Positions 1 to 64,000 of a DNA stretch of 64,000 nt are shown piece after piece (position 1 is the first letter of the stretch; each line of letters begins with the position of its first letter). The notes beneath the pieces were generated by a model. That model had not been told where the DNA came from and ran no database searches. It saw nothing but the letters and a program-made list of their open reading frames with translations. A program made the position numbers and the translations under genes. The stretch is from Gongronella butleri. Taxonomy: Eukaryota > Mucoromycota > Mucoromycetes > Mucorales > Cunninghamellaceae. The DNA lies in contig JAIWZP010000008.1 in the NCBI GenBank assembly GCA_025201375.1, positions 434,001 through 498,000 on the forward strand. The letters are read 5' to 3'.

Positions 1-49
1 ATTGAAAAAAAAAACGAGCAAAAAAAAAAAAAGAGGGACGGATGCTTAC

Positions 50-629
50 CTTGGCCACGCCCTCGAGCGAGCCCGTGATGGTCAAAACGCGGTCATGGAT
101 GCCTTGCACAACCTTGGACACGCCGGCCTTGACGCCAGTGATGTCGCGTAATTCAGCCACATTTTTGCCACCTGCGGCCAAAACAAAAAAAAAATTGTGA
201 GTAAACAATCATGCCATAGGCAGGGCCCATGGTTGCCCCCCCCATCGTCGTTTTCGCTCTCAATTGGTCTCTTTTTGTTGTCTTTTGCCCTCTTTTGCCC
301 TCTTTTTGAATCAATTGGCCCATTGACCCCTTTTTTTGCTGGCACCTCTGTGGGATGCGACAATTGGGTCCATGGAGGGGCAATTGGGGGAGCAATTGAG
401 GGACAATTGCGAACAATCGCAAGAAATCACGCTCTTTTTTCCTGTGTTTTTTTTTTCTTTTTTTACCTTTGCCGATGATGACACCGGCTTCCTTGGTGGA
501 AACGAGAGCGCGCAGGGTGAGCAAGCCATCAGCGTCATCTTGCGACACGCTGGAAGCATCCTGTGAAAAGGGAGAGGGCTCGGCGAAGCGTTCATCGACG
601 AGTTCATTATTGTTGGAAGGTTGAGACAT
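50..629 (-). CDS. KH-domain RNA-binding protein (PCBP/Rnc1-like), 3' part beyond window
   Basis: Two coding exons are visible: 467-629 and 50-171. The second ends at a GTAAGC donor, so the gene continues past the left edge. The start is ATG at 627-629. The acidic, Ser-rich N-terminus (about 35 residues) leads into a KH domain. Its GxxG-type loop reads IIGKGGKNVAELR, with the Gly codon split by the intron, followed by a stretch ending VHDR-type (GIHDRVLTITGSLEGVAK). This matches the first KH domain of poly(C)-binding-type proteins such as fission yeast Rnc1, which bind mRNA and affect stability or translation. The intron (172-466) starts GTAAAAAAAG. A probable 5' UTR intron lies at 640-752. 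Later KH domains cannot be seen, so the exact orthologue is inferred. Confidence 0.85.
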
Positions 630-639
630 GGTTGAGAGT

Positions 640-1238
640 CTAATTGGATAACAAAAACACCAAAAAAAAAAAAAAAAAAACAGGTCAGACGTGAGTCAAA
701 AGCAGCGAATAGCCAAAAACAAGAGAGGGCAGCCAGGATGACGCCAACTTACGACACGTAAAGGAGACGAAGAGTGAATAAAGGTCAGTGTGCGAGTGGT
801 GTGGGTGAAAAAAAATAAAATAGATGAAAGAGAAGCAAGAATGTCGAGTTGGGTGGGAAAATACGAAATCGACAAGGAAAGATGGGAAAAAGGACGAGCG
901 AAAAGAAAGAGAGCGAGAGGCGGGGAAAAGGCGAGCGAGTGAGAAAGCGAGTGAGAGAGAAGAAAAAAAGGGAAAGGGTTGAGACAAAAGAAGAAGAACA
1001 ACCGGGAAAAAAGTGGAGAGGAAAGGGACGAAAAAAAGTGGGGATGAGAGATGAAAAAGAAAAAAAAGGGCCAAGAAGAAACAGAAAAAAAAAAAAGAGC
1101 GCAACACCCTTTTTTTTGCGTGTTTCTTTTTTTTTTTTTTTCTTGTGTGTGTGACGTCTTTGCCTTTTTTGGCATCATGCTCTCTCAATTGGCCAATAAC
1201 CATTCATAATTGATGTTTCAAGCGCTTTTTACATTTAT
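640..1238 (-). other. 5' leader of the KH gene with probable 5' UTR intron and a polypurine/polypyrimidine tract
   Basis: On the minus strand a GTAAGT donor (at 752) and a T-tract followed by TTAG (acceptor at 640-641) define a likely 113-nt 5' UTR intron just upstream of the KH start. From about 780 to 1140 the plus strand is almost entirely A and G (minus strand C/T), with long A runs near 1086-1098 and T runs near 1110-1142. Long ORFs here on both strands are low-complexity artefacts. No separate gene is seen. Confidence 0.5.
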
Positions 1239-1897
1239 TTATTGTTCATCCATGGCGTCGTCATTGCTACTGGAGGGGACACCCTTTTCTACAAATTGCT
1301 CATCCTCGTCCATCTCTTCATCATCTTCCTGCTCTGGCGCCTGCTCAATCATGGTATTCAAAAAGAACTCGGCAATCTCCTCGAAATTGCGTTGCTGTGC
1401 TTCGTAGATCGCCGTTTTGCCCGCCTCGTTCTTGATCTACATTGAAAAAAATGAGCCCAATGCCTACTTTTTCTCTTTTTTTTATTAATGTGTTTACCGT
1501 GCAGTCGGCACCTCGCGTCACCAGGAGCTTGACGACGTCTGTGTGGCCGTTCAACGCGGCCCAATGCAGTGGCGTGTTGCCCAATTCATTCTGAACATTC
1601 ACAGACGCCTTGACCTTGTCGTCGCCCAGCTTGGCCACCTCGTCCAAGATGAATTGCACGATATCTGGATGTGAAAAAAAGAGTCTATGAGCTGTTTTGC
1701 GCTGACATGTTGCGGCATATTGCTCATATTGCACTTTTACCCAAGTGATTGTTGGCGCTGGCCATGTGCAGAGCCGTGTTGCCCGACTCGTCCTTGGTCA
1801 CATAATACTCGGGTGGGCTGTTAGACTGCTTGAGATCGTCTATTTCGCCGTATCGTGCACAATAGATAATGTCTTCAATCACTTCTTGGGTCGCCAT
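1239..1897 (-). CDS. small ankyrin-repeat protein (Yar1-like)
   Basis: Three exons, 1741-1897, 1498-1664 and 1239-1436, give a 173-aa protein; both junctions keep frame. The N-terminus reads MATQEVIEDIIYCARYGE. Two ankyrin repeats show the TALHMA and TPLHWAALNGH cores, and a third partial repeat is KTAIYEA. The tail is acidic (EDDEEMDEDEQ). Size and order (short helical N-terminus, ankyrin repeats, acidic tail) resemble yeast Yar1, the chaperone of ribosomal protein Rps3. That identity is inferred; ankyrin repeats are common, so only the fold is certain. The start was chosen as the first ATG that leaves a full first helix. Confidence 0.8.
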
Positions 1898-2099
1898 GCT
1901 GTCCAAACACACAAAAAAAAAAAGAGAAAAAGAAAAAAAAAAGCTGACTGCGACGCACGCAGAAAAAAAGATCAAGCCTCTGTGATTGAATCTCCGCTCA
2001 TGCGGCGCGCCGGGCGGCTTGGATCGCCCCCTTTTTTTGCATAAACGCCTCTTTTTTTTCTTGGATGTCATTGATCCATCGCGCTCAAATACTAACAAA

Positions 2100-4726
2100 A
2101 GTGCTTCATAGTACGGGCATTGCGATGGATAAAAGCGTTTGAACTAGTTTCTGGCGAGATGCGGTCATTTTTGGCTGTAAATCAAAAATTTATTTTAAAA
2201 CTTGCTAGCCAGCCACGACAGGACCCTGAAACGCGTCGCAACGAGAAAACGCACACGGGAAACCCCTAGGGACACTAAATTTGCAGCTGTCAAAACTCAT
2301 TGGGGCGCGTCACACGCAAATCAATAATATTGGCGGTTTTCGAGGCCCCAAAAAAATTGGAAAAATAGGTCTCCGGAATTCCACCAAACTTGGACACTTG
2401 ACGAACCGAGACGAGAAAATACGAGAGACAGCAAAATGAACGTGATCCACGTCTTTATTGACGAGAAATGGGCAATTTTAGATTTTATTTCAGCCGCGAA
2501 TTTCACCGGAAAAACGCGCTCATAGGGCCGCGCCGACGCGTCCAAAAGCAAGAGAACTTTCAGGTGCATGAATTGATTAAGAACAGGCGCGTGGGACTCG
2601 ACGTTTGACGCGCTTTATCACGCGTCGAAAATCGTCTATGAATTTGGAACCGTGTCAAAGATGCCAAAAATCGACTTTTTTCATAGATCTTTGGCGTCTA
2701 CACACTCTTCAAATCGTGCTCTTTCTGATAAAATAACTTTCAAGACGCTGCGACCAATGTTTGTTGAGTTTAACCTGAGGTGAAAATTCGCAGCTTTTCG
2801 CGCTTTATGTTGCAACCACGCAATGGACCACTCGTTTTTATGTCATGTTTGTCGGTGAATCAGAACCATCTACCATGTGGTTGAAAGGCGCGGCGAACTG
2901 AGAACCTAAATTTGGCCGATTTCAAATTCACGACTGTCTGTGGAAGAGAGAAGTAAAAAGCGGGTTTTTGGACCTTTTTGTTGAAGTGCTATATAAAAAC
3001 CTTTATTTGATCTTAGTTGGCGTCTCGTTTACATTAACTTGCCAATATCACTTACCGCTATACACACGGTTTTAACAATAAATCAATCAAAAAGGACAGA
3101 ACGATGGGGAAAAGAACGATGTAACTGTTCTTATACCAGAATGAAGAGGAAAAATAAAATAAAAGATAATTGTGATAAAGTGCCCAATTCTCCATGAGAA
3201 ACGTGAAAAAAGTAGGGAAAAATAAAAAGAATGACTTTATCGTCGTTAAACAAGTGTGATGGATAAAGGGACGACAAAGTACGAAAAAAAAAATCTACCG
3301 AGTAGCATGATGCACGACAAGGACGCGATGCGCTCGTCGTCAATTGGGCGAAAATGCGCTGAATTGGCTCATTATACATCACTGTCCCCCTTTGGAAAAT
3401 CCGTGGTTTTGAAAATCGTCATTGCGAGTCATCTTGTGGTCGCAGTGCTGCAAGAGTGGGCTCATTTGAACGAGAAGTCTTGGATGCATGACTTCAATGT
3501 GTTTTTTTTTCGGCAGGTCGCAAACTCATTGACAAACGAACAAAATAGAACAAAGATGATATAGTCGCCAGGTTTTCGAAAACTATTTGATCGATCCTTC
3601 ATTTTTGTTGCATAGCACGCAAATATAGCAAAAAGAGTTCAAAACGTCTGCTGTGTATTCGATTCACAACAGCTCAAGTAACGCTGAAAAATAAAAGTAA
3701 GAAAAAAAAAAAAACATAACCTCAATAGTCTGACCGTTTTCCAAAGACTCGATCGTTGTCAAATTTGATCTGTTTCGCTTCTGGTGGCATTAATAACCGG
3801 CTGTACACAAAATTTGACGTCTCAAGATCGAATCTAGAAGAAGTTGCTTTGAACATGTCAGCCATCGTCGTTGGCAACCAAAAGAGTTAAAATTAGCTTT
3901 CAATTGCCGCTTAGGCAATTCTGAACGCCAGTGCGCCTCATCATCGATCGCGCAGCACACGTACGCGGCGCGCGCAAAGATCTTTTTCCTGAAAAAAATA
4001 ACGTTTTGGCTCTAGTCGTTTGCTATTTGGCTATATTTAAAGGATTGATTCGAAAAACGGAGGCTTTATGTCCTCATCCCCCATTTGTGTTCCCCACAAT
4101 ATCGATTTCATGCACGCCGCGCTTTTCGTTCAAGGATTGAGCACGTTCCAAATTCACGTAGCCCGAAATCCCGACAATTCCACGCGACTGACGAAATGAC
4201 ATGTGTTCTCGTGTTGTTTCTGGGGCCAGTCCTTCAAAGCTTGCGACAGGCCAGCTAACAATTCTTTTTTTCCGGAATGAATGGGGTGACTAGAGCACAG
4301 ATTTCGAGATTTGTCATTTTTTTGCTTCCGTCTTGGCACGGACAGCCACAATGGCAAGCGCCAACGTGCTTTGACCATGCACCTGTTTATCGGCAACTCG
4401 GAATCGGGGCGGTCGGCGTGTGGTGCGCCACGCCCCAAAGAGGGAGCCAAGTCTTGGCAAAACAGACTGAATTTGGTAGGCGCTCATGCGCCGCTCGCGG
4501 GTTCTGTTTTCCCTGCGGGCGAGTGCATTTTTTGTGTCACCGTGGGCGGAGTCTGGCCATTGGTCAAGCCCGTGATGAAACACCAGGGAAAAAAAGACCC
4601 TCCAGAGCCAAAAATCTGCCCAAAATAGCGATAAAAATGAAAGAGGGGGCCATTTTTCCGGTTCCTCCTTTCTTTTTTCTTTCTTTTCTTCGTTTCGCTC
4701 ACTTTTTTTTTTCATAAAAAAGAAAA
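2100..4726. repeat. Gene desert with diverged dispersed repeat (family C and relatives)
   Basis: No coding exon is supported. The block at about 2290-2960 aligns by eye with 48100-48720: both share, in the same order, a stretch around a clotted 'CCAAACTT' segment, a 'GACGAG...GATTTTAGATT' segment, 'GCCGACGCGTCCA', 'CAGGTGCATG', 'GACGCGTCAAA/GAAAAT' and 'CAATGGACC'. A piece near 3410-3460 ('TTTTGAAAATCGTCATTGCG') resembles 48755-48790. Divergence is high (roughly 65-75% by eye), so these are old non-coding copies. The last 600 bp (4140-4726) include the promoter of the SH3 gene; ORFs there are short and overlap on both strands. Confidence 0.55.
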
Positions 4727-5815
4727 ATGTCATCCCCAGTGGTCAATCACGTTGTCGAGTCCATCAAGCGCGACCTTGCCTTTTTAAAATCGCAGCAGCA
4801 TCTGTCGCCGCAAGCTTACGATGACATGGTGCGCATTTTGTCGTCCAGCACGTCGTCCGGCGCTCCTCCCGCGGCCAATTCGCCGTACCGCTCCAGCGTC
4901 GGGAGCATGCCGTCGCCTGCGTCCAACAATTATACCTCACCCCCGCCCCCTGCCTATCCCTCGACCACACCGCCCGCTGATTCTGTCAAAGCCCTGTACG
5001 ACTATCAAGGCCAAAACCCGCAAGATCTCTCCTTTAAGGCGGGCGACATCATCCAAGTCGTTGAGCGCGGTAAAAACACGCATATTTTTGGAAACTTTTT
5101 TTTCTCACTCCTTTCATCTTTTTTTTTTTCACCCTTTCAGTCAACAGCGACTGGTGGCGCGGTCAATTGCACGGTCAGACGGGCCTCTTTCCTCAAAACT
5201 ACACCGAAAAGCACGTGTAAGACGCCAAAACACGAAAAAATAGATCCCATGACAGAGTTGGCTCATTTTTTTTTTATAAAGTGTCAGTGAAAAAGCGGCG
5301 CCTCCACCTATGCCCACGCGTGACAGCAAGCCGCCTGGCGGCTATGGTGCACCTCCAGCGTCGTCGTCGCCTTACCAGCAACAGCAAACGTCCGCTTATC
5401 CTCCCCCTCCTCCTCAAGCGTCTTCATACGCGTCTTACCAGCAGCCGCCCGCGGCGTCGGCGTACCCGCCCCCTCCTCCTGCCGCGCAGCCATACGGCAA
5501 TTACCCTCCTCCACCCGCCCAGGCCGCTCCTGCTCCCCCTGTTCAGCAGGCCGAGGCTGGCGGGTCCTCGGACGGCAAAAATGGCATGATGAAACGCTTT
5601 GCTGGCAAGCTTGGCGACGCGGTAAGCATCTTTTATGTGAAATGTCAATGGCGCGCTCTTACAATTCATTTTCTTGGCCATGATCATGTAGGCGACCCTT
5701 GGTTTTGGTGCGACACGTAAGTGAAAACTCGGTTGATTTTCGAATTTTTATGCTGACACTCTCTTTTTATTTGACGCGACTAGTGGGCAGCGAGGCCGCG
5801 CACGCCATTTTCTAG
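4727..5815 (+). CDS. SH3-domain protein of the Lsb1/Pin3 family
   Basis: Five exons: 4727-5069, 5141-5216, 5288-5621, 5692-5716, 5784-5815; 269 aa. The N-terminal helix (residues about 1-40, [15 protein letters not shown]) matches the conserved leader of yeast Lsb1/Pin3. One SH3 domain spans about residues 85-140 ([37 protein letters not shown]). A long Pro/Tyr/Ala-rich segment follows, ending in a short conserved tail ([18 protein letters not shown] ... AIF) also found in Lsb1/Pin3. In yeast these proteins bind Las17/WASP and limit actin nucleation. The micro-exon of 25 nt near the 3' end is needed to complete the tail. Role is inferred from the family; domain order is seen directly. Confidence 0.9.
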
Positions 5816-6230
5816 GTCTGATAAATCTGCATTGCCTGATACAATAATAAAACATTACCGATTGACACGCTTAAAAAAAAAGGGAGGGGCACAATGAAAT
5901 GATTCTGCACGATCATCAATGCATCTCGGCCATCATGGAGCGCGAGCGGGGCGCACCTCGCCGAGCCTAATCTTGAATGAAGCGCAGATTTCCAATCAAT
6001 CTGCTTTTTTTTTTTTTGTCTCATCTCGCCCAAAACAAGAGGTTGGCGGCTTGTTGTCAACAGAGAGACTTGAAACGATCCCCTTTTTGAAACACAAAGG
6101 ACCATCTTCCACACCCAAAAGTTTCTGTGTAACAAAAAAAGGGGGGTCGCATAATCAAAAACACGATTCCCCTTTTTTCACTCTTTTTCATTTTTCTTTC
6201 TTTTTTACTCGCTCTTTTTTCCTACATGCT

Positions 6231-8893
6231 ATGGATATCGATGCGATGTCTGTTACGTGTCTCTCGCGATTGGATGCCGTGTACGAGCAGATGCCGTCGC
6301 TGCTCGTGCAAAACAGCAGCCTGATTCAATTGACGGATGTGCTTGCCGCGTACCTGCCCAGCACAGACACCAAACACCAGCTGGCGCGCCAGCTCCAGCA
6401 GTCGCCATGGCGGTTTTCTTGTTTGGACTTTGACTACTTGCTCGAAGCCAGTCGTTTCCTTTTTTATCGTCCCAAGGAGCCCTATTACCAAGAACGCTTT
6501 TATCGCGTCTTTACACACCAAGTCGCCAAAGTAAGCCCCAATTTTTTTACGCGTGCACCCATTTTTTTTCTCATGTTCGTGCCTTTTTTTTCTTTTTTTT
6601 TTCTTTTATTGCACCAGGTGCGCGATTTCTGCTCTGTCAAGGGCAGCGAAATTGAGCGACGGCTTTTGCGAGTGGAAGACAATGCTGTGGAACAGCAGGC
6701 GTTGCAAGGCGAACTTTTGCAGTTGTGGTTCTTTAGCAAGCTCAATTTTCGAGCCATGTTGGCGGTGATTTCGGATTTGGACATATTGTACCAGCGGTCT
6801 GGTGGCGTGGTGCTAGTCCAGCGGCTGTACCGGCATGTGCAGCAGCACACCATGCCGCTTGATCAGGTGCTGGCGTGCGCCATGGCCCTCAGCCAGGCAT
6901 ATCGTCAAAATCACTGGTCCGTGCCCACCACGCCGCCAACACTCATCAATTCATCGTCGTCGTCGTCATCGTCGTCGTCATCCTCATCCTTTTCTTCCTC
7001 GGACGCCATTTGCTGCCCGGCCAATTACGGCACCATGGCGCTCACCACGCCATTATTGCTACCGTCGGTGCCTTCTCATAGGTCGACCTCGCCATTGACG
7101 ATATATCACAGCCTCCCAGACTCGGACGACGCGTTTTTTTATACCCCTGCTACGTCTTTCCAGCGAGAGGCCACGCTGGATCAGCTGCAACTGCCCAAAG
7201 AGTCGGAAAACGACCATTTTGATCATTTTGGCGAAACTCACGCAGCACCACGCGCTTGCGTTGGCCACGACCTTGGCCAATGCCCGCGCCGTCATCATCG
7301 TCGTCGCCACAGACACCGACGCACGCGCGACGAGCGACTATGCCACAAATTCTGGCTTCATCCTGACCACTTGCTCGAAGTTTCCATGTTTCTCGCCAAA
7401 TACATGACACCGTCACGTGGCAGTCCTGATGCCAAAGTCGAGGTGGGACAACAGGCACCGCCTTTGCATCCTGAAACACGCTCGACACAAAGCGGGGCTT
7501 GGCAATCTCTCACAACGCTGCATCTCGACACACCCACGTGGCAAATCTATTCGGATCGCCTCGTTTCATCCTCGACCACGCACTCCATCCGCCTCCGCCG
7601 TTATCACGGCGCTGCCCAGGAACACCATTACGCGCTTGAGAAAAAGAGACACACCTATGACGGCGGCAATTGCGAAAATCACGCGAATGCTGCGCCACCG
7701 TTTGCTAAAACGGCGTCGTACAAGCAGCGCAGCAAGCAGCGCCGTGGCTCAACCACCCCAAAAGGCCAGCAAGCCTCGGAACTTGAATGCCGTGCTTGGT
7801 TCAAATCGACACACCTTATTCCTTGGCTCACACATCAATGGTCCTTGCAATCCGTCCTGGACAAGGACCCCAAGGACCTTGGCGTTTTCGCCGATGATGC
7901 CATCATGGACATGGAGCAAATGCTCCGCACGCAGCAATTGAAGCCAGGTACATCTTTTAAATCAAAAAAAAAACCCAAGTTGACATGTTTTTATCGTGAC
8001 TCTTTAGTGCTGATCACGTTATGCCGCCGGTTGCAATTGACTTTTGACACGGACGGCGACCCTGTAAACCAGCTCATGGTGACCATTGATACCGACGTGC
8101 TTATGGAGGAAGTGTGTGCACGCTCAACCAAGAAAAAATCGACACGTCTCCCTTTTTGCGTCGTCCAAGTCTCCCTCCCGCAGCACACAAGCCATCTCCC
8201 GTCATTGCATTGGCTGGACCACTTTTTGACGTCTCCATTGGTACGTTATCATCATCAAGGTCCAAAACGGTTTAATTCATCCATTTTTTTTATTATTCAT
8301 GCTAAAAGCTCGAGCCGGTCCATGGATATTCGCACCATCTCCATGCCATTGGCACCCTGTTTCCTGAAAAAGTCCAACTTGTTCCTGAATGGGTAAGTGC
8401 CGCGCTCCTTTTTCGCCATTTCACGCCCTCATTTACTTTTTTTTTACATTTTTTTTTTTTTTGCTAGATGCACAAGATGACCATGGATCTGCGGCGCGCC
8501 GACGCGCGTGGCAGCCTCTGTGGCGTTGCCGTTGATGCGCGCATGGGCAACGACGCGCTTGCAGACTCGAATCTCTTTGCAATGCGCTCAAGCCGCCGCG
8601 ATTCGCTGTTTCCTATTTGTTCGCACCCAACATCGTCCATGTCCGACCCGCTGGCCGCGTGCCCACGCTGCCCCACGACACCTTCCTCCTCGGCCCCCTC
8701 CTCGCCGTCTGCCTCCTCCATGTCGCACTCGCCCTTTCATATCATCATCCAGATACCGCCGCACCAGGGTGCCTTTTTTTCGGACCATCCGACGCGCCAC
8801 CAGCCCACACATCCAATCCTCGTCACCCTCATGTGCGCCTTTGGCTCCCTGATCGTCGCCTATATTCTCTTTCTCTTTCTTCAAGCCAAGTGA
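6231..8893 (+). CDS. VTC-type protein: degenerate SPX domain plus polyphosphate-polymerase-like domain, single C-terminal membrane segment
   Basis: Five exons: 6231-6530, 6618-7947, 8008-8240, 8309-8392, 8468-8893; 790 aa. Residues about 1-190 form a divergent SPX domain (PWRFSCLDFDYLL; LNFRAMLAVISDLD). A Ser-rich linker (Ser run near residue 250) follows. Residues about 380-690 are a VTC domain: FWLHPDHLLEVSMFL, TLHLDTPTWQIYSDRL, IRLRRYHG, ALEKKRH, CRRLQLTFDTD, VTIDTDVLM, HAIGTLFPEKV. VTC complexes make polyphosphate at the fungal vacuole. Compared with catalytic Vtc4 as I recall it, the IRLR arginines and one Lys are kept. The AVLEVK glutamate is Q here (VVQVS), and the VRISLDT and PKFSKF basic residues are replaced. 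The SPX helix lacks its usual lysines. Only one hydrophobic segment is seen near the C-terminus (VTLMCAFGSLIVAYILFLFL) where Vtc2/3/4 have three. Likely an accessory, non-catalytic member. Confidence 0.8.
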
Positions 8894-9469
8894 TGATCTA
8901 TTCAATTGAAAAAAAGGACGAAAATGTAATAAAACAGATTTTCTCAACAACCACGTTATGATATTGCTTTCTAATGGTTTTCAATCGTGCGTTCGACTAG
9001 CAGAAATCTGAACCTGGTTTAGAGGCGCGTTTTATTGGACAATAATTGGCTCAAGGCGTCAAAATGCCAAAATGCATCCATTTGACACGTTATTGATACT
9101 GCAGTGGTTCATTTCTGTCAATTCCGAACCGTGGTTTGTTTCTCGTGGTCACTAAAAGCATCTAGCCGAGGTTTTAAATGTAGTTTCTCGAAACAAGTAT
9201 ATTATAAATGAGTAAAATACGCAATTATCGTACATTTTCCCATCAAGGGGCAAGAAACACAACCGATCAAAACAAAGCATATCGAATGATCAATACAGAT
9301 TGGATATGAATTTACTATGATATATTCAAAAAAAATAGATGCCCCCCACTCCAAAATAGAACCAATTGTTTTTTTTTTTACGATTTATTGAGACGCATTG
9401 GAGGGCCCAATCGAGCCAATTGGACGTGTATGAAGGTATAAAATGGCCCTGTGTACAATATAAAAAAAT
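8894..9469. other. Convergent intergenic region, AT-rich
   Basis: This holds the 3' ends of the VTC-type gene (+) and the ChaC gene (-). An AATAAA-like 'ATGTAATAAAAC' lies at about 8924-8935. The middle (8960-9350) is AT-rich with no supported exon and short words recalling the desert repeats (for example 'GCGTCAAAATGCC'). Nothing else is seen. Confidence 0.4.
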
Positions 9470-10529
9470 CTAAGCGTCGTTGCTAATGGGATTCACCGGG
9501 ACACCGTGCTTGTCGACCAATGCCTGTACAAGCATCTCAAGCTCGAATAGATGCTCATCCTTGGCTTGTGGCGAGATCTCGCGCAGAGCGATGGCGAGAT
9601 TCAGCAGATATTCGGCATTCCAGCCAGATGGCCCTGAAAGAAAAAGGCGCCCCATGAGCACCATGCTTGTGATCCCATGGTGTGAATTTTTTTTTACCAA
9701 AAGTCTCGTAGATTTGCTGCGCAATCTCATTGAGGGGCGCAGGACCCACATACGCTTCATTGTCGGTGGTCGCAATGTACACAAGGGCCTGGCACATGCG
9801 TAAAAGGGGAGATCAGCTGTCATGTGGCCCGAATTCATGCTTTACTTTGTCTTACATCCTTGACAACAGGCTCCTTGTCGCCGTCGCTTTCATAAATATC
9901 GACCGTGTGCACCGTGTAACCATTCTAGAAGATGATTTCAATATTTATGCAGCAATGGCGCCATTTGTTCTATGCATTACCTTTTCGCGGTGGTCCAAAT
10001 AGGCGCGAGTAACCTCGACGTTATCTGAGGGTATCTTGAACGCCACGCCCCAAGTGACATCATCGTGACCATGCTATCAATTATCAAACACCGAGGAATG
10101 AGCACCGCGTGGTCCATTTTCTCGGCCTCGTTTTGCCTTACCACATCCTCTGTTGTCTTCCACTCGTCGTATGGCAGCAGCGTCACCACACGGCCAGGTT
10201 TTTCTGGTGTGCCGCGATGGTCGTGACTTGACTAAATGCGCAAATCAGCGTGTGAGAGGCAATGTTTTGTCAAAAAAAAAAAGGAGAGAGAGGGCGTAAA
10301 TATGCAGCAGCACTTACCTGCCAGAAACGACGCACATAGTGCTTGATAAAGCCGACGACCCTGCGGAAAAAAAGGGAGGGTGAGTCAGCAAAAAAAATGA
10401 TGAAAAAAAAGCCAAAACCTACTTTTTCTCATAGTGAATAGGTGGCTTCCAGATAAGTGAGCCATAACCAAAGACCCAAATTTCCTGGGGCAAAGGGATA
10501 TCTGCTTCAGTGGTGTTGTGAGGTGCCAT
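9470..10529 (-). CDS. GCG1: glutathione-specific gamma-glutamylcyclotransferase (ChaC/Gcg1 family)
   Basis: Seven exons: 10423-10529, 10318-10360, 10142-10231, 9981-10073, 9856-9924, 9698-9788, 9470-9633; 218 aa, all junctions in frame. The substrate loop VFGYGSLIWKPP lies at residues about 19-30. RRFWQSSHDHRGTPEKPGRV and DVTWGVAFKI follow. The catalytic Glu sits in YLDHREKNGY, where an intron splits the motif. ChaC enzymes cleave glutathione to 5-oxoproline and Cys-Gly in the cytosol. Length matches yeast Gcg1 (about 230 aa). Exons are unusually small for their number, with introns of 57-88 nt apart from the acceptor-rich first one. It is divergent to the ZIP transporter, sharing a 0.7-kb spacer. 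Confidence 0.93.
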
Positions 10530-11255
10530 GGACGTCAAAAAAGAAAGAAAAAAAGAAAAAAAGGGGAAAAGGTGCCCTTTTGGGTTTTCTATGGTTCAAT
10601 GCGATTGTCAGGGCCGGCCGCATTTCACACTCCGGCGGTCCGGCGGTGCCTGCACGTGGCTGCCGTGGCCCGCGGCCAATTTGCCCGCTCCACAAAATAT
10701 CCAAATTCATGCCGCTTCCGATCCAATCCAAAACATTACACGTAGACCCCAGGACACACGCCCATAGACACTCGCGCATGGCACCATCTGTCTCGAGTGC
10801 AAAAAGGAATCTTCCTCCATGGAACCAATATGGTGGAAATCTAAATTTTGCCCCACGTCTCTTTTGTTTTTACTTTTTGCATTGGCTTTTTGTTGTTTCT
10901 GCCGCGTTTCATTGTTCCACGAGAAAAAAAAAAAAAAAAAGTTCCATCAAGGAGATGTCCCATCTTGAATGTTTTTCGAATTTGCCCTTGAATCACAATT
11001 GCGAGGCGATTTTACATGGAAGCGTTTCAGCTTGGCCCCACCCCGCCGATCGATGGAAATTTTTCTTTAGTACAACAACAGAAATTTTTGCCTCTCATTG
11101 GCCGCTGCTTGCCAAACCTTAATCAGGCTTGATCCCGAAACAGCTTTTTTTGTTCCTTTGGCAAAAAAAAAAAAAAACATGAAATTGTGTGCTCTTTGTC
11201 CTCTCTCTCTCTCCTCTCCCCTTTTTTTACTTTTTTCCTTGTTTATTCGCGAGCA
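10530..11255. other. Divergent promoter region between the ChaC and ZIP genes
   Basis: A 726-bp spacer between the two start codons. It contains A-tracts at 10924-10940 and 11161-11176 and a CT-rich leader directly before the ZIP ATG. A repeated 'GGCAAAAA/TTTTTGCC'-like element is present but I cannot assign a transcription factor. ORFs crossing it on both strands lack conserved features. Confidence 0.35.
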
Positions 11256-12814
11256 ATGGCTCTCTCCACGCGCAATTCTTTGACACTGCTGTGTCTGTAT
11301 TGCTTGATTGATGCGCATCGCGTGTTTGCTCAACAAGGTAAACAAAATGTCCATTCCCCCTTGCTTTTTACCTTTACCTTGATGGCCGTGCGCGGGCACC
11401 GATTTTTTTTTTTTTTTTTTTTTGACGGGTCGTACTAAAAAGGATCGTTTGGCCAAATTTGACAGTTGTGAGACTCACGTTCCTACCCATATTTTTATTT
11501 TTTTCTTTTTCGCCAGATGTATCTGAGCAGTGCTCGGCAGAGTCGCTGGGCGACTATAACATGGGCCTGCGCGTGGGCTCGATTTTCATCATCTTGCTCA
11601 CGAGCGCCGTAGGTAAGGCACAATGCAACATTTAGATGGCCAAAAAGTCTCACATTACTTTTTTTTTTTTTAGGCGCGTTCACGCCCATGATCATCCATC
11701 GCGCACGACGATACGAGAAAAATAGCGCTCAGGACTGGGTGCTGCTGGTTGCGAAATTCTGTAAGTTTTGCGAAAATGGACCGAGACCATGGAGAAACTC
11801 ATCCGTTTTTCCTTTTCTAGTTGGCACGGGCGTGATTCTTGCGACCGCGTTTATCCACATGCTGCCTGACGCGATGGCGAACTTTAACAGTCCATGTCTG
11901 GATCCGTCATGGACCACGTACGGCGCGTACGCCGGCGTCTTTTGCATGATTGCCTCGTTCGCCCTGCAATTGCTCGAATTGGCAGCCGTCAGCAATGCAC
12001 GACGCTTGCAATCGAACGCGGCCGTCGCCATCCAGGCCACCGCGCCCGTCACCACAAAGGAATACGACTGCGAGGCCGCACCATGCGAGGGGGTCACATG
12101 CCCAGGCGACAATGCAACACCACCCGCGCCCATCGCCGCCACCGTCACGGACACGCGCTCCATTGGCTCCACAGATACCACCACACCCACACCGCATCAC
12201 CATCATCACCATTCACACGTCCACTCGGCCGGGTTCCTCGAAACAGGCAATGCCTACAAGGATATCAACACCATCATCTTGGAATTGGGCATCGTCATGC
12301 ATTCGGTCATCATTGGTATCACACTCGCAAATACAGGCGCAGACGAATTCGTCTCGTTGCTTATTGCCTTGGTCTTTCATCAGGTACAGTATAAAAAAAT
12401 TTTTTATGAAAAAATGACAAAAACACGTGGTAACTCACGCCCCCCCTCCTGCCTTTCTAGTTCTTTGAGGGCATTGCCTTGGGCACGCGCGTAAACGAAA
12501 TGCACAGTGACGGCTGGGTACGTCCCGTGATCATGGGCTTGCTATACATCATCATGACTCCCATCGGCATCGCCATTGGCATCGGCATCCACTCGTCGTT
12601 CAACCCAAACAGCTCTTCCAGCATCCTCGCCAGCGCCATCCTCGACTCGCTGTCTGCAGGCATCCTGCTCTACAATGCCTACGTCTCGCTCATGAGCCTC
12701 GAAATCAACCACAGCCCCGAATTCCAAGCCTCACCCTTGCATCGCAAGCTCATCTGCTTCATCTCCATGTATGTCGGCGCAGGCATCATGGCTCTCATCG
12801 GCAAATGGGCTTAA
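11256..12814 (+). CDS. ZIP-family zinc/iron transporter (Zrt1/Zrt2-like)
   Basis: Five exons: 11256-11337, 11517-11612, 11674-11760, 11821-12383, 12461-12814; 393 aa. An N-terminal signal-like segment (LTLLCLYCLIDAHRVFA) precedes an extracellular Cys (EQCSAES). Membrane segments follow in ZIP order: GSIFIILLTSAVGAFTP, GTGVILATAFIHMLPDA, a variable cytosolic loop with the metal-binding run HHHHHHSHVHS (about residue 230), then VMHSVIIGITLANT and HQFFEGIALG. The last two carry the paired His/Glu metal-site motifs of transmembrane segments 4 and 5. The protein ends in a further hydrophobic segment and KWA. This architecture is that of fungal plasma-membrane zinc importers. Substrate (Zn versus Fe) cannot be read from sequence. 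Confidence 0.93.
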
Positions 12815-13676
12815 AAAACAACCCCCACCCCCAGTTCATCCCTTTTTCGCACTGGCTCACCCCAGCCAGCCTATGTATAGTTCATTTTTTTTCTTAGCAT
12901 TTGTTAAACTGCGCATATAAACCCCAAAGATACCTGAAATTAACTGAAATAAATTCTCAATTGGCCCAAAAAAATAATCGTATGATCCATCGTCGCGTGC
13001 CTCTCGGTGAAATCGCCATTAGATCCTGCTGTATGAACCCATTGCCTTTTTTTTTATCTATGAAATCATACAGTACTGTATCATACGTACAGTACAGTAT
13101 CGTGCATCCATTCACTCTGCTCTCATGTCGTAAAAAAATGTATAATGCTGCACCCAATGCTGTCATTCTGCACAAACAGCAAAAATCAACGTTTGCTTGA
13201 ACATTCCATCGCAAAAGCCACATTTCACCATCAATCCATTGTTCTCGTCTCTCGTATTCTTGACACTGAACCAAAATTCATTGCAAGTGGCCACATTGTA
13301 CCCTTTAAAAGCGCAACATCACAGAAAAATCACGGAAACACCACGGAAATACATCGAAACATTGAAAATCATTTGGACATCATATCCATGTCGACGCCCA
13401 CAATAATTCCCACACACATCGCCCTCTGCGCCAACACGGCGCAACATGACGCACACGCGCGTGCCACCGCCAAAATGCGCATCCTAAATCCTAATGATAC
13501 CTCTCGAAATTAAAAAAAAAAGCAAAAACCCCTTTGCCAGACACAATCTTGCACTGCCACCACTTCGCGCCATCAACGGCACAAGCAAAAGCAAACGTGC
13601 ACCTGCCTTAAAAGGCAGGTTTAAATTATCACATTTGGAAATGCTGAAATTTATCGCAAAAATTAAATCAAAAAAG
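12815..13676. other. Intergenic region between ZIP gene and tRNA-Glu
   Basis: No supported exon. A cluster of TACAGTA/TACTGTA words lies at about 13070-13105. A perfect 9-bp inverted repeat (ACCTGCCTT, 2-nt gap, AAGGCAGGT) lies at about 13601-13620, close to the 3' side of the tRNA gene. The significance of both is unknown. Confidence 0.35.
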
Positions 13677-13684
13677 AAAAAAAA
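13677..13684 (-). terminator. RNA polymerase III terminator of tRNA-Glu
   Basis: A run of eight T on the minus strand begins two bases past the tRNA 3' end (discriminator base at 13687), as expected for Pol III termination. Confidence 0.8.
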
Positions 13685-13686
13685 TG

Positions 13687-13758
13687 TTCCCTGACGGGGA
13701 ATTGAACCCCGGCCGTGCCGGTGAGAGCGGCAAATCCTGACCACTGGACCATCAAGGA
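13687..13758 (-). tRNA. tRNA-Glu (anticodon CTC)
   Basis: The 72-nt minus-strand sequence starts TCCTTGA and ends TCAGGGA plus discriminator A, giving a seven-pair acceptor stem with one T-G pair. The anticodon stem-loop is GCCGC-TCTCAC-CGGC with CTC as anticodon. The T arm is CCGGGGTTCAATTCCCCG, containing the B box. The A box is TGGTCCAGTGG. The layout matches fungal tRNA-Glu. No intron. Its first 16 nucleotides are part of the 17-bp duplication flanking the adjacent retrotransposon; the gene itself is intact. Confidence 0.93.
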
Positions 13759-13759
13759 C
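13743..13759. repeat. Target-site duplication, left copy (17 bp)
   Basis: ACTGGACCATCAAGGAC occurs here, overlapping the 5' end of the tRNA gene plus one base, and again exactly at 19476-19492. The intervening DNA is the non-LTR element. Confidence 0.85.
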
Positions 13760-14099
13760 AGACATTGTCACAACCGCGCGCAACAAAATCTGCGTGCCTC
13801 TTTATACATTTCTATCGTCGTACAAGCCAGCTGCACTATTACCCGTTTTGTCGCAATTCCGCTTATCCAAATTGTCATCAAGTAAGCCGAAAACCGCATC
13901 AAAAATCACGCCATCGGAACCCGTTTTCCCCGAAAAGACCTCTATCTCGTTCAATCCCGGCCTTGTCCTTGGCAAATCCACCGAAAAATCAGCCCGAGAG
14001 ACCCGCTATCGCAAACGCCAAGCACTATTAGACTATCCGACGTCACCCGCGGATTCCACCCCAGCCCAGAAAAAATTCGTCACCATCCATCCCTCCATC

Positions 14100-15146
14100 A
14101 TGGAAGCCGACAAGGCCCTCACGGCGCAAGTTTTTGAACTTGCTGCCTCCGTCCAAGCCCTGGTCACCAAGACCACCAAACTCGAGAACGAACTCGCCGA
14201 GATTTCCGCCCTCAAGGTCCGCCTCGAGGCTGCGGAAAAGCTGACCGATGAATTGCGCGAACAAAACGCGCAACTACAACGCGAAAACGCGCGCCTCCGG
14301 GCTGCACCGCCCCAACACCCCAGTCCTGCACCCGGCCCACGTGCACCCGGTCCCTCAGGGACGAGCCAAGCAACACCCTCTCCGGCACCCAGCACACAAG
14401 AGGCTGCCCGACCCCTGAATGCCACGCAAAACACGTGGCTAACCGTCGCAAAACGCGGTCGACGTCACGGCAAGACGTCGACGCGCCAACCCCCCACGCC
14501 CAATCAACTGGAATGGGCCGCACGCGGCTTCCAACCAATTGATGAGTCCTTTGAATCTGGCTTTACGATCCTCTACTTCAAGTCCCCCTCCGGCGCGCGT
14601 CATAACCAAGTCCGCGACCGACTCCGCATCCTCGGGATCGCCCAATCCCGAGTGTTGGACATTCACTTCCCGACACGTGGTGTCGTAGGATTCCTTGTAC
14701 ACCGCGAGTACGCAAAAGCACTCATCGCCACTTTTGCCGAAAAAAAAATCACCCCGATCGCGTTTGACCCATGTGACGCGTCCGTCATCGTCGATCCCAA
14801 ATACGACACGACCACCCCGTCTGACCGCGCGCAATTGGCACGCGAGCGCCACCAAAAGCGTATCCTATCCTCGTGTTTGCGCGCCAAACCCCAAGTTGGC
14901 CTGGCAATCATGCACCACTTCACCGACGAGGACTACAATGGTCCGCACCGCCTTGACAGTGAAATGCTCGCGATTTACGAGCACGCTCGCCCCCGACCCA
15001 CGCGCAATCAAGGCCAGAGTGCCGTTGAACGCGCCATTGCTGCTTTCAAAGACCAAAGCAGCCCATCCCAGCGAATCACCGACGACGACGACTTCCTGAT
15101 GGACGCATTGCTTGACGATGCGGACGCCCTCTCATCTCGCCAATGA
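14100..15146 (+). CDS. LINE ORF1 protein (coiled coil plus RNA-binding-like C-terminal region)
   Basis: 348 aa from the first in-frame ATG. The frame is open further upstream to about 13794 but without an ATG. Residues about 5-65 form a coiled coil rich in heptad Leu (ELAEISALKVRLEAAEKL, DELREQNAQLQRENARLR). A Pro/Ala/Ser linker follows, then a basic patch (KRGRRHGK). A globular region from about residue 140 reads TILYFKSPSGARHNQVRDRL and VLDIHFPTRGVVGFLVHREY. It resembles the RRM-like ORF1 domains of fungal LINEs, which bind the element RNA. The stop TGA overlaps the ORF2 start as ATGA. Function is by analogy with LINE ORF1 proteins. Confidence 0.8.
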   Translation: MEADKALTAQVFELAASVQALVTKTTKLENELAEISALKVRLEAAEKLTDELREQNAQLQRENARLRAAPPQHPSPAPGPRAPGPSGTSQATPSPAPSTQEAARPLNATQNTWLTVAKRGRRHGKTSTRQPPTPNQLEWAARGFQPIDESFESGFTILYFKSPSGARHNQVRDRLRILGIAQSRVLDIHFPTRGVVGFLVHREYAKALIATFAEKKITPIAFDPCDASVIVDPKYDTTTPSDRAQLARERHQKRILSSCLRAKPQVGLAIMHHFTDEDYNGPHRLDSEMLAIYEHARPRPTRNQGQSAVERAIAAFKDQSSPSQRITDDDDFLMDALLDDADALSSRQ

Positions 15147-18100
15147 GGGAGCGCGTCAAAATCGCCTTTCTTAATAGTCTTGGGCTTGCCCTGGACCCCC
15201 TTTTGTCACACTGCACCCGCCAAAAGATCGACATCCTCATACTCACCGAATCATACCGCTCCAGTGGCACCCTCCCCACCGACTGGCACCAACATCACCT
15301 CTTTGCCCGCCCAAACCCATCCACCAATGGCCAGATCCCTGGCGTTTCCATTCTTTGGCGCCGAGATCTACCCTTCCACGTTCACCCCCTGCCACCACAT
15401 GCCCCCCACGCCCTGTCCGTGCGCGCTGGCCCGCACACAATCACGGGCGTCTATTATCCACCATCACTACCCAACACCGCCTTTAGGGAAGCCATTGAAA
15501 AGCTCCCCAATGACCCTTTTTCTATCACCCTCGGTGACTGGAACGTGCGACTCGGCCCTCTGGTCGGCGACACACGCACCAATGCCCGAGCATCCATCAT
15601 GACCGAATGGATGGCAAATCGTGGCCTCCACGTGTGGAATGCTTCACTCGCCCACGGCAAACACACCTTTTTTCGCCGAGACCACAAGAGCGTGATTGAC
15701 TTTGCCGTGTCCCGAGAGCAAGATTGTCCCGCACCCGCCCTTGAAGTTGACGATGAGCAATTATTTGCAGCAGACCACTACTTATGCATCTTTTCTTTTC
15801 TTCCAACACAGGCCATTCCGCGCGTCCCCCTCCCCAATGCTCCGCGACGCCTCTGGCAGTTGGATCGCCTGGACGATGAGGATGTGCTTGCCCAATACGT
15901 CGACACATTTGCGGCCAACTTGGACCCCTTCCTCGAGGATGCCTCTGCAACCCGTCAATTACAAGATCGCCACGCCGCCACGGCCTCCATTGACGCGCTC
16001 GGAACCCGGCTCACACAAGCCATCCACGATGCCCTCGATGCCAGCGTCATGCCGACGACCCCGCGCCCAAAACACTGGAAGTGGTTTTGGACACCGCACC
16101 TTCAAAACCTCGCCGACGCCCGCCAACACGCTTTTGTGCAATGGAAACGCGCCCCCAACTCCATCGACCGCCTGCGCCTCTGGAAAGCCTAGTGCACGGC
16201 CCAAGACAACCTGCGACAAGCCATCAAGCAAGCACGCGCCCGTAGCTGGCAACAATTTTGCTTCGACATGCCCCGCAAATCAACGACCGAGTGTTTCGCC
16301 ATCCTCAAGCGCATCCGTCGCCGCAAGCACGCGTCCCCATCCTTTTCCCACCCTGACGGACACCAAGCTGCGGCCGACACTATGGTAAGTCACCTTGCTC
16401 ACGTGTTTGGCGGCGAGGCCGAGCCTCGTCCGCACCGAACCGATTTTCTTGACAACCCAGGCCCATCGCCATTCGACCCCGAGACCCTGCAAAGGATCAT
16501 CCTCAAGGAAATCCCCCCCTCCAAAGCGCCCGGCTGCGACCACATCACCGGCACCATGATCCGACCCGTCAGCGAGCCGCTAGCCATTATGCTCAGCGCG
16601 CTCATGTCCCTATGCTGGCAATGGACCCATGTCCCCGAGGATTGGCGCTTCGCACAAGTCGTCCCCATCTACAAAAAGGGGGACCCGACGTGTGCCGCCA
16701 ACTATCGCCCCATCAGCCTGACGTCTGTCTTCCGCAAGGTCATGGAGCGCTGCCTCCTCCCCGTCCTCCTCCACCAAATGCCCGCCCTCGACGTCGCCCA
16801 AGGCGGCTTCCGTTCCAAACGGGGCGCCCTCGACCAGGCATTCAACTTACAAATGCTCATGCATATGTACAAGGCACAATTTGGTCGTTTCCCAGCAGTC
16901 GCCTTCCTTGACATTGCCTCCGCTTATGACTCGGTTGACCGACAGGTCATCTGGCGCCGCCTCTCGTCTCACGCGTCCCCCGCCCTCCTCGAACTCCTTC
17001 AACATCTCTTTGACGACGTAAAAATACAGGTAATTCTGCAAAATTACGCGTCAAGAGCCATCCGCCCCGCCCGTGGTGTGCTGCAGGGATCCATCCTCAG
17101 CCCCATGCTCTACGCCGTCTTCATCGACACGCTTCCCCGTGTGCTGCGCACCGGCCCCGTCACCTATCCCCTTTTTATCCGCACCGTCCCCACCTCCATA
17201 GAAACATCCGAGGCTACGAGCGCGACCTTGCCCCGCCACAGCATCCGCTCCAATTCCCTGCGCCAAGATACCGAAATCACGCACATCAACGCGCTACTCT
17301 ACGCCGATGATGTCGCGATTTTCGGCGACCCAAGCGACGTGCAAATGATGCTCGCCGCCTGCCAGCTCCACTCCGCCCAATTCGGCTACCGATGGCACCC
17401 TGCCAAGTGCAAGGTGATCTACGAGCCCGACCCCACCACCACAGACACCCCCACCTTCCGCCTTTATGGCATTTCACTCGAAAACGTCCCTTTTTTCACC
17501 TATTTAGGTATCCCTTTTTCGCAACGAGGCATTCACACCGGCCAAATGACGACAATCGCGCGCACCAAAGCCATTGCAGCCATGACCACCCTTGCCAACA
17601 TCGGCGCACACCAGCATGGCTTTGGTCTCAACCTCGCCCTCAACATATACCGCACCTTCGTCCGTCCAATGCTCGAATATGGCCTCGCCATTGTAAAGCC
17701 ATCCCCCGCCGAACGAAATGCTCTCGAATCCGCCCAAACACGCTGCCTCCGCCTCGCCCTCAACGTCCGAAACCCCACCGCCACCACACCAACCGTCATG
17801 GTTCAACACCTCGCCGCCCTCCCCTCCATCAATTTCCGCCGCCTTTCCCTCACCCTCCGTCACCTCATCCGCGCCGAAACTTGCTCCCCCGCCACCCTCC
17901 TTGCCTGTGTGTCACTCCGAGTGCGCCAGGAAAACAAAAACATGCAGGTTTGGCGCCTTCTCACCAATCCCCGCCGCAACGACACCCTTCTCCCCGCTTT
18001 TCACGCTGCTCGCAAGGTAGCACCCCTCAACACCTCCCGCAACCCCGTCACAGCATTCCTCCGCGACCGCCACCAAGAGGAATGGGACAAACGACGCGTC

Positions 18101-18562
18101 AAAAGCACCCTGGCACGACGTGCTCGCAACAAGCCAATCTGGGACCCCATCCTATATGCCCCCGCCAGCACCAATTCCCGTCGCCGCCTTTTCTTTTGGC
18201 GTGCTGGATGGCTGCTCTCATACCCTTTGTCCGCCTGCGCCTGTGGTGCCCCAAAAGCCGATCGACACCATCTCACTCTCTGCCCCGAGGTTGGACCCGC
18301 CATTGCCCGCCTCCGAGAAATTGTCCCTATCGACTTCCCGCCCCACGACCACCCCATTGACACCGTGCTCAATGCACTGCCCCTCCGCCGCCACCTTTAC
18401 AAGGAAGGCCATTGGCGCAAGTCCTGGCCTTTCCTCCTCTCTTTGCTCCGTGACATTGATGTCGCCACTCACCCCACTGATCCCCCCGAGCCAGAGCGCT
18501 CACTCCTCCACGACACCCCCCCAACCGATGAAGTCACCCCCCTCCCCCATCGTGATAATTAA
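15143..18562 (+). pseudogene. LINE ORF2: AP-type endonuclease and reverse transcriptase, interrupted by one in-frame TAG
   Basis: One frame of 1140 codons with a single TAG at 16190-16192 (codon 350). The N-terminal part is an apurinic-type endonuclease with ILILTESYR, GDWNVRLG, VIDFAVS and DHYLCIFSF motifs. After the amber, which sits in the linker, the frame continues without other stops. Reverse transcriptase motifs then appear in order: NYRPISLTSVFRKVMERC, AFLDIASAYDSVDR, GVLQGSILSPMLYAVF, and the catalytic LYADDVAIFG (about codon 720). Near the C-terminus a CxC...HH...C knuckle (CACGAPKADRHHLTLC) is present. No RNase H motif was recognised. An ATG at 16268 could start a separate reverse transcriptase product. 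As drawn, a full ORF2 protein needs readthrough, so this copy is probably dead or borderline. Confidence 0.88.
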
Positions 18563-19475
18563 TTAATTTAAAGAAAAAAAAAAAACAAAAAAAAAAAAAA
18601 AAAAAAAAAAAAATCGATCACGGCCACTGCGCCTCTCCCCAACCCCCCTTTTTATTCTTTTATTTTTTTTATCTTATTTTGTCTATCCCTGCTGTTTACC
18701 AACTGCCCCCCGCCCCTTTCTCTTAGCTCTGCTTTTTATCATCCCCATCCCATCTTTCCCCGCTCATCTCCCCAATACTATTTTCCCTCTCGTCCCCCCA
18801 CCCATTTACCCATCACCTCCTCGCGCCCTCGCGCCACACCCCCCTCCAGCCGAAATCTCCCTACCGTCCCTCTCTCCTTTCCCCGCTTTTTTTTCCCCAT
18901 CAACAATCTTTCCCCAGCAAAACCCCCCACGGATGAAATCTCCACCTCATCCATTATCAAATACGCCCCCCTTGCGCATACCAATCCTCGCCGCCAATGA
19001 CCCCCCTCCTCCCCATCCCCTAGCCAGACACGCCATGAAACTCCGCCACAATGCCAAATAGACCCCGCCGATACCTCTGCTGCGCCATTTGCTGCACCCA
19101 CCCGCCCGGTGTCGATCCACCTCAAGACACACCAAGGACACATCCCCCGCATCCCTGCCATCCAAGTTGCTCCCCCCAATGGACAGCCCTTGAACAATAA
19201 GTTCCAGCCGCGGTGACGTTTTTTCTTTTCTTTTTTGTTGAATTGCTCGGGCATGAGCCCGGCCAGCTCAACCTCACCCGTCTGCACATCTAGTTTGACG
19301 CGTGTCTCGCGCCATCCGCCCTCCCCCAAGCTCCTCCACTCGTTTTTTCCTCCCAATGGGAGGTTTTTTCGACGACTCCCCCCCCCAGATCATTTTTTAA
19401 TAATGTACCCAATGGCATGGCCACAATGCCTATAGGCGCAGGCCACCAAAAGCCATCAATAAAAAATCTTCTTAA

Positions 19476-19492
19476 ACTGGACCATCAAGGAC
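19476..19492. repeat. Target-site duplication, right copy (17 bp)
   Basis: Exact copy of 13743-13759. The sequence after it (CTTGGATATCTG) is the presumed original upstream flank of the tRNA gene. Confidence 0.85.
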
Positions 19493-19902
19493 CTTGGATA
19501 TCTGTATGGTCGCTCAGTCTTACAAAAGCCTATTGCAATTTTCAAAATACGCTAAAATTCGCGTTTTAATATTCCTGTATGTTTAAGCGTGTGATTAACA
19601 CGTTTTGTGTAATTTCCAGCTCGATTGGATGCGTGTGGATGCGTCGGCGCGTCGATTTGGAAGTTTGGGACGCGTGAAAACCGTGTTTTTCCTGATTTGG
19701 AGTTGCACTCCGATTTTGTGGCACCAGCACCATGTCAGTCATGTAAAACGCGTAAATCACAGCTGTGGCTTGAGTCTACATCAGTGCTCGGTACTCAAAA
19801 GCCAGTTAAAATTTTCAAAAATATAAAAATGCAGCAATTATAAAAAGGCTTTGCTATGGGTCCTCCAAAAAATAAAATAAATAAAAAACATTCTGTTTTG
19901 GA

Positions 19903-20163
19903 TTGGATTTCACACCTTGTATCGGGTTTGTGCATGCTATCTCTTGCATGACTTTTCCTTCATTTTTCGCCGGAAAGCGAAAAAAGAGCGCGTTTTTATT
20001 GAGTGCGCACTTTACGACAAGCGTGGCTATATGTGTTTTTTTTGGGGTGATTCTTGATACAATTCAGCTGGATGCGCGGTCAAAACAGGCAGCAGAGCAG
20101 CTGAAACAGGCAATTACTCATCTTTATCAATTGAATAATGCTGTAGAACAAAGTAATGCTTGA
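19903..20163 (+). CDS. Possible small membrane protein or relic, unrecognised
   Basis: An 86-aa ORF from ATG 19903. A hydrophobic stretch (TTSVAICVFFGVILDTIQL) is followed by a helical, Gln/Ala-rich tail (RSKQAAEQLKQAITHLYQL). No family is recognised. The upstream sequence (19493-19900) is AT-rich and repeat-like, with two diverged copies of a word around 'AAAAGCC...AATTTTCAAAA' at about 19520 and 19797. It could be a chance ORF. Confidence 0.22.
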   Translation: MDFTPCIGFVHAISCMTFPSFFAGKRKKSAFLLSAHFTTSVAICVFFGVILDTIQLDARSKQAAEQLKQAITHLYQLNNAVEQSNA

Positions 20164-20184
20164 ATTGCCTCATTTTTACTTTAT

Positions 20185-20445
20185 TGAAAAAAGGGGGCAC
20201 AAACAGAAAAAAAAAGGACAAATGTCATAGTGTGCTGGGAGACAGCGACAAAAACAGGGGGACACAGATAGAAAAAAAAAGAGGCACAAACTGAAAAAAA
20301 GGGGCGGTAAAAACACAAAAAAAGAGAGCAGAAGATGTCATGGTGCACTGGGAGAGATGGACAAGAAAAAAAAGGGCACAGACAGAAAAAAAAGGGCACA
20401 GACAGAAAAAAAAGGGGACACAAACAGAAAAAAAAAGCTGGGTGC
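20185..20445. repeat. Minisatellite of A-rich units, two-level
   Basis: About eight copies of a 20-30-bp unit of the form GGGGCACAGACAGAAAAAAAA are present, three of them nearly identical at 20370-20440. Interspersed are two copies of a longer word, ATGTCATRGTGYRCTGGGAGA, at about 20223 and 20335. The low-complexity Phe/Cys-rich minus-strand ORFs here are artefacts of the repeat. Confidence 0.75.
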
Positions 20446-21620
20446 CGGAGCGAATGGCCATGAATCACGCGAGCCGTTGGCGTCCTGGGATGGGTGGGCC
20501 GAAAACGATCAATTTGCCGCGGATCTGATTTCGAGGCTCTCCTGGGGCCGCCGCTGAGGCTCACATCCTGAAACGTGACGTCTTGTCTGAGGTATGTGAC
20601 GTTTTTCCGGACGACGCCACTTGTTCTTGGCAGCCGGTCCAAAAGGGAGATCCATTCTGCGTGGAAGGGATGCGTTGGCCGATCGTTACAGAATTGGCGG
20701 AAATGATGAATAAGCGGCGGCGCAGGGTGGCCTTCTTGTACGAGGATGTTGGCGAGGTCTGGCCGTGCGGCACTGATTTGCCCACCTTCGGGAAAATGGG
20801 CATCGAGATATAGGCGTAGCAGAAGCGTTTGCCAACCGGTACGAAGAGTTGCGCAAGACAAAGCGTCAAAAACGCGACGTTTAGGCGGCGCGACGCGGCG
20901 CAGAACTCGAGGGGACGGCGCTGAACTCGCCGAACAAGGTGCGAAAAAGGCGCGAGAACCTCATGAAGTCAACAGCGTTGCCATCAGCGCCGCCAATGAC
21001 ACCGAGAACGAGGACGAGGACGCCGCCATTGCCGCACACATGAAGATGGTAAAGAGAAAAAAACAGACAGGGCATTTTGTCTGATTTTGTTTTTTAGCAA
21101 TTTTTTCGCGTTTTTACAAAGAGAGCGCGGCACGAAAAGTAACACTATCATTTTCTAAATTTAATTTTACATTCAGGGGCGACGCGTTACACCATATGCG
21201 AGCACTTTCTGCATTCCCGGGCGGCCTAGCAAGAGGAGATTTATTAAAACGTCTTGCCGACCAAGATTTTTTTGCGTAAAATTACGGATACGTTCTGCTT
21301 TGGCGTCCCAGGCAGCAGTCTTGGTGTTCATACCATTACCGCCCAGCTTGACAAAGCTGCCAATCATGGCGTCAAATCCGCCCTAATGGCTGGCTTCTGG
21401 ATGCCTGTACTTCTGCAAAGCAAAGCGACGCGATACTGTATTTTGCGCCAAGTATTCTAATTGCCGCAATCGTAGAACGCGAAAAAAGGAAGTTGAGATT
21501 GGATGCCATATTTGTCTAGATTTTTGGACAACCTTTTTTGGGCTTCCTTTTCATTTTCTCTGTTTTTTATTTTCTCTTTTTTCTTTTCTTTTTTTTATTA
21601 TCTGGCATGGGTTCGCCTCG
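20446..21620. other. Unresolved fragments, part of a dispersed repeat
   Basis: GC-rich stretch 20450-21060 gives protein-like but unassignable reading in both strands (for example plus-strand RWPIVTELAEMMNKRRRR, minus-strand EGHPAPPLIHHFRQFC). About 21095-21250 aligns with 60530-60710 (shared 'TTTTTTCGCGTTTTTAC', 'CTAAATT...ATTTTAC', 'CAGGGGCG'). Minus-strand 21173-21367 encodes a 64-aa piece ending LLLGRPGMQKVLAYGVTRRP, perhaps the C-terminal end of a decayed transposase. No intact gene is seen. Confidence 0.35.
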
Positions 21621-21621
21621 G

Positions 21622-22340
21622 TTAGACCTCGAACTCTGCATGGAGCAGCTGAGATGTGCAATAGGGTTCATATGAGACCGTGGCTATGCTTTTGTTGGCC
21701 TTGTTCACCTGAATCCCGCGGCTTTTTAGCCCCGATTTCAGCAGGAGCTGCTCTCCTTGTTCAAGACCCACACGCTCTTCCCTGTGCATCTCAATCGTGG
21801 GTGCCTCACCATCAAGCATGATGAGCAGCACAGGGATTCGCTGAAAAAGGTAATGGAAATGAATTGATCGTCTCTGAACTCACCTGTTCTTTGATTGTTG
21901 CCTAGCATCACCCGGCGTGCCTCCGCGTCGAGTCTCTCAAGCAGCTATTATTGTGAGAAAATCCCCCAAAACCATTAAATATGGAATAAAAAATGTTTAT
22001 TTCATAAAGATTTTGGCCTGTGTTGTGCAGATTCGGATTCACATGGTCCTTTGCGCGTTTGATGGCTTGGACGCGCGTCAAGGACGTGGAATTTTTGGGT
22101 CGAGGCGCGTATATCCAGAAAAAGCAGGGCTGCGGCGTGAGACAAGCTTTTTTTTTTTTTTTTTTTTTCCCTTTTTTTCCAGCCTGCTGCCACACGCCCC
22201 AACAAGACACGAGGTCCAATTGCTGCGGGGACACAATGCTGCGCAGGCCCTCGCTGAAAGCAGGTCGATTTTGCATGACAAAGCTTCTTTTTTCAAGATT
22301 ATAGTACATTTTTATTGTGTTTTTTTTACACGTCGTGTGA
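21622..22340. other. Possible exons of an unrecognised gene; strand uncertain
   Basis: On the minus strand, 21622 to about 21840 reads RIPVLLIMLDGEAPTIEMHR ... LLHAEFEV-stop. It follows a good acceptor (TTTTTCAG) and a GTGAGT donor with a short upstream exon (TIKEQ). On the plus strand, 22137-22181 looks like a typical local intron (GTGAGA donor, T-tract of about 22, TTCCAG acceptor) flanked by protein-like reading (EFLGRGAYIQKKQGCG before; HEVQLLRGHNAAQALAE after, in a different phase). I could not link these into one coherent protein, so no product is given. Confidence 0.3.
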
Positions 22341-22379
22341 GTGAATGAGAAAAAGTGGTCAAAAAGGGAGTGGGAGCAA

Positions 22380-23516
22380 TCACATAATAGTACAATTCTC
22401 GAGATCCTTGACGTCAGGCATGCCTTCGGGCGAGTCAAAGTTCATGCCGGGGGCCATTTCCTCTAGAAGCGATGCTGGCGGCTGGCCGAGATCCTGCATC
22501 TTGGTCATCAAGTCCATGATGTGCTTTGCCTGGTCATCGCTCTTCTCGTCAAAGCCAGGCGCCTCGTACGCGGCGACAATTTGCTTGCACATGTCGAATT
22601 GCTGCTCGTACTTTGCATATTCTTCCTTGTCCGTCTTTTCCTTGTTGCTCGCGAGCCATTCAGGGTACTACAAGGACGCAATGGAGGATGCGGGTGAGTG
22701 GATTTGCCCTCCATTCGTCGTTTTTTTTTTGGCTATTTTACCTTTTCGGCAAGCTCCTTCATGGGCTCATAAAGCATTTCTTTGGACATGAGCTGGGACA
22801 TCATGCCCTCCAGCACGTTTTCAAAGTCGCCATTGTCGGCCAGGCCTTCCATCTGCTTCATCAATTCAGCCATAAAGGCATCCTCGCTCTCTTCGTTGAT
22901 CGATGACTAGTAAAAAAAAAAAAGTGTCAATGAGACCCCATTTTCCGCGTCCATTGTGCCTGATTTATCTTTACCTCGACCTCCTTGGAGCTATCCTTTA
23001 GTTTGTTCATGGTTTGAGCAATGGTATCTTGGAAAGAGGCGCCGGGTTTGGCGCTGGCAGAAGCATTAGCAGCGTCAGAGGGTTTGACGGCGCGTGCGGC
23101 CTCGTTGTTGGCATCTTCCGCCAACTTGCTAGGATCAAACGAGCTCCAGACCTTTTCAAAGGCGGCCTTCATTTCAGGGTCCTGATCCATATTGGCAAAC
23201 AGTTCATCCATGCCGGCCTGCAGCTGCTTTCCAAACGCGTCGCTGTCCAGGGCCTCATCCAATGCACCTTCTTCCTCGGCCTCTACTGTCGTTGCCTTGG
23301 CCTTGGTCGTGCTCTCCTTTTCCTTTGTCGACATGCCCTGAAAGTCGTCCAAGACGTCTAAAACGAAAAAAAAAAGCGTGAGCATTTTCTTTTTTTTTTT
23401 CACCAATTGGCCCCTGGCTGCTTAGCTGCTTCTTGTGCCTTACCGTCTAGCAGGTCGTCGAGGTCCGAGTCGTCGTTTTGAGTGGGAACAGTCTTTGTGG
23501 GTTGTTGTTGGGCCAT
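22380..23516 (-). CDS. PEX19: Peroxin 19, farnesylated receptor/chaperone for peroxisomal membrane proteins
   Basis: Four exons: 23444-23516, 22975-23357, 22742-22906, 22380-22667; 302 aa. The acidic N-terminus holds the Pex3-binding-type motif region (DDSDLDDLLDDVLDDF). A central region (LQAGMDELFANMDQDPEMKAAF) follows. The C-terminal membrane-protein-binding domain contains the highly conserved YPEWLASN motif and helices around YEQQFDMCKQIVAAYE. The last four residues, CTIM, form a CaaX farnesylation box as in other Pex19 proteins. Length and order fit Pex19 (about 300 aa). Pex19 binds new peroxisomal membrane proteins in the cytosol and docks on Pex3. Confidence 0.95.
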
Positions 23517-23721
23517 GGTAAACAGGAAAAAAAGAACAAGAGGGAAGGAAAAGGAAGGTCCGAATTTGTTGTGCCCCGCCTTTTGTCAGCGACGGGCAAA
23601 ATCACATGCTTTTTTTGGGATGTGTGTGAGATGTGGGGGTTGTCGCCGACTCCGCCACATCAGACACCAATCGCTTGTTGGCATGGATGGTTTGGCTTTT
23701 TTATTATTTTCTCGTGAATAA

Positions 23722-26700
23722 TCAAACAACAGAATATCTACCGGGCAGGCCGCCGCCCTGGCGCGCCTCGGCCTCCATGGACGCAATGGTCGCTTCTTCC
23801 AGGATGCGTCTGATCTCGTGCTTGGCCTTTTCAAGCACAAGTTCGCTCTCGCCCTCAATGTACAGGTACAATTTGCGCTCGTTCGGCCCGGGGGTTGTCC
23901 CTGGCATAAAGAACGTGCCACGCGTCGTGATCGCCGCCCCTGAGATTTCGCTGATGAGCGAGATTTGTTCCTAAAAAAAGCAATAAAACAAAAAATAAAA
24001 TGAAAGTGAGTAAAAAAAAAAAAAAAAGTCCAAAGAGCCCCATTTCACCAGTCCATGGATTGGCCTTACCTTGTTGGTAACCTTCCAGCGCGCCTTTTGC
24101 GGAAAGTCGTTGATGACGATTTCCTCGGCATAGAGGCGGGGTTTCTCGTCGTCTTCGTCTTCGTCGGCCTTTTTGGGCTTGCCGAGGCTGGCGAGACGCG
24201 CGGCGATCTGCGCAGCCTTGCGTGCACCTTCTGAGAGCACCGCAGCATCGTCTGCGGATGGAGCCGCAGTTGTGTCGCCCGTGGCGGCGGCAGCCGCAGG
24301 TGCTGTATTAGCGGGCTTGGGTGGGCCAGGGGTCACGCGCGTCGCTTCGAGCTCAAGCTCTTCGTCCGACTCGTCCATGTCCTCGCCGCCGTATGCCTAA
24401 TGAATTAAAAAAAAAAAAAGGGATGAACAAGACGGGTCAATTTGCTTCAATTGAACGAATTTACCTTCTTTTGTATCTTTTTAAGGGTGTCGCGGTCCTT
24501 GTCAAAGCGCTCGAGACCCTTGCCGCCAAAACCGGAGCTAGCAAGACGCTCCTCGCCGCTCTCGACCTTGTTTTTAAATTCGTCCGTCAATTGCTGCAAT
24601 TCCAGAGGGATCTCCTGGCCACTCAGCTTGAGCGCCTTGGCAATGTCCTTGGCATAGCGCTCCTGGGACGGCGTGATGAACGTGTACGCGGTGCCCTTGT
24701 TGCCTGCACGGCCCGTACGACCGACGCGGTGCACGTAATCCTAAAAAGGAAAAATCAATGAGCTGCCGTGTCTCTTTTTTTTTCTTCCCCACAATTTCAA
24801 AAAAAAATTTACCTCCATATGGTTGGGACATTCGTAATTGATGACCAGTTTCAGCTGCTTGACGTCGAGGCCGCGCGCAGCGACGGAGGTGGCAATGAGG
24901 ATGTTGATGACGCCAGATTTAAAGTCGGCAATGGTGGTGTCGCGGTCGACTTGGTCTTTGCCGCCGTGAAGCGATTGAGAGATGTAGCCGCGACGCAGCA
25001 GCTCGCCAAGCAGGTTGTCAGCGGCCTCTTGACGGTCGACAAAGATCAGCACACGCGCGGTCTCGTCCTCCTCGTTGTAGAATTGGCCAAGAATCTCGAG
25101 CAAACGCACAAATTTGGTTTCTTCCTCGCGCACCTCGATAATCTGCTTGACATCGCTGGCCACCACGCTGCGCCCACCCACCGTGATCTCCACAGGCTTC
25201 TTGAGCACCTTGCGCGCCAGCGCTTCCATCTAAAAAGAAAGAGGCATTGTGAGAAATCAATCGAATTCCCTTTTTTTTTCTCATTTTTTTTTTTTACCTG
25301 GCGCGGGAATGTGGCGGAAAACAACACCGTCTGACGACTGGGGCGCACATTGTTGACAATTTTCATCACCTATAAAACAAGCCAAAAAAAAAAAAGGTAT
25401 TTGTGTCTTGTTCTCTGATTTCTTTCTTCTTTTTTTTTTTTTTTTTAACTTACCTGAGGCTCAAAGCCCATGTCAAACATGCGATCAGCTTCGTCGAGGA
25501 CGAGGTACGTGACGCGCGACAGATTGGTGACGCGGCCAGAATTGGCGCAGAGGAGATCAATCATTCGTCCGGGGGTGCAGACAATGATTTCAGCGCCGCG
25601 CTTCAAATCCGCGATTTGATCCTTGATGGGGCTACCGCCGTACGCGCAGACAGCACGTAGACCAAGCACCTTGAGAAAGAGTTTGCATTCACGGTGGATT
25701 TGGGTGGCGAGTTCGCGTGTGGGCGTCATGATCACAGCGATTGGTCCTTCCCCGGGCTCGAGAGGCCGCTGGTCCTTGATGTGGCGGAACATGGGCAGCA
25801 AAAAGGCAATGGTCTTGCCGGAGCCCGTCTTGGCAACACCAATGACATCACGGCCATTCATGATGGCGGGGATGGCCTGGGCTTGGATCGCCGTCGGCTT
25901 CTCGAATTGCAGTTTGCGGATCATCTCCAGGCACCCTGCAGGCAGGCCACAGTGTGTCCACTTTTGAATCGGCTTTGGGCAATTGACGCCGCGGATCTTG
26001 ATCCCGTCCAAGTCGTCGCGTAGACTGGTCACTTGCTCAGGCGTCATGTCGCGCATGTCCGCAGGCTCAATATAGAAATCCTTGCGAAATGGCTCATAGT
26101 CCATCTTGCTGTGGTCCACGGCAGCCAGGTCCTTGCGCTTTGCCTTTTTCGCCGCCATCCTAGTGTTTTTAAAAAATAAATGAAATTGAGCCATTTTTTT
26201 CGTTATTTTTCGCATTTTTTTCTTTCATGGTTTTTTTTTCTCGATATCTTACGCAAGAATGGACTCGGGGTCGCTGCCATAGCCATCGCTCTCCTTGTCA
26301 GCTTGTTCCTCATTGTCGGCTTCGACGGCGCGGTCGGTGTATTCGATGTTTTGCATGCGGAGCTTGTCTTCCTCGTTGATTTTGCGTGCTTCTGCGGTGA
26401 CATCCTGCATGTAGGCGTCGAGAGGATCCACGTCGTCGTCATCGACGTCCATGGGGTCTTCAGGCTGCTTGTTGGCGGGCGCAGGGGAATTGGAGGCGGA
26501 TGTGTCTGCGCTGTCCATCTTTTTGGCCATCATCAAGCCCATGCCCATCTTGTTCTTCCCAAGGCCAAAGCTCATGGGCTTGGTCGACGACAAGGACGCT
26601 GTCTTGGTGCCATTGGCTGCTGCTGCTGCTGCGGCAGGTCGCTTACCAAAGGTGAATGTCTTTTTGGGCGCGGTAGGCTTTATGGCGGCATTGATCGATT

Positions 26701-27307
26701 TGACAGGTGCTACAGATGCTACAGGTGTTGTTACAGGTGCAATTGGCGCTGAAGGAGCAGTATGCGGGGCAATTGGAGGCTCAGAGACTGGCGCAGGCAT
26801 ATTCGGAGCAGACGGCGTGCCATTGGAAGAAGGCGTCGGCTCGTTGGTATCTTGAGAAGCTTGCTGCTGCTCCTTTTGACGCTCCTTCTCCGCCTTTTCT
26901 CGCTTCCACTTCTCAAGCCGTTCCCGTCGCTCACGGATCTTGGCCTCGTCCTTGGTCTCGTTGCGGATCTCCTAGAAAAAAAAAAAAAAAAAACAAGCGA
27001 AAAAAAAAGGACTGTGTCAGCAATTTTATGCATTTTGGGGTCGTTTTCTTTTCTTTTCTTTTTTTACCGCTGTGGACGACTCGGAAGCTACACTGGCGTC
27101 TTTGGGGAGAGAGTCTGAGTGACGGAGCAGGGAGGGCTCGGGCGAGGAGGTACTTACATCGTCCTTTTCGCTTCGACGAGCAGAATGACTGTGACGAGAC
27201 GAAGAATGCCGATGGCTGGACGACGAGTGCCGCTCATCCCGGTGATGACGCTTGCGCCGACCGTGCGGCGACGGCGAGCGTGATCTTCTTCGGCTAGACG
27301 ACGGCAT
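23722..27307 (-). CDS. PRP5: DEAD-box RNA helicase Prp5 (DDX46 type), pre-spliceosome assembly
   Basis: Eight exons: 27068-27307, 26253-26971, 25454-26159, 25298-25369, 24813-25229, 24465-24740, 24070-24396, 23722-23970; about 1001 aa. The N-terminus is RS-rich ([16 protein letters not shown]), then charged helices. The segment [10 protein letters not shown] carries the DPLD motif by which Prp5 contacts SF3b. The helicase core shows AKTGSGKT (about residue 430), [48 protein letters not shown] and [10 protein letters not shown]. The C-terminal block ([21 protein letters not shown]) is typical of Prp5/DDX46. Exon 1 could instead end at a GTAAGT donor at 27157, dropping 30 residues of the Ser-rich N-terminus. 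Prp5 uses ATP to remodel U2 snRNP at the branch site. Confidence 0.94.
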
Positions 27308-27731
27308 TGAAAAAATAAAACGAAGGCAAAGGATAAATACGTAGAAAAAAAAAAAAAAGAACAAGGAAGAAAAGAGGAAATCCCGTTTCGAGCTGTCTTT
27401 GCACCTTTCTCAAAACACGCAGGCGGTGTTCCAATCTCTTTTTGCACGCCTCGTTTCCTTCACAATCTTTCTTTTACCTGCATTTTTTTTCACAATTCAC
27501 CACGGTGATTGTCTATTACAGCACACAAACACATGGAATAGAGCATCTTTGGCGCCATGTCATAGCCATTGGCATTGATCACGTGATTCACATGGCGCAT
27601 TGTTCCATGCCCACGTGTCGAACAGACGGCTGCCTTTGAATTTCACCAAAAAAAAAAGGTCACCACGCCACTAACCATATCATTTTCACCTCTTTCTTCC
27701 TTGTCTCACTCTACAACCATCACTTTGAGTC

Positions 27732-28567
27732 ATGGCCGAAAAGCGCTATATCACGTATGTCCTTCCCCAGAGTCGAAAGAGAAAAAAAAACGCGATAGCA
27801 CCTAGACTCGCTGCAAAAACAAGCAGTAAAAGGTCACTGATACGAGCCTTTTTTTTTTTTTCTTCTCTGCAATACTGTAGGTACAACGAGATTCACAAGG
27901 ATATTCAAGCGGCCGTGAAGCGATTCCGCCTAAACGAGGACTTTCAGCCAGATTTGATCATTGCAATTGCGGCGGGCGGCATGTTTCCTGCGCGCCTCTT
28001 GCGCACGTTTTTGAACAAGGTCAATGGCCGCAATGTGCCCATCCAGGTGATCGGCCTATCACTCTACGAGGAACTTGAAATCGCAGAGGCAACGGGCGAC
28101 ACACGCCCTGTCGAGGTCACAAAGACCCAATGGCTCAATTTCGCCCAGTCTGAGACGTCACTGCTCGGCCGCAACATCCTCATTGTCGACGAGGTGGACG
28201 ACAGCCGTATGACCATGGCCTATGCCGTCAAGGAGATCCAAAAGGACATTGAGGCCGAGGAAATCAAGCAAGGCATGCAACCCGGCGGCAGGTAAGAAAC
28301 CAAAAACAAAAGCGAGGCACTTTTTGTCCCACTCACACTCATCATATTCAAACCTTCAATTGATCGGCTAGCAACACCAAAATCGGCGTGTTTGTGCTGC
28401 ACAACAAGATCAAGCCCAAAAAGCGTGAATTGCCCGCCGAGATCATGAAGAATTACTATGCTGCGGTCGAATTGCCTGACGTCTGGTGCTGTTACGCTGT
28501 CGACAGCCTCGACATTGACGAACACGACACTTTGGCGGAAGCCGCGGCCACCACCGCACGCACCTGA
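27732..28567 (+). CDS. HPT1: purine phosphoribosyltransferase (Hpt1/Xpt1 type)
   Basis: Three exons: 27732-27754 (a 23-nt first exon), 27881-28291, 28372-28567; 209 aa. The N-terminus (YITYNEIHKDIQ) and the block DLIIAIAAGGMFPARLLRTF match yeast Hpt1. The PRPP-binding loop is ILIVDEVDDSRMTM (about residues 140-153), and the C-terminal block is GVFVLHNKIKPKK ... PDVWCCYAVDS. The family transfers phosphoribose from PRPP to hypoxanthine, guanine or xanthine in purine salvage. Which base is preferred (Hpt1 versus Xpt1) is not decidable here. Confidence 0.9.
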
Positions 28568-29880
28568 ACCTTTGACACTCCATGATATCCTCCCAATAAT
28601 GGCACAAATGTAGTAGATTTTTTGTTGTTTTCGAGACAAATCGCCCCATAAAAGAGTCTCAAATATAGAATTTAGTAATTATACCTTGCCCCACACCTGT
28701 GGATTCAAAGCCGACCGGAGTCTGGATGCAGCCATCAAAGCAAAAAATCGGTCGTGTGCATGGCAATGGCGACTCTTGGGCTTGTGGGAGAGCTGCGTTT
28801 TTTTTTTTTTTTTTTTTTTCGCAATATGACCAAAAGTAACATGTTGGCGCAGTGATGAGAATGCAACAATACGTTCATTTTAAGGGGTCTTTGCAGCTTC
28901 TATTTAGAGTTTGGCACTAGCGTGCACTTTTTTGTCTCTTTTTTTTCGCCTTGTTTGCCATGATTGGAGGCCAGGACGCCCATGGCCACTACTTATTGGG
29001 TGTCATCTGAGCACAATTAAGAAGCAAAAAGGTAGAAAAAAAAACAGGTTCTCATTATCTATCAATGCATGTGATCAAAAAGGAGCAATGGTCTGCATAG
29101 AAGCCATGTACAGCTGAATGAGGCCCTCTTTGTCTCTGACATGCGCCTTGTGCACCTTTTGCATGATTTTAACAAGTGTGTGGCTTGCCAATGGAGGAAG
29201 GCGGGGGCAAATGCATGCGGAGAAGGGGTGGGGCGGAGAAAAAGACACAGCAAGCGGCGACACGAGGATCGCTGCCAACTTTTTTTTTCTGCCTTTTGCC
29301 CATCAATTGCTTACATGGAACACTTAAAGTTTCCGTGACATCATGACTTACCCAATTGGCGACATCAGGTGGGATGGACCCTTGAATCACAGGCCGCCAG
29401 GAACTCCGGTTTGTTTGTCATGCCCATTTTTCTTTGCGATCATCCTTTTGTTGATTCATTCCTGGCGTCGGATCATGCCAAACCAAGGCAAATGCGTGCA
29501 TCCACCCATGCCGTCAAGAAAAAAAATGGAAAAAGCACACACTGTGCATCGATGCTGTGCCGGGCATTGCAGCAAGAAACGAAAAAGAGACGTCGCTCGC
29601 GATGGCTTCAGCCCTTTTGATTGGCCATGTCGGCTTTTTCGGGGTGTGTGCGGACAGAAAAAAAAAAGGGAGGGAAGGGGGACCGGCCAAAGATGAGGCC
29701 CAAGTTCCATCAAACAAGAAGCTGGAGCTGCCGGGATGCCATTTTCCTTATTTTGCTCGCCTCCACAAACCATAAATTGTGTTTTGAAATTGTTGAATCT
29801 TGTTTTTTTATTCTTTTTCTTTTCTTTTTTATTTTTCTGCCAATTTTTTGTGACACCTCCCCCCTACCCACTCGCGCAAC
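28568..29880. other. Intergenic region, low complexity
   Basis: About 1.3 kb with a T19 run at about 28800, A-runs and short overlapping ORFs on both strands. No conserved exon is seen. The last 150 bp before 29881 are pyrimidine-rich and form the likely promoter/leader of the MFS gene. Confidence 0.4.
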
Positions 29881-31985
29881 ATGTCAAACGATCTGATTGT
29901 CGAGTCGTATATACCAGAATTGCAAGACAAGAAGGAGTCCAAGGTCGTTGAGAAGCAGGAACACGTCGTTGAGGATGACCAGGACAAGTTGTCCGTCATG
30001 ACGACGCCCGAGGGCTACAAGGAGCCGCCCGATGGTGGTCGCGGCTGGTTGGTTCTGGCCGGCTGCTTTGCGGGCCTCTTTTGTACCCAAGGCTACAACT
30101 ACACGGTAAGCAAATGACAGAAAAGTGCAATACGTGCAAATTTTGCGGCGCAATGGCCTGGATTTTTTTCTGCAAGCGCCATGAGGATCTGTAACAGATG
30201 GACAGGAGGCTGGTGGAGGCGAGTGATCGGGCAAAGGAGGCATTGTGACGGATCTACGAGGAGGATAGTAAAAAGAGCCACGAGGTGCCAACAAAAGGAG
30301 TAAAAGGAGCGCGCCCACTCGTAAGACATGCCACCTTGTTTGTGTTTGTGCGACACAGAGAAGATGTGGGGCTACAGTGCGCGTTGTGGGGCAGAAAAAA
30401 AAGGGGGGGAGGCATTGACGACCGGCACGATGGACAAAAATAGCAAAAAAAAGACAAAGACACTCATTTGCCTCGATTTCTCTCTTGCATAGTGGGGCGT
30501 CTTCTTGGAGTACTATGACGAGAACGTGTTTCCTGGTGAAATGACTGCCTTGTCGTGGATCGGTAGCTTGTGGCTGGCCATGGCCGTGATCTTGGGGCCT
30601 GTGTACGGCTATGTCGCCTACAAGGTCGGATATAGATGGATCCTCATTATCGCCGTCTTTTGTAACACGTTTGCCATGATGATGGCAAGCATCTCCACCC
30701 AGGTAACCCAAGAAAAAAAAAAGCGACGCGCTAATGCACTACAAATCCGTGTTTGTGGCGCAAAAAGTAAGGAGCAGGTCCACTCACTCTTTTTTTTTTT
30801 GTGATGTTATGATAGATTTGGCAACTGATGTTGACCCAAGGCTTATTAGGTAAAGAACAAAAAAAAAAAAAAAAAAAAGGATGATAATATCGCTCGGAAA
30901 CTAAAGTCTTCCCCCCCCTTTTTTTTTTCTTTTTCAAAAAAGCTGGCTTTGGCGCCTCATTGGTATGGTTCCCATGCATCTCTGCGCCTCAGCAATATTT
31001 TTCCAAGCGCCGTGGCCTGGCAGTGGGTATCGCCATTTCCGGTTCAGGCTTTGGTAAGGAATTGTCAGCGCGACACGCCTAAACATGACATGTTGGCGGC
31101 ATAAATCGCCTCGTGACACCATTGAGTCTGACCCTTCTTTTTTTTTTTTTTCTAGGTGGTCTCTGCATGGCCAACATTGCGAATGCTGTGAATAGCACCT
31201 TGGGCGTCGGCTGGTCCTTGCGAGTTGTTGGTTTCATCAATTTGGCGCTGATTTCCTTTGCCGCGTGCGTGGTCAGGCCATTGAATCCGCCTCCCCCCGT
31301 CAAATTCTCGCAATCGCTCAGCTTCAAGCCTTTCCGCAACAAGCAGTTCTGTATTCTCTTCTGCATGCAGCTGGTTAGCAACTTTGCCTTCAATGTGCCC
31401 TCTGGCTACCTGCCTTGTAAGTTGACATGGGAAATCCCCGAGAAAACTAGTAGAGAGCTCATCATTTTTTCGTTTTTTTATTCAGCTTATGCCAAGTCTC
31501 TAGGCCTGGATAAGTGGATTGGCACAAATTTGAGCGCGATTTCGGCCGGATTGATGATTGTGGGCAAAATTGGCACCGGCATGGTGTCAGACTATGTTGG
31601 CCGCTTCAACACCACCTTTATTGTGACGACCATGGTCGGCGTGGTGATCATGGGGGTCTGGTATACGGCAACGACGGCCGCGTCCGTGTGGGCATTTGCC
31701 TCGCTGTTTGGCATCATGGGCGGCGGCTTTCTCGCGATCTTGCCGGCCGTGCTGGCGCAGTGTGTCGGCTTTGCCCAGCTCGAGCAGAGCAATGGCTGGC
31801 TCTTTTTTGCCTGGTTCTTTGGCGGCATTGCCGGCCAGCCCATCTGCGCTTACATCATCGAAAAGAACGACGGCGCGTACCAGGGCGCCATCATCTTTGC
31901 CGGCGTCCTCTTCCTCTTCAATGGCGTCCTCGCCGCAATTCTTCGCTTCATGCACAGCGGATCCAAGCTGTTCATCCGCATCTAG
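29881..31985 (+). CDS. MFS transporter, monocarboxylate (MCT/Mch) family
   Basis: Six exons: 29881-30105, 30493-30702, 30816-30849, 30943-31053, 31156-31416, 31486-31985; 446 aa. A charged cytosolic N-terminus of about 50 residues precedes the MCT signature PPDGGRGWLVLAGCF. The expected 12 hydrophobic segments follow, with the inter-segment KVGYRW and a small exon of 34 nt encoding IWQLMLTQGLL. GIAISGSGFGGL and SDYVGRFNTTF are seen in the conserved MFS loop positions. The C-terminus is FIRI. Family members move monocarboxylates or related small molecules; several fungal members are orphan. The 387-nt first intron is long for this window. Confidence 0.9.
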
Positions 31986-32619
31986 GGTGCAAACGACTTG
32001 CTTTTTCTCTCTTTTCTTCTCCTCCCTTACCCCCCAAAAGACATCCCCTCTTTTTTTTCCCCTCTTGTAGCTCTTTGCTTGTAAATGTAATTTTATCTGA
32101 TCTTTATTTTGTAAAATAAAAAAAAGACCGTCCTGTTCAATACACCAACCTTTGCACACTCATACAAACGCATGAGGACGTAGCCCACAAAAGAGGGTGT
32201 AGTGACGAGAAACGAGGAATTATGATACATATGGATTTTTCTTTTCGCGCATTGGGAAACAACGCGACACAGAGTCACAACGCCTACACTGATGAGATGC
32301 ATGAATTTGAGCAGCTAGACAACGAGCGAGCGAGTGCCAAAGTGCCATGGCTGTAGAGCAAGCCATCATCGTCCATCCAAAGTGTACGTAAAAGGAAAAA
32401 CACGCCTTTTCACGCAACACGGGCAGGTCATCATGACGTGATGTTGTGTAGCCATTCGGGGCCAAGCAATATATATGCCTTACAGTATTTGAAAATGAAG
32501 GCTAAACGTCAAATTCAGCATATTCATCAGGCGTATTCAGGTGAACTCAACGCGTAGACCGTGTTCTGGTGTGTTGTTGTTCAGCCCGTAGTATTCAGAC
32601 GTGTTTGGGCGCGTATTCA
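31986..32619. other. 3' flank of the MFS gene and start of the desert
   Basis: AATAAA-like signals lie at about 32111-32117. From 32490 to 32630 short words such as GCGTATTCAGG and GTGTTCAGG recur four or five times, introducing the repeat array. No gene is seen. Confidence 0.35.
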
Positions 32620-33300
32620 GGCGTGTTCGTAAAAAATCGTGGAATGAAAGCTGTGAAGAATTTGTCGTACTGTAAATAAAAAATCAAACGAGCGAGCGAC
32701 TACGTAACGTTGTGAATGCTTCACAAACAACGTTTGCAAAAAATCGAACGAAGAAAGCTGTGAAGAATTCGCAATCGTTCGTAAAAAAATCAAACGATCA
32801 ACGTTCAACGTTGTGAAGACTTTGTGAAGGAACAACGTTCGTAAAATATCAAACGAACAACAACATTCGTAAAAAATTACAGTAAATTAAACGACGAACT
32901 TACAGTATTACTAATAACTACAGTAGTGAAGCAAGACTTTTTTGCGGACAGCAGCTTTCGTAAAAAAATCAAACGAACAGCATATTTGTGACTTCGCGAA
33001 CGACGACAACGTTCGTACAGTACCGTACAGTAAAAAATTCGAAAGAACAACGTTGTGAAGACATCTTTGCTGCGAACAACGTCCATAAAAAATTCAAACG
33101 AACATCGTACCTTCGTACGTGAAGGCTACTTCGAAATACTGTAACAACGTTCGTAAAAAAAATATCAAACGAACATCTTGACTAATGAAGACTTCGCGAA
33201 TAATATTGTTCGTATCATAAAAATAACAACCATTATTGTTTTATCATAGACTTCACGAGTAATGACAACGAACCTTCGTAAAAAATCGAACGAAGAAGAA
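32620..33300. repeat. Degenerate array of about ten hairpin-bearing units
   Basis: Units spaced roughly 30-150 bp share a core 'TTCGTAAAAAAATCAAACGAA' framed by words like AACGTTGTGAAGACTTCGCGAA. The core is an inverted repeat. Examples: GTTCGT/ACGAAC at 32837-32858 and at 33149-33174, CTTCGT/ACGAAG at 33274-33295, ATCGTT/AACGAT at 32774-32798, and TTCGT/ACGAA at 32957-32977. Loop length is 10-14 bases and A-rich. The first and last bases of the stem change together in different copies. Confidence 0.7.
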
Positions 33301-33329
33301 CGTTGTGACAAGACGACGACTTCGCGAAA

Positions 33330-33830
33330 GCTCCTCGTGTTCAAGCGGCGTGTTCAAGCGGCGTGTTCATCTAGAGTTTCTGGCTGCTATCTTCTTGAGG
33401 ACTAAATGCGTCTGGCTGACGCACAGGTCCTTGGAAGAGGCCATCACCAGAAAGTCGTTGAGATACTACCTACGTACGCGGTTATCCGGATGCCCTTGCG
33501 TCGGGGGGCCCACTTGAGCAGGGGCTTGACAATCTTGTTGGTGAAGATCCATGGCGACAGGCTGAGATCAAACGGAAGAATGCGATATTGGAAAACGCCT
33601 TGCCGCCATTGAAAGCGCAGGTACCGGTATTCATACCTGCGGTCCGTCCGATGGTGCGATGCCCACGTGAAAAAAGGCGTCGGACAGATCGACCGAGGTC
33701 AAATAGTCCCCAGGGGCCAGCATCTTGCTGATCGTCGCCAAGGTTTCCATCTTGAACGGCTTGCGAGGTAGATATTGGTTTAGGGTCTTGACAGGTTCAA
33801 CACCGATCGCCGACACCATCTTATTTTTTG
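33330..33830 (-). pseudogene. Relic of a DIRS-like (tyrosine-recombinase type) retrotransposon reverse transcriptase
   Basis: Reading down the minus strand, 33819-33631 gives LNQYLPRKPFKMETLATI and LAPGDYLTSVDLSDAFFHV, the fingers and first catalytic Asp region. A stop follows. In a shifted frame comes RYLRFQWRQGVFQYRILPF, DLSLSPWIFTNKIVKPLL and RRKGIRITAY. After another small frame break comes LNDFLVMASSKDLCVSQT, equivalent to the YxDD box (one Asp is Asn). The order and wording fit DIRS-type reverse transcriptases rather than LINE, Copia or Gypsy. At least two frameshifts/stops are present. No recombinase domain was found. Confidence 0.7.
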
Positions 33831-34999
33831 GGGATCACGAAGAAGAGGCAGGGGGGATGACATGAAGTCAGGAGTGGAGTGTCATGGCCCGTCGAGGGGG
33901 TAACCACGTGAGGAGTAGTCAGCACAAACTTGTTGTAATACGGCATCTTTTTATTGAGCAAGAGAGAGAGGAGGGCACAAGGGGAAAAATAACAGATGGA
34001 AGAGGTAAGGAAAAAGGGGAAGGACATCCGCAAAGCGGGTGTCCTTTTATAGTTTTGAAATTTAAGGGAATGTTCTAATATGAAGCCTGCGGCAAGACGC
34101 GTCTACAGTATTTGGATGTTTCGATCTGGAATGGTCCATTGCGTCTTGGCAATTGTAGATGGGCGTTTTGTATGGATCATGATTGGCGTTTTGACCTTTT
34201 GGAACGTGCAAGATGGAATGTGGGCGTTTGGAAAGGTAGATGGAAAGGTCAATGGAAGCGCGAGGAGCGTCATCTAGTAGATCAGAGATGGCGCAGCGAG
34301 CGCGTAAAAAAAGAAAAATAAAATAGAGTGATCTGCAATCTGTGCTGCGGATCTGGGGGGCCTAACATGGAGAGATCTTGCAAAGGGATGGGCTCGTCGA
34401 TCGCTTGTTGCTTGGCGAGCATGTCCTGAATGTGTGAATGATGGCCTTGTCCCGCTGTCCACCAGGTCCCCGGGATTGAGGCCGGAGGTGTCGTTCCTGG
34501 CTGGGCGGTGATAGCCGACGGGTCGGTGGTGGTGTAGAGAAGCCGAGCCGAAAGCCATCTTGGATTACAGTATTACAGTATGCCAATTATCCAAGATGGA
34601 CAGTCTCGGGGCAATTCGGAGCCCACGCGTCGGCATAGCGGCGGGTACAGTAAGCCGGCCCCCAACGTCGCCATTTAGTCGTGGCGAGTCTTGGAGCCGT
34701 TCTGCTAATTCCGTTGCGTCTGGTTTTTGGGGGCGATTGTCGGAAAACCCCAAAGATGAGTCACTACTGGAAACGGTGTGATTCGACGAGGACGCGGCGG
34801 AGGCGAGGAGGAGACGGACGGGGCATGAGAGAAGGCTGTTGGGGGCTTTGGACCGACCCTTGTTGCCCTTCTTGCGTCGTTTGCCAGAAAAGGGGCAGAC
34901 GGCGACGCACGGGGATGGGTGAGCTCTTGGTTGACGAGAAAAAAATCGATAAAACCGGTATTTCTCCAGAAATTCACAATTACGATTCTGGCACGTTAA
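33831..34999. other. Flank of the DIRS-like relic, possible decayed upstream ORF
   Basis: Minus strand about 34320-34560 gives a Pro/Gln-rich reading including QDMLAKQQAIDEPIPLQDL and SMLGPPDPQH. It is open for about 80 codons and lies upstream of the reverse transcriptase relic in the same orientation, which would suit a gag-like ORF1. The assignment is by position only. 34575-34650 contains repeated TACAGTA words. Nothing else is recognised. Confidence 0.3.
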
Positions 35000-36240
35000 A
35001 AATCTGATTTGGTCATCCTAAAAACTTAAGAGTGGTATGAAACGCGCACGCGGACATTTTCTTCCAGTCTGACAAAGTCGATTCGCAACCTTTGTACACC
35101 TACCGTACGACGCCAGATTTAAAATTTCAACTCCAATTTTCTCGACAAGGAACAATGTAACCCACGGCAAACTTACAGTGATAAAAAACGCAGAATTTGA
35201 TTCTCTGTCAGATGAGATCAGTTACATTGGCGTGCAACCAAAACTGGTCGAGAAATTCAAGATTCTAAAATTTGACTTTGATCACTTTTTTCTCGCGATC
35301 CGTCAAGGCAACCCCGGATTTTTATTGCAGATTTGCTGAGAACAAGTTCCGCCTCCGGGCCTCGCTGCCTAACGTGTGAGAGGTGCTAGGCCACTTGTGG
35401 TAGGATAGCGCCGCACCCCCATCTACTGTACGTTTGACGCAATTTTCGTGGATCGCGGTGAAAGCGTGAACTGCTTGGCACCACGCTTTGACGACATCAT
35501 CTTCAAATTTTTTCTACTGTACCCGGTGGTGTGAGGTCGTCGGTTGAGTGCTCCTTGTGAAGATGAATCCAAAATATCGATGTTTTCCCAAATTCAGCGT
35601 TGGGCTCTAGAAATATTTTGTGGATCAGGATGAAACTGGTACTGTATCATTCGAAAGAAACAGGCTCGGACGTCATTTCTGGATTGTTATTTTGGCGATG
35701 CACAACCTCTGTACGCTTGTAAAATCCGTTCAAAGATTACGAAAATTTTTAATGTTGATGTTGTCAGCAACGGATTAGACAACACACAGTGCTTTTAACG
35801 TGTCGAAGACACCTCTTGCATCTCTATCGAATGAGAGCAGTTTCGTCGATGGATGGCTAAAGCTTGCAGAGAAAATTCACTTTTGCATCAAAACCTTTGA
35901 TCGCGATTTGTTCGACAACGGTCTAATAAACGTGTAATTTTTATTCCAGTTTTACTAATAAATCGGGACCAAGGCATCTAATGGGATGGCTTGCACTGCG
36001 CTAGCTTGGATTTTGACATTTTGCATCGGTCATTTCTTCAGCAAGCTGTAGCCCACTCAGCGTGCAAAATGTGCAAAGTAAAACAATAAAAAAAATATGA
36101 TATGAAACAAAAAGAAATCCATGCAATCCATGCACCTTAATTTGGAAGTGTCAAACGTTGAACTTTTGTAAAAATATCTTGACCAAAGTAAGCACTTTTG
36201 TCAGTCGATCACCATCATTCATGCGTCAATCTTTGGGATT
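35000..36240. repeat. Dispersed repeat family A, copy 1
   Basis: About 35620-36240 aligns in order with 38100-38720 and, for its first 400 bp, with 49090-49490. Shared landmarks: GACAACACACAG, CTTTTAACGTGTCGAAG, a block ending GGTCTAATAAAC, CATCTAATGGGATGRCTTGC, GCTAGCTTGG, TGCATCGGTCATTTC, and (copies 1 and 2 only) CACCTTAATTTGGAAGTGTC. By-eye identity is near 75-80%. 35000-35600 holds related but more diverged words. Non-coding in all frames. Confidence 0.7.
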
Positions 36241-36418
36241 TTTTTCTTTTTTTTTGTTCCTTGTCGTCTGGCTCTTTTCACATATTGATGCCGGCTTTTT
36301 TTTTTGTTCGTTTGGTGCGGCGAGTTGTTGTGTGGCTCTTTTCACATACTGATGGACTTTCCCTCCCACGAGACTTGTCGTTTTAGAGGGTAGATATCTG
36401 TATTTATTTGGAAACATT

Positions 36419-37312
36419 TTACTGTAAAATTTCGTGGTATACAACGTTTTCCACTTCTACGGGAATAGAGCCTTCAAGTTGACGTCGTCGTTGGGCTTCG
36501 ATGCTGGACAAAGGGACTGCAATTCGGAGGTTGCGCGGGTTGCGTGTTCGAGACAGCGCAACATAGAGCTGACCATGCGTGAATATTGATTCAGGATGCT
36601 TTATGTACAATCCTGCTGCTTGCAATGATTGGCCTTGCGCCTTGTGGATTGTTATGCACCATGCAGGCTTAACTGGTAGCTGGCGTCGTAGCATCTGAAA
36701 TGGAAGTGTGCCTTCTCCATCAGTGAGAAAGTTAATGCGTGGCAGAATGTACTCAGTCGCTTCATCGTCGTCGTCGTCGTCTACGAATCTTTTTACGCCA
36801 ATTTGATATTGAAGCAACCGTGTTACATACACCTTCGTTCCATTGCATAGTTTGGCGGCCTTATCAATGTTGCGTGTTATGATGAGTGGCATGCCGGTCT
36901 TCAATTTCAAAACGTGATCTGGTACGCCTTTGATGTGCAATTCCTGCAGGCTCTCGGTCGTGAATTGGCTGGTGATTTCGTTCGTGGCCGAGTCGCCGTG
37001 CAGTTCAGACAGCGAGGTATAAACACGTTCTTCACCGGGGAACACCGAAAACGCAAGATCATTGATTCTATTGACGTCGTCGTTTTTGGCTGCCAAGATT
37101 GCGCGGTCTCGGAATTGCGTGTGATCAGCTGCGGAATCTCGCAAAGATGGGTATATGAAATTAATCAATTGCCAAGGGTATGCGGCGTCAAGTAGCCATT
37201 GTCTATTGATGGGTATTGAATGCTGATAAGGAGGAATGCCAGCACCGACCTTAAGCAGCAAGTCAGCAAATTCGCGAGCTGTTTGCTGAGAAAGAGGGGA
37301 TCGATGCATCAA
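36419..37312 (-). pseudogene. Helitron helicase relic (Pif1-like C-terminal part)
   Basis: A 297-aa open frame ending at a TAG/TAA-type stop. It shows Helitron Rep/Hel C-terminal motifs: EFADLLLKVGAG, RAILAAKNDDVNRIND, KGVPDHVLKLKTGMPL, NIDKAAKLCNGTK, AWCITIHKAQGQSLQ, and HGQLYVALSRTRNPRNL. The replication-initiator domain, Walker A and the N-terminal half of the helicase are absent; upstream sequence in the same strand is decayed. The element is thus 5'-truncated and cannot transpose by itself. It is nested between two copies of repeat family A. I did not find a convincing 3' hairpin with CTRR end. Confidence 0.85.
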
Positions 37313-37479
37313 ATGATATGACTCTCAAAGCGCTGGTGTGTAGGTTGCCAAACAGATTTGAGATATTTGTCCGCACTTGAATCTCTCAAGCGGGCGACCC
37401 TCCAGATGCATTTTGACCTGCTGACCAAGCAACTTTTTTTCGTAATTTGAAAAAATCATTTCACCACCAAGAACTCATT

Positions 37480-39240
37480 GCAGCGCCACGAAACTTTCCC
37501 ACCCATAGGATTTGACTCCTCTCTTCAGAAAAATTAAAACCTCGACATCGATCATCTGGTTCCGCGAGAAACTTGACATTGCTGAAAATTTGGCTGTAGC
37601 GTGTTTTGCAAAAATTTATTTCGCGGTAAAATCATGCTTCAACCACCGCGAAATTCTACAAAAAATGGGCGGTTTGCGCCGCTTTTTTCAAAAAAACACT
37701 AAAACTCGGAGGTTGATCAGGCTGTTGTCAAGGCAATCGCCACCTTCACGAAATCTTGCCAATTCAATCTGAAAGCCAAAAATACAGTAAAAAAGGTTGG
37801 ATCGTTGCCAAATCAGTGCCATTTGTTCACTTCCGCGTGTTTCTGATACAGTATTTTAAAAAACTCAGCCAGACCGGCGTTGTTGACAATTGTGAAAATT
37901 TAGCAATTTTGCAATGATTTTCACTAATCCAATATTAAAATATACAAACCTTGATTGGATCATCTCTCCAAATCTTTGCATTAGGCCATTTTGTTGTGTA
38001 TTTTTCAGCGTGACATTGACAACCAGAAGTCAGTTGAGTCGCTGTGCAAATAAATCCTAAATATCGACATTTTTACAATTTAGCACTGTCTTGGTCAATT
38101 TTTTTTCGATCGCAATGAAACTTGCATCGCTCGAATCAGACGGGCTCGGGCGTCATTTCCAGAATGTTTGTTTGCCCGATGCGTGGGCTTTGTACGCTTT
38201 TGAAAGCCGTTCAAACTGTACAAAAATTTCAACCTCGATGTTCTGGGCAACGGATTAGACAACACACAGCGCTTTTAACGTGTCGAAGGCATCTCTTGCA
38301 TATCTATTGAATGAGACCAGTTTCATCGATAGATGGCTAAAAATCGCAGAGATACTGTAATTCACTTTTTCATCAAAATCTTTGATTGCAATTTGCTCGA
38401 CAATGGTCTAATAAACTTGTGGTTTTTATTGCATTTCACTAATAAACAAGGGGGCAAAGCACCTAATGGAATGACTTGCCGCGAGCTAGTTTGGGTTTTA
38501 ACTTTTTGCATCGGTCATTTCACCAAGCTGCAGCCCACTCAATCATCAGCGCACAAAAATGGGCAAAATAAAAATACAGACAACAAAAAAAATACCGTGC
38601 AATTTATGCACCTTAATTTGGAAGTGTCAAACCTTAAAATTTTGCAAAAAAATCTTGACCAAGGTAAGCAATTTTCTCAGTCGATTGCCGTTCATGCGTC
38701 ACTCTTTGGGCTCTTTTCTTACGTTGGGGCGACTTGCCATTTTGTCAGCCAATAGTAAATAATTGGAGTTACCTGTTTGGGATGCATTGATCACTCGGAG
38801 TTCGAAATTTCCCGAATTTGGCATTTTCTGAGTTTGAAAAGCGTGACCCCTGAGTGACCCTGAATTTTTCAAAAGTGGTCGTAGCGCTTTGGGGGTTTAA
38901 GCTTTTTTGTTGCAAATTTTGAACTGAATTTGGTGCGACTATTTTTGAGCGGGGGCGACCATGCAGATGGCCAGATGAATACAAAATAGTACAAATAGGA
39001 TATTTTTTGGAATTTTCTGGTCCAAAAAATCGGGCGGGTCCGTCTTGATCAACACTGGGCTACGGTATACTGTAGTGCACGCCGTGACGCAGATTTCATT
39101 GGCGGGGATCAGGCTGTAAAAAAATTTCTGGAAGCACAGCAGGCCAGCAAAGTCTGAAAAACGCGCTCTTTGGTTTTCAAAAGGTAAATGTGTAAGTTTT
39201 TGTGCAGCGTAGCGCGATGCGTCATGCATTGAAATGATAG
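37480..39240. repeat. Dispersed repeats: family E (37480-38060), family A copy 2 (38100-38740), family B (38780-39240)
   Basis: 37640-37770 shares wording with 59230-59350 (AAAAATTAAAACC... then GGTTKATYAG...GCAAGCC). 38100-38740 is the second copy of family A, in the same orientation as copy 1. 38880-39220 aligns with 48810-49100: AAGCTTTTTTGTTGCAAATTTT, GCGACTATTTTTGAGCGGG, CGACCATGCAGATGGC, AGATGAATRCAAA, GGGCGGGTCCGYCTTGA, GCCGTGAC and a final AAAATTTCTGRAGGCA. The order A-B here is B-A around 48-49 kb. No coding exons. Confidence 0.65.
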
Positions 39241-40412
39241 CACGCGTCAGTTTCTGTCCACTGAGATCGAAACATTTGGACAGATGCACAGATAAAACGC
39301 TTTATTGGTGTGCAAAAATCCAAAATGGATGAAAATCGTGCTGCTGCGCGTTTTATCGCAAGCAGCTTGGCTGGCCGATTTTCTTCAAACAGAGACAGAA
39401 CCCCCACCGCGGAATGCTCGTGATTTCTGTCTGGCACAGATGCGTGGTGGGCGTGAAATTGTGAATACGAAAAGAGAATTACAGCACAATATGAACACAC
39501 ATTAGCCAAAAAATGAGACAGTGAACGAAAAACGTTTGAAATTAAATTTTCAACCCACTTATTTTATGCATCAAGAAGATATATCATTCCGCATGGTGTG
39601 TCGCAAATGTGCGGCACGCCGGATGCAGACAAGCCATCAAATTTGAAGGCAGGAAGGCAAGGCAGCAGTTTCAAGAGGCTAAAAGGTCAAAATGTACTTT
39701 TGTGTGTAAAATTCACATCGTTTTGAATTTTGGTGCGGCAAAACGTGTCAATGGTTGTTGTTGAGCTGCATTGTCGCTTGCGATTTGCCAGACACCTGGT
39801 CTTGCGCGCATGTGTATTTCTTATCATAGATGAACCCGTGGATTGGAAGGCCGGGAGTGCTGCAGGCACGTTTTTTTTTTATGTTCACGGGCGTCATGCA
39901 CGACTCGCGGCGTCGCGGGAGCGTGTGCGGGTTGCGTGCTTTAATGCTTATGAATGGATGTAGGTAGATGGCAAAGTAATAAAAAAAACAACGAGTAATC
40001 ATGGCGAGCGGCGCCCCTGGGCGCGTTTTGCCGCGTGCCATGTCGTACAAGTGCCGTTCGTGCGTCGGTGACGTCTCTCAATTAGGACAGCGCCCTTTGA
40101 TACGTACTTTAGGAAGTGGTGTCCTTTGATGTTTCAAGGAAAAGACAGGGACAATCATTATTTTATTATTATTTGTCAAAATTGTCATTTGCGTGCGATC
40201 AGCCAGTAAAAGAGGTTGGTCTGAAGGGCACCAAACAGGGCCACGTTGAGCTGCAAGTCGGGTCAACTTTGTTTGACTTTGTGCGACGGTCGTCGGACCC
40301 GCAAAATCCAAAAAGACCCTCTTTGCGGGGCTTTCCCAGCGCCAAATTTCCCCTTCTCTTTTCCTCCTACTTTCACACTTTTTCCCTTTTCATCTAGCCC
40401 ATCTTTCGCACC
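39241..40412. other. Desert end and promoter of the Rab gene
   Basis: AT-rich with short ORFs on both strands, none recognised. The last 100 bp (40310-40412) are pyrimidine-rich and lead into the Rab11 ATG. Confidence 0.35.
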
Positions 40413-41724
<1,312 letters not shown>

Positions 41725-42586
41725 TTGTGCTCACTTTCTTTTTGTGTCATGTTCTCTCTCTCTTTTAAATCTGTTGATATATTATATAAATATAATTGTT
41801 TTTGGTTGCAAAAATCTGCAACGGGCACGAGCGATGCATGTGTCGTGTCAATCATTGAGTGGGTGACGAAATGAATGAAAGAGAAAGAGCGTAAAAGGTT
41901 GCCTGGCTTCATTTTTTTCGATGATTTTGTTGACGTGACACAGCAGATCGCGGACCTGGAGCTTTTTTTTCACATGAAATGTTGGTGCTCGTGTTCAACA
42001 GATCTCAAGGTGTGAAAATATCTTGTTTTCCGTCGTGACAATCGAGGGGGGGGGCAAAAGAAACAGGGTCGATCCCATCACGCGATTGGCGCGGCCGCAT
42101 GAAAGCGTGTGCGTTCGCGTGTCTTTTTTTTTTTTTTTTTTTTTTTTTTCCATGTTTCGTCCATTGCCTTATCGCCCACTATCAGCTCCCTTCTCAGTTG
42201 GGTGAGTGTGGGGTCAAGGCGAGCCGATCCCAGGTTTTGCGTGCTTGATTGGATTGTGCGATGGAATTTCCTCCATCGCGACTGGCCACGGACGGCGGCA
42301 AACGAAAAAGTTTTTATTACAGTGAGCGGGGCCTCGTCTTTTTTTTTTTTTTTTTTTTTCTTTCTCTCTCTCTTCTTTTTTGTCTGAAAAAGCCCATCTT
42401 TCCCTCCCCTCTCCTTTACCTGTTGGATTGATTGATAGGAATTTCCTTTCCACTCCCTTATTTCTGTATTCCATCTGATTGAAAATAGGGCCTTGCCAAT
42501 TGATTGCCTCTCTTTCCTCTTTTTCTTTCATTTTGTGCAATTGAACCCCCCTTTCCCCCTTTTTTTCTTCTTTACAAGTGTCAAAT
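41725..42586. other. Intergenic region and promoter of the desaturase gene
   Basis: Contains long T-tracts at 42122-42149 and 42340-42360 and CT-rich stretches up to the ATG. No exon is seen. The ORFs are Phe-rich low-complexity readings. Confidence 0.4.
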
Positions 42587-44311
42587 ATGTCAGGGCAAAG
42601 TAAGCAACGATGACCCATGGCTATGGCGAGACACACAGGGAAGCTGACGGTCCAATTTTTTCTTTGAAACATTTACAGCTCGAGTTTTTAAGCGATCCGA
42701 AGTGTCCGATTCGCTCAAGGCGTACCAAGCGGGCGACAAGAACGCCGACAAGTTCCTGATTGTCGACAACAAGGTGTACGACATCACGGATTTCATTGCT
42801 GATCATCCTGGCGGTGCTCAGGTCATCTCTACGCACATTGGCAAGGATGCCTCTGGTGAGTCACTAGGACTGCAGATGGGCCACGGAGGCTTGCAGAGCG
42901 AGCGGAAATGGCAAAAAAGAAAGGGGGGGGGAATCGAGGGTCCCAGGGAAAAAGAAAAAAAAAGATTTGGTGGGCTGATCTTTTTTCCTTTTTTTTTTTT
43001 TTTTTTTAGATGTGTTTCATGCGATGCATCCCGAGTCTGCGTACGAATTGCTTGCTAATTGCTACGTTGGCGATCTTGCTGCGGACCATGCTGGTGTGCA
43101 GGGCGAATTGGTGAATGGTGTACACAAAAAGTCCAAGGCATTTGCGGACGAGATGCGATCGTTGCGCGAGCGTCTTGAGACGGAGGGTGCCTTTAATGGC
43201 AGTGTTCCGTTTTACATTTACAAGGTGGTGTCGACGTTGGCCATTGGTGCGACGGGTCTGGCCATGCTCTACTATGGCGGCCATTCGACGTCGGTCGTGC
43301 TTGCGGCGGCGGTGGTTGTCGGTCTGTTTTGGCAACAGTGCGGCTGGCTCGCCCACGACTTTGGCCACCACCAGGCGTTTGCGGACCATACGGTCAATGA
43401 CGTGATGATTGCGTTTTTGGGTGGATTCTGCCAAGGTTTCTCGCTGTCGTGGTGGAAGAACAAGCACAACACTCACCACGCCTCCACCAACGTCCACGGC
43501 CACGATCCCGATATCGATACGGCGCCTGTCCTCCTCTGGGACGAATTTGCCACCGCCAATTTCTATGGAAACCTCGAGGGTCAAAAGGATTCGGCATTCT
43601 CGCGCTTCATTGCCGAGCACGTGCTCCCCTACCAGACGCGCTATTACTTTTTTGTCCTCGGCTTTGCGCGTCTCTCGTGGGCCATCCAATCGCTCCAATA
43701 CTCGTTCACCGTCGGCACACTCAACAAGTCAAAGACTCTCAACCTGTTTGAGCGCACCATGCTTGTCAGCCATTGGATCTTGTTCACCACTTGGACGCTC
43801 CTCTTCATCAATTCGTGGACCAACATGGTCATGTTCTTTGTCGTCAGCCAGGCCACCACCGGCTACGCGCTTGCCCTCGTTTTCGCCATGAACCACTCGG
43901 GCATGCCCGTCCTCACCCAAGAACAGGCCCAAAAGATGGAATTCTACGAGATCCAGGTCGTCACCGCCCGCGACGTCACCCTCGGCGCCCTCGGCGACTG
44001 GTTCTGCGGCGGCCTCAACTATCAAATCGAGCACCATGTAAGCAAAATTTAGAAAAAAAAAGGACAACGGCGCGTCGCAAAAAGAGCCACAAAGCCTGAT
44101 TCCCGCCCCCCTTTTTTTTTTCTTATCCCAGGTATTCCCTGATATGCCCCGCCACTACCTGCCCAAGGTCAAGCCTCAAGTCAAGGCTCTCTGCAAAAAA
44201 CACAACATTTTGTACCATGATACCTCTGCTTTGCGCGGCACCTTGGAAGTGCTGCAAACCTTGGATGTTGTCCAAAAGCTCTGCGCCAAGTTCTCTCAAA
44301 AGATGTTTTAG
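42587..44311 (+). CDS. front-end fatty acid desaturase with N-terminal cytochrome b5 domain (delta-6 type)
   Basis: Four exons: 42587-42599 (13 nt), 42679-42855, 43010-44037, 44132-44311; 465 aa. The cytochrome b5 domain spans about residues 5-85 with the haem motif HPGG (ADHPGGAQV). Three histidine boxes follow: HDFGHH, HNTHH (in WWKNKHNTHHAS), and QIEHH, where Gln replaces the first His as in front-end desaturases. QQCGWLAHD and VHGHDPDIDT closely match fungal delta-6 desaturases of the Mortierella/Mucor type. The enzyme would introduce a double bond between an existing one and the carboxyl end, using electrons through its own b5 domain in the ER. Delta-5 versus delta-6 cannot be settled by motif alone. 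Confidence 0.94.
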
Positions 44312-45587
44312 ATGATTTTTTAATTATACACTTGCGCGCACACTCCCCTTTGTCCACCCTTCTCTCCTCCATTTCTCCTCTTTTTTTCTCTTTTATCTAT
44401 TTTTGTATTATTGATGCATGCGAATAAAAATGGGCCTTCCCATCATCCCATTCCACCATGAACCACGAGGCGCGTGTGATGAGAAGCTGAGGGGTCCATG
44501 GCCAGCAACGTGGCAGCTTGTCAAACAAACAAAGCGCAAGATTTTCTGCTTTTTGTGCGACAATTGGCCTCTGCCGCTGCATTCGCTGCCCCCTGGATGA
44601 GCGCATCATGCTCCATGGGCTCGAACGCGATGGTACTCTTTCATACCACAATATCATTATCATATGCGCACCGACGCGCCGAAATGAGTGGTATGTTGGC
44701 AAAAAAAAAAAAAAAAAAGAAAAAAAACCAGGTGAATCACTTGCCCAATGGGTGCCAATTCATGCACAAGCAGCGGCGTGGTCGCAATGCCTAGGCGACA
44801 CATATAAGAGGCTGTCTTTGAATCGCTTAGATCGCGTCTCAAGGTGGTGATCGCGACGTGTTCTCAATTTACATCCATTTACATCTTTTTTCATTGAAAT
44901 CTTTGGTCAATGGATTTGCGATGAAAATGGCAGAGTGCGGGCAGCATTTGAATGTCATTCCACGCTGAGATTAACTTGCGCGGCCCTATCCACGTGGTCG
45001 GTGGCCAAATGCCATCAAGAGTCGGGTCCCTTTTGTTGATTACGCGACGGGGCACCCTGCCAATCCATTTTTGGTCGTACCAAAGTGGAGCGCCCTTGTG
45101 TTACCGCTGCCGCGCAATCAACACACCAAAAAAAAAAAAACTAAAACGCCGCGTGCAAAAAAAAAAAGTTCGTGTCGCTTCAAGTCGTCGGGTGTTCATC
45201 GTCTCCCCTAATTATTTTGGGCCTATCTGGCACTTTTGGGGAGGTCAATTGCAAAATGGCTCACGTCACCTGATCTCTGCTCCCCCAAGGCCGCCTGGTG
45301 CACAATGGCTTTTTTTTTTTTTTTTTTTTTGCAAAGCACCAAATTGAAGCATTCCCGTGGGCCCCAAAGCAGCAAAAAGACCCGACGACCCCGACGCCGT
45401 GTTTGCCAACAAAGAGGCGTGTTTGCAATGATAATTTATTTGTTTCTCTTTTTCTCTTTGTCTTTTTCTCTCTTTTTTTTTCTCTCATTCTTTGCTTGTT
45501 CATTGTGACGCCCATCTCCTCACCCTTCCGCGCCAGCTCAATTCTTCCCTCGTCCCTTGCACTTGCTTCATTCTCGAAAAAAAAAAG
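44312..45587. other. Intergenic region, low complexity
   Basis: Holds the desaturase 3' end (AATAAA at about 44423) and A/T tracts at 44700-44727, 45130-45140 and 45309-45330. No supported exon. CT-rich stretch 45430-45580 may be the leader of the small ORF that follows. Confidence 0.4.
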
Positions 45588-45917
45588 ATGTCAGCGACCA
45601 CCATCGGCTCCACATCATCCTCGTCAACATCGTCCACATCATCATCATCATCGTCGTCATCATCGATACTACGGATGTTTTTGAGCGAACTTGTCGACAG
45701 CTTTCTGCAATCCTTTAAACCGCCCGTGACGTCAAAAAAGACACAGTCCGCGGCATCCAGGGCGGCATGGCAACAGGAGATGAATGCCACACTCACCGTG
45801 TTTGAAAAGACCTATGTGTCATTCCCTGAGCTGTCCGATCACGACCCTGCCGAGCCGCACTGCCACCGGTCTGCGGCAAACACCGACTCATCCTTTCGCC
45901 CATTGACCACCTGCTGA
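45588..45917 (+). CDS. Small Ser-rich protein, unrecognised
   Basis: Single-exon ORF of 109 aa preceded by a CT-rich leader and an A-rich start context. Residues 1-26 are Ser/Thr runs. A helix-like middle follows (ILRMFLSELVDSFLQSF, then SRAAWQQEMNATLTVFEKTY), then a polar tail. No family is recognised. The non-repetitive middle has amphipathic character, which supports a real gene more than chance. It could be a first exon only, but no donor is obvious before the TGA. Confidence 0.4.
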   Translation: MSATTIGSTSSSSTSSTSSSSSSSSSILRMFLSELVDSFLQSFKPPVTSKKTQSAASRAAWQQEMNATLTVFEKTYVSFPELSDHDPAEPHCHRSAANTDSSFRPLTTC

Positions 45918-47370
45918 GCAGGAAAAGAGCAAAAACGGCCAAAAAGACGGCTCTTTCTATTTTTTACTTTTTTTTATCCTTTTTGTCATCGTTTCACTCG
46001 CCCCATCCCGCATGTCATCACAACATGGACCACGCTTGGTCCTCTCTTATCCCCCCTCCCTGCCCATTTATCCTTGCAAGTGCCCCATTTTGCTCATGTG
46101 ATGCCCCCTTTGCCGGCCATCCGGGGCACCAATGGACCTCATTTGCAATTTGACACCTCCAATTCCCTCTTTATTTATTGCCATTCAATGGGGGATCACG
46201 ATTTGGATCATGAAGGACCCATGGTCGCACCAATTTTCTTACTTTGCACAGCATTCTTTGTACGGAGCAAGCCTCCTCCCCCCCTTTTTTTTTTGCCTTG
46301 GCAGGCCCCATATATCCCCCCTTTTATACACATATGACCTTCATTTCCACACACACACACACACACACACACACCCAACAACCCAGCTACGTAACTAGCA
46401 AGCAAATAAAGCCCCCCCATTACCATTTAAAATTAAAAATACCATACCAAATACTAAAGCGGGTGTAACAAGACCGCCCTGCATGGCGACTGGGCAAATT
46501 GGGGAGCAGCGTATCGATCAAGCCGCGAGAAGAGTCCGCCCGCCTAATGTAAAACACCGCCTCCTCTGGGGCAACAATGAGTATCGAGAAAAAAAAAAAA
46601 GGCTGCAAGCTTGTCCGCACGCCCCGCTGTCACCCCTCTCCTCCTTTTCCGATGCACTCACTCCTGTTCTTCCGCTCGCCTACTTGATTGATGGTCGAAC
46701 TGGCCCTCTGCCGTCCAATGAGCAAGAGTGCTCGCAAAAAAACAAAAAAAAAAAATGAACAGCGCTGCGCCACTTTTGTGTGCACGCGCACGCCTCAATG
46801 GCTAAGGCGCAGGCACAGAAGATAAGAGAGATCCAGATGGTGCGCGTGAAACCCACCTACACGGGTACGGCGGCGCTAAAATGGACCAAAAGACGAAGAG
46901 CGGTTGTTTTGACACTGTTGTCGGCATTTCACAAACGAGAACGGCGGCGCCCGATTGAAAAAAAAGGGGCAGCGTGCGGGGTGTCAATCAAATAGTGATT
47001 TCCAACTCTCAGCAAAAAAGGGGGCGCAACAATGAAAAAGTTGGGGGGGGGGCGCGAACAGGCCGGGAGCTGTGTTTCATGGGCAGATCGTGCTAAAAAG
47101 ACGGCAGGTGTGGCGACACCTGCAAGGAGGTGGGCCACACTTGCAAGTGGGCACAGCCTCTGTACCTTTTGGCGTGCTTTGCATCATTTGCTCCATGTCG
47201 TGCGCGTAAAAATGGGGGTGTGGTATATTTGGGCGGATTTTTGTTGATAAAAAAAATAAGAAAGATGGAAATAGCTCTTGTTGATGATCTCAAAGCTTTG
47301 AATTGGCATTCAAAAAGGCCATTTAACGGCAATGTCGCGATAATCGCAAAATCAATCTTTGTTTTTTTTA
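45918..47370. other. Intergenic region with a CA microsatellite
   Basis: A (CA)13 dinucleotide run lies at 46349-46374. The rest is low-complexity or unremarkable; the short ORFs on both strands are not protein-like. Nothing else is seen. Confidence 0.5.
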
Positions 47371-48042
47371 TTATTTATTTTCAATATTGAACAACTTCCA
47401 TCTCGCACGGCTTGTGGCACCTTGTTGATGGACACAGCATTGGGTCGTCATGTACGCTGATAAAAAAGGGCAAAGACGCGTGAGCCGCTTACTCGACTCC
47501 CTCGTTTTTTTGTTTGTCTTACCAAAAAATGAGCCATTGCAATACGCCAATTGCAAAGCCACGAGTGGGACAAGGTAGATGTTTATGACAAGTGCGTTGG
47601 CAGGCTCTTTGATGACGAGAGACTGTATTGCATCAATCACCAGTAGCAGACGAAAGTAGATGGCATCAGGCTGTTTGAATTGGTGCATTTCCCCTTTTTT
47701 TTTTTTTTTAAAAGAATAAAATCATTTGTTGTACTTGCAGCACGAGTATAATGCATTAAACTGGTGCACAGCAATGTGCTGGGAAAATTCAAGTCTGATT
47801 GTTGGCATTCAGCCCTCAAAATTAAGCTCATCACGGCCGCACTGGTTTTTTGCAAGATTGGACTGGTTGATCAATGTGAATGTTTAAATACCTAGAATAG
47901 CTGCTTCAAACATCGCCTGATACAAATTTGGATCCTTCTGGACAAGTCCATTCGAAAATGCTTGTTTTTGCGATTCATGCAATGTAAATTCGCCTTCCTG
48001 GTGCTTCAAAGCCCCGGCACGCGTCCTGATGCGAACGGTGAG
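47371..48042 (-). other. Possible exons of a gene or gene relic, truncated by repeats
   Basis: Minus strand. 47892-48042 follows a TTTCTAG acceptor and reads LTVRIRTRAGALKHQEGEF and LHESQKQAFSNGLVQKDPNL, ending before a GTATTT donor. 47523-47688 reads AIYFRLLLVIDAIQSLVIKE and LQLAYCNGSFFG, joined in frame by a GTAAGA...TATCAG intron to 47371-47456 (AYMTTQCCVHQQGATSRARW, stop). The link between the first exon and the other two is not resolved. Upstream the sequence runs straight into repeat family C, so a 5' end is missing. No family recognised. Confidence 0.35.
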
Positions 48043-48049
48043 CTAGAAA

Positions 48050-49438
48050 CCCCGAGCGGGACTTGATTCGCGGCTGTTGCAGGTCATTGAGACGCACCAC
48101 AGGTAAAACAAATTTTCGTCGTGTCAAGACCCCAAATCCAAAATTCAAAAACTCGGTCCTCAGAATTGCTCCAAACTTACAAACATGATGGACGCGAGCG
48201 AGAAACCACGAGAATGGCAAAAATAGCGTGCAGTCCAAATGTTCTTTGACGAGCAATCAGCGATTTTAGATTATTTTAAATGACGAATTGCTCGGGAAGA
48301 ACGCGTCCATAATCCATGCCGACGCGTCCACTAGCAACAAATGCTCCAGGTGCATGGATCTGATGCAAAGCACCGGGCTGGAAAAGCCAGGCTGACGCGC
48401 TTTTATGACGCGTCAAATTTCATAATAATCTTCGACGCGCGTAAGGTTGGCCAAAAATCACCTTTTTTCGTTGATCATCAATGTCCACATATGCAGCAGA
48501 CTATGTTCTTTCTTATGACGTGCCTTTCTCGGACATACAGCCATTTTTCGTCGAGTTCACCTTGAGTCGAAAACAAGACTCAAAAAGCATTTTTTTTGCC
48601 AAAACCAATCAATGGACCCTCTTTTTTAATTGCATTTTTGTCTGTCATGGACGCGCATTTACCATGAGAATGAATAGCGCGGCGATCCGGGGACTTGAAA
48701 TTACCATTTTTAAAATCCTCGACTGCACCCCTTGGAAATTTTGGTCCCTTTTGAAAATCCTCATTGCGCGCCATCCAGTGACCGTAATCCAGGCACTCAG
48801 TAAGCTTTTTTGTTGCAAATTTTGCGCTGAATGCGATGCAGCTATTTTTGAGCGGGGTCGACCATGCAGATGGCGAGATGAATGCAAATAGTACAAATAA
48901 GAGGTTTTTGCCATATTCGAGTCCAAAAAAAATTGGGCGGGTCCGCCTTGAGCGCTGGGCCGTAGTTTTAAGCCGTGACACATTTTTCATTAGCGAGCAG
49001 GTACGCTGTAAGAAAATTTCTGAAGGCAAGGTAAGCCGGTAAAGTTCAAAAAAAGCACGCTTCATTATTTAAAAATGGCAAATGTGCAAATTTTTGTGAC
49101 GTGTTTGAATTAGACACGCTCGGGCGTTATTTCTGGAAGGTTTGGTTGACGCGATGCATACCTTTTGTATGTATGCTGGTGGAAGCCGTTCAAACATGTC
49201 ATCAAGTTTTAACCTCGATGTTCTCGGCAATGGATGAAACGACGCACAACGCTTTTAACGTGCCAAAAGCATCTGTTGACTCTCTATCGAATGAGACTAG
49301 TTTTACTGATAGATGACCAAAACTGACAGAGAAAATTCATTTTTTCAACAAATGCTTTAATTGAGATTTTCTCGAGAACGGTCTAGTTGACCCCCGATTT
49401 TTGTTGCATTTTTACTAGCTAACATGGAATCAAAGCAT
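48050..49438. repeat. Composite repeat block: families C, B and A (copy 3)
   Basis: 48100-48720 matches 2290-2960 (family C). 48810-49100 matches 38880-39220 (family B). 49100-49490 matches family A copies at 35690 and 38150. The three families occur here end to end, which suggests they are parts of one larger element whose other copies are fragments. No long open frame spans the block. Confidence 0.65.
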
Positions 49439-49915
49439 CTAATGGGATGACTTGCAGCGCGCTAGCATGTGTTTAATGCTTGCATCGGTCCTGCATGGGT
49501 AGTCCTGCCACTCATTCGTCGTCGTGTCAATAATCCGCACAGGGACGCCAAGAGCCGCGGCGATGTTCTCTTGCTGGCGCAACCAGCGCAGGTTTGTCCA
49601 GGTGTTGTTCTTGCTATCACCGTTGATATGGTCGACCACATATTGCGCGGTCAGCTCGTCAAATCGCGTTTGCGCGCGAGGTTGCTGCGTTCGCGAGATC
49701 TCCTCCATGTCTACGTCGCCTTGGGCCGTCAAGATGGTGGCCGCCAAGGTGCTCAGCGTGGGCGGCATCGGCCCCGGCGCCAATGGCATCACCTCAACTT
49801 CCACGGCGTCGATAGGCTCTGCTGCCTCCTTTGTTGTGTGCATAGCCCAAAGCTGCGCCAGTGTTGGCTGCTTGAATTTCGTCGGCCCCGCCGTCCCTGA
49901 GACTGAGTGATCCAA
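49439..49915 (-). pseudogene. HNH-endonuclease-like ORF, chimeric with dispersed repeats at both ends
   Basis: Open frame of about 155 codons with no ATG at its 5' end (the first in-frame start-like codon is TTG). A CAG/GG acceptor-like site at about 49896 suggests it is an internal exon. The reading shows KFKQPTLAQLWAMH, then QYVVDHINGDSKNNTWTNLR and WLRQQENIAAALGVPVRIID. The DHINGD...NN...NLRW pattern is that of the HNH_3 (zinc-independent His-Asn-His) nuclease fold, and the following segment resembles a NUMOD-type repeat. The last 17 codons (49439-49490) are repeat-A sequence, and the 5' end overlaps a piece of the tandem-repeat family. Whether it is expressed is unknown. Confidence 0.6.
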
Positions 49916-49985
49916 TCTCTGAAAAAACTTGACATTGTCGGATTTTTGTGTTCAACATCTTCTAGCTCAAATAGAGGACCCGATG
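49890..49985 (-). repeat. Inverted fragment of the about 490-bp repeat family
   Basis: Read on the minus strand, this aligns with 61065-61140 and 62375-62450: GAG(C/T)TAGA(A/G)GATG, GAACACAAAA, TCC(G/A)ACAATGTCAAGTTTT, CAGAGAT...GGATCACTCAGTC. About 75% identical by eye. Confidence 0.6.
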
Positions 49986-49989
49986 AACA

Positions 49990-50802
49990 AGAGCCTGAGA
50001 ACGCGCCTAGCTTGGAAAAAAACAAAAAACAAAAAACAAAAGTGAGCGAGCAGGAGTATGAAAAAAAAACAACAACTTACCTAGTTCCTTGAGACGCTCC
50101 ACGGGTTGCTTGCCTCTTCGAGCATTTCCACCCTCACCGCGTGGGCAGGTTCCGCGCAAACCATAGGTGAGAAAAGAGAATGGGAAGGTGAATGGGGGGG
50201 GGGAAAGAGAAGGAGGAAGGAAAAAAAAGCAAAATATGAAACGCAATGGGCCCCACCCCATTTTATCACAGATTTCCAGCTGCGCACTTGAGCTGTGACA
50301 GCGGTCTTTTAAATCACGCGACTTACTTTTCCTGACGCGCGCGTCCAACTCTGCCTATCCAAATCCCTTGATTTTACTCTTTTTGCAAGCTGTTTTTTTG
50401 GATCAATTGCCTAGAAAAAAAGAAGTCTGGCGCGCGTTTAATGAGTACATCGTTTCCATTTTGCCAACAGAGCCTCCATTGCATCTTTTCACGCGCATTA
50501 AAAGCGAGGGTGGTACATTTGTGACGATTTTTACTGCAAAGAACAAAGTACAAATAATAGGATAGACGTATAATGTAAAATAAAGACTAGGTGGAGGGAC
50601 GGAAAGAGTGTTGATGAGGGAGGGAGAGAGGGAGCAGAGAGACGACGACGACAATGCATTGGTGCTTGAGAAAAAAGAGACGAAAATGAAGGTAAACGAG
50701 TCTAAATTGGGCCATTGATGGCTCAATTGAGAGGACCCATTGTCGTTTCTTGAATTCTTTCGTTTTTTAGGAAAACTACAAGTAGAGAAAAGAAAGAAAA
50801 CG
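49990..50802. other. Intergenic region downstream of SHO1
   Basis: A/G-rich plus strand with A-runs. Minus-strand ORFs here are Phe/Ser-rich artefacts. The 3' UTR of SHO1 lies at the right end. No exon is supported. Confidence 0.35.
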
Positions 50803-52386
50803 TTAGACGTGCGGACGCGGTAGATGTTTGTTAAAACATGCGTAATTAGAGGGCACAATTCCAACGGAGCCATCGGATGTCTTGCGCGCCTGCCACCAGT
50901 TGCCACGGCGATCGACGATCTCCACGATCTCGCCGCGGGCAAAGCTCAGCTCGTTGGGATCCTCGGGGTTGGCTTGGTCTATGAAATAAAGAGAAAAAAA
51001 AAAGGACGCGTGAGTCATGGGATCGTTCTCAATGGCGTTGAAATGGAGCGAAGAAGGGATGTCGTACAGTCATGAAGGGCCTCGACACGCTCCTTGTACT
51101 CGAGAACGGGTGATGCGGCCTGGGGGCCGGCCTGGCCAGTGGCATCCTCATAGGCAACCTTATCGGAGGTCATTTCGACGGGCTGCGCGCCAACGGGGAC
51201 GGCGACGGGCGCGACATTGACGGGCGCATGGTGCACAGGCTGCTGCTGGATGCTGTTGCTGGTGTGGATGAGCTGGCCGGGCACGGTGTTAGGTTCGCTG
51301 CCAAAGACGACAATCCACACAATCTAAATCAATCAAAAAACGAGATGAAAGGAGCCGAGTTAGCCAAAAATGGTCAATGTCAACGTTTGGGGCCGGTCGC
51401 GCCCCCTTTTTTTTTATTTACCTGGATAATGACCAAAATCACGTAACCAGCGGCAACGGCGCCGGCACCCGAGGCGTGGTTGCTCAATCCAATGAACGTG
51501 TTAAGGTCCAAGGTCAAGTAGCCGGTGCTGAGCGCGAGAAGGGCCAAAATCTAGCCATTGGCGCAACAGAAAAAAAAAAGAGGGGATCAGTTGTCATTCC
51601 GCTCCTTTTGTGCAAAAAACCAAAATATTGCATGCCTGGCCCATGTGTGAGACACGGGCACAAGGGCAATAATAGTTGGTGTAACCGAAGCACCGAGTGT
51701 TTTTTTTTTTCTGAGTGTGGCGAGCGTCCCCCAAAAGTGGCAAAGAGCCTCTTGATACTCATTTTGAATTGACCCCACGGCATCGAATTCCTCTTTTTTT
51801 TTTTTTTTTTTTTAAACTTACAGCAAGGCGGTGGTGATAAAAGGCATCGGTGACAAACACGTACGAGATGCTGGCAATCAACAAGAGCTCGAAAATGTTG
51901 ACCCACCAGACGGAGCCAAGGAAGCCAAGAGCACAAAGGCCACCAAAGGCAATCACCCACGCAGCCTATAAAAAGATGTCATATAAAACAAAGAAAAAAA
52001 GATCAGAAAGGAGTCAAATAGCCACAATGGCGCAAGCGCCGCGCATGCGCCAGCGAAACGACACGTCCCCTCCTCCCTCCTGGCGCCCAACGACAAGAAT
52101 CAAACAAAGAAAAAGCGGAAAACGAGGCTGTGTCCCGCTCCCTGGCTTCTCAGATGATGGATGGGAGCGAGACACGGAGCCCATGATCCATGGGATTTGT
52201 CGTCTGGCTCTTTTTTTTTTTTTTTTTTTTGCCAAGCCCCGGCGGGGGGGGGGAGAGGAGTGTGCGCTGCGTAGGAAAAAAGCAAATCGATGCCTCAAAA
52301 GGGACGAAATGAGCGCTTACCAAAGAGACGACAATGGTCACTAGCAAAAACTTGTTGTCAATGATACGCTCGGTCGAAATCGCCAT
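50803..52386 (-). CDS. SHO1: Sho1-type osmosensor adaptor (four membrane segments plus SH3)
   Basis: Five exons: 52321-52386, 51822-51965, 51422-51550, 51068-51323, 50803-50978; 256 aa. Four hydrophobic segments fall in the first about 120 residues ([70 protein letters not shown]), matching the Sho1 membrane bundle. A variable Val/Pro-rich linker follows. The C-terminal SH3 domain is [46 protein letters not shown]. In yeast Sho1 recruits Pbs2 through this SH3 domain in the HOG pathway. The protein is shorter than yeast Sho1 (about 370 aa), mainly in the linker. The SH3 domain ends about 12 residues before the stop. Confidence 0.93.
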
Positions 52387-52924
52387 CGTTTTAGTCGCGA
52401 ATAAATGAAAAAAAAGAGTGGAGAAAGACTAGAGAGCAAAAAAGAAAAGAAAAAGTGTAGAAAGCATCTTTTCGAGATCATCCCATACCCTATTTATCTT
52501 CAAACTCCACGTGTTACACAAGGCGCCCTTCAGCCTTGCAAGCGCGAGATCTCATTCGCCACTGTTGGCCCAAAAGACACGCCAGATTTGCCAAATAAAA
52601 CAACACAGCCATTTTTTTATAATTTTTTAATTTAACAACACACAAGTCTATTGAAAAAGGTCTATGGTACAGGGGAAAGGCGTCATGATGATGACGAACA
52701 AGGAGAATGGGAAAAAAAGGGGAGGGGGCAACAAGCGACAAGATGAATAAAAAAAAAAGGATGCATGAGCAGGGGGGCGATGAATGAGATGATTGGGTGT
52801 ATGATCCTTGGGACAAAGCCATTGGAAAAAAGGGAGCAAATGATGGACAATGGCTAGGTAGAGAGGAGGGGCAAAAGAGGAAGGAGCACGATGCAAAAGC
52901 ACGCACCATGTGACAATTTTGGCT
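52387..52924. other. Region between the SHO1 start and the AspRS 3' end
   Basis: SHO1 promoter/leader (52387-52500, A/G-rich) and the AspRS 3' flank. A GATGATGACG/ATGATGA cluster at about 52684-52700 and A-runs are present. No gene. Confidence 0.35.
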
Positions 52925-53292
52925 CTATTGTTTCAGGACAAGGCCATACTCATCGAGCTGCGCCGTGGTGATGGCGGACGGGCTATCAACGACCCAGTCC
53001 TTTCCGCCTGCAGCCTTTGGGAACGCAATGACGTCGCGGATGGATGGCGCTTGGCACAGGATGGCCATCAAACGATCAAAGCCAAGCGCAATGCCGCCAT
53101 GAGGAGGACATCCGCCACCAAGCGCATCAATCAGGTGATCGAAGCGTGCATATTCATGCTTTTCCAACTACGAGACAAAAACAAAAACAATGTCAGGAAG
53201 TGCACAAATGGGTATCCATGCATTCATTGAGTGCCAATGCAGCCCAAATAGCTTTTTTTTCTTATTTTTTTTTTCTTTTTCAGGCTTGGCAT

Positions 53293-53329
<37 letters not shown>

Positions 53330-54907
53330 TGTAACACCTTGTCAAAAATAAAGGTTTGCATGACGGGCGAGTGAATACGGATGGACCCGCCGCCGATTTC
53401 CATGCCATTGAGCACGAGGTCATAATGCTGGCCGCGGACAGCGCCTGGATTGGTGGCAAGGAGCGGGATATCGTCGTCGACGGGCGCCGTGAAGGGGTGG
53501 TGTGTCGCTTGCCACGTGCGTAGCCCTTGTTCATCGGGCGTGAAGAGCGGAAACGCCTCAATCCACGCAAATTTGAACGGGCCCTTGGCATCCAACGCCA
53601 ATTGCCCCTTTTGGTGTAGCCGCTGCGCAACTTGCAATCGCGTGCGGCCCAGCAAGGTGTTGCCGCCCTAAGGAATCAGAAAAAATATAAGATAAAAAGT
53701 GAGTAAAAAAAAAAAAGGCGCTCAGCCGCAAAAAAAAAAAGTGCCAAGATGAGAAAAGGGAAATCTTACATGCAGATACGTCGGGCGACGATGCAAGAAG
53801 ACGAGATCTCCGATGTCCACATTTAATTTGTTGTTCCACAGCGCATGAGTGTCGGGCGAGCTTGCGGCCATGGCGTGCTTGATGCCGGGCGGATACTTGG
53901 CGAGCCACTGCGACAGATTGCCCTCGTTGATCTTGACAAAGCCGAATTGTTGCTGGTCCGCGTCAGACACTTCCAAATCACGTAAAAGTGTCTTGAGATC
54001 GCCACCCGTCAAATGATGTGCGCCCTGCTTGACGACGAGACAGTCCAATGCATCATCTGCTGCGGCAAGGCACCCACTTGCGTCTTGGATCTATCAAAAA
54101 AAGGAGCAATTGAGATGAAAATAGCCATTCAAAGCGCGCACGCGACGCCACAACCACAAAATTTCTGCCAATAAGCGCAATTGGACACAATTGGACGCTT
54201 TTTTTTTTCTTTCTGTTTCTCGGGTCGTACCTCCAAGTCGAACCTCAGATCAGGCTTGTCAGAGCCATACTAAAAAAGCCAAAAAAAAAAAAAAAAACAA
54301 ATTGCATGAGTCACCGAGGTCGCTCTTTTTTTTTTTTTTACCCCTTGAATTTACCCTGGACATGGCTTCCTGATAGGTCAAATGGGGGAAATCCTTGTCG
54401 GTGAGGGTGACGCCGAGGCTGTTTGCCCACACGGCCTTGACAAGGCCCTGGATGATGCGCTGGACATCATTGACGGTGGCAAAGCTGAGCTCGAGGTCGA
54501 TTTGCGTGAATTCCGGCTGGCGGTCAGCACGCAGGTCTTCGTCGCGATAGCAGCGCGCAATCTGAAAGTAACGATCAAAGCCCGCGGCCATTAGCATCTG
54601 TTTGTGCTGCTGCGGGCTTTGTGGGAGCGCGTAAAACAACCCGGCCTTGCGCGTCGGCACCACAAACTCGCGTGCGCCCTCCGGGGTCGATTTGAATAAC
54701 GTCGGCGTCTCGATCTCGCAAAAGTCGTGCTCGCCAATCAAATATTGACGGATCGTGTTGGCCGTCTTGCTGCGCAGCCGAATATTGTCCTGAAGACCCG
54801 GACGCCGCAAATCAAGATATCGATACCGCAGACGCACATCCTCGTTGGGCTAAAAAAAATAATGGGAAAAAAAGCAATACATTGGGTCAATTTGACTTCA
54901 ATGGTCT

Positions 54908-54946
<39 letters not shown>

Positions 54947-55672
54947 TACCAATTGCTTTTGTGTTGGCCAAAAGGGCAGCTGTGGCGACGCCGGGTTCAG
55001 ACAATACAATTCTTGGATCTCGACCTCGACGGCGCCTGTGGGCAGGTCGCGATTCACATTGTCCTCGGGCCTGCTGCGCACAATGCCCTGCACGCACACC
55101 ACGCTTTCTGGCGTCAATTGCTGGATCGCCTGCTTTATATGCTCAGGACACGCCTCTGACCGGTAAACAAGCTGCGTCGTCCCACTCGCATCCCGCAAAG
55201 GCAAGAAAATCAGGTCCTGCGACATGGATCTATGCCAATAAAATGAGAAAACGCGCAAAAAAAGCTATTGAGTGCACCATCCACACCCCTTGGGCTTTCA
55301 CATACCTAGCATTCTGTGCCCAGCCGCATAGCACCACATCCTGGTCCACATTGTGCGCGCGAATGTCACCACATTTGTGTGTCCGCTGTGGGTATTGGCC
55401 TAAAAAAGCAAATTGAGCGTGAATGGGCCATTTCAATGAGATCCGGGAAAGAGACAGAGCGCGACAAGGGCACGCTGCATACCGTGGTGCCGAGCAGTGT
55501 CTTGGTATCCCTGCAAGTGCTGATCGAGGCGAGTCAACGCGCTGTGGAAAGGCTTTTGCTGCTGTTTCCAGCCAACACGCGCAATCACACGCGCCTGCTG
55601 TGACAGAGTGTGTTGACACAGTCGCTGCAGCGACACTCCAACGCGCCGCGACACAAAGGACAGAGTGGCCAT
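52925..55672 (-). CDS. MSD1: mitochondrial aspartyl-tRNA synthetase (bacterial-type AspRS)
   Basis: Eight exons: 55483-55672, 55306-55399, 54950-55229, 54355-54849, 54231-54269, 53770-54090, 53329-53667, 52925-53167; 666 aa. A basic, Ser/Gln-rich N-terminus (residues 1 to about 50) suits a mitochondrial targeting peptide. The anticodon-binding OB fold begins [20 protein letters not shown]. Class II motifs are [36 protein letters not shown] (motif 2), and [14 protein letters not shown] (motif 3). The bacterial-type insertion domain lies between [10 protein letters not shown] and [14 protein letters not shown]. Length equals yeast Msd1 (about 658 aa). Intron 3 contains a T-tract of more than 30 on the plus strand (A on the coding strand). 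Confidence 0.95.
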
Positions 55673-55799
55673 GGAGAAAGAAAGCTAAAATAAGGAAAAC
55701 AAAAGAAAACGAAGCATAAAAGTCAGACCCTGCTTTGCCCCTACCAAGTTCGGCCTTTGAAAGAGGCTACTTGTTTCTCTCATTGGCTGATTGTTATGG

Positions 55800-56081
55800 G
55801 CGGCGACGCGATGTGCCTTCACAAATTCTCGGATTCTGTCTCCTTTTGATCCCTTTTACATGCATATTTTAGAACACCATTGTTGGTCCAGGCTCAGAAA
55901 GAAGTATGTCTATTTAAGGTTTCGACAAATTTAAGCTTGCAGACCTTCTTAATATGCCTCACTCAAGAAGTTGTAAGTCGCGACACGATGCGCCTCCTAA
56001 TTTCCCGGATTTTGGAATTTTATTCACGTTTTACACCTTGTTACACGCATTTTTGCGAGGCGACTGTGGCCCAATCTCAAG
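55800..56081. repeat. Duplicated 3'-flank sequences of the secreted-protein pair
   Basis: Two diverged copies of the same flank lie here (about 55800-55925 and 55975-56095), and a third follows the second gene (57845-57985). Landmarks: CGACGCGATGTGCCTTC / CGACACGATGCGCCTCC / CGACGCGGTGTGTTGTC, then CTCGGATTCT-like, then GGTCCAGGCTCAGAAAGAAG-like. The left copy has no gene attached, so it marks a third duplication unit that lost its coding part. The AspRS promoter is the remaining 55673-55800. Confidence 0.65.
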
Positions 56082-56834
56082 TTACGTATAAAGTTTGCAA
56101 ATGCCTTTCACACAGGTCTCTTTGCAATCGTCACTGCTTGAGCAGCACGCGCCATTGGGACCCTGGCCGTTCAATTTGCCTTTGTACCCAGCAATGCACG
56201 TGGGAGTCGGGGTCTTGGTGGTTGTCTTGGTGGTCGTTGTCGTGGTCTTTGTCGTAGTCGGCGAGGCGGAAGGCGTTGTTGTGGTTGTCGTCGTGGTCGT
56301 AGATGCGGTTATGGTGGCGGTGGTAGTCGCTGATGAGGTTGTCGTGGAAGTTGCGACGGTCGTCGGTAGAGACGCGCCAACGTCGCGAAAGATGCGCTTG
56401 TCGAAACAGACAAATTGCCAATGATTTTGAAAACCATTGGGGAACTCCTGTGCATCATCAACATATGGATTATTCCAGACCTCATGGTATTCGTCCATCA
56501 AGGTGCACGGGATCACGATGCCGCCGTCTTCAATAGTTGTCAAACTGACCACGTCATTGTCCAATTTGCCCGGTTGAATCGTCACGTTGTAGAATTGATT
56601 CAGCCGCCAATCCGAATTGTGCCAGGAAAACGCGCTGCCTTCCCATTGATTGATGCAGGTGCTGCCAATGCGGTCCCAACGCTTGCCCGTCGATGGGTCC
56701 GAATACCAAAAGTCGAAAGTTTCCACTTGAACACATGCCATGCGCTTGCCTTGATCGCTTGTCATGACATCGACGGTGTAGTAATACGCGTTGGCGACGG
56801 ACGCCGCCGCCAATGCCAATAAAATGTATTTCAT
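56082..56834 (-). CDS. Secreted protein with Thr-rich stalk and six-Cys C-terminal tail (paralogue 1)
   Basis: Single exon, 250 aa. Signal peptide MKYILLALAAASVANA precedes YYYTVDVM. The globular part (about residues 17-160) has Cys and Trp (WRLNQFYNVTI, SLTTIEDGGIVIPC, GFQNHWQFVCFDKRIFR). A Thr/Ala/Ser stalk of about 55 residues follows (TTTTTTTTTT runs), expected to be O-glycosylated. The tail is PTPTCIAGYKGKLNGQGPNG then ACCSSSDDCKETCVKGICK. Six Cys are spaced C-x16-CC-x5-C-x3-C-x4-C, which resembles a disulfide-knot or small binding module. No catalytic motif seen; function unknown. The second paralogue lies 1.1 kb away in the same orientation. Confidence 0.8.
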   Translation of the reverse strand: MKYILLALAAASVANAYYYTVDVMTSDQGKRMACVQVETFDFWYSDPSTGKRWDRIGSTCINQWEGSAFSWHNSDWRLNQFYNVTIQPGKLDNDVVSLTTIEDGGIVIPCTLMDEYHEVWNNPYVDDAQEFPNGFQNHWQFVCFDKRIFRDVGASLPTTVATSTTTSSATTTATITASTTTTTTTTTPSASPTTTKTTTTTTKTTTKTPTPTCIAGYKGKLNGQGPNGACCSSSDDCKETCVKGICKLYT

Positions 56835-57977
56835 TGAAGAAAGCACTCAATGTAGGGGGTGGAAATCATGATCATTACTTTTATAGCGGCTGCCTTATGG
56901 AAAAATGACGAGTTGCGTACCAATTGTATTCCACTTGAATGGTAAACCTTAAAAAATTGCTCAAACCGGGAATTGCACATTTTTGCTACTGAGATGTCTG
57001 GGTTGAAGCGCGTCAAGCACGTGCCTGTGGAGCGGCAAGATCTGGCTTTAAAGCAAAAGGGGGGCTATTTTCAGGTACACCTCTCACTTTCACGCGTTTA
57101 AGTTTGAGCTTAATGCAATTTGCCGACGATGATGCCAAACTATACATTACTGCGCTCTTTGCTCGCGCGCTTCAGATGCGTACATTGCCATGACATGATG
57201 TCGCAATGCCGAAGCACAAAAGTTTTCAGCCTTTTGCTTGAATAAGGAACGTGAGTATCCATTTTTTTGACTTTTTTTTTTGTCATGAAAGGGACCCCAT
57301 AATACAATCCTCTAAAATTCAAGGGAGATCCGCGAGTGAGATGCAATTCAATTCGAAAACTTTATTCATCTTCGTCTGTCACTCAAACCATTCTCTTCTC
57401 AGGCCCTGGATCGAGACCCAATTGCTGGAAAGTTAGGAAGCAGTCTTGGAGGGGCGTATGGCAACACAGAATACACGCGTGTTGGAGTTTAATTGACGTG
57501 TATTGAGCGACGTTTGCGTCAATTGAGGCTAAAATGGCAGACATCAAGTCATTCAATTTTACAAAACAGCAAATTGTCAGCTCCGCCAGCCGCGTCGTAC
57601 ATTCACTAAGTGAAACCTAATGCGCACGGTCCAAACCCAGCGAACCTGACATGAGTTACACGTTAAAATATTCGCGTTTGTCGTTATTTATGGCTTTCAT
57701 CAATTTGCTCTTTCCTCAAGACTCACGAGTTACACATCTGCTGTGTCATCTTGGGCTTAGCAATACGCAAATGCAGTGCGAATTCGCGTGAAGCTGTCGT
57801 AGCTTGAACCTTGATGCCAACGTCTGTGCTTCAATAAAATTAAAAGCGGCGACGCGGTGTGTTGTCATCTCTCGGATTCTAGCATTTATTCTCATAATGG
57901 CTCTTTTCCACGCGTGTTCTGTCCCACAATGGTGGCCCAGACTCAGGAAGAAGTACCCATGAGTTTATTTAAAGTTT
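56835..57977. other. Spacer between the two secreted-protein paralogues
   Basis: Promoter of paralogue 1 (56835-56960) resembles that of paralogue 2 (58700-58850): both carry an ACCTTAAAAA-TTGCT-AAACC-like word about 110-130 bp upstream of the ATG. 57845-57977 is the third copy of the duplicated 3' flank. The middle (57000-57840) shows no exon. Confidence 0.45.
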
Positions 57978-58697
57978 TTACGTATAGAGTTTGCAAACAC
58001 CCTTCACACATGTCTCTTTGCAGTCGTCACTGCTCGAGCAGCACGCGCCATTGGGACCCTGGCCGTTCAATTTGCCCTTGTAGCCAGCAATGCACGTGGG
58101 AGTCGGGGTCTTGGTGGTCGTCTTGGTGGTCGTTGCGGTCGTTGTAATCTTTGCCGTGGTTGTTGTCGTGGTCGTCGAGACAGCGGGCATAGTAGTGGTT
58201 GTTTTGCCGGTGGTGGTGGTGGTCGTCGTCGACGACGGATCAACATTGCGGAAGATACGCTTGTTGTAACAGGCAAACAACCAATGATTTTTAAAGCCAA
58301 AGGGGAATTCCCTGTCATTTGCGATGTTTGGATCATCCTTGGTCTCATGGTATTCATCCACTTGGAAGCATGGAATCACGATGCCACCGCCCTCGATAGT
58401 TGTCAAGCTGATCACGTCGCTGGGCGAGCTGCCCGATTGCACCGTGACATTGTAGAATTGATTCAGCCGCCAGTCAGCATTGTGGTAAGAAAAAGGATAG
58501 GGATCATCGTTGAAATTGCATGTGCCACCGATGCCGTCCCAAGGCTTGCCTGTCGATAAATCCGTGCCCTTGAAGTCGTACGTGTTCGCGTTCACACATG
58601 TAAGCCATTTGTCTTGCGTATTGGCCATAACATCGACGGTGTAGTAATACGCGTTGGCCACGGACGCCGCCGCCAATGTCAACAAAACGGACTTCAT
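57978..58697 (-). CDS. Secreted protein with Thr-rich stalk and six-Cys C-terminal tail (paralogue 2)
   Basis: Single exon, 239 aa. Signal peptide MKSVLLTLAAASVANA is nearly the same as in paralogue 1. The globular part is diverged (CVNANTYDFKGTDLSTGKPW, WRLNQFYNVTVQSG, SLTTIEGGGIVIPC, GFKNHWLFACYNKRIFR). The Thr stalk is slightly shorter. The final 36 residues differ from paralogue 1 at one position only (VKGVCK for VKGICK). The contrast between an almost invariant tail and a variable N-terminal core suggests gene conversion or strong constraint on the tail. Function unknown; cell-wall or extracellular location inferred from the signal peptide and stalk. Confidence 0.8.
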   Translation of the reverse strand: MKSVLLTLAAASVANAYYYTVDVMANTQDKWLTCVNANTYDFKGTDLSTGKPWDGIGGTCNFNDDPYPFSYHNADWRLNQFYNVTVQSGSSPSDVISLTTIEGGGIVIPCFQVDEYHETKDDPNIANDREFPFGFKNHWLFACYNKRIFRNVDPSSTTTTTTTGKTTTTMPAVSTTTTTTTAKITTTATTTKTTTKTPTPTCIAGYKGKLNGQGPNGACCSSSDDCKETCVKGVCKLYT

Positions 58698-60529
58698 TGA
58701 AGAAAATTTGAGAGAAAAAAAGAAGTAAATGGGTGTACAATCCAAGATTTCCACTTTTATAGGTGACGCCTTAGCAAAGTTGTGGAGTTGTGGACCAATT
58801 GGTGAGTTATTCGAGTGATGAACCTTAAAAATATTGCTGAAACCCAAATACGTGCTGAGTAGTAGCTACACTTGTTTTTTTCAATTTGCGAGGTCATTCC
58901 CCGGTTTTTTTCTCCCTATTTTTTTTTTTCCATTTATTCCAACACATCGATGATGTGTAATGCTTGTGTGCAATTTTACCGTGATGTCATGATCGCAATC
59001 AATAATTGAATTACACGCGTGCCGATGTATTTGTCAAGCAGGCGACGGCTCAAAACGTGGATTTGGTCATTCTTCCAGAGCACGGTCCCTTCATTTTACA
59101 TCGCACCCCTCCAATCATGTTAATTTGGCTGTGATTTATCTGTAAAGCGTAGTTGCTCGGCTTCAAAAATTCTGAATTACGTTATAAAGAGCGTGTTTTG
59201 GGCAGTAAAAAATCACTTCGAGGCAAAATCGTGCTGCAATTGCCACCAAACTTGGCCACTTGGCTGCTTTACCGCCCCTTTTTGAAGAAAAATTAAAACC
59301 AGAGGTTTATTAGACCGCTTTCGAGGCAAGCCAGCACCGTTTTCAAGAATTGTCACAAAAAATTCATTGATGGCCAACTCGCCAACACAGCTCTACATGG
59401 TTTGATTGCCTCCCACCAACCACTGCCTTCAGACTATTGCGCCGCACCTCCTTGTCTCGACACGACGATGAAAACCAGAGATCAATTGAGTCGTTGTGTA
59501 GATGAATTCGAAATCTCGACATTTTCACAATGCAGAATTAAACAACGCAATTCGCGGTTGAATCGCCCAAAATATTTACATATCATAAAATCGCGAAGAA
59601 CGACAAAATGACGAAAAACGCGATATTGGGGCTCTGAGAGATGAGGATGGTTGTTTATGAATTCTTTTCTCTGTGCTGTATAATAGAAGATGAAAAAAAT
59701 GATATAATCTATTGGGATTTGCTTTTGTTCAACTCATTTGACAGCCATGACGACGCAATGAGACAGGCACGGGTTCAAATCGACCGTCATTGACGAGATC
59801 TACAATATCATAATATGATTTTCTACCCGGGGGGGGGAAGACGTGGACTGACATGTTTAGACGCACATCGGGCGTGGAGATGAAAGTATTTTATTAGAAC
59901 AGGGAAATCAAAGTATAGCAAAAGTCAAATTACAGGAGAAATTAAGGTACAATATAGAGAAAAATCAAAGAATAGATGAAACAGGTAAGAGAAAAGAAAA
60001 AACAGGTTCTTAACATGTGGACGCGTTTTTTGAGCTTGCCATAGTTGCTTCGCAAACCTTTTGTTGCCTTGAATTGTTCATATCGACCTCCTTGCGACCA
60101 GCGTCGTAGCATGCTGTCCAGTCCATGAGTAACGGCTTTAGAAGATTGGCGCGGAATTTCTCGGTAATTTCAGCCTCTTTACGTGGCGCCGCGTTGACGA
60201 TGGCTGCAGCCTCATTGCTACTTGAAGATGCGATTGGTGGCGCAAAGTTGGGTTCTTCTTCATCGGTATCGCTACTATTGCATGTCCAATTATTGTAGAT
60301 TTTGAGTACAGTAGCTAGTAGCACTTGACGATTTGGCTCAAACTGAGCGGTTTGCTCTAATGGAAGTGCCTCAAAAACTGGCTTGGATCACCATTTTGTT
60401 CCCTCGCCAATGCAGAATTTAATTTAGAATCGAATAAAGTTCTCACATGGTGTCCGTTAACTTGATAATTTTTTAAGGAAATCGCACTTTACGATATTTT
60501 GGCTGATTAATTTTTGGCGGCAAATATGC
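58698..60529. other. Repeat-rich intergenic region, one weak ORF
   Basis: 59200-59370 shares words with 37600-37770 (family E). A minus-strand ORF at 60010-60324 (104 aa; EEEPNFAPPIASSSSNEAAA, ITEKFRANLLKPLLMDWTAC) is protein-like but unrecognised. It may be the end of a decayed transposon gene. A 10-G run sits at about 59829. Otherwise AT-rich without exons. Confidence 0.35.
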
Positions 60530-60710
60530 ATTTTTTTCGCGTTTTTACTAAAAAGAGCCAGCGCGGTAGCACAAAATTAATGCTAAACGATTCTAAATTA
60601 AATTTTACTGTACATCCAGGGGCGGCGTGTCACACACTCTAAGAGCAGCACGTTCTCCTGGGTCACTGGGTGGGCTAGTAACAAAAGATGATTATTATTA
60701 ATGTATGTAC
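60530..60710. repeat. Dispersed repeat paired with 21095-21250
   Basis: Shared order: TTTTTTCGCGTTTTTAC, AAAGAG...GCGCGG, AACACTA/ATGCTAAA, TCTAAATT-AAATTTTAC, CAGGGGCGRCG, then GGGYGGSCTAG. About 70% identical by eye, same orientation. Confidence 0.55.
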
Positions 60711-60779
60711 AGTATATACTGTATGATAAAAAGCGCATGAGCCTGCGTTTTTTTCATTTTTTCCCCGGCCTCTGCCTTC

Positions 60780-62530
60780 TGATCAATACAATGGTATTTC
60801 GCCACGCTTTGTTTTAACAGGATATTGACCGTTTTGCTCATGAATTCAAAATTTCAACATTTTCACCAATACAAAATTAAACCTCGCTACAAATCTTTGT
60901 TGAACCGCCCAAAATTTTCACATTACAGTAGGTGAAAAAAAAATCGACACGACTCGCGCGCCGATATATTGTGCCTTTATCGCGTGCGCTGCCAAAATGC
61001 AAAAGACGTTACCCCCTTTTGCTGGGCACGTCCTCCATATCTTGTTGATCGTGTCCTAGACTTGAGTTAGAGGATGCTGAACACAAAACTCCAACGATGT
61101 CAAGTTTTATCAGTGATCGAATAATTCAGTACTGACGAAATGTATTTTGCATAAATCAGGGCCAAATCGACCCCGTGATGGCTAACTCGCCGAGATCACG
61201 ATGCGATGTCTCCAAACCACAAGCGCTTTTACCGCGTTTGGCCGATGATTCATTTGAGGTGACTCATGCGTCCGGGCGTTCAGCCGTTGCCGCGGTACGC
61301 GACCAAACGGTGGTGAAAATGCCGCCTTTACCCCCATGTAACTGGCACTCCCTCAGATACTTGCTCATCTGGTCCCAAATTTGGATGAGTTGATGTTAAA
61401 CCCAATTCTCCAATGGTGTTCATTTTTTTTCGCGAATCGGATCACTCATTCTCGAGAAATCTCGAGATTCGTGTTTGCCAGTGAAACCCCAGTGCCGAAC
61501 AATAATTTACGCGTTTTTCCCGATGAGCTTGACCATTTTGCTCCAAATTTAAATCAGTAGATACTCAATTCGAAGCTTTGATGATTCCAATTTTTTCCAG
61601 AGATAGGATCACTCAGTCCTGAGAAAATACATTTTTTTTAAATTCAGGGCCAAATCAGGATCAAAACGACGCCTGAAGGCTATTTCGTCGAGAACTCGAC
61701 GCGATGTCGCCAAACCACAAGCGGTTTTACCGCGTTTGGCCGCTGATTCATTTGAGGTAACTCTTGCGCCGGGGCGCTCAGCCGTTGCCGCGGTACGAGA
61801 CCAAATGCTGGTGATTTTACCCACTTTACGCCTATGAAACTGGCGCTTCTTCAGAAACTTGCTCATCTGGTCCAAAATTTGGACCAGTTGATGGTAAACC
61901 CAATACTCCAGGGCATTCATTTTTTTCGCGAATCGGATCACTCAGTCTCGAGAAATCTTGAGATTCGTGTTTGCTAGTGAAAACGCAGCGCCAAACAATA
62001 TTTTACGCGTTTCTCCCGATGAGCCTGACCATATGGCACCAAATTCAGATCAATGGATAATCGACTCAAATCTTTGATGATTGCAAGTTTTTCCAGAGAT
62101 CGGATCGCTCAGTCCTGAGAAAATGGATTTTTCATAAACTCAGGGCCAAAACAGGGCCGAAACGACCACCGATGGTTAACTCACCGAGACCTGAACGCGA
62201 TGCCTCCAAATTACAAGCGCTTTTACCGCTTTTGATTAAAGATTCATTTGAGGTGACTCGCGCGTCGATACGTTGGGCCGTTGTCGCGTACGCCACCAAA
62301 ATGTAAAAGATCTTACCCCTTTTTGTCAAGCACATTATCCGGATCTTGTTCATCCGGTCCTATATTTTAACTAGAGAACGGTGAACGCAAAACTCCAGCA
62401 ATGTCAATTTTTTTCAAAGATCAAATCACTCAATCCTGAGAAATTGCATTTACACGTCAAAAATCAGGGCCAAATCGACCCCGTGAATGGCCAACTCGCC
62501 GAGATATCAAGGCGATCTCTCCAAGGATGC
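60780..62530. repeat. Tandem array of about 490-bp units
   Basis: The word TCAGGGCCAAA recurs at about 61156, 61644, 62140 and 62463, that is at spacings near 488, 496 and 323 (the last unit deleted). Each unit carries in order: TCAGGGCCAAA-TCGACC, CTAACTCGCCGAGA, GCGATGTCTCCAAACCACAAGCG, TTTTACCGC, GATTCATTTGAGGTGACTC, GCCGTTGCCGCGGTACG, a block ending TTGGATGAGTTGATG, CTCCAATG, GCGAATCGGATCACTCA, GAGAAATC and TTTTTCCAGAGAT-GGATC. A partial unit precedes from 60780. No unit has a conserved open frame. Confidence 0.8.
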
Positions 62531-62773
62531 CTTTTGGATCCCTTCTTACCGCCCTTGGACAATTGTTATTGAAAATGGCAAAAAACTACCTTTCATTTAT
62601 GAGGCGAGAATACGGTACAAGGTGGTTGTACAGGTAAATATGAATTAAAATCACAATTGAGAGGGTGAGGGATGGAAAACAAGCAATAAGTGTATACAAT
62701 AAGTAAGATGTGAAAAAGGAAAGGAGAGGAGTGGGCGTGGGCATGGAGGTAGATCAACTATACTACTCGTAAA

Positions 62774-63795
62774 TTACAAAAGATCCATTTGATTGTCATC
62801 ATCGCCAAAAGTGCCGCCGCTGGCCATCTTGACGGTCGAGGGGTGCAGCTGCTCGGCCCATTCCTTGATGGAGCGCAGCATTTCCAGGATTTTTTCATCA
62901 ATGCCATTAAAAATGTCTGTTTTTTTCAAAAAAGAAAACAAAAGAGCGCATGAGCACGCGTTTTTTTTCCACTTTTTTCTTTCTTTCTCAATTACCTTTG
63001 ATTGTGTATCTTCCATCGACCTGGACGCCTTCGCGGCCCATGAACTTGAATGCGGCGACGATATTATCGAGCATTTGCATGCTTGTGAGATTAGCGGCGC
63101 CATTGCGCATGGCCGAGGATGGGCGGCGGATTTCCTTGCCGCTGATACGCTCGAGCAGGTCGACGAGGGGCTCGCCGGTGCGTAGCTCGGAGATGTGACG
63201 GAAACGTGGTTGGTCCATGTGCTGATTCATCCATTCGACAAAATCCTGCGACGACCATGTCTCAGAGGACGAGGACGCGGCCGGGGCCGGGGCCTGCAGG
63301 TTGTTGTTGTCGTCGTCCAGGCCATTGCCCTGGCGTTTGGGCATGGTGATGGCCTCCATTTGATCCTCTTCATTCGTCGTGGCTGCCTTTGACGGGGACG
63401 ATGCAAGTGGTGGTGGCGATCTGGTGGCGGTTGGCAGCGCGGTCGACGATGACGACGACGGCACAGGTGCCGAAAGGACGCGGTCGGGCGCGTCGAGCAG
63501 TGGGTCAATGGCCTCGTCAGCGTGCAATGGCAGCGTAGGAGGCATAATGGGCGAATCGGAGGTGTTTTGATGGTGTGTTGGGGGTTGTGGGGATGGGGCG
63601 GTGGGGATGACGGGAGGCAGCGGCGATGGTGGGCGCATGGGGCGTGGCGGGCGTTGCTGAGGCTCCTGGGTGGAAGCAGGAGCGGTGCGCATTTGGTGTG
63701 GATCGATCAGATCCTCGTCGTCGTCATTGTAAAAGAGAGACGCGTAGATGGACGTGTCTTGTGGTTGTTGAAGAAGAGGGGTATGATGGGGAGAC

Positions 63796-63832
<37 letters not shown>

Positions 63833-63992
63833 GCTGTTGTTGCTGCTGCTGTCGCTGTTGTTGATGCTGTTGCAAAGTCGGTGGCGACGACGGCAGCGAC
63901 GGCGTGTGGTTGGCCGACGATTCCGGCGAATACACGTGGTGTTGCGCCGTCGTGTCGTCCGACATGGACATTCGCATAATTGGCTGCGGCAT
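62774..63992 (-). CDS. Calponin-homology domain protein with polyglutamine tract; 5' end may lie beyond the window
   Basis: Two exons: 62996-63992 and 62774-62916; 379 aa from ATG 63992. The frame stays open to the window edge, so the true start could lie outside. The N-terminus is Ser/Thr/Pro-rich, followed by a pure glutamine run (about residues 50-70) encoded by CAA repeats. A long Pro-rich low-complexity region follows. The C-terminal CH domain covers about residues 245-360: WSSQDFVEWMNQHM, ELRTGEPLVDLLERISGKEI, MLDNIVAAFKFMGREGV, then across the intron DIFNGIDEKILEMLRSIKEW. CH domains bind actin or signalling partners; a single copy at the C-terminus leaves the partner open. Not EB1-like in sequence. 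Confidence 0.8.
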
Positions 63993-64000
63993 CTCATGAT

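Follow-up and report, generated by a model that had tools for sequence, protein, structure and literature searches.

What places a LINE flush against the 5′ end of a tRNA gene in the fungus Gongronella butleri (Mucorales, Cunninghamellaceae): the sequence of the gene, the machinery bound to it, or chance? The element lies in a stretch of 64,000 nucleotides (the window: positions 434,001 to 498,000 of contig JAIWZP010000008.1, assembly GCA_025201375.1). An earlier note, made from the letters of this stretch alone, reported a LINE inserted at the 5′ edge of a tRNA-Glu gene with a 17-bp target duplication, and proposed that further copies at tRNA 5′ ends would mark a site-specific lineage. Here we analysed the junctions in the window, the other copies in the G. 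butleri genome (32,997,837 bases in 110 contigs; the window is on contig C89) and the relatives of the element.

The junctions are as the note had described them. The 17-mer ACTGGACCATCAAGGAC is found exactly at both ends of the element (Table 1), and these are the only two matches in the window at three or fewer mismatches (chance mean, 0.09). The same sequence was also recovered as window repeat family D3 and, among direct repeats of at least 16 nt in positions 13600-19620, it is the sole pair that sits at the element ends; there are no long terminal repeats. Read on the minus strand, the 17-mer consists of nucleotides 1-16 of the tRNA plus base -1, the composition that the note had given it. 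Both ARAGORN and Rfam call the tRNA, with anticodon CTC, and ARAGORN returns an intact gene, so that the claim that the insertion had left the gene whole is sustained, as is that of an AATAAA-bearing 3′ end ahead of the right repeat.

The sequence between the repeats is that of a LINE, as the note had called it: one frame for ORF1, and an ORF2 that has an endonuclease and a reverse-transcriptase (RT) domain. Both ORFs point away from the tRNA gene, ORF1 being the nearer, and the ATG of ORF2 overlaps the stop codon of ORF1 (ATGA, 15143-15146; ORF1 stop, 15144-15146). In ORF2, an APE-type endonuclease (PF14529) precedes the RT (PF00078). Among PDB entries, R2 and LINE-1 ORF2 proteins match the RT (E about 1e-12 to 1e-10); a single-sequence search of the endonuclease against the PDB gave no relevant match, and the Pfam scan of the element gave no second nuclease domain and no RNase H. 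With an endonuclease and RT, without long terminal repeats and with a target-site duplication, the element is an APE-type non-LTR retrotransposon (LINE). Its last bases are not poly(A), and the A-tract is internal. We considered a hairpin in the 3′ untranslated region (UTR) as a recognition structure and set it aside as not convincing (fold z-score -1.72; 11 of 200 shuffles were equally stable).

Table 1. Features of the LINE and the tRNA-Glu gene in the window (positions are those of the window)
Feature	Position	Strand	Evidence or remark
Intact tRNA-Glu gene, anticodon CTC	13686..13758	-	ARAGORN; Rfam RF00005, 57 bits, 13687-13758
Left duplication copy, tRNA nt 1-16 plus base -1	13743..13759	+	Identical to 19476-19492
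LINE element, 5,716 bp, head-to-head with the tRNA gene	13760..19475	+	Ends from the duplication and the second full copy (C20:62589-68350)
TATAAA in the direction of the tRNA, about 43-48 bp upstream of it; a lead only	13801..13806	-	Sequence
ORF1 from first ATG (stop-to-stop frame 13725-15146); without Pfam match	14100..15146	+	
ORF2 frame; one in-frame stop at 16190-16192 in the window copy	15143..18562	+	
Endonuclease domain, PF14529 Exo_endo_phos_2, E 4e-7	15440..15781	+	Pfam scan
Reverse transcriptase domain, PF00078, E 1.8e-21	16673..17509	+	Pfam scan
Internal A-rich tract; longer in the C20 copy	18570..18613 (about)	+	
Terminal part of 3′ UTR, also preserved in the decayed C23 relative (74% over 123 bp)	19346..19475	+	
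AATAAA within the terminal part of the 3′ UTR	19458-19463	+	
Right duplication copy, orphan tRNA nt 1-16 plus base -1	19476..19492	+	Exact match
tRNA-Glu upstream motif GAAAATTGCAATAGGCTTTTG, the element now lying between motif and gene	19523..19543	-	

Elsewhere in the window, fragments at 36419-37324 and 24741-25229 (both minus strand) match Pif1 helicase 2B and Helicase_C domains, and there is a desaturase-like ORF at 42979-44049, which over 96% of its length is identical to a delta-6-desaturase of G. butleri.

The last 400 bp of the element match the genome in three places: the window, C20:62589-62989 (minus strand) and C23:256024-256146. The C23 match covers positions 269-391 of this probe, and the end of the C23 element was set by alignment. 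Directly after the element, all three places continue into the first 16 nucleotides of tRNA-Glu(CTC), hereafter the 16-mer; the same search of this genome turned up no copy with unrelated sequence at its 3′ side. A probe of the first 801 bp finds the window, C20 and, on C23, two stretches. On C20 the whole element is present (C20:62589-68350; L012 2090-7850, minus strand); like the copy in the window, it lies head-to-head with an intact tRNA-Glu(CTC) gene (L012 7852-7924), from which a single base separates it. The duplications measure 17 bp in the window and 16 bp on C20, as the 5′ ends of the two elements differ by about a base. ORF2 is broken in both of these young copies, by the in-frame stop in the window and by a frame break on C20, so neither need be active. 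The relative on C23 is decayed: it retains 94% identity in parts of the RT and 74% over 123 bp at the 3′ end, is broken elsewhere, and ends in ACTGGACCATCAAGGA, the tRNA-Glu(CTC) 16-mer. This old insertion is documented at the 3′ junction alone. A nearby 5′ fragment (L014 about 4,928-5,368), which may belong to the same insertion, has no tRNA gene on its left and contains a T-rich TATA stretch similar to that of the window copy. The surrounding stretch (L014 1040-5370; C23:253039-257370) is a graveyard of at least two element relatives within 4.4 kb, with RT identities of about 45% for one and about 79-94% for another; an intact tRNA-Glu(CTC) gene without an element lies roughly 7 kb away.

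Several insertions thus share the same base: this holds for three of three 3′ ends, and the two full copies agree at either end with at most one base of difference. The further copies at tRNA 5′ ends on which the note had made a site-specific lineage depend do exist: every match of the 3′ probe runs into the 16-mer, a second full copy abuts a tRNA-Glu(CTC) gene, and young and old copies alike end at the same base. That an unspecific LINE merely happened on a tRNA gene is scarcely credible; three insertions are a small number, but all three lie at the same base of a site that has about five places in 33 Mb.

A shared junction could also arise from one insertion at a tRNA-Glu gene that was spread by later duplication of the whole tRNA-plus-element block. 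The tRNA-Glu(CTC) genes are paralogous units, and the two young copies share 561 bp of homologous right flank; both observations would suit such a history. However, these flanks are 90.7% identical, whereas the elements themselves reach 99.9% on one side of the A-tract (4,811 bp) and 99.8% on the other (856 bp). With right flanks only 91% alike, the young copies look like separate insertions. On the left, the copies match at 92.7% over 110 columns, the identical tRNA included, and the homology stops about 35 bp past the tRNA. Block duplication is also at odds with divergence that starts from the first base after the 16-mer, with duplications of unequal length and with a far older relative on C23 that ends at the same base. 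We consider it very improbable; as the flanks are paralogous, gene conversion could have played a part.

Separate insertion at one base raises the question of how many such sites the genome offers. In 33 Mb there are seven exact occurrences of the 16-mer (two each on C20, C23 and C89, and one on C93), namely four tRNA-Glu(CTC) genes and three element junctions, with none left over. With up to two mismatches there are 40 places (7 exact, 4 with one mismatch and 29 with two), and a backward control gives 4. The four one-mismatch places were rejected as targets, as no tRNA is found there, and a recurrent two-mismatch form sits in a repeat that may be a Tc1/mariner-like coding stretch. Elements are present at two of the four intact tRNA-Glu(CTC) genes. 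The unoccupied genes, on C23 and C93, each have a single copy of the 16-mer and represent paralogous empty sites.

The flanks retain a further trace of the original arrangement. At each of the three occupied sites, as at the unoccupied C23 gene, a motif with the core CAAAAGCC follows 31 nt past the 16-mer; on C93 it follows at 29 nt. By this motif the right flanks of the elements can be recognized as what were once the upstream regions of tRNA-Glu genes. Some 30 nt upstream, tRNA-Glu(CTC) genes have forms near GAAAATTGNANTNGGCTTTTG: in the window (19523-19543, with the element intervening), at C23:246742-246762 and at C93:63488-63508. A two-mismatch form is present at C53:123154-123174, 32 nt from another tRNA (C53:123051-123122). 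The motif is perhaps a Pol III upstream element of G. butleri. Just past the tRNA upstream region, the window contains a loose array of A-rich units (20180-20440) of the form ...ACAGAAAAAAAAGGGGCAC....

We conclude that the element is very probably a sequence-specific APE-type non-LTR retrotransposon that targets the 5′ part of tRNA-Glu(CTC) genes, on the evidence of three insertions in one genome and with nick positions read off the junctions. The element endonuclease would nick the sense strand of the tRNA gene between nucleotide 16 and the next G, inside the A box, which extends from nucleotide 8 to nucleotide 19 in standard numbering. The 3′ end freed at nucleotide 16 would prime reverse transcription from the 3′ end of the element RNA, and the other strand would be cut 16-17 bp off, at tRNA base +1 or -1. 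Fill-in would duplicate nucleotides 1-16 and, because a cut at +1 or -1 makes the duplication span this part, the gene body would regain a complete 5′ part. The old 5′ part and the upstream motif would remain as an orphan at the far end of the element; the tRNA gene would keep its internal promoter and acquire the 5′ end of the element as its new upstream flank.

The alternative is that the position is set by protein, as in TRE5 elements: Pol III factors (TFIIIB or TFIIIC) would draw the insertion machinery to the gene, and the fixed position would reflect the shape of the complex and not the DNA sequence. TFIIIC binds the A box, in which the predicted nick would fall. As described in the available text of two reports, the ORF1 protein of TRE5-A binds TFIIIB and TRE5 is oriented opposite to the gene, as is the element here (PMC5911963), and Dp_NLTR-A inserts 2-6 bp upstream of tRNAs (PMC5006619). 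However, the same text has TREs scattering over tens of bp (PMC5911963), and in G. butleri all three insertions are at one isoacceptor. The tRNA genes found number at least 70 (63 on one list and 7 tRNA-Glu genes, none shared), which would put three hits on this isoacceptor at a rough chance of (5/70)^3, near 4e-4, if all genes were equally good. This count is taken from an incomplete list (63 of 869 first-look candidates scored, with the tRNA-Glu of the window missing), and the gene searches of the genome give lower bounds. Three tRNA-Glu(TTC) genes have the A box TGGTCCAGTGG in common with the CTC genes and differ at nucleotides 5-6, and none of the three has a match to the 3′ probe, an observation that is weak alone given the small number. 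We regard targeting through Pol III factors as unlikely. For the fuller form of the sequence-specific reading, we see about an even chance: the endonuclease would read about 16 bp of the gene for one tRNA isoacceptor directly in the DNA, cut in the A box and rebuild the gene through the length of the duplication, having replaced the upstream flanks of the two occupied genes among the four that are intact, and the element would persist on about five sites in a homing-like manner.

To place the element among its relatives, we compared its RT part with protein collections. It matches 788 proteins at E 0.001 or better; among the best 120 of the 788, the top matches are about 48% identical and the names include Lichtheimia, Circinella, Umbelopsis, Mucor and Rhizopus, with RT identities of 45-48% for the relatives in Lichtheimia and Circinella. 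No relatives of the element were found in viral contigs, and the search of prokaryote species genomes yielded nothing useful, the single hit being a 27%-identical stretch in a Cyanobium metagenome-assembled genome. A tree of 64 rows was built from RT sequences (of 60 listed relatives offered, 55 passed the length filter and 5 were dropped; 8 other G. butleri LINEs were added). The window element groups with P0001, P0013 and P0014 (Circinella minor) with support of 97/93, and the other G. butleri LINEs are set off from it (100/100); one row drew a long-branch warning. Besides the element, the tree covers its own protein matches and these other LINEs.

The other LINE families of G. butleri were rejected as candidates for tRNA targeting: to a distance of about 1.5 kb from the RT match, no tRNA gene is present at any of 14 RT loci, which is a weak control given that most of the element ends are undefined, and the six loci that were read in 7-8-kb stretches likewise lack a tRNA gene. 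One of these families has copies at C20:341348, C67:837610 and C73:127653 that are 99.9% alike over 3.7 kb around the RT, with open frames of 1,044-1,183 amino acids and no tRNA genes in 7.5-8 kb.

Targeting of tRNA genes by LINEs has been described in other lineages, which we compare here as far as the available text of the cited sources goes. The earlier note invoked Dictyostelium TRE elements, a parallel that applies to insertion beside tRNA genes and not to the fixed position, which is closer to sequence-specific LINEs than to TREs lying tens of bp away. Its broader suggestion of tRNA targeting similarly stands for the 5′ edge and not for tRNA genes in general, as one isoacceptor, tRNA-Glu(CTC), is the target seen. 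Many tRNA genes serve the dictyostelid TRE5, TRE3, NLTR-A and NLTR-B as targets, with insertion at set distances (PMC5006619, PMC5911963). TRE5, for which there is a link to TFIIIB, lies about 40-54 bp upstream of the gene, and TRE3 40-150 bp downstream of it (PMC5911963, PMC5006619); TREs have a zinc finger after the RT (PMC5006619, PMC5911963). They resemble the G. butleri element in being APE-RT elements beside tRNA genes and, for TRE5, in lying opposite to the gene (PMC5006619, PMC5911963). By contrast with TRE5 and TRE3, the G. butleri element lies 0-1 bp from tRNA nucleotide 1 at one isoacceptor, has three of three insertions at one base with a duplication over nucleotides 1-16, and has a 3′ end without the poly(A) of TREs, its A-tract being internal. 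NLTR-A differs in its RNase H domain (PMC5006619, PMC5911963), for which the Pfam scan of the G. butleri element gave no counterpart.

The NeSL clade contains families specific to tRNA genes, namely NeSL-1_TV (tRNA-Pro), LIN15_SM (tRNA-Arg) and LIN25_SM (tRNA-Glu) (PMC4640811), the last sharing tRNA-Glu genes as a target with the G. butleri element. However, NeSL elements use a restriction-like endonuclease (PMC4640811), whereas that of G. butleri is APE-type (PF14529), with no second nuclease domain in a Pfam scan that lacked a dedicated restriction-like model; their hosts are planarians and Trichomonas (as we read the TV suffix), not a Mucorales fungus. Strict targets also occur among APE LINEs of the R1 and Tx1 clades, such as Keno (U2), Mutsu (5S rRNA) and Dewa (tRNA-Leu spacer) (PMC3706591, PMC4640811), which share with the G. 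butleri element an APE-type endonuclease and a fixed position in a multicopy RNA gene. The named zebrafish families are found in animals, and Dewa is in a spacer of tRNA-Leu, not in the gene (PMC3706591). Among fungi, Zorro3 and Ylli are also two-ORF APE-type LINEs (PMC7175516, PMC5014426). Zorro3 uses poly(A) sites (PMC7175516) and no duplication was found for Ylli (PMC5014426), and tRNA targeting is not described for either in the text available (PMC7175516, PMC5014426). In the table of a review of Pol III-associated elements, as far as the available text shows, the fungal entries are LTR elements, and non-LTR elements appear under dictyostelids alone (PMC5911963). In the open-licence literature (Repbase reports are outside that scope), we found no fungal LINE with tRNA-gene targeting.

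The habit of targeting tRNA genes has so far been described mainly in slime moulds and animals. The APE LINEs with strict targets that are named in the available text are those of R1 and Tx1 (PMC4640811), and a strict tRNA target in a fungus would represent a further origin of sequence specificity. The element offers a comparison of two routes to a safe harbour, the reading of DNA sequence here and the recognition of Pol III factors in TRE5. If the endonuclease of the element does recognize a long site within tRNA genes, as predicted here from insertion junctions, it may be of interest for gene-delivery tools. With a target of four genes, two of which are occupied by near-identical copies, persistence on a low-copy target, a question raised for Utopia (PMC4640811, in the text available), becomes testable in a small haploid-sized genome.
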